A stretch of DNA of 40,629 nucleotides from NCBI GenBank assembly GCA_030156255.1, contig JASGMV010000036.1, forward strand, positions 1-40,629, in the 5' to 3' direction. Shown here piece after piece: positions 1 to 40,629 of the stretch. The number at the start of each line of letters is the position of its first letter. Position 1 is the first letter of the stretch. The notes beneath the pieces are model-generated. The model saw nothing but the letters and a program-made list of their open reading frames with translations, was not told the DNA's origin and ran no database searches. Source of the stretch: Desulfovibrionales bacterium (lineage in GTDB: Bacteria; Desulfobacterota; Desulfovibrionia; Desulfovibrionales; Desulfovibrionaceae). The position numbers were made by a program, and so were the translations under genes.

Positions 1-96
1 TAGCGAGCGCGCGAAAGGTAAAAGACGCGTTTTAAGCTTCGGCGCCTGTTGCTGAGCAGCCGAAAAAGCAGAGGGCGAAGCGTGTGAGAGCGCGGC

Positions 97-972
97 TCAA
101 ACGCCGTCCAGCTCCAAGAAAAAAGAACTCAACGGCCGAATGTTGAGCCCCCCCTCCTCCCCCATTCGGGTAAAGTACAAATGGGCCAGCCGCTCGACCA
201 AAAATGACAACATACGTTCCTGGTAAGGGTCCTCATAGTGGGGGACCAAAGGCTCCAGCTCCAGCAAGATGGAGAACATCCACTCCAGCCATCGGCGGAA
301 GACATCCCGCTTGGCGATGACCATGAGGTTGTTGAAAAACGTGGGCCGGCGGTGGAAACATTCCTGAGCCCAAGGGATCCAGTCGGGATAGAGGCCAGCG
401 ATCATCTCTTCCATTTTCTCGAAATCGTTGGACTCGGGTGAGCAACGCCTGGCCTGCTCAGCCAGAGTCATGCCGCAATGCACGGCGCGGTTGATGACGA
501 CGTCCCGGCCGTCCAGGACGGGGAGCATCACGCTCGGATCGCTGGCGCCGATGGCCCGAAGAAAGGTTGCATCCATTGTTTTGATGGTGCGCATGTAATC
601 CATCAGGCCCCAGGATTCGGACTTCCGATTCAACCAATAGGACCAGCCGCCCTCCCGCGTGATGGCCCAGTTGTAGAGCCGGTCCTTCCAGTTTTCGAGA
701 AAGTTGAAGTAGCGGCGGTAGTGGCACAGCCCGATGTAGTCCGCGCCGATTTCGTCCAAATGTTTCCACACCCAGTAATAGACCGACGCTTCGCTGTAGC
801 GGGGGTTCCGGTCGGAGATATTGTCTCCGGTGTCGTCGCCGATCATGCCCAGGGCGTGCTTCGAGACGGCCCGGCCGGCGTGGATCGGCGTGTACGTCTC
901 GGTCTCCACGACCGGAAACGGCTTGTGGTGGGCGACGAAAATACGGACCGAAGGATTGGACGTGGCGGACAT
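97..972 (-). CDS. DUF4422-domain glycosyltransferase-like protein
   Basis: The 291-aa protein has the DUF4422 pattern: an N-terminal IFVAHHKPF strand, a GDDTGDNIS segment near residue 45, then YSEASVYYWVWKH and IGLCHYRRYF. These blocks are typical of capsule and exopolysaccharide glycosyltransferase-like proteins. No signal peptide or membrane span is seen, so it is probably cytoplasmic and acts on a lipid- or nucleotide-linked sugar; donor and acceptor are not predictable. Its ATG overlaps the stop of the upstream SPOR gene (TGATG), so the two are probably translationally coupled as the last genes of the fabD-argS operon. There are no other polysaccharide genes in the window, so its pathway partners are elsewhere or beyond position 1. 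Confidence 0.75.
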   Translation of the reverse strand: MSATSNPSVRIFVAHHKPFPVVETETYTPIHAGRAVSKHALGMIGDDTGDNISDRNPRYSEASVYYWVWKHLDEIGADYIGLCHYRRYFNFLENWKDRLYNWAITREGGWSYWLNRKSESWGLMDYMRTIKTMDATFLRAIGASDPSVMLPVLDGRDVVINRAVHCGMTLAEQARRCSPESNDFEKMEEMIAGLYPDWIPWAQECFHRRPTFFNNLMVIAKRDVFRRWLEWMFSILLELEPLVPHYEDPYQERMLSFLVERLAHLYFTRMGEEGGLNIRPLSSFFLELDGV

Positions 973-1673
973 CAGAGCGGCCTTTTAAGCTTCATGATCG
1001 GCTTCTCGATTCCGAGGCCGGCGAGTTTTTCCTTCATGTCCCGGGTGTCGGAGGGGCGTCCCTGGAACAGGACCATGACCCGGTACCATACGGCGTCTCC
1101 AACCTTTGCCTGCTGGATTGATGGGGTCAGGCCGGCGGCGCGGATGTCGTCCTGCAGCTTCAGGGCGCGGGGCAAATCCGTGAACGCGGCCGCCTGGTAT
1201 ACGTAGTCGAACGTCGGTTCGTCCGCCGAGGCCGGCGCGGTTTCCGTTTGCTCTTCCTCTACGGATTTTGCGGGTTCGACCGCAGTCGTTTTTTCTATCG
1301 CAGGTTTTTCTTTTTGTTTTTTGGTTTCGACAGGTTGGGGTTTGGTCTGCGCCTTCGTTTTTTTCGGTCCGGCTTCGTTGGGCGAATCTTTGGTCAACCG
1401 TTCGCGGAAACCTAACTCCTCGGGTTTGAGGACCTCGGACTCGGGGTCTTTGGTCCGGTTGGCCGGGATGACTTCGCCCATGAACTGCGCCAGTTGCGGT
1501 ACGGCTTTTTCCGGTTGGTAGCCGCGGCCCACCAGCACGCCCAGGGCGAAGAACGCCGTTAACGCCAGCGCTCCCGCCACGGCGATGGACGCCATGGTGC
1601 CGAGGCTCAGATTAAAGGCGTAGACCTTGGGATTTTTTCCGGAGGCCGGTTTCTTTTTGGGTTTCGCCATCAT
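972..1673 (-). CDS. SPOR-domain inner-membrane protein
   Basis: This 233-aa protein begins with a short Lys-rich cytoplasmic tail (MMAKPKKKPASGKNPK) and one membrane segment at about residues 20-45. A long Lys/Glu/Pro-rich linker follows, and a C-terminal SPOR-like domain runs from about residue 160 (FDYVYQAAAF to KPIMKLKRPL). SPOR domains bind peptidoglycan with stripped stem peptides, so it is likely a cell-envelope or division-site protein (FtsN/DedD-like topology). An upstream in-frame ATG at 1766 would place 31 residues inside argS. The start at 1673, 22 bases after the argS stop, gives a proper tail plus membrane anchor and is preferred. The ATG at 1670 is equally possible. Confidence 0.8.
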   Translation of the reverse strand: MMAKPKKKPASGKNPKVYAFNLSLGTMASIAVAGALALTAFFALGVLVGRGYQPEKAVPQLAQFMGEVIPANRTKDPESEVLKPEELGFRERLTKDSPNEAGPKKTKAQTKPQPVETKKQKEKPAIEKTTAVEPAKSVEEEQTETAPASADEPTFDYVYQAAAFTDLPRALKLQDDIRAAGLTPSIQQAKVGDAVWYRVMVLFQGRPSDTRDMKEKLAGLGIEKPIMKLKRPL

Positions 1674-1695
1674 GTCCGTCGCCCGCCGCGAAAGC

Positions 1696-3351
1696 CTACA
1701 TGGAGTCCGGGGCGCTGACGCCCAGGGCGGCCAACCCGTTGCGCAGCACCTGGGCCACGGCTTCAAGCAGCAAAAGCCGGGCGCGGACCAAACCGTCGTC
1801 GCCGGCGCCCAGAACCTGGTGTTTGGTGTAGTAGCCGTGCAGCGCCTGGGCCAGCTCCCGCAGATAGTAGGAGACGAGGTGCGGGCTCAGGCTTTTGGCG
1901 GCCGAGGCCAGCACCTCGGGGAACTGGTCCATGAGCTTGAGCAGGTCCATGTCTTCGGGTGTGTCCAGCAGGCTCAGGTCGGCGCTTTTCGCCTCGTCCA
2001 GGGAAATCCCCTGCTCTTCGGCCTTGCGCTGGACCGAGCGGATGCGCGCGTGGGCGTACTGGACGTAATACACCGGGTTGTCCATGGACTTCTGTTTGAC
2101 CAACTCCAGGTCGAAGTCCAGGTGGCTGTCGCTCTTGCGGGACAGGAAGATGAACCGGGCCGCATCCGCCCCCACTTCCTTGACCACGTCAGCCAGAGTT
2201 TCGAACTTGCCCGCCCGCGTGGACATGGCGATTTGTTCGCCGCCGCGCAGCAGGTTCACCAGTTGGACCAGGATGACCTCCAGGTCGTCGCGGCTGCGTC
2301 CCAGGGCCTCCACCGCGGCTTTCATGCGCGGCACGTAGCCGTGGTGGTCCGCTCCCCAGATGTCCACCACCAGGTCGAAGCCCCGCTGGTATTTGTTGTC
2401 GTGGTAAGCGATGTCCGACGCCAGATAGGTGAGGTCGCCGCTGGACTTGACCAGCACGCGGTCCTTGTCGTCGCCCAGGTCCGTGGATTTGAACCACAGG
2501 GCGCCGTCCTTCTCGTAAGCCATGCCGCGCGTTTTGAGGCTGTCCAGCGTGGCCTGGACCTTGCCGGTTTCCACCAGGGAGGCCTCGGAGAACCAGATTT
2601 CGTGCTCGACCCCGAAATCCTTCAGATCCTGCTTGATGCCGTCCAGAATGGCGTTCATGCCGCGCACCCGGCACAGCTCCAAACCTTGGTCGCTTGGCAG
2701 ATCGGCGGTTTGGGGGCCTTCGTTGTCCAGGATGTCCTGGGCCAGGTCCTTGATGTAGTTGCCCTTGTAGCCGTCTTCGGGAAACTGGGACGGCTTGCCG
2801 GCGATTTCCAGCAGCCGAGCCCAGATGGAGGCGCCGAGCAATTTCATCTGCCGGCCGGCGTCGTTGATGTAGTACTCGGTCTGCACCTCGAAGCCGGTTC
2901 GGGCCAGGATGCGCGCCAGGCAATCGCCCAGAGCGGCGCCGCGGCCGTGGCCGATGTGCAGCGGACCCGTGGGGTTGGCGGACACGTACTCCACCTGGAC
3001 CCTGCGGCCTTGCCCCGCGTCGGACTTGCCGTAGTTTTCGCCCTGCTCCAGGACCAAGGCCGCGCTTTTGCGCCAGAAGTCCGGCCCGTAGGCCACGTTC
3101 AAGAATCCGGGGCCGGCCACCTCGACGCTGGCGATGTCCGGGCTTGCCTTCAGAAGTTTTTGGCGGATGTCTTCGGCCAGGTCCCGCGGCTTGCGGCCGG
3201 CGTCCTTGGCCAGCATCATGGCGATGTTGCAGGCCAGATCGCCGAACTTTTTGTCTTTCGGCGGCTCCACCGTGGCCTTGGTCGGCCATTCAAGGCCCAT
3301 CTCCCCCACAATGCCGACCAGCGCCTGCTCCAAATGATTTTTGGCGCGCAT
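1696..3351 (-). CDS. argS: Arginyl-tRNA synthetase
   Basis: The enzyme charges tRNA-Arg with arginine using ATP in the cytoplasm. At 551 aa it has the expected class I length. An N-terminal Add-1 type domain includes the [12 protein letters not shown] segment near residue 35. The HIGH motif is present as [10 protein letters not shown] near residue 130. The KMSKS equivalent reads [13 protein letters not shown] near residue 375, the MSTRxG form found in many bacterial ArgS. The DALR anticodon-binding domain closes the protein, with [11 protein letters not shown] and LVSYYLREL. It starts 3 bases after the fabD stop, so the two are co-transcribed. Nothing unusual. Confidence 0.97.
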
Positions 3352-3354
3352 GGG

Positions 3355-4299
3355 TTATTTCCCCTCCTGCCCGGCGGCCAGGCTCTCGGCCGCCTCAAGG
3401 TCGGCCGCGGCCGCGACGTCGGGCTCGCCCAAGGGCGCCAGGTTTTGCTGGGCCAGTTTGGCCAGCACGCCCTTGGGGCCGATTTCGATGAACCGCCGCA
3501 TTCCATCCTCCCACATGCGCTGCATGGTCTGGACCCAGCGCACCGGAGAGGTCATCTGCTGCGCCATGATGGCGCGAATCTTTTCGGGGTCGGGCTCCGG
3601 TTGGCCGGTAACGTTGAAGTAGACCGGAAATTTGGGCGAGCGAAAATCGATCTTGCCCAAAGCCTTGGAAAATTCGTCGGCGGCCTCGCGCATCAACGGG
3701 GTGTGGAAGGCGCCGGACACGGGAAGCGGCACGGCGCGGCCCTTGCGTTCCTTGGCCAGCCTGGCCGCGGCTTCGATGGCCGCTTTCTTGCCGCTTGCCA
3801 CGTATTGGGCCGGGGAGTTGTAGTTGGCGATGATCAGAAGTTCTCCCGACTCGTCGGCCGCCTGTTGCGCAAGCTCCTCGGCCTGCTCCATGTCGAGTTT
3901 GAGAATGGCGGCCATGCCGTGGTCGTCCTCCCCGGATTCGGACATGAGCTTGCCCCGCAGGCTCACCAGCTCCAGCATGTCTTTGGGCGCCAGGATTTCG
4001 GCGGCGGCCAGGGCCGTGTATTCGCCCAGGCTGTGCCCGGCCGCAGCCGCAGGCCGAACGTGTTTGCGCGCCGCCAGCCACAGCGTGAGGCCGACGGTCG
4101 CCATGGCCGGCTGCAGGGCTTCGGTGCGGGCCATGTCCGCGGCCTCGCCGTCCCAGTATATTTCCCGAAGGGGCAGGCCGCTGGCCTTTTCGGCGGCCAG
4201 CCACAACTGCTTGGCGTCGCTCGACTGTTCGGCCGCATCGCGGCCCATGCCCTTGACCTGGGAGCCCTGGCCCGGGAAGAGCACTGCGCTTGCACTCAC
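3355..4299 (-). CDS. fabD: Malonyl-CoA:ACP transacylase
   Basis: This enzyme moves malonyl from CoA to acyl carrier protein at the start of fatty acid elongation. The N-terminal FPGQGSQ, the nucleophile elbow GHSLGEYTALAAA with its active Ser, the SGAFHTPLM segment with the catalytic His, and the C-terminal IEIGPKGVL are all present. I place the start at a GTG (4299) with GAGGAG eight bases upstream, giving 314 aa, the usual FabD length. A longer frame to 4452 would add about 50 unlikely residues and run into rsmG. The C-terminal tail (about 30 residues, Ala/Glu rich) is dispensable-looking. It is first in the fabD-argS-SPOR-DUF4422 operon and stands apart from other fab genes. Confidence 0.93.
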   Translation of the reverse strand: MSASAVLFPGQGSQVKGMGRDAAEQSSDAKQLWLAAEKASGLPLREIYWDGEAADMARTEALQPAMATVGLTLWLAARKHVRPAAAAGHSLGEYTALAAAEILAPKDMLELVSLRGKLMSESGEDDHGMAAILKLDMEQAEELAQQAADESGELLIIANYNSPAQYVASGKKAAIEAAARLAKERKGRAVPLPVSGAFHTPLMREAADEFSKALGKIDFRSPKFPVYFNVTGQPEPDPEKIRAIMAQQMTSPVRWVQTMQRMWEDGMRRFIEIGPKGVLAKLAQQNLAPLGEPDVAAAADLEAAESLAAGQEGK

Positions 4300-4439
4300 T
4301 TGGCAACTCCTCGCGCTTTCATTACAAGATGTTCGTCCGACGCCTCCGCAACGGCGCATCCCGCCGGGACGGCGGCCTGTGTGGAGGTGGAAATTTTTGT
4401 ACGAAACGGACGCGCATGCACGCGTCGGGGAAGCCTTGT

Positions 4440-5123
4440 ATGGCACGAACACCGCTAGACAATCAAGGCCCGGAGGCTCTCGAAGTCCAAAGCGTCGCTT
4501 TGGAGGCGGGCGGGCGTCTGACCTTGGAGCAGGCCGAAAAGATGGCCCATTACCTGGGTCTCTTGATGCATTGGAACAAGGCCTTGAATCTGGTCGGCCC
4601 GTCGGATTGGCGGGAGGTCCTGAAGACGTTGGCGGCGGACAGTTTTCATTTGCCGGGATTTCTCGAAGAGCTGGGACTCCCCGCCGAGCCCGTGTGTCTG
4701 GATTTCGGGGCGGGCGCTGGGCTGCCGGGCGTTCCGCTGCGCATTCTGTGGAGCCGCGGCGAGCATCATCTGGTGGAGCCGCGGGAAAAGCGGGCGATTT
4801 TTCTGCAACGGGTCGCGGCCGAATTGCGGTTGCAGCGTACGTTTGTGCACCAGCTTCGGGTCCAGGACCTGCCGCCCCGTCTGGCCGACGCCGACGCCGT
4901 CATGGCCAAGGCGTTCATGCCTTGGCCCCAGTATGTGGAGCTGGCGCGCGGGTGGGTCCGGCCCGGAGGCGCGGTCATTGTCTTCGCCGCCCGCCCCGCT
5001 CCGGACGAGGCGGAGCTTGCGTCCCTTGCGCCCGGCGTCCGGCTCGTGCGCGAGCTATGCTATGAATGCTGCGGGAAAAAACGCTATTTCTGGGGAATGA
5101 TTCCGGCCAAAGCCTCCAGTTGA
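4440..5123 (+). CDS. rsmG: 16S rRNA (guanine-527-N7)-methyltransferase
   Basis: RsmG methylates G527 of 16S rRNA with S-adenosylmethionine. The 227-aa protein contains the family's HWNKALNLVG region near residue 40. The SAM-binding loop is CLDFGAGAGLPGVPLRI near residue 88, a variant of the usual DVGSGAGFPGLPLAI. Further along are EPREKRAIFL and VMAKAF. Start chosen at 4440 behind a GGGGAAG stretch; an in-frame ATG at 4416 is possible. It diverges from fabD with about 140 bases between starts. Its 3' end overlaps the tail-to-tail 73-aa gene by 40 bases. The C-terminus (CCGKKRYFWGMIPAKASS) is unusually short. Confidence 0.88.
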   Translation: MARTPLDNQGPEALEVQSVALEAGGRLTLEQAEKMAHYLGLLMHWNKALNLVGPSDWREVLKTLAADSFHLPGFLEELGLPAEPVCLDFGAGAGLPGVPLRILWSRGEHHLVEPREKRAIFLQRVAAELRLQRTFVHQLRVQDLPPRLADADAVMAKAFMPWPQYVELARGWVRPGGAVIVFAARPAPDEAELASLAPGVRLVRELCYECCGKKRYFWGMIPAKASS

Positions 5124-5305
5124 CCTTTCTTGAAGATGAGCTCCGTGGCTGTTTCGTCGGCCAGCTCGGCCAGATCCATGAGCTTCTCCAGGAAGTCGAG
5201 GATCAGGTAGCGCTTGTCCTCGTCTCCGTGTTCGAACTCAAAGGCCAAATCCCCCGAGGCGATATATTCCTCCAATTTGTTCAACAGCTCCAGATCCAGC
5301 AGCAT
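5084..5305 (-). CDS. Conserved small acidic protein, unknown function
   Basis: The 73-aa product is Leu/Glu/Asp-rich and predicted to be mostly helical (LLNKLEEYIAS, LDFLEKLMDLAELADETATEL). It has no Cys and no membrane segment. A strong ribosome site (AGGAGGGCTC just before the ATG) and its position 18 bases after the rlmH stop argue that it is a real third gene of the metallophosphoesterase-rlmH operon. The last 40 bases overlap the 3' end of rsmG on the other strand. I do not recognise a named family; genes like it may be conserved in sulfate reducers, but that cannot be shown here. Confidence 0.7.
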   Translation of the reverse strand: MLLDLELLNKLEEYIASGDLAFEFEHGDEDKRYLILDFLEKLMDLAELADETATELIFKKGQLEALAGIIPQK

Positions 5306-5323
5306 GAGCCCTCCTTGGGCGGG

Positions 5324-5797
5324 TCAGTCGTGGTGGTAGGGTGAGCCGGCCAGGATGGTCAAGGCCCGGTAGATTTGCTCCAAAAGCGCCACGCGGGCCA
5401 GCTCGTGCGGCATGGTCATGCGACCGAGGGAGATGACGCGGGCCGCTTTGGCCCGGGCCTCCGGCCCCACGCCGAAGGGGCCTCCCAGCACGAAGCACGG
5501 GTCGCCGGCCGGGTCCTCGAACAGCTTTTGCAACAGGGCGGCCCATTCACGCGAGGTGAACTCCTCGCCGCGCTCGTCCAGCAGCAAGAGGGTGTCTTTC
5601 GCGGCGAGCCTGCCGAGCAGGGACGCCCCTTCGGCTCTGGCCCTGTCCGCCGGATCCCGGATCTTGGAGGCGTCCTTGATTTCGGCAAGGTCGAAGCGGC
5701 TCATGGCCGCGATCTTGGCCGCATAGTGGTCCGCAGCTTTTCGGAAAAAGGGTTCCTTCAGCTTTCCCACGGCCAGCAGCCGGATGCGTTGGCCCAT
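5324..5797 (-). CDS. rlmH: 23S rRNA (pseudouridine-1915-N3)-methyltransferase
   Basis: RlmH is a SPOUT-class enzyme that methylates pseudouridine 1915 in helix 69 of 23S rRNA on the assembled ribosome. At 157 aa it has the family length. The diagnostic features are the LLDERGEEFTSREWA segment near residue 72, the knotted SAM-site strand CFVLGGPFGVG, then SLGRMTMPHELARVALLEQIYRA and the C-terminal SPYHHD. It begins 7 bases after the metallophosphoesterase stop codon and is followed closely by a 73-aa gene. Confidence 0.95.
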   Translation of the reverse strand: MGQRIRLLAVGKLKEPFFRKAADHYAAKIAAMSRFDLAEIKDASKIRDPADRARAEGASLLGRLAAKDTLLLLDERGEEFTSREWAALLQKLFEDPAGDPCFVLGGPFGVGPEARAKAARVISLGRMTMPHELARVALLEQIYRALTILAGSPYHHD

Positions 5798-5804
5798 ATT
5801 CGCG

Positions 5805-6473
5805 TCAACCCACGAATTTCAGCTCGGCTCTGGCCTTGCCGTCTTCGATGTGCAGCAGCACGTAGCCGCCGGCGGCCATGGCGCCGGGGTTGACCACCTG
5901 CGTGGCGCCCAGGCTTTCGGAGCAGACCGATTCGTGGATGTGGCCGGTCAGGCAAACGGCGGGCTGGACACGCTCGATGAACGCCCGTACGGCCGGGCTG
6001 CCCACATGGGCGCCGGAGTCGATCCGATCGGCGCAGGTGTTCACCGGGGGCGTATGCACGCACAGGACCAATTCTTTGAAGTTTTTCGCTTTTTCGTACG
6101 TCTGGTCCAGCCATTGGCCCATGGTCGCATCCGGGACTTCGCTGGGTGTGGAAAAGGGAGTCGGCGTGGAGTAGCCCACGCCCATGAGCCCGACGCCGGG
6201 GGCCAGCTCCACGGCCTGGAGATGGATGTTCGTTCCCATCTCCTCCAGGACGGACTCCACGGAGATCGTGTCCATGTTGCCGATCTGCCCCATGATCCGG
6301 GGGTTGATTTCGGCGATTTCACGCATGATTTTCTTGGCCGGCTCGGTGCAGCCGCAATTGGTCAGATCGCCGGTGATGATGACGCCGGCGGCGCCGGGCA
6401 GTTCGGCGATGCGAGGCAAATTGGCGGTGCTTTCATGCACGTCGCCGAAGGCGACATAATACGTCGAGGCCAT
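5805..6473 (-). CDS. Calcineurin-like metallophosphoesterase
   Basis: The 222-aa protein has the metal-ligand motifs of the calcineurin-like phosphoesterase fold in order: GDVHES near residue 10, GDLTN near 35, GQIGNMD near 67 (where GNHD is usual), a CVHTPP segment near 138 and TGHIHES near 175. The His of GNHD is replaced by Met, a substitution seen in some YfcE-like and class III members, which may alter catalysis. Substrate is unknown; small phosphodiesters are typical. A strong AGGAGGA site precedes the ATG. It is first in an operon with rlmH. Confidence 0.85.
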   Translation of the reverse strand: MASTYYVAFGDVHESTANLPRIAELPGAAGVIITGDLTNCGCTEPAKKIMREIAEINPRIMGQIGNMDTISVESVLEEMGTNIHLQAVELAPGVGLMGVGYSTPTPFSTPSEVPDATMGQWLDQTYEKAKNFKELVLCVHTPPVNTCADRIDSGAHVGSPAVRAFIERVQPAVCLTGHIHESVCSESLGATQVVNPGAMAAGGYVLLHIEDGKARAELKFVG

Positions 6474-6592
6474 GGAGTGTTCCTCCTGCTTTGCTTTCCG
6501 GTCAGACGGCTGTTATTGACGGCGTTGGAAACGGGAGTCGCCTCTCGACGGCGTACTTCCTTTTCGTGAGACATAGCAACGACCGGCCCGGG

Positions 6593-7204
6593 ATGCAAAA
6601 GCGAAAAATGACGTTTTGCAAAAAAGAGCTTCGCCGCAGGCTGCTCGGATTGCGCGACGGGTTGTCCTCCGGCCAGCGCCAGGAGCTTTCCGCCAAGGCC
6701 GCGGCCTTGATTCGGAGTCTGGACGTTTGGCGGCGGGCCCAGACTGTTTTGCTCTACGCGCCCTTTCGCAATGAGCTGGACGTTTCGTCTTTGCTGGAGG
6801 AGCTTTTCGGGAGGGGGGCCACAGTGCTGCTGCCCCGTTGCCGTCCGGGCCGCAATGGGGAAATGGACCTGGCCCGCTCGACCTGCGCCGCCGACCTCGT
6901 TCCGGGCGCTTACGGCATTCTGGAGCCGAACCCCGAAACCTGCCCCGCCTTGCCGGAGCCGGGCCGAAACCCGGCCGTGGATCTGGCGGTGGTCCCCGGC
7001 GTGGGATTCGACCGCCGGGGCTACCGCATCGGCTTCGGCCAGGGATATTACGATCGGCTGCTTGGCTCGGAGGCCATGGCCGGTTGCCTGAGCGTCGGCG
7101 TGGGCTACCATTTCCAACTTGTGGACAACATTCCCTGCGACCCCTGGGACGTCCCCCTGCGGGCCGTGGTTACGGACAAGGAGGTTGCATGGACCGCATC
7201 GTAA
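6593..7204 (+). CDS. 5-formyltetrahydrofolate cyclo-ligase
   Basis: This enzyme uses ATP to turn 5-formyl-THF into 5,10-methenyl-THF, returning the folate to one-carbon metabolism. The N-terminal CKKELRRRLLGLRDGLS region, the LLYAPFRNELDV strand and the signature GVGFDRRGYRIGFGQGYYDR (about residues 136-155) identify it. I chose the ATG at 6593 (203 aa); a second at 6608 is also plausible, and the in-frame extension to 6491 is not family-like. The last 16 bases overlap pgeF, so the two are probably coupled. Confidence 0.9.
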   Translation: MQKRKMTFCKKELRRRLLGLRDGLSSGQRQELSAKAAALIRSLDVWRRAQTVLLYAPFRNELDVSSLLEELFGRGATVLLPRCRPGRNGEMDLARSTCAADLVPGAYGILEPNPETCPALPEPGRNPAVDLAVVPGVGFDRRGYRIGFGQGYYDRLLGSEAMAGCLSVGVGYHFQLVDNIPCDPWDVPLRAVVTDKEVAWTAS

Positions 7205-7941
7205 CCATCCCCTTCGCCTTTCCGGGCGCGCCGGGCGTGCGCTGCGTCTTCACCACCTGCATGGGCGGCGCGAGCCGCGCGCCCTACGCCGCCGGCAACT
7301 TGTCTTTCGACGTGGGAGACGAACAAACGGCCGTGGTAGCCAACAGGCAAGCGCTGCAAGCCCAAGAAGGTTTTGCGGGGTGGGCCGAAAACCGGCAGGT
7401 GCATGGGGACGTGATCCGGTTCGATCCGCCGTCCGAGGCCATGCTGGCGCCGGCGACGCACGAGGCCGACGGGTTGGCTTCCTCCCGGCCCGGCTTGGCC
7501 CTGGCCGCCAAGACCGCGGACTGCCAACCCGTGCTGCTGGCCCACGCCTCGGGCCGCGCCGTGGCCGCCTTGCACGTGGGCTGGCGCGGCAACCGCATCG
7601 GGTTTCCCGTGACGGGCGTCCGGGCGTTCTGCTCGCATTACGGCTTCGACCCCGCAAGCGTCCTGGCCGTGCGCGGTCCGAGCCTGGGACCAGCAGCCTC
7701 CGAGTTCGTGAATTTCGAAAAGGAGTTCGGACCGGAGTTCTCCTCCTATTTCGATTCGGCGAACCGAACCGTGGACCTATGGCGGCTGACACGGGACCAG
7801 TTGCAGGCCGCGGGATTGCAGGAGAAAAATATTTTCAGTCTGGACCTGTGCACCTTTTCCCTGCCCGGAGCTTTTTACTCCTACCGGCGAGAGCGGACGA
7901 CGGGCCGGCAGGCGGGCGTCATCTGGATCGAGGCGAAGTAG
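7189..7941 (+). CDS. pgeF: Laccase-domain (YfiH/PgeF) family protein
   Basis: The 250-aa protein belongs to the YfiH/DUF152 family, whose E. coli member PgeF corrects wrongly incorporated L-Ser in peptidoglycan; other members act on purine nucleosides. The metal ligands are visible: His in NRQVHGD near residue 67, Cys in KTADCQPVL near 109, and His in ALHVGWRGN near 128. The C-terminal SLDLCTFSL...FYSYRRE is typical. The start is fixed by a strong AAGGAGG seven bases upstream. It lies inside the end of the folate ligase gene, suggesting co-translation. Confidence 0.87.
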   Translation: MDRIVTIPFAFPGAPGVRCVFTTCMGGASRAPYAAGNLSFDVGDEQTAVVANRQALQAQEGFAGWAENRQVHGDVIRFDPPSEAMLAPATHEADGLASSRPGLALAAKTADCQPVLLAHASGRAVAALHVGWRGNRIGFPVTGVRAFCSHYGFDPASVLAVRGPSLGPAASEFVNFEKEFGPEFSSYFDSANRTVDLWRLTRDQLQAAGLQEKNIFSLDLCTFSLPGAFYSYRRERTTGRQAGVIWIEAK

Positions 7942-8172
7942 CGTTATTACAGGCGACGAATTTGAACATTCAACGTTATTGCGCGTAGGGTTTCGCCTCA
8001 AATCCATCCCACCGTTTTTATTTCTTCGGCTTTCACATCTTGTCCGATACGAAAAAAAATATGCAACGAATGGACTTAATTCTTCCAACATTTTTTCATT
8101 CGGGCCTTCCCATTTTTGCCTTTTAGTACTACCCCTCATGTAAACAACACCATTTTGCCGGAGGTTCTCGTT

Positions 8173-8547
8173 ATGCCCAACATGGATTATCCTGGTCCTT
8201 GCCTTTCTTGTTCGGCTATCGACGGCTGCTCGACGGACAGTGAAAAGCAGAAGGCTGTGGAGCACTACTGCAAGGGTTTGGAAATGGAGTTGAATTCCTG
8301 GAAGGCCCGCTTGTTCGACGTCTTCGCCCATCACGACCGGTTTGAGGGCAACGAGGACATGACGGAGCTGCTGACGCAGATCAAGTCCACCGTGGCGGAG
8401 ATCGAGCGGCTCATGGAGCAGACGAAGAAGGAATGCCCCGCGAATATGTCGGCCCGGGAAGGCGAGTTCGGACAGCATTTGGAAAAGCTGCGTTTTGATT
8501 ACACCAAGGCTTTGGAGATCGTCGTCCCCGGCTGGTTCGGAGAGTAA
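8173..8547 (+). CDS. Small Cys-rich N-terminus protein, unknown function
   Basis: The 124-aa protein opens with a cluster of cysteines (PGPCLSC at residues 8-13, then C19 and C33), followed by a long amphipathic helical region and a C-terminal DYTKALEIVVPGWFGE. The CxxC...C spacing could bind a metal or be redox-active, but no known family is recognised. A GGAGG ribosome site just upstream supports the start. It is monocistronic, with an AT-rich leader of about 230 bases and a strong terminator directly after it. Confidence 0.7.
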   Translation: MPNMDYPGPCLSCSAIDGCSTDSEKQKAVEHYCKGLEMELNSWKARLFDVFAHHDRFEGNEDMTELLTQIKSTVAEIERLMEQTKKECPANMSAREGEFGQHLEKLRFDYTKALEIVVPGWFGE

Positions 8548-8563
8548 GCGACGAAGCCGATAC

Positions 8564-8600
8564 AAAAAAACCGCCGGCGGACTCCGTCGGCGGTTTTTTT
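8564..8600. terminator. Bidirectional rho-independent terminator
   Basis: A 10-bp stem (8571-8580 with 8584-8593, one G-T wobble, 3-base loop) is flanked by seven A and seven T residues. It can end transcription of the 124-aa gene on the plus strand and of the thioredoxin gene (8622) on the minus strand. Confidence 0.93.
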
Positions 8601-8621
8601 GTGTTGAATGTCGGCTGGCTG

Positions 8622-8852
8622 CTATTTCAGCCACTCCAGCGCCTCGGCCTTGCTGGGCGGCCGGCCCGAGAGTTTGACCTGGCCGTCGATCACCACCGCG
8701 GGAGTTGAGAACACGCCCGCGCCGGCCATTTGTTGAAAATCCGTCACCTTTTCGATGGTCGCCTCCACGCCGGACTCGGCGACGGCCTCGCGGACGACTT
8801 TTTCCGCTTCCTGGCACCGGGGGCAACCCGGTCCCATCACTTGAATTTTCAT
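8622..8852 (-). CDS. Mini-thioredoxin, CxxC redox protein
   Basis: At 76 aa this is one of the small thioredoxin-like proteins of the MTH895/'thioredoxin family' type. It has a MKIQVMGPGCPRCQ start with a CPRC active site at residues 10-13, a cis-proline in STPAVVIDG (Pro51), and a C-terminal helix SKAEALEWLK. GAGGAA lies eight bases before the ATG. It follows an ArsR repressor and a UPF0718 permease on the same strand, a grouping seen in several anaerobes. A role in reducing a metalloid or keeping the permease's cysteines reduced is inference. Confidence 0.87.
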   Translation of the reverse strand: MKIQVMGPGCPRCQEAEKVVREAVAESGVEATIEKVTDFQQMAGAGVFSTPAVVIDGQVKLSGRPPSKAEALEWLK

Positions 8853-9019
8853 TTCGAATTCCTCGTCAGGCTGTTGCAAAACGCGTAATTGTCGTGTCGC
8901 TGCGCAAGAATCGAACCTTCGCGCATCACCGGCGCCCGGTTCCATGCTGCTTGCGCTCTGCACGCGTGTGCGACAGCCTCGGGTAGAAGGTCCTTGCAAC
9001 ATTGCTTCGGCGCCGGGCC

Positions 9020-10105
9020 TCAGACCACGGCGTTGAACAGATAACCAACCAACAGGATTCCGCAGGCCGTGACCGCGATGAACGCTGCGATGAGCCTGGG
9101 CTTGAGCACTTTGCGCAGGATGACCATTTCCGGGAAGGAGAGCGCGATGACGCTCATCATGAACGCGAGCACCGTTCCCAGGGCCGCGCCTTTGCCAAGC
9201 AAGGCCTGGACAATGGGAATCACCCCGGCCGCGTTGGTGTACAGGGGAACGCCGACGACCACGGCCGCAGGCACGGACCACCAGGCGTCGGCGCCCATGA
9301 TGTGCGCCAGGAATCCTTCCGGGACGTAGCCGTGGACGCCTGCGCCCACGGCGATGCCGAGGACCACGTATTTCCACACCCTGCCCACGATATCCTTGAC
9401 CGCCTCCGCGCCGAACCGCAGCCTGGCGTTCAGGCCCATGGCCGGCGAGGCCGCATCCGTTTCGCCGGCCCGGATTTGCAGAACCCAGTCCTCCACGAAC
9501 CGCTCCAGCTTGAGGCGTCCCATGACCGCGCCCGCGGCGATGGCCAGGATGACGCCGGTTGCGAAGTACAGGGCCGCGATCTTCCAGCCCAGCAGACCGT
9601 AGAGCATGACCAGGGCGATTTCGTTGACCATGGGCGCGGAGATGAGAAAGGAGAAGGTCACGCCCATGGGAATGCCTGCGGTCACGAAACCGATGAACAG
9701 GGGCACGGCCGAGCAGGAGCAAAAGGGCGTCACCACGCCCAGGAGGGCGGCCAGCACATTGCCCGCGAATTCTCCTTTGCCGGCCAGGAATCGACGGGTC
9801 CACTCCACCGTGACGAAGGAGCGCAGCACCCCGACGAAAAAGACCACCAGCACCAGCAGCATGAGCACTTTGGGCGTATCGTAGGCGAAGAATTGCAGTG
9901 TGCTTCCGAGACGCCCGCCCTGCGCCAGGCCCATCGCATCGTAGACCAGCCAGTTGGAGAAGGGGAGCAACTGCTTGTAGAGAAGAAACCAGCCGGCCAG
10001 CAGCAGAATTCCCGCGCCGAGTTTTTTCCAGAGCGCGCCTTTGCCTGCGTCGGCCGGGTGTTGCGCCTTGCAGGCGGCGCACGTTGGCGTTTGTTGTTCG
10101 GACAT
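9020..10105 (-). CDS. UPF0718/DUF318 permease (YraQ-like, ArsP-related)
   Basis: This 361-aa inner-membrane permease has about 8-10 hydrophobic segments and a Cys-rich N-terminus (TCAAC, residues 8-12). The hallmark TPFCSCSAVPLF sits in an early transmembrane helix, and a second conserved half reads VGVPLYTNAAGVIPIV. Relatives include ArsP, which exports trivalent organoarsenicals. The start is placed at 10105, 17 bases after the arsR stop; a longer frame would overlap the repressor. Context with an ArsR repressor and a CxxC mini-thioredoxin suggests efflux of a soft metal or metalloid. The real substrate is not predictable from sequence. Confidence 0.85.
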   Translation of the reverse strand: MSEQQTPTCAACKAQHPADAGKGALWKKLGAGILLLAGWFLLYKQLLPFSNWLVYDAMGLAQGGRLGSTLQFFAYDTPKVLMLLVLVVFFVGVLRSFVTVEWTRRFLAGKGEFAGNVLAALLGVVTPFCSCSAVPLFIGFVTAGIPMGVTFSFLISAPMVNEIALVMLYGLLGWKIAALYFATGVILAIAAGAVMGRLKLERFVEDWVLQIRAGETDAASPAMGLNARLRFGAEAVKDIVGRVWKYVVLGIAVGAGVHGYVPEGFLAHIMGADAWWSVPAAVVVGVPLYTNAAGVIPIVQALLGKGAALGTVLAFMMSVIALSFPEMVILRKVLKPRLIAAFIAVTACGILLVGYLFNAVV

Positions 10106-10122
10106 GACTGTCTTCCCGGCCG

Positions 10123-10473
10123 TTAGGCCTTTTGCTTGGCTGTCTCGCCAGCCGAATGCTGGGAAACGCTTTTGTTGGCGTAGATCATGGATTCCATGCA
10201 GTTGAAGAAGTTCAAGACACAGGGGGTCCGCAGCTTGTAGTAGACCTGCTTGCCCCGTTTTTCGTCCTGCACGATGCCGTTTTTCTTGAGGATCAAGAGA
10301 TGCTTCGACACGGTGGACATGTCGCTCCCCACCAGTTCGGTGAGCTCGTTGACGCAACGCTCCCCGTGCCCGAGTTCGTGGATCATCATCAGGCGCGAGG
10401 GATGGGCCAAGGCCTTCATGATGGCCGCGCGCTCCTCGAATCGCTCTCTGCTCGGCGCAATCAACGGTTTCAT
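10123..10473 (-). CDS. ArsR-family metal/metalloid-responsive repressor
   Basis: The 116-aa winged-helix repressor reads ALAHPSRLMMIHEL, then the recognition helix SDMSTVSKHLLILKKNGIV and the wing EKRGKQVYYKL. Candidate ligands are Cys40 (GERCVNEL), Cys85 and Cys92 (PCVLNFFNC). This is not the ELCVCDL pattern of E. coli ArsR, so the inducer site may be built between Cys40 and the C-terminal pair. A promoter with an overlapping palindrome lies about 105 bases upstream, arguing for autorepression of the arsR-permease-thioredoxin operon. Confidence 0.9.
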   Translation of the reverse strand: MKPLIAPSRERFEERAAIMKALAHPSRLMMIHELGHGERCVNELTELVGSDMSTVSKHLLILKKNGIVQDEKRGKQVYYKLRTPCVLNFFNCMESMIYANKSVSQHSAGETAKQKA

Positions 10474-10500
10474 GCCGTCTCCTTGGTGAGTATTCTGGAC

Positions 10501-10561
10501 CGGGGAAGAAGCTTCTTGAAAAAAGTTTCTCCCCCGGACCCCCTCTTCAAAAACTTTTGTA
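10501..10561 (-). repeat. Dispersed intergenic repeat, 5' leader of arsR
   Basis: This AT/GC-mosaic block contains a 12-bp palindrome (AAGAAGCTTCTT at the left) followed by arms AAAAAGTTTCTCC and CTTCAAAAACTTTT separated by a C-rich core. Close relatives lie at 40479-40629, with a weaker one at 35393-35445. On the minus strand it lies in the untranslated leader of arsR. Confidence 0.75.
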
Positions 10562-10576
10562 TGGTCTCAACCAACC

Positions 10577-10613
10577 ACGCTTGGTAATATAGCCAAGCGT
10601 TTTTGGAAGTCAA
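10577..10613 (-). promoter_or_regulatory. arsR promoter with palindromic operator
   Basis: Reading leftward, a -35 box TTGACT (10608-10613), a 16-base spacer and a -10 box TATATT (10586-10591) form a good housekeeping promoter. A perfect 8-bp inverted repeat, ACGCTTGG (10577-10584) and CCAAGCGT (10593-10600), with an AT-rich 8-base centre, brackets the -10 box. This is where an ArsR dimer would block polymerase. Confidence 0.8.
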
Positions 10614-10656
10614 GCGCCCTTGAGTGAATTTTCATTTTTGCTGGTGTTACAGAGGA

Positions 10657-11985
10657 CTACTTCGCGCTGCGCACGGCTCGGGAATGGAAGGCGCAGCTCA
10701 TGTCGTGGAAGGCCGCGTAGCCCTGGGCCGCGTCCGCGAACCAGGCTGCGGTGAAGGACTTGCGGTCCGCGCTCCATAGCCGGAGCTGCGCGGAATCGAA
10801 CGGCGTTTCCAGACAAAAGTCGCCCGGCAGGCTTTTGCGGCGAAAAAGGGTCAGCAACTCGTCAATGGTGGGGAGGCGCCAGTTCGACGCGCCGCCGAAG
10901 CCCTCGACGTTGAGCTGGCCGGTGCGGATGCAGGCCTCGGACCATGTTCCGGGGTAGGCTGCGCCCGAACGCTCCCAAATCAGGTTGGTTGCGCGGTCCA
11001 GGACGGTTTCGCCCCGGATTTCGAAGTCGTTTTCCGTGTGCAAGGCGGGCCTCCAGAGCTCGTCCACATTGAAGACGCCGCGGGCCTTGTCCGGCGAAAG
11101 CTTCAGTGGGAGGCTGCGGGGACGCGGGGCGGGCGCGCCCTGCGCCGGTTCGGAGGCGAGATAGCACGCCTCTTGCCGGGACGCGCTCCAGGACCGGGCC
11201 AGGTCGTTCAGCGCGCGCTGCATGTCCGCCGCAGACTGGAACCGCTGGGCCGGGTCCGGGTTCGCGGCTCGGGCGAAAAAGGGATCCCAGTCGGGCCCTA
11301 AGGCTGGATTCAGGCTGCAAGGCGGGGTCTCGGGATCGGGCAGCCGTCCGGTGAGCATGCGGTGGAGCAGCACGCCCGCGGAAAAAAGGTCCGCCCGGTG
11401 GTCGGCCAGCTCCGGGTCGCGCTCCTGCTCCGGGGCCGAGTAAAACGGCGTGCCGATCTTGAGGCCTTTGGGCGCGGTCTCCCGCTCGCCCCGCAGCCGG
11501 GACAACCCGAAATCGATGAGCTTGACCCCCAGCTCCTGGGTGAGCATGATGTTGTAAGGCTTGACGTCGCGGTGCATGAGCCCTGCGTGGTGCATTCGGC
11601 CCAATGCGTCGAGCGTCTGGCCGGCGATGCGGATGGCCGTATCCACGGGCAGGGAGCGGACTTCGGCGTTCTCGTAGGTTTCGCCCAGGAGCAGGCCCAG
11701 GTTCAGGCAATACAGCTCCATGGTGAAGAAGGGCGCGCCGCCGTGGAAATCCACGTCCCAGACCCGGGCGATGTTGGGATGGTTGAGCGAGGCCATGGTC
11801 CGGGCTTCGGCCAAAAAGCGTCGGGAAAGCTCGTCTTTCCCGAGCAGCATCGCCATTTCCTCGCGGGGGGCCAGAAGCTTGAGGGCCACGGGCTGGCTGG
11901 TGTGGGGCTGCTGCGCCTTGTAGACGCGGCCCATGCCCCCTGCGCCGAGCAGACCCAGGATGCGGTATCTGCCGATGGTTTTCAC
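10657..11985 (-). CDS. Ser/Thr protein kinase with C-terminal DUF1566-like domain
   Basis: The 442-aa protein is a bacterial Hanks-type kinase with no membrane span. It has the glycine loop GAGGMGRVYKA (residues 14-24), ATP-anchoring Lys36 (VALKLL), Glu60, catalytic loop HRDVKPYN (138-145, Asp140), IDFGLSR (157-163) and YSAPEQE. The kinase core ends near residue 265. Residues about 310-442 form a DUF1566/Lcl-type C-terminal domain (TVLDRATNLIWER, WRLPTIDELLTL, then WFADAAQGYAAF). That domain is usually found on exported proteins, so its fusion to a cytoplasmic kinase suggests ligand binding or substrate choice. Start is a GTG with GGAG upstream. It diverges from the Mth938-like gene. Confidence 0.88.
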   Translation of the reverse strand: MKTIGRYRILGLLGAGGMGRVYKAQQPHTSQPVALKLLAPREEMAMLLGKDELSRRFLAEARTMASLNHPNIARVWDVDFHGGAPFFTMELYCLNLGLLLGETYENAEVRSLPVDTAIRIAGQTLDALGRMHHAGLMHRDVKPYNIMLTQELGVKLIDFGLSRLRGERETAPKGLKIGTPFYSAPEQERDPELADHRADLFSAGVLLHRMLTGRLPDPETPPCSLNPALGPDWDPFFARAANPDPAQRFQSAADMQRALNDLARSWSASRQEACYLASEPAQGAPAPRPRSLPLKLSPDKARGVFNVDELWRPALHTENDFEIRGETVLDRATNLIWERSGAAYPGTWSEACIRTGQLNVEGFGGASNWRLPTIDELLTLFRRKSLPGDFCLETPFDSAQLRLWSADRKSFTAAWFADAAQGYAAFHDMSCAFHSRAVRSAK

Positions 11986-12059
11986 GGGCGGGCTCCGATT
12001 TTCGCCTCGCCGATCTCGAAAAGCTTCACGCCGTGGAGCGACACAGGAGCTGTGAAGGG

Positions 12060-12485
12060 ATGTTCAGAAAAAGAAATGTCCAGCCCGTTGTTCCGCCGGC
12101 GGCCGGGCGGCCGGAGCGGAGGCGCAGGGAGCCGGCTGGTCCGGTCATCGAGCACTACGCCTTCGGGACCATGCAGATCGACGGCGTGCGCTACTGCGAC
12201 GACGTCAAGATCGTCAACGGGGTCGCTTCCCCGGACTGGTGGCGGCGCGTCGGACACTTGGTGGAGGCCGGCGACATCCCGGACCTCATCCAGTCCAAGC
12301 CCGAGGTTCTGGTTTTGGGAACGGGCGCAAGCGGCATGATGCGCGTGGGCGAGACCGTGCTGCGGGCGGCGGAGCGAGAGCGCTTCGAGTTGATCGCCAA
12401 GCCGACCCGTGAGGCGGTGGACGTCTACAACAAACTGGCCGCCGGGGGGCGCCGCGTCGCCGCGGGGTTTCATCTGACCTGTTGA
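12060..12485 (+). CDS. Mth938-like (DUF498) domain protein
   Basis: The core from about residue 38 (IEHYAFGTMQIDG) to the end matches the Mth938/DUF498 fold: VRYCDDVKIVNG, then VLVLGTGASGMMRV, PTREAVDVYNKLAA and RRVAAGFHLTC. Relatives include human NDUFAF3 and C2orf40-type proteins; bacterial function is unknown. From the ATG at 12060 the protein is 141 aa, but its first 37 residues are Arg/Pro-rich and not family-like. A start nearer IEHYAFG would need a non-standard codon. It converges with the U32-like gene, 11 bases apart. Confidence 0.75.
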   Translation: MFRKRNVQPVVPPAAGRPERRRREPAGPVIEHYAFGTMQIDGVRYCDDVKIVNGVASPDWWRRVGHLVEAGDIPDLIQSKPEVLVLGTGASGMMRVGETVLRAAERERFELIAKPTREAVDVYNKLAAGGRRVAAGFHLTC

Positions 12486-12496
12486 CTCGCCGGCCG

Positions 12497-13573
12497 TCAT
12501 TGCGCCGCGCCCTCTGGATGAAAGACCCGGACCAGAGCCTCGCGGGGTTTGGCCGCGGCCTCGAACGCCCGGCGGCAAAAGCCGCAGGCGCTGCAATCGC
12601 CCGAGCAGTTGCAAACCTGCTCGAAATAGTCTTGCGGCAACAATTCGTTGCGCAGGTCGAACCGTTCGGCCAGCCAGTCCAGGCTGTCGCACAGCTCCAG
12701 CAGATTTCCCTCGAATCGTCCGTGCAGGTAGGCGGAAACGATGCGTTGCAGCCGGCCGGGTCCGGCCAGGGTGCGGCCGCAGACCTTGAGGCCGTCCGCG
12801 ATGCCTCGGTAGCGGGGCGCGTCCTCGGGGCGGATGATGGGCGAACTCAGGCAGAGGTGGGGGGCGCCGGCCAGAAAATCGATACAGCCCAAGGTGTTGT
12901 TGAGTTCGAAGGTGCGCTCGGGGACGGCGCCCATGTTGGCCAGGGCGATGTGGGCGTCATGGGCAGGCTTGAACGGGCAGTGGGGCAGGCAGCCTTCGTT
13001 GGCCAGCAAGACCAGGGCGGCGTCCGGCAGCAGTTTTCGGCATTGTTCGCCCGTCTTGGCCAATCGTTGAAGATCGCGGTTCAAGGCGCGGTCCAGGTTG
13101 ATTTTCCGGGGGAGGCGGAAGCCCGCGTCTTCGATGACGCACAGCCAGGCGCGCAACCGCGCCGCGGAGTCGATCATGGCGTTGACGCTCGGCGCGGCCT
13201 CCAGGTTTCGGGCGAGGCCGGGGGCCGCCCTGCCCAGGGCTTTGAGGAAATAGGCGTCGGCCGCGACGACTCCATGCAACTCCCCCGCGTCGAGCAGCGC
13301 TTCGAGACGGGCGAGGAGGCTTTTCATGCGCGCCCCTTCCGCGTAATGCTCGGGGTGATGCAGTCTGGAGTTGAGCAGAGCGTATTTTCGCGGACCCCGA
13401 ACCTGGCGGAGAAGCCCGGCCAGGGACTCCGCAGGGACGTTGCGGAGCTTGAAGCGCGCGTCCAGAGCCTCGTCGGCGTGCAGGCTGAAGTGCAGGCCCA
13501 TGAGGCCGGAGGCGTTGTGCGCGAGGAAGCGGACATAGCCGCTGTCCGGAATCAGGGGGGCGTCCAGGAGCAT
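12497..13573 (-). CDS. Peptidase U32-like protein with Cys-rich C-terminus
   Basis: The 358-aa product has a central segment resembling U32-peptidase/UbiU-type proteins. A GVVAADAYFLKAL strand is followed by ALVLLANEGCLPHCPFKPAH, then LCLSSPIIRPEDAPRY and LKVCGRT. These proteins often bind an Fe-S cluster and act in RNA or quinone hydroxylation rather than proteolysis. The C-terminus carries CNCSGDCSACGFC, a second likely cluster site. The ATG at 13573 is chosen because the upstream in-frame extension overlaps the start of the divergent exported-protein gene. The family assignment is by motif only and moderately secure. Confidence 0.5.
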   Translation of the reverse strand: MLLDAPLIPDSGYVRFLAHNASGLMGLHFSLHADEALDARFKLRNVPAESLAGLLRQVRGPRKYALLNSRLHHPEHYAEGARMKSLLARLEALLDAGELHGVVAADAYFLKALGRAAPGLARNLEAAPSVNAMIDSAARLRAWLCVIEDAGFRLPRKINLDRALNRDLQRLAKTGEQCRKLLPDAALVLLANEGCLPHCPFKPAHDAHIALANMGAVPERTFELNNTLGCIDFLAGAPHLCLSSPIIRPEDAPRYRGIADGLKVCGRTLAGPGRLQRIVSAYLHGRFEGNLLELCDSLDWLAERFDLRNELLPQDYFEQVCNCSGDCSACGFCRRAFEAAAKPREALVRVFHPEGAAQ

Positions 13574-13591
13574 CGTCCCGAGTGTAGGCGG

Positions 13592-14443
13592 ATTGCGAGG
13601 CTCGGGCAAGTCGGCCGCGTCTTCGCCGCGCTGTGTTGCCTGGCGTTTCTGTGGGCCGCTCCGGCCTGGTCCGACGAAAGCGGGTCCGTGTATCGTTGGG
13701 ACACCCCTTCGACGTTTCTGTTTCAAAACTCCAGCAGGCCGGAGGAGGCGCCGTTGGCGGACGACGAACCCTCCGGGGCTTCAACCCCCGTGGCGAACGC
13801 CTCCGTCGCCGGCCAGGAAGCCGTTGAGGCGAAGGAGGAGGCCCCGGCCTGGACGTTCGACGTTTTCGGCCAGACGTTGTCGCTCGACGCCCGGCCTTCC
13901 GCCGTCTATGACGCGCTGGATCGGATCGAAGGCTTGGCCGAGATGACGCCGGCCCGCTGCTCCGGCGCAGGCAACGAAACCCTGGACCGGCTGCGCGCGC
14001 TGCACCGGTCGGACCCGCAATACGCCCAGGAGCGGTTCGAGAGCTTCGCCGCCAAACGGACGTTGTTGTACGACCCCTTCCCTTGCGGCCGCGTCAGCAG
14101 CAAGGGGCGCGCCTATCTGACGGCGGTTCGGGAGCGGCGGTTCGGGAGATGCCTGTCCACGGCTCGGGCGGCCTTTGCGTTTCGAAACGGGAGGCTTACG
14201 GCGGCGGAGGTCTCGGACCTGAGAGGCCCATCCTCCGCGCCGGAGTGCGCCGCCCAGTCGGAAAGGCTGCGCTCCGACCTGGAGGCCGAGTTGCTCGCCC
14301 GATACGGAGCGCCCAGCTACGAGGCTGCGTCCCACGGAGTGCGCAGCCGTTACTGGCTTCTCCCCAAGGCGCGGACATGGCTCATAGACAAGCGCGACGA
14401 AAACGGCGCGTTGACCTCCCGGGCCTGGGAGAAAGCCCCTTAA
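13592..14443 (+). CDS. Predicted exported protein, unknown function
   Basis: About 283 aa. The N-terminus has a basic stretch and a signal-peptide core (VFAALCCLAFLWAAPAWS), then an acidic linker and two globular parts (AWTFDVFGQTLSLDARPSAVYDALDRIEG, split here for reading, and a C-terminal RSRYWLLPKARTWLIDKRDE region). Four or so Cys in the mature part could form disulfides. No ATG or GTG precedes the signal peptide in frame without overlapping the divergent U32-like gene; ATT at 13592 or CTG at 13625 are the nearest candidates, so the start is uncertain. A 125-bp palindrome begins directly after the stop codon. Confidence 0.65.
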   Translation: MARLGQVGRVFAALCCLAFLWAAPAWSDESGSVYRWDTPSTFLFQNSSRPEEAPLADDEPSGASTPVANASVAGQEAVEAKEEAPAWTFDVFGQTLSLDARPSAVYDALDRIEGLAEMTPARCSGAGNETLDRLRALHRSDPQYAQERFESFAAKRTLLYDPFPCGRVSSKGRAYLTAVRERRFGRCLSTARAAFAFRNGRLTAAEVSDLRGPSSAPECAAQSERLRSDLEAELLARYGAPSYEAASHGVRSRYWLLPKARTWLIDKRDENGALTSRAWEKAP

Positions 14444-14568
14444 CAGGCCGCCCCAGCACGGCGATCTGCTTCGTCAGCGAAAAAGTCCAGACCGCTTATG
14501 TCTGCGCAATACGCTGAGCGCTCTGGATTTTTTCACTTCCTCGCATCTCACCATTTTTGAACGGCCTG
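14444..14568. repeat. 125-bp imperfect palindromic intergenic element
   Basis: The ends CAGGCCG (14444-14450) and CGGCCTG (14562-14568) are exact inverted copies. The arms pair over nearly their whole length, with many G-T compatible differences. The inner part holds a strong hairpin, TCCAGA...TCTGGA with CGCT/AGCG, flanked by AAAAA and TTTTTT. As RNA it would fold into one long stem and could end transcription from both neighbours. The sequence style matches dispersed palindromes I associate with Desulfobacterota genomes; copy number cannot be seen here. Confidence 0.7.
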
Positions 14569-14619
14569 CGTTCGATGAGTTTTTCAGCAGCCAGTTGAGG
14601 GGCCTTTCCTTCCTACGCT

Positions 14620-15819
14620 TCAGGCGAGGAGTCGAGTCTGGTCCAGGTTTTGTTGGTCCAGGCATTCGCTGATGCTGAGCCCGCTTTTCACTTCCTGGTC
14701 CAGGTCCACGGTGAACGGCATGATGCGCCGCATGCGCTGGTCGAAAACTACGCGCACCTTGGGGGCCAGGGGGCGCTGGACGTTGCGGTCCACCACCACG
14801 CCGTAGGCGCCGTTGGAAAGGCGCACAAAGGCGCCCACGGGGTAGAGCCCCATATACTTGATGAAACGTTCGGCGTAGTCGGGGTAGAAAGCGGATTTTC
14901 GCATCTCGTAGATGACGGACATGGCCTGGTTCGGGGGCAGGCTTCCGCGGTAGCCCCGCTTGCTGCTGAGGGCGTCGTAGACGTCGGCCAGGCTGATGAT
15001 CCTCGCATACGGGGCGATGGCGTCTCCCGACAATCCCCGGGGGTAGCCGGAGCCGTCGTGCTTTTCGTGGTGGTCGAGCACGGCGTTCAAGGTCTGTTCG
15101 GGAAGATGCGAACACTCTTGAAGCAGTTGGCGTCCGAGGGCGGGATGCCGCTGCACGGTTGCGAATTCTCCGGGGGTGAGCCGGTCGCGTTTGGACAAGA
15201 CGGTCTGGGGAATTTTGGTCTTGCCGATGTCGTGGAGCAGGGCGGCGGCGCCCAAGGCCTGCAGATCGATGACTCCGAGGCCGAGATGGCGGCCGAAGGC
15301 CAGGGAGAGAATCGCGACGTTGACGCCGTGGGTCAACGCGTAGCCTTCTCCGGGATGCAGCCGGCTTACGCCGATAAGGGCCAAGGGAGTGCGGTCGATG
15401 CTTTGAAGAAAAGCGGAGACGATTTCCAGGGTGTCGGCAAGGTCCGGGGCTTGGTCGGCCAAGGCCGCCTGATGCGCCGCCCGAGAGAACTCCAAGGCCT
15501 TGCAGTAAAGCCGCCGGGCGACGGCCAACTCCGCCTCCAGGGGAATTTTGCGCTGGCCGGCGCTTTGTTCGGGCGCGCTTTTCGGGTCTGCGGTCAGGTC
15601 CTGTTGCTTCTTGGAATGGTCCCGGCGCCGAGCGATGAAGCCCCGTTCGGTGTCGATGAAAAATTCGAGGTAGCCCTCCCGTCGGAGTTTCCGGATTTGC
15701 CTTTCCGAGTGAATGACCATGTTGCCGGTGTAAAGATAGGGATAGTCGATGAAGGACAAGCCGCTATCCACCAGGCACATGCCGATCTGCAGTTCGTCGA
15801 TGGATATCTTTTTCAACAT
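14620..15819 (-). CDS. HD-GYP cyclic-di-GMP phosphodiesterase
   Basis: The 399-aa protein has an N-terminal DUF3391-type domain (MLKKISIDELQIGMCLVDSG) and an HD-GYP domain from about residue 150. Metal and catalytic motifs are intact: LLHDIGKTKIP, QRHPALG, DHHEKHDGSGYPRGL (the GYP motif) and LADVYDALSSKRGYR. It should hydrolyse c-di-GMP to GMP in the cytoplasm, lowering the signal that favours biofilm over motility. There is no membrane segment or receiver domain, so the input is probably through the N-terminal domain. It is monocistronic, with a long leader upstream. Confidence 0.92.
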   Translation of the reverse strand: MLKKISIDELQIGMCLVDSGLSFIDYPYLYTGNMVIHSERQIRKLRREGYLEFFIDTERGFIARRRDHSKKQQDLTADPKSAPEQSAGQRKIPLEAELAVARRLYCKALEFSRAAHQAALADQAPDLADTLEIVSAFLQSIDRTPLALIGVSRLHPGEGYALTHGVNVAILSLAFGRHLGLGVIDLQALGAAALLHDIGKTKIPQTVLSKRDRLTPGEFATVQRHPALGRQLLQECSHLPEQTLNAVLDHHEKHDGSGYPRGLSGDAIAPYARIISLADVYDALSSKRGYRGSLPPNQAMSVIYEMRKSAFYPDYAERFIKYMGLYPVGAFVRLSNGAYGVVVDRNVQRPLAPKVRVVFDQRMRRIMPFTVDLDQEVKSGLSISECLDQQNLDQTRLLA

Positions 15820-15946
15820 ACAGCCTCTCGCGGAATAAGGAAAAGTTTCCCCCCGCCGGACTGAAATGCAAACACCAAGCCAGCTCCGAATGATCCCGTC
15901 CGGCGCGCCGTCCGGCGCCGGGGTGGAAAAAATTTCACTTGAGTCG

Positions 15947-15982
15947 AGAGGCGGCCCGTTGACCAGCGGGTCGCCTCTTTTC
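15947..15982 (+). terminator. Orphan rho-independent terminator
   Basis: AGAGGCG (15947-15953) pairs with CGCCTCT (15972-15978), extended by G-T and CCCG/CGGG pairs around an 8-base loop, and is followed by TTTTCTTATTTTC. It points along the plus strand, but the only DNA upstream is antisense to HD-GYP and about 90 intergenic bases, so it could end a small RNA. Confidence 0.65.
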
Positions 15983-16064
15983 TTATTTTCAAATTCGATC
16001 GGATGGATGCAAAATCTTACTGCAGAACGGATGCCACCTATCGAGGAATAAGAGCGAACGGCGC

Positions 16065-16107
16065 TATAAAAACAAACTCATAGTTTGTTTGCATGAAATT
16101 TGTTTGT
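16065..16107 (+). promoter_or_regulatory. Candidate -10 box and XRE operator
   Basis: A TATAAA box (16065-16070) abuts a perfect 9-bp inverted repeat, AAACAAACT (16070-16078) and AGTTTGTTT (16082-16090), with a 3-base centre. A further TTTGTTTG half-site lies about 10 bases on. No good -35 box is seen. The position just before a gene with an XRE-type HTH suggests autoregulation. Confidence 0.6.
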
Positions 16108-16138
16108 GGTAGAAATTTTGTCATCCGGGGGCCGCGAT

Positions 16139-17986
16139 ATGAACATAGCAAAAGAATTTGGCGGGCGATTGCGGGCTTTTCGAGCGGCTCGCGGGCTGAC
16201 GCAGCTGGAGCTCGGAGAGCGGCTTGGCGTTACGATGCAATATGTCGGGCAGTTGGAGCGCGGCGTATCCACGCCTTCTTTCAAATTGCTGCGCAAAATT
16301 TGCGACGTTTTGGCCGTCGCGCCGGCGGCGCTGTTTCTTTTCTCCGAAGGCGAAGCCTCGTCGTGCGAAGACGTCGAGTCTTTGTTTTCCCGGTCGTTGG
16401 CCGTCGAAAAGGGCGCGTGGCGGATGGAGCTTGCGACGGGGACGCTGGTCTTGGCGCCGAAGGCCGCCGCGATGCTGGGCGTCCCGGCGGGCGCGGCCGG
16501 GGAGGCGGGCCTGGCGGAGTTTCTGGCCCGCGTGCTTCCCCCGGACGCGTCCAGAGTCTCGCGAGCCTTCGCCGATTTGCGGGGTGGGCGGCCCATGGAC
16601 GACGTGGCGTTCCGGGTCGCGGGCGAAGCAGGGACCAGGCTGATGCTTATGGCGGCGGAGGTCGTGGAGGAGGACGCGCGTCGCGTCGCCTGGGGCTCGC
16701 TGATGGACCTGACGTCGTGGAGCCGCTTGGAGTCCGCGCTGCTGCGGAGCAAGAGCGAACTGGAGCACGGTATTCTGGATCGCTCCCTGAAGCTGGAGGA
16801 GTCCTCTCGCCGTTTGCAGGCGGAAACGGCCTCCCGGACGCTGATGGAGAAGAACTGGACGCTTTGTTGCCGGATGGTGGCGGCCGCCATGGACGGCATC
16901 GCCTGCGTGGACAGGCGCTACAACGTTCTCGCGGTGAATGCGGCCTGGGAGACGCTGGCCGGGTTGCCCAGAGGAAAGATTTTAGGCGGCTGCGTCGACA
17001 GCTTCATCAACGAAGAAGAGTTCGAAGAGCAAATCCGTCCGGCCCTCGACCTCGCCTTGGCCGGACAGGACGTGCGGCGCCAGGGCTGGTGCGAGACTCG
17101 GGGCCGGGGGCGGTTGGCGCTGGACTTGGCCTACTCGCCGTTCAGGGGCCGCGACGGCGAGGTGGAAGGCGTCATGCTCAGCGCCCGGGACGTGACCGAG
17201 TCCCGTTTGGCGCGCGAGGCGCTCGCCGTCAGTGAATCACGATTGCGCGAAGCCCAGCTCGTCGTCGGCGTCGGTTCTTTTTACCAGGCGTCGACCGGGG
17301 AGACGTACTGGTCCGATCAGATGTTCCGGATGCTCGGTTATCAGCCGGGGGAAGTTGCGCCGAGCCGCGAGCTGTTCCGGCGGTGCATCCATCCGGACGA
17401 TCTGGAGGAGGTGCTGCGCCTGGTGGAGGAGGGAGCGGCGAGCCGCAAACCCCTGGATGCCGTCTTCCGATACTTGAACAAAGCCGGCGAAGTTCGTTGG
17501 GCGAGGGTTTTGGCCAAGGTCGAGAGAGGGCCGTTGACCGGGGCGGGCCGCCTCCACGGGACGATGCGCGACGTGACCGGGCGGAAGCGGACCGAAGAAA
17601 TTTTGCGCCGGGACCGCGAGCGCATGGCCGCCTTGCTGAACAGTTCTCCCCATATCGTGGGCCTGCAGACGCAGGACTATACGATATCCTACTGCAACGA
17701 TCGGTTTCGGGCGGTCTTCGGCGCCCCTGAAGGACGGTTCTGCTATGAGATTTTTCATGGCGAGAGCAGCCCCTGCCAGCCCTGCCCCATGCACGACGCG
17801 CTGTCCTCCGGACGTTGCGCCTGCTGGAGCTGCAAGACGCCCGACAATCAGGTCTTTGAAGTGCATGTTCTGCCGTTTACGGATCCCGATGGACCGGGCA
17901 TGCTGCTGTTGTTGGGCGTCGACGTTACCGGGCGAATGGAGCGGGAGCCGGACGCGGCCGGCGTAGGGGCGCCGTCGAAGTCCTGA
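16139..17986 (+). CDS. XRE-HTH transcription regulator with multiple PAS domains
   Basis: The 615-aa protein begins with a Cro/C1-type HTH (about residues 6-62: LTQLELGERLGVTMQYVGQLERG). Four PAS-like regions follow: a divergent one at about 85-190, then about 245-360 (AMDGIACVDRRYNVLAVN), 378-485 (a PAS_3 fold ending MRDVTGRKR) and 490-605. The last carries cysteines as SPCQPCP and CACWSC, a pattern suited to a metal or redox cofactor. No kinase, sigma-54 or membrane part is present, so it is probably a one-component cytoplasmic sensor-regulator. A palindrome lies just upstream. The start at 16139 was chosen over an upstream in-frame ATG inside that operator region. Confidence 0.85.
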   Translation: MNIAKEFGGRLRAFRAARGLTQLELGERLGVTMQYVGQLERGVSTPSFKLLRKICDVLAVAPAALFLFSEGEASSCEDVESLFSRSLAVEKGAWRMELATGTLVLAPKAAAMLGVPAGAAGEAGLAEFLARVLPPDASRVSRAFADLRGGRPMDDVAFRVAGEAGTRLMLMAAEVVEEDARRVAWGSLMDLTSWSRLESALLRSKSELEHGILDRSLKLEESSRRLQAETASRTLMEKNWTLCCRMVAAAMDGIACVDRRYNVLAVNAAWETLAGLPRGKILGGCVDSFINEEEFEEQIRPALDLALAGQDVRRQGWCETRGRGRLALDLAYSPFRGRDGEVEGVMLSARDVTESRLAREALAVSESRLREAQLVVGVGSFYQASTGETYWSDQMFRMLGYQPGEVAPSRELFRRCIHPDDLEEVLRLVEEGAASRKPLDAVFRYLNKAGEVRWARVLAKVERGPLTGAGRLHGTMRDVTGRKRTEEILRRDRERMAALLNSSPHIVGLQTQDYTISYCNDRFRAVFGAPEGRFCYEIFHGESSPCQPCPMHDALSSGRCACWSCKTPDNQVFEVHVLPFTDPDGPGMLLLLGVDVTGRMEREPDAAGVGAPSKS

Positions 17987-18053
17987 AGCCCGTACGACAG
18001 GGCGAAGCTCCGGGAAAAAGACGGGAAGCCGGATGGCCGGCGAAGGCGAGCAA

Positions 18054-18090
18054 GCGCCAATGAAGCTCCGTCTGCCTTATGGCGTTTTTT
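18054..18090 (+). terminator. Probable terminator between convergent genes
   Basis: GCGCCA at 18054 can pair with TGGCGT ending about 18085, with AATGAAG/CTTAT adding imperfect pairs, and six T residues follow. It would end the XRE-PAS transcript and overlaps the last codons of the histidine kinase on the other strand. Confidence 0.5.
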
Positions 18091-20581
18091 CGAGCGGTCG
18101 GCACGGCAGCTCCAGATGAAATTCGCTGCCGTGGCCAAGCTCCGATTCGGCCCATATCCGTCCGTTGTAATGCTCCGCAATGCGTCTGCATATGGCCAGG
18201 CCGAGCCCTGACCCCTGGGCGCGTCCATTGCCCTGTTGCGACGAAACCCGGTGGAACTTGTCGAAAATCCGCTCCAGGTCTTCCTCGGGGATGCCGGGCC
18301 CGGAGTCGCTCACGGTGATCCTGAACATGCCGTCGGACTGGACCGATGCGCTGAGGCGCACGTCTCCTTGCCTGCTGAACTTGGCTGCGTTGTCCAGGAG
18401 ATTGATCAGCACCTGGAGCAGCCGATCCGGGTCGACGTAGAGCGTCTGCTCGGGAAGCGGCTTCTCGACGGAAAGGGAGAGGTCGGGATTTTCCTCGAAG
18501 GAGGTCTGCACCGCGTGAATGGCCTGCTCCACCGCCTCCGCCGCGGAGATGTCCGTATCGCGCCAGTCCATGCGGTCGGATTCGATGCGCGACAGGTCCA
18601 GAAAGTCGTTGATGAGCCGCGTGAGCCTTGCGCCTTCGCTCTGGATGATGTCCAGGTTGTCGCGGATGCGGTCGGCGTATTTGAGGAGTTTTTTATCGTT
18701 GTCGGTCAGGCTCCTGAAGCGGCGTTCGAAGTCGCGCCCCACAAGCTTGGCGAATCCCAGGACCGAGGTCAGAGGAGTGCGCAGGTCGTGGGAGACCGTG
18801 GCCAGCAAGGTCGATTTCAAGGCGTCCAGCTCCGTGAGCCGCAGGTTCGCCTGTTCAAGCTCCCGCGCTTTGTCGATCAGTTCTCGATTGCGCGCCTCCA
18901 CCAGGGATTCGAGATTTTGGTTGAGCCGGGCCAACTCCCGCAACGCGTTGTTACGCTCCGTAACGTCGCGGATCATGGCCAGAAGATAGTCGTAGCCGGC
19001 GGTTTGAATGACGGTCAGACTCTCCTCCGCATCGAAGTCCACGCCGTCGAAGCGGCGGTAGGTCCATTGGAAGAATTGCGGCTCCCCGTTGACGGCCAGT
19101 TGCAGATACTCGTGGGATTTTTTTTTCGTAGGCTCCCCGTCGGCCTGCAGCGGGGGAGAGAAATCCGAGGGCCGCATGCCGAGGATTTGCTTGGCGTTGC
19201 ACCGGAACATCGAGAGGGCGGCTTGGTTCGCGTCGATCACCTGGCCTTCGAGCGTCGTAAGGAAAATGGCGTCATGGGCCGATTCGAAGAGGGTGCGGTA
19301 TCGGCTTTCGCTCTCCCGCAACGCCTGCTCGGTCTGTCGGCGCTTCGTGACGTCCGTCAACGAGGCCACCCGGCTGCGCGAACCGGGAATCAGATCCACT
19401 TGGATTTGGACGTTTTTAACCTCGCCGTGGCGGTCTCGAAACCGAAATTCCCACTCCGTGGGAGGCGGCTCGGCCCAGATGTCGGTCTTGCGGTATAAAA
19501 AATCCGTGACCCTTTCCACATCCGAAGCGTCCACGAATTCGATCCAGCGTTTGACGCCTTCGACTTCACTGCGGCTATAGCCGCTGAGCATCTGAAATCG
19601 CGAGTTGCAGCGCTGGATAACGCCGCTTTTGTCCATGACGATGGTGGCGGTTCCGGTGTTTTCGAACAGCCCGCGATATTGATTTTCGCTGGCCTTGAGT
19701 TCCTGCAGTGCGCGCCGCTGCTCCGTGACGTCCGAGAACACCAGGACCGCTGCGACGATTTCTCCGGCGGCGTTCCGGATCGGGGCCGCATTGGCCGACA
19801 ACCATCGGTCTTCGTCTCCCGCGTCTTTCACCATGTACTCGACGTTGTGGCTGACGATTCCCTTGTTCAGCGCCAGGCGGTGGGGCGACTCTTCCGGGGA
19901 AAAGGGCGTTCCGTCGGGCTTGCGCAGATGCCGGCCGGCGAGGTGCTGCGCTACGGAGATATCGGAGAGGGGCGCAGGCTGGAGCTGGGATATTTTCGCC
20001 GCGGGGTTGGATATGAGGACGCGCTCGTCGCTGGCGTCGAAGACCAGCATGCCGGTCGGCGACTGCTCGATGGCCGCCTCCAGCAGGGCGCGCGTTTCGA
20101 ACAAGGCGTCCTCTGCGCGCCGGCGTTCGGTGACGTCCAGAATGTGCCCGATGACGCAGGCGCCTTCCATGGCGTCGTCCCGCAACGGCGTCCGGGTGAT
20201 GACGAATTTTCTCGTTGCGCCGTGCAGGTCCAGTTTGATTTCGACGACGTCGATCGGCGCGCCGTCCAGGACAAGCCGGTCGCGGCGCAGGTTGTCCTCG
20301 ACGAAGTCCGCGTTGGCCCAGGGGTAGTTGCTCAGTTCGTCGATGCGCTTGCCGAGCAACTCCTCCCTGGAGCCTCCGAAATGCTTGCAGGCGGCCCGGT
20401 TTAAATAGACGAACCTATGCTGTGCGTTCCGGACGAAAACAGGAGACAGCAAGCCGTCGGCGAGCTTCGCCAAAAACGGTTTGTCTTCGCGCAGCCGCAG
20501 AGCCTCTTCGAGCAGTTTGACTCGTTCGCGGGCGTGCTGGAGCTCGGACTTCAGGCCGTGTTGATCAGGCTTACAGCTCAT
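18077..20581 (-). CDS. Soluble multi-PAS sensor histidine kinase
   Basis: The 834-aa kinase has an N-terminal coiled coil (residues 8-32) and four PAS or PAC units at about 35-155, 160-290, 295-420 and 425-550. A second coiled coil, a HisKA domain with VSHDLRTPLTSVLGF (phospho-His near residue 598) and a HATPase_c domain follow (LINLLDNAAKFS, VSDSGPGIPEE, GSGLGLAICRRIAEHYNG). No membrane span or receiver is seen, so it senses a cytoplasmic cue. Its start lies 38 bases after the stop of the chemoreceptor gene on the same strand, suggesting co-expression. No response regulator is adjacent, so its partner is elsewhere. Confidence 0.92.
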   Translation of the reverse strand: MSCKPDQHGLKSELQHARERVKLLEEALRLREDKPFLAKLADGLLSPVFVRNAQHRFVYLNRAACKHFGGSREELLGKRIDELSNYPWANADFVEDNLRRDRLVLDGAPIDVVEIKLDLHGATRKFVITRTPLRDDAMEGACVIGHILDVTERRRAEDALFETRALLEAAIEQSPTGMLVFDASDERVLISNPAAKISQLQPAPLSDISVAQHLAGRHLRKPDGTPFSPEESPHRLALNKGIVSHNVEYMVKDAGDEDRWLSANAAPIRNAAGEIVAAVLVFSDVTEQRRALQELKASENQYRGLFENTGTATIVMDKSGVIQRCNSRFQMLSGYSRSEVEGVKRWIEFVDASDVERVTDFLYRKTDIWAEPPPTEWEFRFRDRHGEVKNVQIQVDLIPGSRSRVASLTDVTKRRQTEQALRESESRYRTLFESAHDAIFLTTLEGQVIDANQAALSMFRCNAKQILGMRPSDFSPPLQADGEPTKKKSHEYLQLAVNGEPQFFQWTYRRFDGVDFDAEESLTVIQTAGYDYLLAMIRDVTERNNALRELARLNQNLESLVEARNRELIDKARELEQANLRLTELDALKSTLLATVSHDLRTPLTSVLGFAKLVGRDFERRFRSLTDNDKKLLKYADRIRDNLDIIQSEGARLTRLINDFLDLSRIESDRMDWRDTDISAAEAVEQAIHAVQTSFEENPDLSLSVEKPLPEQTLYVDPDRLLQVLINLLDNAAKFSRQGDVRLSASVQSDGMFRITVSDSGPGIPEEDLERIFDKFHRVSSQQGNGRAQGSGLGLAICRRIAEHYNGRIWAESELGHGSEFHLELPCRPLEKTP

Positions 20582-20619
20582 GGCCTACCGGATTTCGGCC
20601 CATCGGGCCGGTTCAATAA

Positions 20620-22881
20620 TCAGGTGTCCAGAGTATTTTCCTTTTTCATTGTATCGATAAGTTGTTTGAGCCGCAAGGCCAGCTGCGCTAACTCCTCCTG
20701 AGCAATCGCCGATTCGTGCACGCCCGTGGCGATGCGCCCTGCGAGGTCGTCCATGTCTTCGATGGTTCTGGTGATTTCTTCCGAGGCCGCGGACTGTTCT
20801 TCCGCCGCCGTTGCGATGCTGCGCACCTGGTCCGCCGTGGACACGGAGATGGACAGAATCTCCTGCAAAGCGTTTCCGGAGTCGTCCGCGAGCGTGGTGG
20901 AGTCTTTCACCACCTCCACCACGCGGTCCGTGGCCGAGACGTTCAGCCGAGTGGTCTCCTGGATGGCGTGGATGGATTCTTCCACTTCCTTGGTCGCGTT
21001 GATGGTCTTTTCCGCCAGCTTGCGCACTTCGTCGGCCACCACGGCGAAGCCGCGTCCGGCTTCGCCGGCGCGGGCCGCTTCGATGGCCGCGTTCAAGGCG
21101 AGCAGGTTGGTTTGGTCGGCGATGTCGTTGATAACGCCCAGGATTTTTCCGATGGCCTCGGCCTGGCGGTCGAGGTCCGTCATGTTGTTTTTAAGGTTGC
21201 TGGTGATTTCCTGCACCTGGCTGATGGCGCGCACGACCTCGGTCACCACCTCGGAGCCGAGCTGCGCCTTTTGTTGGGTCGCATCGGCGTTCTCGGCGGC
21301 CATGGAGGCGTTGCGGGCGACTTCGAGCACCGTGGCGTTCATTTCCTCCATGGCTGTGGCTGTTTCGGCCAAGCGGCGTTTTTGGTCCGAAGCGCCCTTG
21401 TTGATCTCGGCGCCTTGAGACGAAAGCGATTCCGAAGCCGTGGACAGGGAGGCCACGATATCGTCCATGGTGGAGGCGGCCGCGAGCATGCCTTCGCTTT
21501 TCGCGCGCTCGGCCTGCTTCTGGGCGGCTTCCGCCCGGGCCGCGGCCTCCTGGGCGCGCTCGGATTCTCTTCGGGCCTCTCCGCTCATGTGCTCCGCCTC
21601 GTCCATTTTGGTCTTCAGGCTGGCGACCATGGTTTGCACGGAGTCTTTGAGATGCAGCAGCTCGCCCTTGAACCTGCCGCTGATTTGGGTCGCAAGGTCC
21701 CCTCCGGCCACCTTGACGGAATAGGAGACCAGTGAATTCAGCGGCGTCATGATCGACCGCCGGATGAACAACACAATCAGGACCACGGCCGCAAGGGCGA
21801 TGGCCGTCATGATGATCGCAGCCCGCTTCATCAATCCGTCAACTTCGTCGTTGAAGGACTTTTGCTCCGCCAGGACGGAGGCGTCCACCTCATCCATGTA
21901 GACGCCCATGCCGACGACCCATCCCCAAGGTTTGAAGAGTTTCACAAAAGACAACTTGGGCGCAACCACGTCCGTTCCAGGCTTCTTTTTCCAGTATTCT
22001 ACAAATCCTTGGCCGCTTTCTTTGCAGACTTGAACGATCTCCCGGTAGAAATGCTTGCCCTTTGCATCCTGGACGCCCCCGAGGAGCATCCCATCGTTGT
22101 CCGGTTCGAGGGGATGCATGACCATGCGGGGCTCCAGGCTGTTGATCCAGAAATAATTGTTGTCGCGCAGCCGGATGGAGGCGATTTGCGCCAGAGCGTC
22201 CTGCTTCAGCTTTTCGGTGACGTCTTCGATCCAGGTCCCGGCCCCCAAAATCCATCCCAGCTCGGGAATCATGATGGCGTAGGAGACCTTCGGCTTGGCT
22301 TCGGTTTCTCCGGGTTTGGGCCACTCGTAGTCCACAACGCCCCTGCCGTTTTGCTTGCAGATCTTGGCTATTTCCACGAAGAGTTTTTTGCCGGTCGGGT
22401 CGGTGTAGTCTTGAAGGTTTTCGCCGTCCAAGGCCGGGTTGGTGGGGTGCATGATCATGGCCGGCGTCGCGTCTTGAATCCATATGTAGTTCCCTCCGTC
22501 GAACCGGAAGGCGGCCACCATCTCCTTCAACGCTTGATTCAGCGCTTCCGGCGGCATTTCGTTCTCATAGCGCGCTTTGAAATCCCGAAGCTGCGAAGCG
22601 AGCCCTTCCAGCAAAGTGGACAGGTCTTCGGCCGTCTTTTGCTTGATGGACGCTACATCCTGCGATTGGCGATAATGCTCTTGCACGGTGCTGTAGGCGG
22701 TCTCGACCAGATCCTCAAGCGAGGCGCGCTCCCTGCCGTAGATGGACTTGCGGCTCTCTTCCGAACGTTGCTGCGACAGGGCGTTCAGTTCGTAGGAAAT
22801 GTAGAAGTCGAAGAACAGCCCCTCCAGCGCCAGCGCCAAGGCGACGAAGATGATGAGTTTGATGATAACGGACTGTTTCAT
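20620..22881 (-). CDS. Methyl-accepting chemotaxis protein with two Cache modules
   Basis: The 753-aa receptor has a first membrane helix at about residues 7-28, a periplasmic region with two Cache units marked by [18 protein letters not shown] and [17 protein letters not shown], and a second membrane helix near 355-375. A HAMP domain, a long Ala/Glu coiled coil and the conserved signalling hairpin ([20 protein letters not shown] and [18 protein letters not shown]) complete it. It should relay a small-molecule signal to CheA/CheW. Such Cache units often bind carboxylates, but the ligand is not predictable. GGAGTGAG precedes the ATG. There is no CheB/CheR pentapeptide at the C-terminus. Confidence 0.95.
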
Positions 22882-23036
22882 GGCTCACTCCTTGTTGCGT
22901 CCCGCTCTCGTGCGTTTTGCTTCGCAGAAGGCGCAGCGCCCGGTTTCTCGGTTTTCGCGGGCGCGGCTTTGGGAAGATTTAAGCCGTCGGTTCGACTGCG
23001 TTGGTTATGGTTGCGCTCACTATATTAAATTTGGCG

Positions 23037-23064
23037 TAAGTACATACATTTTTTTAAGCGTCAA
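23037..23064 (-). promoter_or_regulatory. Candidate promoter for the chemoreceptor gene
   Basis: Reading leftward: TTGACG (23059-23064), a 16-base spacer and TACTTA (23037-23042). The -10 match is fair only. It would give a leader of about 150 bases before the receptor ATG, and no flagellar sigma-28 box is evident. Confidence 0.4.
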
Positions 23065-23103
23065 CGGGTCAACAGAGGCCTTTCTCCGATGCTAACGAAA
23101 AGA

Positions 23104-23790
23104 TCAATCCAGAAAATTCAGGTCATCTTCGGTCTCAAGGTAATGAAAAAAGTCGCTCAAGGCGGCGATGGAGAGGCATTTGCGGACCGGAGCGCTCGCC
23201 CTGAACAGATGCATGGACTTGCCGTACGTAGCGAGTTGGGTGTTCCAATGGACCAGGACGCCCAAGCCCGAGGAATCCATCCGATGGACGCGGGAAAGGT
23301 CGAGGACCACGTTGGCCACGGGAGCCTTGACCATGAGGGGCGTCATCTCGCGCTTGAGGTTCTGGCTTTGCTCAAGCGTCATCTCGGAAGGCAGGTAGAC
23401 CATGGCCCTGTTGTCGTCGACGTCCAAGCCCGGCGCGCCATCCTCTTCCGTTTCCACGGGCTGCGCATTCGGGGCCAGCGTCTTCTTGATCGCAAAGTGC
23501 TCCAGGTCCTTTTGGGAGAGCCTGCCGATGCGGCGGTCGACCTCCCTGCCGTCCTGGAACAAGATGAAGGTCGGGGTGCCGGCTACCTGATAAGACTGGC
23601 GCAGAACTCCCAAACAATCCTCTTCGGCCAGATAAAAGTCCACCTCGCCTTTCAATCCGGCCTCGGCCTCCTCCAGGTCGCGCACTTGCCGGAGCAGGTC
23701 CGCTCCGGGCTCCAGGCATGCAAGGACCGTGAGGCCGCCGTCTTCCCGGAACGGCCGAGCGCATTCGCGAGGCGCTAGTTTTCTTAGCAT
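23104..23790 (-). CDS. Thioredoxin-fold/STAS fusion protein
   Basis: The 228-aa protein combines two folds. Residues about 18-105 look like thioredoxin, with the cis-Pro segment AGTPTFILFQDGREVDRRIG, but the usual WCxxC is absent (the site reads VLACLEPGADLL), so it is probably not an oxidoreductase. Residues about 125-228 form a STAS domain like anti-sigma-factor antagonists, with LDLSRVHRMDSSGLGVLV, where Ser173 or Ser174 would be the phospho-site. The start at 23790 has GGGAGGAAG directly before it; a longer frame to 23856 lacks this. It lies upstream of the chemoreceptor on the same strand. Partner kinase or phosphatase is unknown. Confidence 0.8.
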   Translation of the reverse strand: MLRKLAPRECARPFREDGGLTVLACLEPGADLLRQVRDLEEAEAGLKGEVDFYLAEEDCLGVLRQSYQVAGTPTFILFQDGREVDRRIGRLSQKDLEHFAIKKTLAPNAQPVETEEDGAPGLDVDDNRAMVYLPSEMTLEQSQNLKREMTPLMVKAPVANVVLDLSRVHRMDSSGLGVLVHWNTQLATYGKSMHLFRASAPVRKCLSIAALSDFFHYLETEDDLNFLD

Positions 23791-24120
23791 TGCTTCCTCC
23801 CGAGAAACAGCATCCGCGGCATTTTTCCCGCTTTCGCCAGAAATTGCCATCATCATGGCAAACCGGCGAACCAGGGCCTATGATTTTCGCGCTTGAAAAT
23901 TACAAAACCTGTCATCCCGGACTGTTCCGGCAAGATCGCACGGTTTGGGCCCGGGACGGAGCGCGCGCCCAGGTAGCGCCTCTTTCTTGCATTATATACG
24001 AATACCGGGCGTCATACTATTCGCCCGGAGGGGCGCTGCGGAAGCCGTCGCGGGTTTCACCGCATGTCTTGCGTTTTCAAGGGGTTCCTCCTCTGGCGCT
24101 GCTCGCTTGCTGCGCAAACC
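23791..24120. other. Intergenic region upstream of the STAS fusion gene
   Basis: This stretch of about 330 bases has no supported gene. It holds a perfect 7-bp inverted repeat TTGCCAT/ATGGCAA (23844-23861, 4-base centre), a minus-strand TATAAT box (23991-23996) and a second 7-bp repeat CCGGGCG/CGCCCGG (24005-24028, 10-base centre). These could form the control region of the STAS gene, with a leader of about 190 bases. No good -35 box accompanies the -10. Confidence 0.45.
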
Positions 24121-26181
24121 TCAGCCCTGGTCTTTGCCGTTTTGAAGAAATCGGTAGAGCGTGCGCCGGTGAACGCCGAGAAGGCGTGCGGCTTCGGATT
24201 TGTTGCCGTTCGTTTGGCGCAGGGCTTCGGCGACGGACTGTTCGTCGAGCTTTGACCGGCGGCGCGGGACCGTCGGTTCGGGCGCCAAAATTTCCTGTCC
24301 CGGCGGAGGCAGCGGCAGGTCCGCCGCTGCGATGCGGCCTTCCTGGCAGATGATGGCCGCATGCTCCAGGCAATGTTTGAGCTCCCGTACGTTGCCCGGC
24401 CATTGATGGTCGAGGAGCCGATGCAGAGCCTGGTCCTCCAGCTTCAGCAGCGGCTTGTGGTAGCGTTTTTCGAACGCTTCGAGAAAATGCTCCGCCAGGA
24501 CGGGGATGTCTTCGCGCCGCTCCCGCAGAGGGGGCAGGCGCACTTCAAGGACTTTGAGCCGATAGTAAAGGTCGGCCCGGAAGGCGCCTTGCGCTACTTT
24601 TCGGGGCAAATCCGCGTTGGTGGCGGCGATGACGCGCACGTCCACGGTCCTGGTTTGGGATTCTCCAACCCGTTCGAACTCGCGGCTTTCCAGGAAGCGA
24701 AGGAGCTTGAGCTGGATCAGAGGGGAAACGTCGCCGATCTCATCGAGAAAGATGGCGCCCCCGTCGGCGGCCTGAAAGCGCCCGACCTTGTCGCGCAAGG
24801 CGCCGGTGAAAGCCCCCCGCACGTGGCCGAACAGTTCGCTTTCCAACAGGTTTTCGGACAATGCGGAGCAATTGACTTTGACCAGGGGGCCGGATGCGCG
24901 CGGACCGCCGTAGTGCAGCGCTTCGGCGACAAGCTCCTTGCCCGTGCCGGACTCCCCCACCACCAGCACGCTTGCGTCCACCTCCATGAGCTGGTCGAGA
25001 AGTTCGTATGTTCGGCGCATGGCGTCCGAAACGCCGACCATGTTGCGCCAGCCCCGCCGCCGCCGAAGGCGGCGCTCCATCTCCGCCACGCGGGTCACGT
25101 CGCGGATGACCAGCACGGCGCCTTGGATCGTTTCTTGGTTTTCGCTGACCAGGGCGCCGCTGAGGTTCAAAATGCGCGGGCCTTTTTGGCAGGAGAAACA
25201 TTGGGTTCGGTACTCGTGGACGTTTTCCCGCCGGCTGAGCACCTGCTCCAAGACCGTGCGGCAGGCGCCGGGGCAGTCTTCGCTGAAGGCCAGAGGACCG
25301 CTGTCCATGTTCAGGGCGGCGCAGATGTTTTTGGCCTCGGCGTTGGCTTCCATCAACCGCATGGAGGCGTCCACCAGCACGACGCCCACGGGGACGGAGT
25401 CGAAGATCGTCTCCAGGTTTCGGCGATAGGCCTCACGGTCGCGCCGGGCGGATCGCGCCTCCTCCTCGGCCTGCATCTTGGCGGTGATGTCCCGGCTGTA
25501 GGCCGCCACGCGCTCCACTTCGCCGGCGTCGTTGAGTATGGGGTAGAAGTGGTGCTCGAAAGTACGCCCGTCGCGGCCGTCGATGAACCGGACCAGACTG
25601 CGGGAATCGACAACTTCCTTCAGCCGTCTTCTGCGGCTGGCGGCGAGCAGCGGCGGAATAAAGCCGAACATGCTGGCGCCCGACAACGCCGCCCTGTCCT
25701 CGCCAAGGCTGCGGACGACGCTGTTGTTGATGTCCAGCATACGGCCCTCCGCGTCGACCAGCAGGACGAAGTCGGCCGAAGCGTCCAGAACGGCCCTCAA
25801 ATTTCTTTCGGTCCGGGCCAGGGCTTCGAGAACCTCTTGCCGGCTGGCGGCGTTTCGGACCAGACACAAGGCGATTTGCGCGTCGGGCGCTCGGTAGGCG
25901 ACGCCGTGCAGCATCGTCCCTGCGGCTGCTTCAGCGACGGGGCGGACGGTGAAGGCCGCGGCGCCGCCTTCGTCCAGCGCGCTCCAGAATGCGTCCAATC
26001 CGCCTTCTTTGTTGGAGTCAAATCCCAAGTCCTCCAGCCGCAAACCGGCAGGCGCGGCGTTTGGAGCGGCGAAGAGCGAGAGCGCCGCCTGGTTGGCGTC
26101 GAGAATCTCGCCTTGGCGGGAAAGCCAGAAAGCCGGCGCTTCGCCGAGGGCTTCGGGGATGTCGTGGTCGTGCGTATTCAT
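24121..26181 (-). CDS. PAS-containing sigma-54-dependent transcriptional activator
   Basis: The 686-aa activator has three PAS-type regions in about residues 10-375. An AAA+ domain follows with Walker A GESGTGKE, the sigma-54 contact loop GAFTGA, Walker B GGAIFLDEIGD, and the RADLYYRL and PGNVRELKHCLEHA segments. A Fis-type HTH closes it (NGNKSEAARLLGVHRRTLYRFLQ). The third PAS region is Cys-rich (SEDCPGACRTVL, YRTQCFSCQKG), like the last PAS of the XRE regulator, hinting at redox or metal sensing. There is no receiver domain, so it probably responds directly to a cytoplasmic signal. Its targets need -24/-12 promoters; none was found beside it. Confidence 0.93.
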   Translation of the reverse strand: MNTHDHDIPEALGEAPAFWLSRQGEILDANQAALSLFAAPNAAPAGLRLEDLGFDSNKEGGLDAFWSALDEGGAAAFTVRPVAEAAAGTMLHGVAYRAPDAQIALCLVRNAASRQEVLEALARTERNLRAVLDASADFVLLVDAEGRMLDINNSVVRSLGEDRAALSGASMFGFIPPLLAASRRRRLKEVVDSRSLVRFIDGRDGRTFEHHFYPILNDAGEVERVAAYSRDITAKMQAEEEARSARRDREAYRRNLETIFDSVPVGVVLVDASMRLMEANAEAKNICAALNMDSGPLAFSEDCPGACRTVLEQVLSRRENVHEYRTQCFSCQKGPRILNLSGALVSENQETIQGAVLVIRDVTRVAEMERRLRRRRGWRNMVGVSDAMRRTYELLDQLMEVDASVLVVGESGTGKELVAEALHYGGPRASGPLVKVNCSALSENLLESELFGHVRGAFTGALRDKVGRFQAADGGAIFLDEIGDVSPLIQLKLLRFLESREFERVGESQTRTVDVRVIAATNADLPRKVAQGAFRADLYYRLKVLEVRLPPLRERREDIPVLAEHFLEAFEKRYHKPLLKLEDQALHRLLDHQWPGNVRELKHCLEHAAIICQEGRIAAADLPLPPPGQEILAPEPTVPRRRSKLDEQSVAEALRQTNGNKSEAARLLGVHRRTLYRFLQNGKDQG

Positions 26182-26236
26182 GGTGTTGACGCCGTCAGTT
26201 TACTCCGGCCCCGCCGCCGGAAGGAATGATAATCCA

Positions 26237-26292
26237 CCCCCATATGTTGGAGAGGTCCGTTGCGAGGCGTGAGCCCGTCTGGCATATTGGGG
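26237..26292 (+). promoter_or_regulatory. Candidate AraC-regulator operator half-sites
   Basis: CCCCCATATG (26237-26246) and CATATTGGGG (26283-26292) are inverted copies matching at nine of ten positions, 36 bases apart, and end one base before the AraC-family start codon. Control by that regulator or by its divergent neighbour is only a guess. Confidence 0.3.
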
Positions 26293-26293
26293 C

Positions 26294-27133
26294 ATGCCTG
26301 AACAGCAGGATATCGAAACCGCCCGCGCGCGTCGGGTCGAGGTGATGGGCGGCGTGGAGCTGCTTACCGCCCGCTACGTCCGCCACCGATTTTCACGCCA
26401 TTATCACCATCGGTACGCCCTTGGCTGCATAGAGGCCGGCGCCATGCGCTTTCGTTATTTGGGCGCCAGCCACGTGGCTTCGGCCGGAACGGTCAACCTC
26501 GTAGTCCCCGGGGAGGCTCACGACGGCTGCGCCGCCGTGGAGGCCGGCTGGCGCTACAGGATGCTTTACTTGTCTCCGGACGCCCTGGCCGAAGCGGAGC
26601 AAAACCTTGGAAACCGGGGCTTGCCGTATTTTCGGGCCGGCGTCATCGAGGATTCCGCTTTGGCCGCCCATGTCCGGGCGGTTCATTTGGCGCTGGAGGA
26701 TGACGCGGCCTCCATGCTCGAAAAGCGCTCTCGTCTGCTGATGCTGCTCACCCATTGGGTCCATCGCCACGCCGAGGGACGCTTGAGCTGGCCGTCCACC
26801 AGGCCTGAACCCGGGGCCGTGGCTCTGGTTCGAGAGATTATCCACGCCCATTTCGGCGAAGATATTCTTTTGGACGATTTGGCTCAGGCCGCGGGTTTGA
26901 GCCCGTTCCACTTGCTGCGGGTCTTTCAGCGCCAGACCGGATTGACCCCCCACGCCTACCTGACCCAGGTTCGTATGCAGAAGGCCAAGGATTTGATCGC
27001 GGGAGACGGGCGCATAGCGGATGCGGCCCATGAGGTCGGCCTGGCCGACCAGAGCCACCTGACCCGCCTGTTCAAGCAGCGGTACGGCCTGACGCCCGCC
27101 GCGTACCGCAAGATTCTTCAAAACAAAGCCTGA
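26294..27133 (+). CDS. AraC-family transcriptional regulator
   Basis: The 279-aa protein has an N-terminal cupin-type sensing domain (HYHHRYALGCIEAGAMRFRY, NLVVPGEAHDG) and two C-terminal HTH motifs (DDLAQAAGLSPFHLLRVFQ and IADAAHEVGLADQSHLTRLF, then KQRYGLTPAAYRK). This architecture is typical of regulators of small-molecule exporters. The start lies 39 bases before the next gene's ATG once its own stop is counted, and the EamA transporter on the same strand is the likely target. The inducer is not predictable. Confidence 0.92.
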   Translation: MPEQQDIETARARRVEVMGGVELLTARYVRHRFSRHYHHRYALGCIEAGAMRFRYLGASHVASAGTVNLVVPGEAHDGCAAVEAGWRYRMLYLSPDALAEAEQNLGNRGLPYFRAGVIEDSALAAHVRAVHLALEDDAASMLEKRSRLLMLLTHWVHRHAEGRLSWPSTRPEPGAVALVREIIHAHFGEDILLDDLAQAAGLSPFHLLRVFQRQTGLTPHAYLTQVRMQKAKDLIAGDGRIADAAHEVGLADQSHLTRLFKQRYGLTPAAYRKILQNKA

Positions 27134-27172
27134 GCTTTCGTCATAGCCTCCTCCCGACCAAGGAGGCGTGTC

Positions 27173-28126
27173 ATGAAAATCGGTCTACCGCCCGCAGCGC
27201 ATCTGGCCCTGGCCATGGCGATCGTGGGCAGCTCCGTCGTTGTCGGCAAGGTCATGGTTCGGGAAGCTCCCGTCTTTCTGGCTTCGACCGTGCGATTCGC
27301 TCTGGCCTGCGCCGTGTTGGTCCCGCTGGTTCGAATCAAGGAAGGGCGGTTGCCCCGATTGGGGCGCAAAGGATTGGCCGCAGCCGGCGCCATGGCCCTG
27401 TGCGGTTCGTTTTTGTTTACGATCTGCCTGCTGTACGGGCTGCAATGGACGACGCCGGGCGCGGCAGGCATCATCACCAGCACCACGCCGGCCTGCATGG
27501 GGCTGACGGCCTGGCTGTTTTTGGGGGAACGAATGTCCGTCCGATCCGCAGCAGCCCTGGCCTTGGCCACGATAGGCGTCGGGGCGCTCAACCTGCTGGC
27601 CTCTTCCGGCCCTTCGGCTCTGGGGAAAAACCCCGCCGCCGGAAACATGCTTGTCCTGGCCGCCGTGGTTTGCGAGTCGATTTTCCTGCTTTTGCGCAAA
27701 ACCATCAAGGAGCCGCTGTCCGCGCTGGGTCTGTCCACGCTGGTTTCGTTGTTCGGCCTGGCGCTCTTTGCGCCGGTCGGAATATTCGAGGCGCTCCGCG
27801 GTGGTTTAGGGTCCGTAAGCCCCCTGGGCTGGTTCGCGATGGTTTATTACGGGCTGGTCGTCACCGTGCTCGCCTATTTGTTTTGGTTCGCCGGGGTCGC
27901 GCGGGCCAGCGCCGCCCTGGCCGGGGTCATGACCGGCGTCATGCCGGTCAGCGCCCTGCTGCTCTCCGCCCTGTTTCTGAATGAGCGCATCCAGGCGGCG
28001 CATGTTTTGGGATGCGCCGCCGTGCTGGCGAGCATCGGACTCTTGTCCGGCGTTCGCTGGCGAGCCCTGAAGCCTTCAAGGGTATTGAGCCGTCTGCGCG
28101 GGAAGTTGGAGTTGCTTTTTAGATGA
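27173..28126 (+). CDS. EamA-family (DMT) transporter
   Basis: The 317-aa inner-membrane protein has about ten hydrophobic helices in two EamA repeats, starting LPPAAHLALAMAIVGSSVV. A conserved PGAAGIITSTTPACMGLTAW segment ends the first repeat and ASAALAGVMTGVMPVSALLL the second. Such proteins usually export amino acids or other metabolites. AAGGAGG precedes the ATG and the gene follows the AraC regulator by 39 bases, so the pair is likely one unit. Its stop codon lies inside the Fur box that serves the next gene. Confidence 0.9.
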   Translation: MKIGLPPAAHLALAMAIVGSSVVVGKVMVREAPVFLASTVRFALACAVLVPLVRIKEGRLPRLGRKGLAAAGAMALCGSFLFTICLLYGLQWTTPGAAGIITSTTPACMGLTAWLFLGERMSVRSAAALALATIGVGALNLLASSGPSALGKNPAAGNMLVLAAVVCESIFLLLRKTIKEPLSALGLSTLVSLFGLALFAPVGIFEALRGGLGSVSPLGWFAMVYYGLVVTVLAYLFWFAGVARASAALAGVMTGVMPVSALLLSALFLNERIQAAHVLGCAAVLASIGLLSGVRWRALKPSRVLSRLRGKLELLFR

Positions 28127-28143
28127 TAATGGTTATCATTTTA
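28123..28143 (+). promoter_or_regulatory. Fur box
   Basis: GATAATGGTTATCATTTTA (28125-28143) matches about 15 of 19 positions of the classic Fur site. The core ATGATAA/TTATCAT (28123-28139) is a perfect 7-bp inverted repeat around three bases. It overlaps the EamA stop and lies 35 bases before the 88-aa gene, suggesting iron-dependent control of that gene. Confidence 0.8.
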
Positions 28144-28177
28144 TTGTTGGCGAGAACGACAAACAAAGGAGGGCGCC

Positions 28178-28444
28178 ATGACCAGCCCGAGAGAGAGTCG
28201 TTATGAGAAGGCGTTGGCCTGGGCTCGGGGTCTGCGCGACCCTGAAAGCCCATCAAAATTCCCTGACCATGAAACCTACTTGAAGCTCGCCGCCCAAAAC
28301 GCGGACATCGACGTTGCGCAGTACAGCCCGGAGGAAAATCAATTTCACGAACTGCCGGAAGAATACGAGCTGGCGTACTTGACGGTGAAGCTGGAGCGCC
28401 AGAAAGAGCGCGCCGGGGCGGGATCCAAGGATGTAGACGTATGA
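28178..28444 (+). CDS. Small acidic protein under Fur control, unknown function
   Basis: The 88-aa protein has no Cys, signal peptide or membrane segment. It is charged and largely helical (EKALAWARGLRD, EYELAYLTVKLERQKE) with a central KLAAQNADIDVAQYSPEEN. AAAGGAGG precedes the ATG, and a Fur box and a strong terminator frame it, so it is a stand-alone iron-responsive unit. I do not recognise the family; a small regulator or iron-limitation response protein is inference. Confidence 0.75.
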   Translation: MTSPRESRYEKALAWARGLRDPESPSKFPDHETYLKLAAQNADIDVAQYSPEENQFHELPEEYELAYLTVKLERQKERAGAGSKDVDV

Positions 28445-28449
28445 CCAAG

Positions 28450-28475
28450 GGCCGGGTTTGAAGACCCGGCCTTTT
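28450..28475 (+). terminator. Rho-independent terminator
   Basis: GGCCGGGT (28450-28457) pairs perfectly with ACCCGGCC (28464-28471) around a 6-base loop, followed by TTTT. It ends the 88-aa gene and may also stop the convergent rhodanese-ferritin transcript. Confidence 0.88.
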
Positions 28476-28494
28476 CGTGTGATGCGCGATGGAG

Positions 28495-29328
28495 TCAGCC
28501 TTCCTGGTCCAACAATTCGCCGAGTCGGCGCAAGTGCTCCTTTTCCTCTTTTCCGAGATGCTGCAGGGCTTGCCGGGAATCGTCGTTTTTTGCGTTTCGC
28601 GCCGCCCGTTCATATAGGTCCATGGCCTGGGCCTCGATGGACATGGCCAGGAAAATGATGTCGGCCTTGTCTTCCCTGTTGGGTTGCAGCATATCCAAAT
28701 ATTGTTCTGTGGTCATGCCGCCTTCCAGAGCGTCGTTTTGCGAACGCTTTTCCAGGCCGGCCATGTCCATGTCCGGAGACACGCTGCGCCGATATTCCTC
28801 CAGAAGCCGGCTTTTGTGCTTTTCTTCGATCTCGGCGAGCAGTTCGAAGAGCTTGCGGGGCGGTTCGCTGATCGCCTCGTCGGCGAAGACGCGGTACATT
28901 TCCTGAAGGCCGAGCTCCAGGCCGAAGGCGGTGACGAGGCACTGCTCAAGGGTCAGGTCCTCGGGGAAAATGTGCATGCCCTGGTCCACGGGCCCGAAAG
29001 CCGCTTCGCCGCTCCAGGCTTTGAACCCTCCGCCCATGTTGTAGATATGCTTGAACCCTTTGCCCGCCAGAATCTGGGAGGCGGCCCGGCTTCTGCCTCC
29101 GATGGCGCAGTAGACCAGCGTGGGCTTGTCCTTGTCCAACTCCTGGATGTGGGTCTCCAGCTCGGTGATGGGCGCAAGCGTGGCTCCGGGGATGTGTCCG
29201 ACCTGGTATTCCTTGGGCTGGCGGACGTCCAGCAGCTCGTAGGAGTCGGGATCGTGTTCGGTGATGTAGGCGCGGGCTTGGTCCGGGTCCAGGGACGCGA
29301 CGGGAGTGAGGAACTGTTTCCAAAGCAT
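28495..29328 (-). CDS. Rhodanese-ferritin-like (rubrerythrin-type) fusion protein
   Basis: The 277-aa protein joins a rhodanese domain (about residues 10-110) to a ferritin-like di-iron domain (about 130-277). The rhodanese has YELLDVRQPKEYQVGHIPGA and an active Cys in LVYCAIGGRSRAAS. The C-terminal part has ExxH-type ligands (EIEEKHKSRL, EAQAMDLYERAA, GKEEKEHLRRL). The rubredoxin domain of true rubrerythrins is absent. This suggests sulfane-sulfur transfer or peroxide handling in an anaerobe. A strong AAGGAGG lies before the ATG at 29328. It is preceded by what looks like an oxidoreductase remnant. Confidence 0.88.
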   Translation of the reverse strand: MLWKQFLTPVASLDPDQARAYITEHDPDSYELLDVRQPKEYQVGHIPGATLAPITELETHIQELDKDKPTLVYCAIGGRSRAASQILAGKGFKHIYNMGGGFKAWSGEAAFGPVDQGMHIFPEDLTLEQCLVTAFGLELGLQEMYRVFADEAISEPPRKLFELLAEIEEKHKSRLLEEYRRSVSPDMDMAGLEKRSQNDALEGGMTTEQYLDMLQPNREDKADIIFLAMSIEAQAMDLYERAARNAKNDDSRQALQHLGKEEKEHLRRLGELLDQEG

Positions 29329-29348
29329 GTTTTCCTCCTTGGCGTTGT

Positions 29349-29591
29349 TCATATGGCTGGCGTTCCGCAGATTTTTTGGAAGCGTCGCATGAAGGACGCT
29401 TCGATGTAATTTTTGATTTTGAAGGCCAGGTTGCCGCCGAACACCAGCCTCTTGCGCGCAAAGACGCCGGAGCCGTCTCCCAGGTTGAAGATCAGCAGGT
29501 AAATTTTTTGGGGCGTAACGGGCTGGATTTCCTCCGGTAAGAACCGCCACGCCACCGCCGGCCGCCGTACGAAAATATGATTTTCAGTAAG
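29349..29591 (-). pseudogene. C-terminal remnant of a probable FAD-dependent oxidoreductase
   Basis: The minus-strand frame reads about LPEEIQPVTPQKIYLLIFNL, then GDGSGVFARKRLVFGGNLAF and KIKNYIEASFMRRFQKICG. This resembles the tail of type II NADH dehydrogenase-like flavoproteins, including the C-terminal segment that contacts the membrane. No FAD- or NAD-binding motif precedes it: the neighbouring DNA is plus-strand material of an ABC transporter remnant. The open frame extends to 29636, but its first part is not family-like. It sits 20 bases before the rhodanese-ferritin gene, so it may once have been its operon partner. The assignment is by motif memory only. Confidence 0.4.
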
Positions 29592-29661
29592 TCTCGCGAG
29601 GAGCAGGGGCAAGACCCGGGGCGTGGACCAGGGCATGCCTTTGAATACGTTCGGGGTGTAG

Positions 29662-29892
29662 CCCCTGCGTCATGACGAGAGCGCCCCGCGCGTCCGCGAC
29701 ACCCGTCCTGAAGGCCTGAAGTTTTCGCCGGACCCGGACCCCGGCGTGGTGGAGCGTATGGCCTTCGCTGGCAGGTGCGTTGTCTACGCCGCCGGCCTTG
29801 CCGGCGCGTCGCTGACGATCTACCGTCTGGGCGGGGAGGTCCCGGCCGGGAGCCGGGTACGGGTGCGTCTGGTTCAGGATATCGAAACTTGA
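29662..29892 (+). pseudogene. Remnant of an ABC transporter ATPase (TOBE-like tail)
   Basis: After a stop codon at 29659 the frame reads DTRPEGLKFSPDPDPGVV, then MAFAGRCVVYAAGLAGASLT and a short IYRLGGEVPAGSRVRVRLV before TGA. This is the style of the C-terminal TOBE domain of importer ATPases (RPE...V..VVY.AGL...L.I...). No Walker A, signature or Walker B motif is found before it. Its stop lies directly at the ribosome site of the binding-protein gene, the usual ATPase-binding protein order of this family. A deletion removed the rest of the gene. Confidence 0.5.
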
Positions 29893-29901
29893 GGAGGGAG
29901 C

Positions 29902-31131
29902 ATGCGTCGTTGGTTTGCGGCCGTCTGCGCGTTGGCGTTCGTCGCCGCTTTTTCCGCCAACGCTCGGGCGGGGGGGGACGAGGCGCTTCGGGCGGCCCTG
30001 GACAGCGGCAATTTCAGCGCCGTGGAGCAAATGGCCAGGGGCGGGGTGGTTCGGTTCTACATGTACAGCGGTTTCGCCCACGAGAACGGTTGGGTGGACG
30101 GCTTTGCGGCGCAGCATCTCAAACGCCGCTACGCAGTCAGCTTGCGGCGCGTTCCCATGAACGTTTCGGTGTTCATGAACAAACTGCTTGCGGAAAAGGC
30201 CGCTGGCGTCAAAGAGGGCTCCATCGACCTGCTGTGGATCAACGGCGAGAATTTCAAAAACGCCATGAAGGCGGGGTTGCTGTTCGGGCCGTTTGCAAAT
30301 CGGCTGCCGAACTTCGCCCTGGCGGACCCGCAACTCGCCGCGTATGATTTCGGTTATCCCGTAAACGGCTATGAGGCGCCTTACGGCAAAGCCCAGTTCG
30401 TTTTCGAATACGATCAGGCGAGGACCCCGTCTCCTCCCAAGAATCTGCAGGAGCTTACGGAGTGGATCAAGGCCAATCCCGGCCAATTCACCTATCCCCA
30501 GCCTCCGGACTCTACGGGATCGGCTTTTGTTCGCCAGGCGTTTTACGCTCTTACCGGGGGCTATCGGCAGTACATGGCCGGGTTCGACCGGAAGCTTTTC
30601 GACCGCAACGCGCCCAAACTGTGGGCGTGGCTGAATGGAATAAAACCCTATCTGTGGCGGGCCGGCGGCGCCTATCCCCGGGATGCGGCCAGGCTGGACG
30701 CCATGTTCTCCCGCGGCGAGGTGGGTATGTCCATGAGCCGCCACCCCCTCCACGCGCAAATGAAGATTCTGGAAGGCGTGTACCCCAAGAGCGTAAGGAC
30801 CTTCGCGCTGCAGGACGGATCCATTTTCAATACGCATTTTACGGCCATTCCGGCCAACTCGCCCAACAAGGCCGCGGCCCTGGTCGTTGCGAATTTTTTG
30901 ATGTCTCTTGATGCGCAACTCTCCAAGTACGATCCGGACAATTGGGGCGATTTCCCGGTGTTGGATTTGTCGAAGCTGTCTGAAGACTGGCGGGAGAAGT
31001 TCGGGGCCGTGGACTTGGGCGCCGCGACCTTGCCGGCCGGCGCCTTGCAGCAGGCCGCGGTTCCGGAGATTCCTTCCGCTTGGTTGGAGGCGTTGGAGGG
31101 GGGATGGGAGCGCAACGTGCTCAATCGGTGA
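29902..31131 (+). CDS. ABC transporter periplasmic binding protein, YnjB-like
   Basis: The 409-aa protein has a signal peptide (MRRWFAAVCALAFVAAFSANARA) in its first 23 residues (position 23 ends the cleavage region). The mature part is a type 2 periplasmic binding fold, with IDLLWINGENFKNAM, PYGKAQFVFEYDQA, LTEWIKANPGQFTYPQPP and TGSAFVRQAFYALTGG, as in the YnjB family. Its ligand is unknown. GAGGAGGG precedes the ATG. It is complete, but both the upstream ATPase and the downstream permease look decayed, so the transporter probably cannot import unless another system supplies the missing parts. Confidence 0.85.
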   Translation: MRRWFAAVCALAFVAAFSANARAGGDEALRAALDSGNFSAVEQMARGGVVRFYMYSGFAHENGWVDGFAAQHLKRRYAVSLRRVPMNVSVFMNKLLAEKAAGVKEGSIDLLWINGENFKNAMKAGLLFGPFANRLPNFALADPQLAAYDFGYPVNGYEAPYGKAQFVFEYDQARTPSPPKNLQELTEWIKANPGQFTYPQPPDSTGSAFVRQAFYALTGGYRQYMAGFDRKLFDRNAPKLWAWLNGIKPYLWRAGGAYPRDAARLDAMFSRGEVGMSMSRHPLHAQMKILEGVYPKSVRTFALQDGSIFNTHFTAIPANSPNKAAALVVANFLMSLDAQLSKYDPDNWGDFPVLDLSKLSEDWREKFGAVDLGAATLPAGALQQAAVPEIPSAWLEALEGGWERNVLNR

Positions 31132-31518
31132 AGCTCGGACGCCGATTCCCTTGGCTGGCGCCGGCGCCCGTAGGCTTGCCCTTTCTGCTGCTGTTCCGCG
31201 CGGGCGCGGACTTCACCATCCTGCTGCGCTTGGCCCTGCTGGATCGTCCTGTCCGTAGAGCCGCCGCTTCTGGCGCCGCCCGCTCTTGCGGGGGGAACGG
31301 TGGTTTTTCTCATATCCTTTTCCGAGTATTTTCTTGTATTCTTGGTGGGAGGAGGAGGCGTCCGGTCGTACGCGAGCTATTTGTTTCCGTTTCTGGCGTT
31401 CTCGGACCTTGGCGCGGCTTCGGCCTTGACGTTTGTATTTTGGGCGGCGGCGCTTGGCGCCTTTGTGCTGCTGGAGTTCAGCGTGCGCCGCGCATATCGC
31501 CGAATGGGACTGGGATGA
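31104..31518 (+). pseudogene. Decayed ABC permease, N- and C-terminal remnants
   Basis: An ATG at 31104, inside the end of the binding-protein gene, starts MGAQRAQSVKLGRRFPWLAP and a first hydrophobic helix, then the frame turns to non-protein-like sequence near 31240. In the next frame, from about 31243, permease-like sequence resumes: PPLLAPPALAGGTVVFLISF, SEYFLVFLVGGGGVRSYASY and a final helix pair ending RRAYRRMGLG at 31518. A YnjC-type permease should be about 500 aa; here only about 50 plus 90 residues remain, joined out of frame. A deletion with frame change explains this. Confidence 0.6.
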
Positions 31519-31528
31519 AGGGGGAGTT

Positions 31529-32854
31529 ATGAAGTCCAGGAAAGAATTGCCGCGCGTTCAGTCGAACGCCCAAAAGAGCAAGGAAAGCCAGGAGGCCGTC
31601 GGACAGATGGTCTTTGTAGCCCGCCAGCCGGTGATGACGACGAACCGGGACGTTTGGGGTTACGAATTGCTGTTCCGCGGTTCGGGCGAGGCGAACGTCG
31701 CCGCGGTCAAGGATGCGGACATGGCCACCTCGAGCGTCATTGCGGACGGCTTTGTGATGGCCGCCGAAAGCCTGCCCAAGGACCGCAAGGTGCTCATCAA
31801 CTTTCCGGAGCGGCTTTTGGCGGAGGATGCGGCCTTCGCCCTGCCCGCGGATATTTGCGTCATCGAAATCCTTGAGGACGTGCAGGCCGCGCCGGAGGTG
31901 CTGGCCGGACTGCATCGGCTGAAAAAGGCCGGCTACTCGCTGGCGTTGGACGACTACGTGGGGGAGGCCGCGGCCCAGGCCTTTTTGCCCCTGGTGGACA
32001 TCGTCAAGGTGGACATACTGGGGCTTGGCGCGGATCCGGCGCGGTTGGCCGAGGTTGTGGAGAGGCTTCGGCCCCACGGCGTGGAGCTCTTGGCCGAGAA
32101 AGTGGAGGATCGGCCGACCTTCGAGTTGACGGCGAAAATGGGGTTCAACCTTTTTCAGGGATATTTCTTCAGCCGGCCGGAGGTGATACCCGGCCGCAAG
32201 CTTTCAAGCAGCCAGGTTTCCAAGCTGCACCTGCTCAAGGAGCTCTCCAGCCCCGAGTTCGAGGTCGACAAACTGGCCAAGCTGATCCAGTCGGATTTAT
32301 CGTTGAGCTATCGTTTGTTCCGCTACATCAATTCCGCCGGCTACGGCGTGCGGCACAAGGTGGAGACCGTCAGCCGGGCCATCGCCCTGCTGGGAAGGCT
32401 GCAAATCTCCCAGTGGCTCCGGGCCGTGCTGCTTTCGGATTTGAGTCCTACGAAAGAGGCGACGGAGCTGGCCTTCATGTCCGTGCATCGGGCCAGGTTC
32501 CTGGAGTTCATGGCCAAAGGGCCGTTCAAAGGGCGGTTCGAGTCGGAGCGCATGTTTCTGCTGGGGCTTTTTTCTCTTTTGGACGCCCTGTTGGGACAGC
32601 CCATGGACGAAATTTTGGAGCACGTTCCACTGGACAATGCGGGCAAGGACGCCTTAATGGGCAGAAAAAGCCCCGACTTGGGCTATCTTGAGTTCGTTCG
32701 GGCCTATGAACGGGGCGACTGGGAAGACGCCCAGCATATCGCCAACACGCTGGGTTCTCCATTGCAGGAGTCGGATCGCCTGTACATGGAGGCCATGGTC
32801 TGGGCCCACAACATGTTCCGCCTGAAGTCGTCGGGAGAAGGCGCTGGGGCATAG
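31529..32854 (+). CDS. EAL-HDOD (YuxH-type) signalling protein
   Basis: The 441-aa protein has an N-terminal EAL-type domain (about residues 30-225) and an HDOD domain (about 230-430). The EAL signature reads YELLFRG; later positions keep LINFPERLL, VIEILEDV, LALDDYVGE, DIVKVDIL, LLAEKVE and LFQGYFFSRP. Most metal and catalytic residues are present but the loop-6 DDFG is altered (DDYVGE), so c-di-GMP hydrolysis is doubtful. HDOD proteins act in signalling or stress outputs. A GGGGAG site precedes the ATG at 31529, and a strong terminator follows the gene. Confidence 0.88.
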   Translation: MKSRKELPRVQSNAQKSKESQEAVGQMVFVARQPVMTTNRDVWGYELLFRGSGEANVAAVKDADMATSSVIADGFVMAAESLPKDRKVLINFPERLLAEDAAFALPADICVIEILEDVQAAPEVLAGLHRLKKAGYSLALDDYVGEAAAQAFLPLVDIVKVDILGLGADPARLAEVVERLRPHGVELLAEKVEDRPTFELTAKMGFNLFQGYFFSRPEVIPGRKLSSSQVSKLHLLKELSSPEFEVDKLAKLIQSDLSLSYRLFRYINSAGYGVRHKVETVSRAIALLGRLQISQWLRAVLLSDLSPTKEATELAFMSVHRARFLEFMAKGPFKGRFESERMFLLGLFSLLDALLGQPMDEILEHVPLDNAGKDALMGRKSPDLGYLEFVRAYERGDWEDAQHIANTLGSPLQESDRLYMEAMVWAHNMFRLKSSGEGAGA

Positions 32855-32882
32855 AAGAAAAGATGTGCGCCGAAGCGATGCG

Positions 32883-32927
32883 AAAAGGCCCGGGGAGAAA
32901 GGCCGCCTTTCTCCCCGGGCCTTTTTT
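32883..32927. terminator. Strong bidirectional rho-independent terminator
   Basis: A perfect 16-bp stem (32887-32902 with 32906-32921) with a 3-base loop is flanked by AAAA and six T residues. It ends the EAL-HDOD gene. Confidence 0.97.
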
Positions 32928-33054
32928 GAAGCGCGGGATGCATCGCGGGCGCGCCATTGATGCGTCGGGCGGAGTTTTGGTTCAGCGAACATAGCGCCCG
33001 CGCCGGCAAGGCGTGGTATTGCGAACTCGCCATGATCAGCAGGGGCGGCGAGTG

Positions 33055-34584
33055 ATGCCCGCCTTGAGCCGCCGTCCGATGCAACGTGAAAGCGCGCAGG
33101 AGGAATTTTTGCCCGAATCGAGTTTTCAAGACGCCCCGGGAGGGGAGCTCCCCGACCGGACGGTTCGCTATACGCTGATCGCCGTGAACCTCACCGTGCT
33201 CATGTCCACGCTGGACGCGAGCGTCGTCAACGTGGCGTTGCCGTTGCTGGTGAAGGCGCTGAAGACGGATTTCGCGACGATTCAGTGGGTTGTCGTCATC
33301 TACATCATGGTCATCACCAGCCTGCTGCTTTCCGTCTCCCGGCTGGGGGACATGCTCGGCAAAAAGAAGATTTTCAATCTCGGCCTGCTGATTTTTACGC
33401 TCGGTTCGCTGTTGTGCGGCATGGCTCCCGGCGCATGGTGGCTGATTGGCTGCCGGGCGCTGCAGGGGGTTGGGGCGTCCATGAGCCAAGGTCTTGGACT
33501 GGCGCTGGTTACGGAAGCCGTGCCTCCGTCGCGTCGGGGGCGGGCCATCGGCATCGTCGGTGGTACGGTGTCCGTGGGGCTGGCGCTCGGGCCTTCCATC
33601 GGGGGCGTGCTGATCGGCTTGATGGGCTGGCGCTCCATTTTCCTGATCAACGCGCCCTTGGGCGTGTTGGCCTGGTTCATGGTGCGCAGGCACGTGCCGG
33701 ATTTCGCCCCCAGAGAGCGAGGGCAGCGTTTCGACTTGCCGGGCGCCGTCCTTCTTTTCGTTTCCTTGGCCGCCTATTGCTGGGGCATGACCCACGGCCA
33801 GAACATAGGCTTCCTCCATGCGGAGGTGCTTGCTCCGCTGGGAGCGGCGGCCTTGGGAGCTGTGGCGTTTCTCATCGTGGAGAAGCGAGCGGCCCAGCCC
33901 ATGCTGGACCTGTCCCTGTTCGGCAATTCACTGTTTACCATCAATTTGGCTATGGGCGTCATCTGCTTCGTTTCCCTTGCCGGCGTTTTTATTTTGCCTT
34001 TTTATCTGGAGTTGGTGTTGGGATTCGGCCCCATGGCCATGGGGCTCTTGATGATGGGCAGCCCGGTGGGAATGGGGCTGGCCTCCCCGATCGCCGGTTC
34101 GCTGACCGACAAGTTCGGGCCGAGAATCATCACCATCGCCGGGCTTTGCATCATGATCGTCGCCTGCCTTTGCATGGCGACGCTGCAGGCGGATACGCCC
34201 TGGTGGGGATTCATCCTGCGCACCACGCCCTTTGGGCTCGGGATCGGCTGTTTCCAGGCGCCGAACAATACGGCGATCATGGGCGTGGCGCCCAGAGAGC
34301 GCCTGGGCGTGGTCTCCGGCCTGCTGAACTCCTCGCGAACCCTGGGCCAGACTACGGGTATTCCTTTGGCTTGCAGCGTGTTTATCGCTTTTGTCATGAT
34401 GCAGGCGCAGGTCGCGGATCGCACCAACCTGGCGTTGATTCCGCCTGCGGTTCTGGTCAGTGGCCTGCAGAAAACCTATCTGGTCAACGCCGCGCTGATG
34501 CTCTTGACGCTTTTGTTGGCGATCATCGCCCTTCTTGTCGCCAGAAGGCGCGAAGAGAAACGGGTGTCGGCCGTCGGCGAATGA
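33055..34584 (+). CDS. DHA2-family MFS drug exporter (EmrB/QacA type)
   Basis: The protein is about 509 aa with 14 predicted membrane helices. Motif A-like SRLGDMLGKKKIFNLGL follows helix 2, and the motif C-type segment IVGGTVSVGLALGPSIGGVL lies in helix 5. An early LDASVVNVALP is a hallmark of this family (motif D1). It is probably a proton-driven exporter of toxic organic compounds; the substrate is unknown. No membrane-fusion (EmrA) or TetR gene is adjacent. The start at 33055 is chosen for length; ATGs at 33013 and 33079 are in frame and no strong ribosome site decides between them. Confidence 0.9.
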   Translation: MPALSRRPMQRESAQEEFLPESSFQDAPGGELPDRTVRYTLIAVNLTVLMSTLDASVVNVALPLLVKALKTDFATIQWVVVIYIMVITSLLLSVSRLGDMLGKKKIFNLGLLIFTLGSLLCGMAPGAWWLIGCRALQGVGASMSQGLGLALVTEAVPPSRRGRAIGIVGGTVSVGLALGPSIGGVLIGLMGWRSIFLINAPLGVLAWFMVRRHVPDFAPRERGQRFDLPGAVLLFVSLAAYCWGMTHGQNIGFLHAEVLAPLGAAALGAVAFLIVEKRAAQPMLDLSLFGNSLFTINLAMGVICFVSLAGVFILPFYLELVLGFGPMAMGLLMMGSPVGMGLASPIAGSLTDKFGPRIITIAGLCIMIVACLCMATLQADTPWWGFILRTTPFGLGIGCFQAPNNTAIMGVAPRERLGVVSGLLNSSRTLGQTTGIPLACSVFIAFVMMQAQVADRTNLALIPPAVLVSGLQKTYLVNAALMLLTLLLAIIALLVARRREEKRVSAVGE

Positions 34585-34938
34585 TCTCTGCAGGCCGGTC
34601 GCAAGGGCTGCGGAAATATTTCGCGAATCTCGTTGTCCACGTTCGCCGGGAAAAGGCGTTGACGCGCCGTACGCCGCGCCACGCTGCGACGGAAGGCCTG
34701 TAATCCGTCTGGCCGGCGTGAGATCGATGCGGCCGACGCTGAAAAAAAATTGTTGACTTTTAGGAGGTTCTCGGTGAGGACCGGAAGGGACCTTTGTTAT
34801 GTTGCATATGGTCCGCTTGAAGGGACGATCAGCGCGCCGCCATGGACATCGGCGCGAGTCGGACGGCGCCCCCGAGGACTGCTATGAAGCTGCGGCGGGG
34901 CGGCCGCCTTGCTGTAAGAATTCAGGAGGAGACACATC
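34585..34938. other. Intergenic region before the TauE/SafE gene
   Basis: These 354 bases hold no supported gene. A TTGACT hexamer (34753-34758) follows an A-rich run, but no -10 box is found at the right distance. An AGGAGG with a GTG at 34774 would open a 38-codon frame that looks unlike a protein (Arg/Pro rich). Confidence 0.45.
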
Positions 34939-35295
34939 ATGATGGCTGGAGCATTGATGGTGGGCCTTGGAGCCCTTGTCGGTATATTGGCTTCGTTTTC
35001 CGGGCTTGGCGGTGGATTTTTGCTGGTGCCGATTTTGCTTTTCTCGGGCTTCAACGCTCAGAAAGCCGTGGGCACGTCGTTTCTCAGCATTCTGATTATT
35101 TCCATTTCGGCGTTGATCGCCCACAACAAGCTGAGCAACGTGGACTGGAGATTGGGCCTGCTGCTCGGCGTGGGCGGCATCGTTGGCGCTCAAATCGGCG
35201 CCCGCTTGGTGGAAACCGTGCCTACGGATGTATTCAAAAAGATTTTCGCCGTTATTCTGCTGGGCTTGGCTATCTATCTGTTCGTTAAAAAATAA
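34939..35295 (+). CDS. Half-size TauE/SafE-family membrane protein
   Basis: The 118-aa protein has four hydrophobic helices and the TauE/SafE repeat signature: GILASFSGLGGGFLLVPILL at about residues 15-34, then FNAQKAVGTSFLSILI and GLLLGVGGIVGAQIGARL. Full-length members have about 250 residues with two such repeats, so this is a single repeat that could dimerise. The family exports sulfite or sulfoacetate-type anions. AGGAGG precedes the paired ATGs. No second half-gene is adjacent, and a terminator follows directly. Confidence 0.85.
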   Translation: MMAGALMVGLGALVGILASFSGLGGGFLLVPILLFSGFNAQKAVGTSFLSILIISISALIAHNKLSNVDWRLGLLLGVGGIVGAQIGARLVETVPTDVFKKIFAVILLGLAIYLFVKK

Positions 35296-35321
35296 TTCGC
35301 AGAAAGAACGGGCTATTGAAC

Positions 35322-35358
35322 TCCGCATCGGCCAAATCGGTCGATGCGGATTTTTTTT
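35322..35358 (+). terminator. Rho-independent terminator
   Basis: TCCGCATCG (35322-35330) pairs with CGATGCGGA (35342-35350) around an 11-base loop, followed by eight T residues. Confidence 0.93.
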
Positions 35359-35392
35359 GTCGTGTGGATTTTTATATCGTCGTGAGGAGAGA

Positions 35393-35445
35393 CAAAAATT
35401 TTTGAAAGGCGGGCTCGGGGGAAAAAATTTCTTTCCCGGAGAAAT
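35393..35445. repeat. Divergent copy of the dispersed AAAGTTTC-type repeat
   Basis: AAAAATTTTTGAAAGGCGGGC and a GGGGGAAAAAATTTCTTTCC block resemble the arms and GC core of the repeats at 10501-10561 and 40479-40629, with many changes. It lies just after the stop codon of the NtrY-like kinase. Confidence 0.4.
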
Positions 35446-37643
35446 CAATCGATAGGCAATTCGATTACGAAGGTCGCGCCGCGAGGTTCGTTGGGCAGAA
35501 CGCGCACCGTCCCGCGGTGCGCGGTGATGGTGGATTTGACGATGGTCAGGCCGAGGCCGGCGCCGCCTTTTTTTCTGGAAAAGTAGGGCTCGAACAATCG
35601 GGCGCGCTGCTCGGGGTCAAAGCCCGGTCCATTGTCGCTGACTTCGATTTTCAGGATTCCCGCGGGCTCCACGTACTCCACCGAGACCTCGACGGTGGGA
35701 TCGGGCTCCTCCTGCAGGGCCTCCACCGCGTTGGTGAGCAGGTTGATGAGCACCCTGCGCATGCCTTCGCGATCGAAAGGCAGAGGCGGCAGCCCGTCGG
35801 GGATGTTGGACAACCAGCGCACGCGGCGGTGGCTGTTTGCGAACAGGGCCAGGGCTTCGCGGACCAGCGGACCCAGGTCGCCTTGGCGCAGGATCACTTC
35901 CGGGAGTTTGGCGTAGGAGGAGAATTCCGTCGCCATCTCTTGCATCTGCTCCACTTCGTGGACGATAAGCTCCAGGCTCTGGTTGAAGGTCTCGTCGTTG
36001 ACCACCGGCCCGTATTTGCGTTGCACGCGCTGGGCCGAGAGCTTGATGGGCGTTAGCGGGTTTTTGATCTCGTGGGCGATGCGGCGGGCCACCTCGCGCC
36101 AGGCCGCCATGCGCTGCATCTTCTCCAGTTCGGTGATGTCCTCGAACACGGCCACCAGGCTGCCTTCGCGCCCTTTATCCAGTTTGACGGACACCACGTT
36201 CACCAGGAACTTGGCCTGGCGGCCGGCGATGGTCAGGGAAATTTGCCGCTGCCACTGGGAGGCCGGAGACTGGCGCATCTGCTCCAGAACCTCCGCCAGG
36301 AGCCGGCCGTGGTCGCCATGGAGCATCTCCTGGGGCTTGCGGCCTGCAATGGCCTCGCCGTCGATGTGCAGCATGGCCTGGGCCGCGTTGTTGACCGTGC
36401 TCACCCGGCCGTCCGGGTCCAGGGACACCACTCCGGCGGTGATATTGTTCAGGACGGCTTCGATGTATTGTCCGCGCTGGTCGAGTTCGATGTTCTGGAC
36501 CGCCAAGCGGTCGTAGGCGCGCTTGAGGCTGTCGCGGCTTTCCTCCAGATCGGCGGCCATGCGGTTGAAGGACTGGACCAGCAGACCCAGTTCGTCGGCC
36601 GAATGGTCCTCCAGCCGCACGGCCAGGTCTCCCTGTGCGATGCGCTCGGTGCCCAGGGCCAAGGCCTGGACCGGGGAGGAAATTTCCTTGGCCAGCCGGA
36701 ACCCGAACCAGATGGCTCCTAGGATGATCAGCAGCGTCATGATGGCCAGGGTCAGGTACAAGGTCATCTTCCAAGGGTATTTCAAGCTCTTGAGTTTTTT
36801 GTACTCCTCAAGTCCGCGCACCACCTGGTCGAGCTTGAAGAGCAGTCCCTGGCCGATGGACTCCCCGAGCACGAACCAGCCGGTCTGCCCTTCGTCCACG
36901 GGGAGCAGGCCGACGATGAGGTCGTTGCCGGCTTCGGGCATCAGGGTGGACCACCAGCGGGGCTGCTGCTTCAGCGAGCGCCAGTCGATTTTGGCTTTGA
37001 TGGCGGGCCACGCCTGCGCCCAGGGTTCGGTGTCGTGCCAGTTCTGCTCGGCGCCGTCGACGTTGATGACCCCGATGAGGCCCAGATCGTATTCGGTGAG
37101 CTTCTGGGCCAGGAAGAGGTCCATGGACCGGCCGCCCCAGGCGAAGCGCCGCTCCAGGATGGCCTTGACGATATTGTTCCCGCGCCGCTCCAGCCGTTGC
37201 TGGGCCGAGGAGTAGAAGGCGCGCCCCAGCTCCAGGGATTCCTGCATGGATTCTTCGACCTGGTTCTGGAACCAGTAGTCCACCGAACTTTGCACGAACC
37301 GCACCGAGACCAGAAACATGAGCACCGTGGGCACCAGCGACAAACTGATGAACGCAAGCACCAGCTTGGTGCGCAGCCTGGAGCCGAGCATCTTGCGCCG
37401 GCGCTCCAGCAGCAGTTTTACGGCGTTGCGGGCCACGATGAACAGGACCAGCAGCAGAAGAATGAACGTAAAGTTGAGCAGGGCCAGGAAGATGTGGGAG
37501 CCCACGCCCAGGTAGGTGAGCTCCACCCAGGTCAGCAGGATGATGACCGCGAAGCAGAACAGCGCGAGTATCAGCTCCCGTTTGCGGCGCTTGCGCTCCC
37601 GGCGGTCGGTGAAGCCTATTTTGATGGACTGGAGTCCGGACAT
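35445..37643 (-). CDS. NtrY-like sensor histidine kinase
   Basis: The 732-aa membrane kinase has three N-terminal helices (about 25-45, 50-72 and 92-115), an extracytoplasmic region, and another helix near 295-318. A HAMP domain (RLAKEISSPVQALALGTERI), a PAS domain (IEAVLNNITAGVVSLDPDG), a HisKA domain with RRIAHEIKNPLTPIKLSAQR (phospho-His near residue 515) and a HATPase_c domain (LINLLTNAVEAL, VSDNGPGFD, GAGLGLTIV) follow. NtrY relatives often respond to nitrogen or redox state through NtrX. Here DUF4390 is upstream by 4 bases, but no response regulator follows. Confidence 0.92.
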   Translation of the reverse strand: MSGLQSIKIGFTDRRERKRRKRELILALFCFAVIILLTWVELTYLGVGSHIFLALLNFTFILLLLVLFIVARNAVKLLLERRRKMLGSRLRTKLVLAFISLSLVPTVLMFLVSVRFVQSSVDYWFQNQVEESMQESLELGRAFYSSAQQRLERRGNNIVKAILERRFAWGGRSMDLFLAQKLTEYDLGLIGVINVDGAEQNWHDTEPWAQAWPAIKAKIDWRSLKQQPRWWSTLMPEAGNDLIVGLLPVDEGQTGWFVLGESIGQGLLFKLDQVVRGLEEYKKLKSLKYPWKMTLYLTLAIMTLLIILGAIWFGFRLAKEISSPVQALALGTERIAQGDLAVRLEDHSADELGLLVQSFNRMAADLEESRDSLKRAYDRLAVQNIELDQRGQYIEAVLNNITAGVVSLDPDGRVSTVNNAAQAMLHIDGEAIAGRKPQEMLHGDHGRLLAEVLEQMRQSPASQWQRQISLTIAGRQAKFLVNVVSVKLDKGREGSLVAVFEDITELEKMQRMAAWREVARRIAHEIKNPLTPIKLSAQRVQRKYGPVVNDETFNQSLELIVHEVEQMQEMATEFSSYAKLPEVILRQGDLGPLVREALALFANSHRRVRWLSNIPDGLPPLPFDREGMRRVLINLLTNAVEALQEEPDPTVEVSVEYVEPAGILKIEVSDNGPGFDPEQRARLFEPYFSRKKGGAGLGLTIVKSTITAHRGTVRVLPNEPRGATFVIELPID

Positions 37644-37647
37644 GACG

Positions 37648-38217
37648 CTAGTACGTGAAATCCAGGCGATATGTGGTGGGCTGGATGACGTCCCAAGACC
37701 AGAAGAACAGGCTGTACCGGAGCCAGGCCGGAATATCGGACCGGCTCAACCGGATCTCCAGGCGAAGGCTGTAGGAATCTCCGCGCTGCAGGGCGCTCCA
37801 CGAACCCAAGTCCAGGGTGAGTTGATCCCAGGCCTTGTTGAACAGCTCCTGGATGTCCTTGTCTTGCAACGGCTGCTCGCGGCCGGGCAGCTCCAGCACG
37901 TATTCCTTCGTCAAGGCGTCCCAGCGCACCAGGCTGACGAAGTCGGTCGAGGAAATTTTTGCATTGTACCAGAAGTGCTCCTGCACGAGCCGGGCCTGGC
38001 AGCGCAGGCCGAGGGTCGCGCCGGACTCCAGGCTTTGCACGATGCCCTGCACGCCGTCCACGCCCACGCCGAAACGGACCATGATGGAGCCCGCCTGATT
38101 GTCGACCACCAGGTTTTTCAACGTCAGGCTTTGGCACCGGCCCACGGAGGCGAAGGCCAGCAAGGCGAGGCAGACCGCCGACGCGGCGGCTATTCGCAGG
38201 AAGGCGGGCTTACGCAA
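37648..38217 (-). CDS. DUF4390 exported protein
   Basis: The 189-aa protein has an N-terminal signal peptide (RKPAFLRIAAASAVCLALLA) and the DUF4390 pattern: LTLKNLVVDN, FGVGVDGVQGIVQSLESGAT, EHFWYNAKIS and WLRYSLFFWSWDVIQP. DUF4390 genes commonly precede ntrY-like genes, and here the stop is 4 bases before it, so they are one operon. The start is a TTG at 38217 with GAGGGTGATCC before it; an upstream TTG at 38241 would add eight residues but lacks a ribosome site. Confidence 0.82.
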   Translation of the reverse strand: MRKPAFLRIAAASAVCLALLAFASVGRCQSLTLKNLVVDNQAGSIMVRFGVGVDGVQGIVQSLESGATLGLRCQARLVQEHFWYNAKISSTDFVSLVRWDALTKEYVLELPGREQPLQDKDIQELFNKAWDQLTLDLGSWSALQRGDSYSLRLEIRLSRSDIPAWLRYSLFFWSWDVIQPTTYRLDFTY

Positions 38218-38298
38218 AGGATCACCCTCATCAAAGAGCAAGGCTGATGGCCTGTTTCAAGGCGCGTTTCATTCATCCGCCCGGCGGACGGCGCGTCA

Positions 38299-38327
38299 AT
38301 CATATCAACGACCGGCGATTTGTTCAA
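38299..38327 (-). promoter_or_regulatory. Promoter of the DUF4390-ntrY operon
   Basis: Reading leftward: TTGAAC (38322-38327), a 17-base spacer and TATGAT (38299-38304). This is a good housekeeping promoter about 75 bases before the TTG start. Confidence 0.75.
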
Positions 38328-38489
38328 GAAAAAGCGAAACAATCAAGAAAATCGAAATGTTGACGAATCCGATAAGAGCATTTCGGCAAAAAGCCGTCGG
38401 ATGTCGCTCGTCTGTGGACGCGGCCTGTGCCGGAGCGGACTGGCGGAGGCCCTTGGCGGCGCCGAGGAGGCTTGCGCCCGGAGGCGGCT

Positions 38490-39149
38490 TCAGCCGTTCT
38501 GGTTCGGTTCGATGTTGATGAAGTCTTCGGAGGAGAGTAGTTCGTAGCGATGGAGATGCATGTAGAGTTCTCTGCTGATCCAGGCGTCCGTGGCCGCGTA
38601 GACGATCTGCCGGCGGCTGAGGTCCCGGCGGGCCCAGTTGGAGCACTGCGCCCGCTTGGAGATGCGAACGCCCAGCATGTTGGCGGCCATGTTGCGCAGT
38701 CCGTTGGTGCGCAGCTCCAGCCGCTTGGCCGACTCCCCCAGGTCCAGAAAACCGCCCGGGGCGAACTCCCGGACGCGCCACAGCTCCCGGACGTCGTCGC
38801 GCACGGCCACGCCGGCCTTGACCACGGTCTGGTTGGTCATCAGTTCGACGAGCGTGTCGGGCAGGCCGATCTGGTTGAGCTGGATGAGGCAGGCGAAGCT
38901 GCGGGTGGCGAGCTGCAAGAGCGCCGGAGGGGGATGCGACACGCCCTTTTTGAACGAGGGTCGGGTCTCGGTGTCGAAACCCAGAATATCCTCGCCCTTC
39001 AGCCGGTCCAGGGCCTCGACGAGTTCTTCGGGACGTTGGACCAAAAGGATTTCACCCTCGTAGCGTTTCAAGGGCAGGGCGTTGATATCGTCTTTGGTCA
39101 GGTCTCTGCGTAGGTGTTGCAGGTGTTTGTGTGGCTCCGGAGACGACAT
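38490..39149 (-). CDS. DEDD-type 3'-5' exonuclease (RNase D-like)
   Basis: The 219-aa protein has the exonuclease motifs of the DnaQ/RNase D superfamily: ILGFDTETRPSF (motif I, with Asp and Glu), VVKAGVAVRDDVREL (motif II) and a motif III-type YAATDAWISRELY, the DEDDy arrangement. It is short, with no HRDC domain, unlike full RNase D. It probably trims RNA or DNA ends in the cytoplasm. The ATG at 39149 has no good ribosome site; the AAGGAG upstream is 21 bases away and is instead well placed for another ATG (39163) in a different frame. Confidence 0.87.
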   Translation of the reverse strand: MSSPEPHKHLQHLRRDLTKDDINALPLKRYEGEILLVQRPEELVEALDRLKGEDILGFDTETRPSFKKGVSHPPPALLQLATRSFACLIQLNQIGLPDTLVELMTNQTVVKAGVAVRDDVRELWRVREFAPGGFLDLGESAKRLELRTNGLRNMAANMLGVRISKRAQCSNWARRDLSRRQIVYAATDAWISRELYMHLHRYELLSSEDFINIEPNQNG

Positions 39150-39191
39150 AATTTTGTATTCATCGGTTGACTCCTTAAGGGCTAGTTCAAA

Positions 39192-39737
39192 ATGGAGAAA
39201 AGGGCAAGGATAGCTTTGGCGTCGGTCGCGGCCGCCGCGTTGCTGGCCGCGGCCGGGGCGGGCTGGACAGGCGCTGCGCGCGGGTTTCCGGACGTGCTTC
39301 CGGGCATGGACCGCGAGGCCGTTTTGGCCGTGCGCAACCAGACCTCGAAGAACTGCGGCCGCACCGGCGGCCAGGAGTGCCTGGCTTTCGAGTCCCGATT
39401 GGCGGGGCAGGACATGATGCTGTTTTGTTTTTTCGAGGACGGCCGGCTGGCGGAGGCGGTCTGGGCCGCCAGGCGTCCATTGGACCGCATGTCGGGCCAG
39501 AAGGCCTATGACAGTCTTGTGCGCGAGCTGACCGACGCCTACGGTCCGGCGGACCAGACGTTCTGGACGCCGTTTTCGCCGGAGAGCGGCCCGGACGCCC
39601 TGGGCAAGGCCTGGCGGCAGGGACCGTTCTCCCTGTCCAGCGAGTGGCGCAGAGGCGGGCTGGCCCTGCGCGCCTTCGCCCGCGGCCGCGGCGAACGCGT
39701 GGAGATCGGCGTGGAGGTCCTCCCGGCGAAACGCTGA
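39192..39737 (+). CDS. Predicted membrane-anchored or exported protein, unknown function
   Basis: The 181-aa protein begins with a basic residue cluster and a hydrophobic Ala-rich segment (RIALASVAAAALLAAAGAG), a signal peptide or anchor. The rest is a soluble domain with Cys in NCGRTGGQECLAF and LFCFFEDGR and a C-terminal RVEIGVEVLPAKR. Its layout (CxxC-like pair, then a strand and an ELTDAYGPAD helix) is loosely like the exported protein at 13592-14443, which suggests a shared fold, but no family is recognised. It diverges from the exonuclease gene. Confidence 0.7.
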   Translation: MEKRARIALASVAAAALLAAAGAGWTGAARGFPDVLPGMDREAVLAVRNQTSKNCGRTGGQECLAFESRLAGQDMMLFCFFEDGRLAEAVWAARRPLDRMSGQKAYDSLVRELTDAYGPADQTFWTPFSPESGPDALGKAWRQGPFSLSSEWRRGGLALRAFARGRGERVEIGVEVLPAKR

Positions 39738-39837
39738 GTCGGCGAGGGCTCAGAGCTTTACGACCATTCTCGCCATGGTGTGTGTTGGCTGCGAGACGAT
39801 GGGATCGGTTTCCCATGCCCGGGCTGTGTCGCCGGCG

Positions 39838-40296
39838 TCAGGCCGTGGCCAGCAGCGTTCTGGGCGTGTGGCGCAGCGGCTGGGCCAGCGTTTCGGCGTA
39901 GGCGGCCATGACTTGGCGGCGCTTGAGGGCGCCGGGCGATCCGGCGCTGAGGTTCAAGGGGGCCTCCGCAACGTCGTCCGTCGGCGCGCCGAGTGCGTCA
40001 AGCATCTGACCTCGGACGGCTTCGGCGTCCAGGGCGTCCTTGAAGGAAGTGGCCGCCAGCGTTGTCTTGGCGCGATTGTTGCTTCTGGATTCGTCAGACT
40101 CGACGGATGCGTCGGGATTGAGCTGGTAGTCCTCGGAGGAGTACTCGAAGCCCAGCTTGCCAAGGGAAAAGCCGATGCGCGTCTTACGCACACGGCCCGT
40201 CGCGGAGACCGGAGCGTTTTGCCGGCTCTCGCTTGGCGCCTCGAAGGGAAGGGCTTGCTCCCCCAGGCGAAGATAGGAGTCCGCGCTGATGCGCAT
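39838..40296 (-). CDS. Hypothetical protein, unknown function
   Basis: The 152-aa protein has no Cys, signal peptide or membrane segment. It is Ser/Ala-rich and probably partly disordered, with short conserved-looking stretches (GRVRKTRIGFSLGKLGFEYS near residue 34, LKRRQVMAAYAETLAQPL near the end). The C-terminal YxxxLxQ style appears in some small proteins of the sulfate reducers, but I cannot name a family. A promoter-like sequence lies about 140 bases upstream, and its GC use is like its neighbours. Confidence 0.6.
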   Translation of the reverse strand: MRISADSYLRLGEQALPFEAPSESRQNAPVSATGRVRKTRIGFSLGKLGFEYSSEDYQLNPDASVESDESRSNNRAKTTLAATSFKDALDAEAVRGQMLDALGAPTDDVAEAPLNLSAGSPGALKRRQVMAAYAETLAQPLRHTPRTLLATA

Positions 40297-40439
40297 GTTC
40301 CCCCCCGGGACATGGCGAAAAGGTCCGGCTGCTCCTGTCGGCCAATCCGCGGGGCTCCACGCTTTTCCTCACATGCAACACATCTGATTTTCAGGGAAAA
40401 GCGCCTGCCGACCTCCTTCCCTGGAGGGCGCGTATCTTA

Positions 40440-40468
40440 TATATAATACATTCGGAGAAATCAGGCAA
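40440..40468 (-). promoter_or_regulatory. Candidate promoter for the 152-aa gene
   Basis: Reading leftward: TTGCCT (40463-40468), a 17-base spacer and TATATA (40440-40445), with further AT-rich bases downstream. The leader would be about 135 bases. Confidence 0.5.
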
Positions 40469-40478
40469 GCCTTTGCTT

Positions 40479-40629
40479 CCGGGGGAGAAACTTTTTGAAA
40501 AAAGTTTCTCTCCGGCCCCTCTCTTCAAAAACTTCTGTTTCGAATCCAGTGCAAAGCGCCATGCTTTGCACTGGATTCGAAATAATAAAAGTTTTGAGGA
40601 AAGGGGATGGGGGGTCCGGGGGGAAGGGG
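40479..40629. repeat. Nested inverted repeats of the dispersed AAAGTTTCTC family
   Basis: A GAGAAACTTTTT/AAAAAAGTTTCTC pair (40485-40509) is followed by CTTCAAAAACTT and then a perfect 20-bp hairpin (40538-40557 with 40563-40582, loop GCCAT). Beyond it AAAAGTTTTGAGG and a GGGGTCCGGG stretch mirror the left side. Two copies of the family thus face each other around a strong stem; the element runs past the window. Confidence 0.82.

Follow-up and report, generated by a model that had tools for sequence, protein, structure and literature searches.

How does a whole gene for a substrate-binding protein (SBP) of the YnjB family come to lie between scraps of the ATPase and permease genes of an ABC importer, and can its product still have a task? 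The question is raised by the window analysed here, which is a whole contig (C57, 40,629 bases). The draft genome it belongs to comprises 3.84 Mb on 106 contigs and has a completeness of 99.28% (G000; G, L and g stand for genome, locus and genus). The evidence for decay in the window comes from this one assembly of one genome. For comparison, a close set of 59 genomes, made up of 58 relatives plus the genome of the window, and a wider survey of 247 genomes of the order, with a requested completeness of at least 90, were used. A YnjB-family SBP was present in 18 of the 59 genomes, the window's own counted, and the operon layout was compared across 16 extended loci of relatives. At the operon level the relatives were Desulfomicrobium and proteobacterial MAGs. 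In E. coli, the YnjBCD-type importer consists of YnjB, YnjC and YnjD; strictly defined, this type has a short ATPase and a single fused permease of about 500 amino acids.

Lone binding proteins in many genomes carry annotation as transporter parts. Orphan SBPs with new roles are already known: the available text of PMC12802301 describes the mycobacterial LpqZ and FecB as orphan SBPs that were repurposed for other tasks, with new partners shown. Like these, the window encodes an SBP-fold protein without a transporter; LpqZ and FecB belong to other SBP families, and the window has the remnants of the lost transporter still in place. The orphan urtA genes of Synechococcus are likewise SBP genes without ABC partners, and the accessible part of PMC8786288 places them near phage genes and considers them possibly mobile, in contrast to the window SBP, which was left behind by decay in place. 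No report on orphan YnjB-family SBPs was found in the literature searched, which left subscription journals mostly outside. What deserves to be followed is that such one-sided loss recurs within one family. Where the transporter was lost repeatedly with the SBP kept, one case is caught in mid-decay and intact counterparts exist in relatives, one can ask for the solo function of the SBP, since measurements on the intact systems can give the ancestral ligand, whose change can then be traced in the orphans.

Transporter remnants around an intact binding protein

The SBP gene extends over 29902..31131 on the plus strand and encodes an intact protein of 409 amino acids. It matched the NCBIfam model NF008633 (PRK11622, YnjB family) with 501.7 bits, above the cut-off of 203, over positions 8-395 of 397. 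A ribosome-binding-site-like GAGGAGGGA is located just upstream of the start, and the predicted signal peptide MRRWFAAVCALAFVAAFSANARA was judged by eye. The complete YnjB-like binding protein of the original prediction is confirmed. The gene is single-copy in the genome and its product is 56-63% identical to the SBPs of complete operons, with a mean identity to the relatives of 0.586 (others 0.585-0.650). A sigma-70-like promoter was not found in 29200-31600. The structure model computed from 5 sequences was poor (pLDDT 61.7, pTM 0.56), and the best Foldseek match of this poor model (4r6y, E 3e-11) would indicate an SBP fold and nothing more. A profile search for a close solved relative gave 0 matches at E<=1e-5, and a single-sequence search against solved structures gave weak matches only, the best SBP at E 0.008.

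Directly before the SBP gene, in the same arrangement as in the relatives, lies a C-terminal remnant of the operon ATPase (29671..29892, plus strand, about 60 residues), which ends with a TGA. The C-terminal 57-61 residues or so of the relatives' ATPases aligned at 29704-29883 in one open frame with 28-46% identity (best E 3e-10), and Pfam TOBE_2 remained below its cut-off on this tail (E=0.048, 14.2 bits against 21). The Walker A, signature and Walker B patterns were absent from all six frames of 28100-29900, and the first ~245 residues of the relatives' ATPases had no tblastn match near the locus. The ATPase-like tail that had been noted without ATP-binding motifs before it is therefore real.

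Further upstream, what is left of an FAD-dependent oxidoreductase of a family near TIGR03169, its C-terminus, was detected on the minus strand at 29373..29534 by tblastn with the protein L036:3879-4988, where it matched residues 314-367 of 370 (37% identity, E 5.7e-8). It lies in its own reading frame (29349-29636) and is the sole match of this family in the genome except for one weak distant match. Its downstream neighbour is an intact rhodanese-rubrerythrin fusion gene (28495..29328, minus strand; Pfam Rhodanese 73.6 bits, Rubrerythrin 40.4 bits). When 15 loci with relatives of the fusion protein were read, mostly with 1.5-kb flanks, an oxidoreductase gene was beside or near it in two (L060, ~17 nt; L084, 2.4 kb). 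Just upstream of the operon ATPase, and on the same strand, four operon loci, each of a distinct record (G046, G054, G058, L021), have an FAD-oxidoreductase gene. Because the remnant in the window points away from the ATPase, towards the rhodanese gene, a single deletion between divergent genes is the simplest reading of the upstream break; an inversion could also account for it.

Behind the SBP, about 33 N-terminal residues of permease A remain in frame 3 at 31128..31225 on the plus strand, with an approximate right edge, as judged by eye from a MAFFT alignment and the translation. It starts with a GTG that overlaps the SBP stop at 31128 and had no Pfam match. The adjoining permease B remnant in frame 1 consists of about 90 C-terminal residues and covers 31225..31518 on the same strand; its left edge is approximate and the assignment is reliable from 31246. 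At about 31225-31515 it matched positions 165-260 of 261 of a permease B profile, in which the window fragment itself was 1 of 16 rows, with 136.5 bits (E 2e-39), and was up to 65% identical to the relatives in tblastn (E 7.5e-23). Head and tail are out of frame with a junction at about 31215-31245. The window retains 388 bases against ~1.63 kb for permeases A and B together in L025, a loss of about 1.2-1.3 kb. The next gene, starting ~11 nt past the permease B stop, encodes an EAL-HDOD protein (31529..32854, plus strand; Pfam HDOD 56.2 bits, EAL 49.7 bits), which was not beside the SBP in the extended loci of the relatives. This gene may have taken over the operon's transcription.

In the relatives, the genes follow each other in a row on one strand in the order ATPase, SBP, permease A and permease B, and this operon was complete in 13 of the 16 extended loci. 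The ATPase has about 320 amino acids and the two permeases, encoded by separate genes, about 288 and 263. The single permease of roughly 500 amino acids that had been assumed for the family was consequently rejected. The out-of-frame fusion of permease ends held up, but its head belongs to permease A and its tail to permease B; since these are two genes, the second deletion removed the end of permease A (3' part) and the beginning of permease B (5' part). Full operons exist in relatives, and the same short frames, which would have spoken against decay, were not seen in any of the 32 relative loci examined. That two deletions removed transport while the SBP survived is supported by the full operon in relatives, by the mere ends in the window and by the lack of orthologs of the lost parts elsewhere in the genome; two is the simplest count and not a demonstrated one.

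Three extended loci were incomplete. G030 has the ATPase and SBP at one place and the two permeases on a different contig, and in G021 the SBP, the ATPase and the permeases were at three separate places; orphaning of the SBP was rejected for both because the genome searches located their permeases elsewhere. In L086 (G030:C65:5000-18000), the permease A and B orthologs are about 6 kb apart, away from the ATPase and SBP. The third case, G027, has an SBP that is 42% identical, and the genome search returned no ortholog of the permeases (best matches 52.4 and 45.5 bits) or of the ATPase (262 bits).

The ancestral system shares with the YnjBCD-type importer the SBP family and a gene order in which ATPase and permease flank the SBP, an order also present in the fused-permease loci of the order (L089, L103, L104). 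It differs from the strict type in its two permease genes and in the C-terminal domain of its longer ATPase, and the window copies of the ATPase and permease genes are wrecked. Among the loci read, a fused YnjC-type permease was present only in G078, G079 and G093, and the SBPs of fused-permease operons form a separate branch (support 98/96).

Very probably, then, the window contains a wrecked ABC importer operon of the YnjB family with the whole SBP left, and we have high confidence that the decay is real. The remnants retain the order and orientation that the genes have in the relatives. Starting from the ancestral order, one deletion would have joined the minus-strand oxidoreductase tail to the ATPase tail with loss of the fronts of both; beyond what had been proposed, this first deletion also removed most of the FAD-oxidoreductase gene. 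The other would have left only the permease A head and the permease B tail, fused out of frame. Import by the YnjB-family system would be lost, and the whole SBP gene, with its start, ribosome-binding-site-like sequence and predicted signal peptide, could still yield an exported binding protein without a transporter.

No orthologous transporter elsewhere and possible constraint on the binding protein

The genome was searched for the missing subunits. The best match of permease A in G000 had 51.3 bits, compared to 379-432 in four equipped genomes in the same search, and the best match of the ATPase had 253 bits, compared to 499-511. For permease B, the fragment in the window was followed by a match of 48.5 bits. 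No orthologs of the ATPase, permease A or permease B were found elsewhere in the 99.28%-complete assembly of 106 contigs, and the intact SBP of the window is therefore an orphan without a cognate ATPase or permease in its genome. A functional type I ABC importer has the Walker A and signature motifs in its ATPase, as well as two intact permease domains; here, the C-terminal ~60 residues of the ATPase and an out-of-frame permease head and tail are left.

The window SBP had changes at 6 of 112 strictly invariant positions, the most of 18 rows (others 0-5, the next 5/111; rows L022 and L039 were left out of this count), and three of the six were radical (G56S, F204S, Y280R). This high count could be early decay. 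The divergence of the SBP relative to rpoB, computed for 15 of 17 genomes (G054 had no match, and G014 was split and left out), was 1.50 for the window, 1.06-1.59 for 13 equipped genomes and 2.83 for the orphan in G027. Changed positions common to the window and G027 SBPs (3/4 or 3/6) were not significant (p=0.07 and 0.25).

The permease B scrap had the lowest mean identity of 16 rows (0.533, compared to 0.61-0.71). At positions with no more than two deviating relatives, the scrap was changed at 14/50 and the SBP at 14/176 (p=0.0005); for the other rows pooled, the same near-invariant positions gave 28/628 and 140/2777. With stricter thresholds the contrast was 8/41 against 8/145 (p=0.009) and 5/31 against 6/112 (p=0.06). 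Rows L023 (permease B), L021 (ATPase, SBP), L022 and L039 (both SBP) were left out. When 15 matched rows were used for both proteins, p was 0.05, 0.03 (8/41 against 11/153) and 0.0003 across the three thresholds, and these values held when the first columns after the junction were removed. The contrast is moderate evidence because it depends on the threshold and because L025, a relative with an intact operon, had a similar or larger ratio at the two stricter thresholds with matched rows. The ATPase tail was not more diverged than its intact relatives (0.342, others 0.325-0.435). As far as these substitutions go, they support, but do not prove, that the window SBP was held under constraint while the permease scrap drifted.

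Lone binding proteins in the order

Across the order, the SBP family was above the cut-off in 52 of the 247 genomes. Permease B was matched at E<=1e-25 in 45, all of them among the 52; one of these matches is the window fragment, that of G209 is split over two frames and those of G078 and G079 are of the fused type. Of the 44 genomes that have permease B, none was without an SBP. The reverse was seen in seven genomes (G027, G081, G222, G227, G230, G084 and G093). G084, assembled in 820 contigs, was not counted as an orphan because permease B occurs in the five other genomes listed for its genus, and G093 was left out because it carries a fused-permease operon. Thus five genomes besides the window's own have the SBP without ortholog permeases. 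Permease A was also absent in these five, with best matches of 52-70 bits, compared, for three of the five, to 428-435 for equipped genomes in the same search; absence of the ATPase was established in G027. A second permease B fragment, in G045:C99, was rejected as a case of decay because it is at the end of a contig (18,526 bases).

In all five orphan genomes the SBP adjoins a gene of the HSDR_N_2 family. The same gene precedes a kinase gene and the operon ATPase in the loci L096, L098 and L100 of genus g5, and this common neighbour suggests that the ATPase and permeases were lost in place. In L039 the lone SBP (6080-7315, minus strand) lies beside the HSDR_N_2 gene (7350-7946, minus strand), and the same pair was observed in L090, L091, L092, L093 and L097. 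Two genera are involved; nuoN-like complex I genes are nearby in five of these six loci, and five of the six genomes lack the transporter. In G225, a lone SBP of this kind coexists with a complete operon elsewhere. Transporter remnants were not detected at the six loci at E<=0.05, beyond chance-level matches in L091 and L092. The window is hence the only case seen in mid-decay.

The SBPs of G027 and G081, which belong to one genus, were compared over 411 codons with our own Nei-Gojobori script. This gave dN 0.078, dS 0.419 and dN/dS 0.186, and four neighbouring genes had dN/dS values of 0.088-0.299. The orphan SBP of this pair is under purifying selection. In the tree the two have a long common stem (1.06), and each was changed at 29 of 102 positions that are invariant in equipped SBPs, a set built without the Clostridial, fused-type and G216-operon rows. 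To judge from these sequences, stem and changes would fit an altered task. The orphan SBPs of the order were changed at 14-31 of the 102 positions and the window SBP at 6. An SBP inside the intact operon of G216, a genome with a second, conventional lone SBP, was changed at 26/102; divergence alone is therefore no marker of transport loss. Resolution of the SBP tree is poor, with 14 of its 32 inner branches open; the window, g28 and g5 suggest at least three independent losses.

Recent loss or retained role

If the system had simply become useless, the ATPase and permeases could have been hit first and the SBP be intact for want of time. The remnants in the window are recognisable and their frames open, the SBP leads in invariant-position changes and no promoter-like site was found near it, all of which agree with a recent loss. 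On the other hand, the permease B scrap seems more drifted than the SBP, five other genomes keep the SBP alone without recognisable remnants, and that of G027 and G081 is under selection; we give recent loss as the whole explanation a little less than an even chance. A collapse of the draft contig at the deletions would be conceivable in an assembly of 106 contigs. It is very improbable, as two junctions occur on one 40.6-kb contig without a junction repeat that explains a collapse, the missing parts are not elsewhere in the assembly and the permease scrap is itself unusually diverged.

Given the same-family orphans in five genomes and the pair under purifying selection, a retained role for the window SBP is plausible. 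There is about an even chance that the protein is still useful, either docked to a different ABC permease or in a role apart from transport, and the remainder goes to recent loss with no present function. A handover of the ligand to another importer, with the dedicated membrane part alone lost, is unlikely. The SBP and permease B are at separate places in 14 genomes (seven of g22, five of g49, G030 and G231), G000 retains importers with distantly similar parts such as C46:40091-42014, and the available text of PMC8786288 suggests the use of other ABC machinery by orphan urtA genes; against this, no orthologous membrane part is left and the closest permease paralogs reach at most 51 bits. The SBP may instead be the ligand-bearing partner of a sensor or an envelope enzyme, which we consider rather doubtful. 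The orphans are open frames despite their changes at invariant positions, dN/dS is 0.19 in G027/G081, and repurposed mycobacterial SBPs set a precedent in the consulted part of PMC12802301. The solitary SBP gene of G021 has a PAS histidine kinase gene as its neighbour, though this genome has the whole transporter. The window itself has no linked partner gene, the next gene being that of the EAL-HDOD protein, absent beside the SBPs of the extended relative loci, and the equally diverged SBP of G216 works against this reading as well. For the order as a whole, we tentatively consider, as possible rather than probable, that YnjB-family importers repeatedly lose the ATPase and both permeases, always in this direction, and that the SBP stays under selection for a transporter-free task; the window would then be half-way and g28 and g5 finished.

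Some further features of the operon loci were recorded. An APH/choline-kinase-like gene is near the operon in L092 (6642-7544) and also in L024, L026-L028, L030, L031, L034, L037, L038, L096, L098, L100 and L103, which may hint that the ligand is phosphorylated once imported. In L098 (6436-7352, G209) permease B is split over two frames in an otherwise complete operon, possibly an early lesion or a sequencing error. G231 has an operon of ATPase, permease A and permease B without the SBP (L100 4737-7497), and its SBP is alone on another contig (L099 4840-6201). There it adjoins genes like those for tryptophan synthase beta and nucleoside hydrolase, as named from their sequence and from Pfam in the paralogous locus L095.
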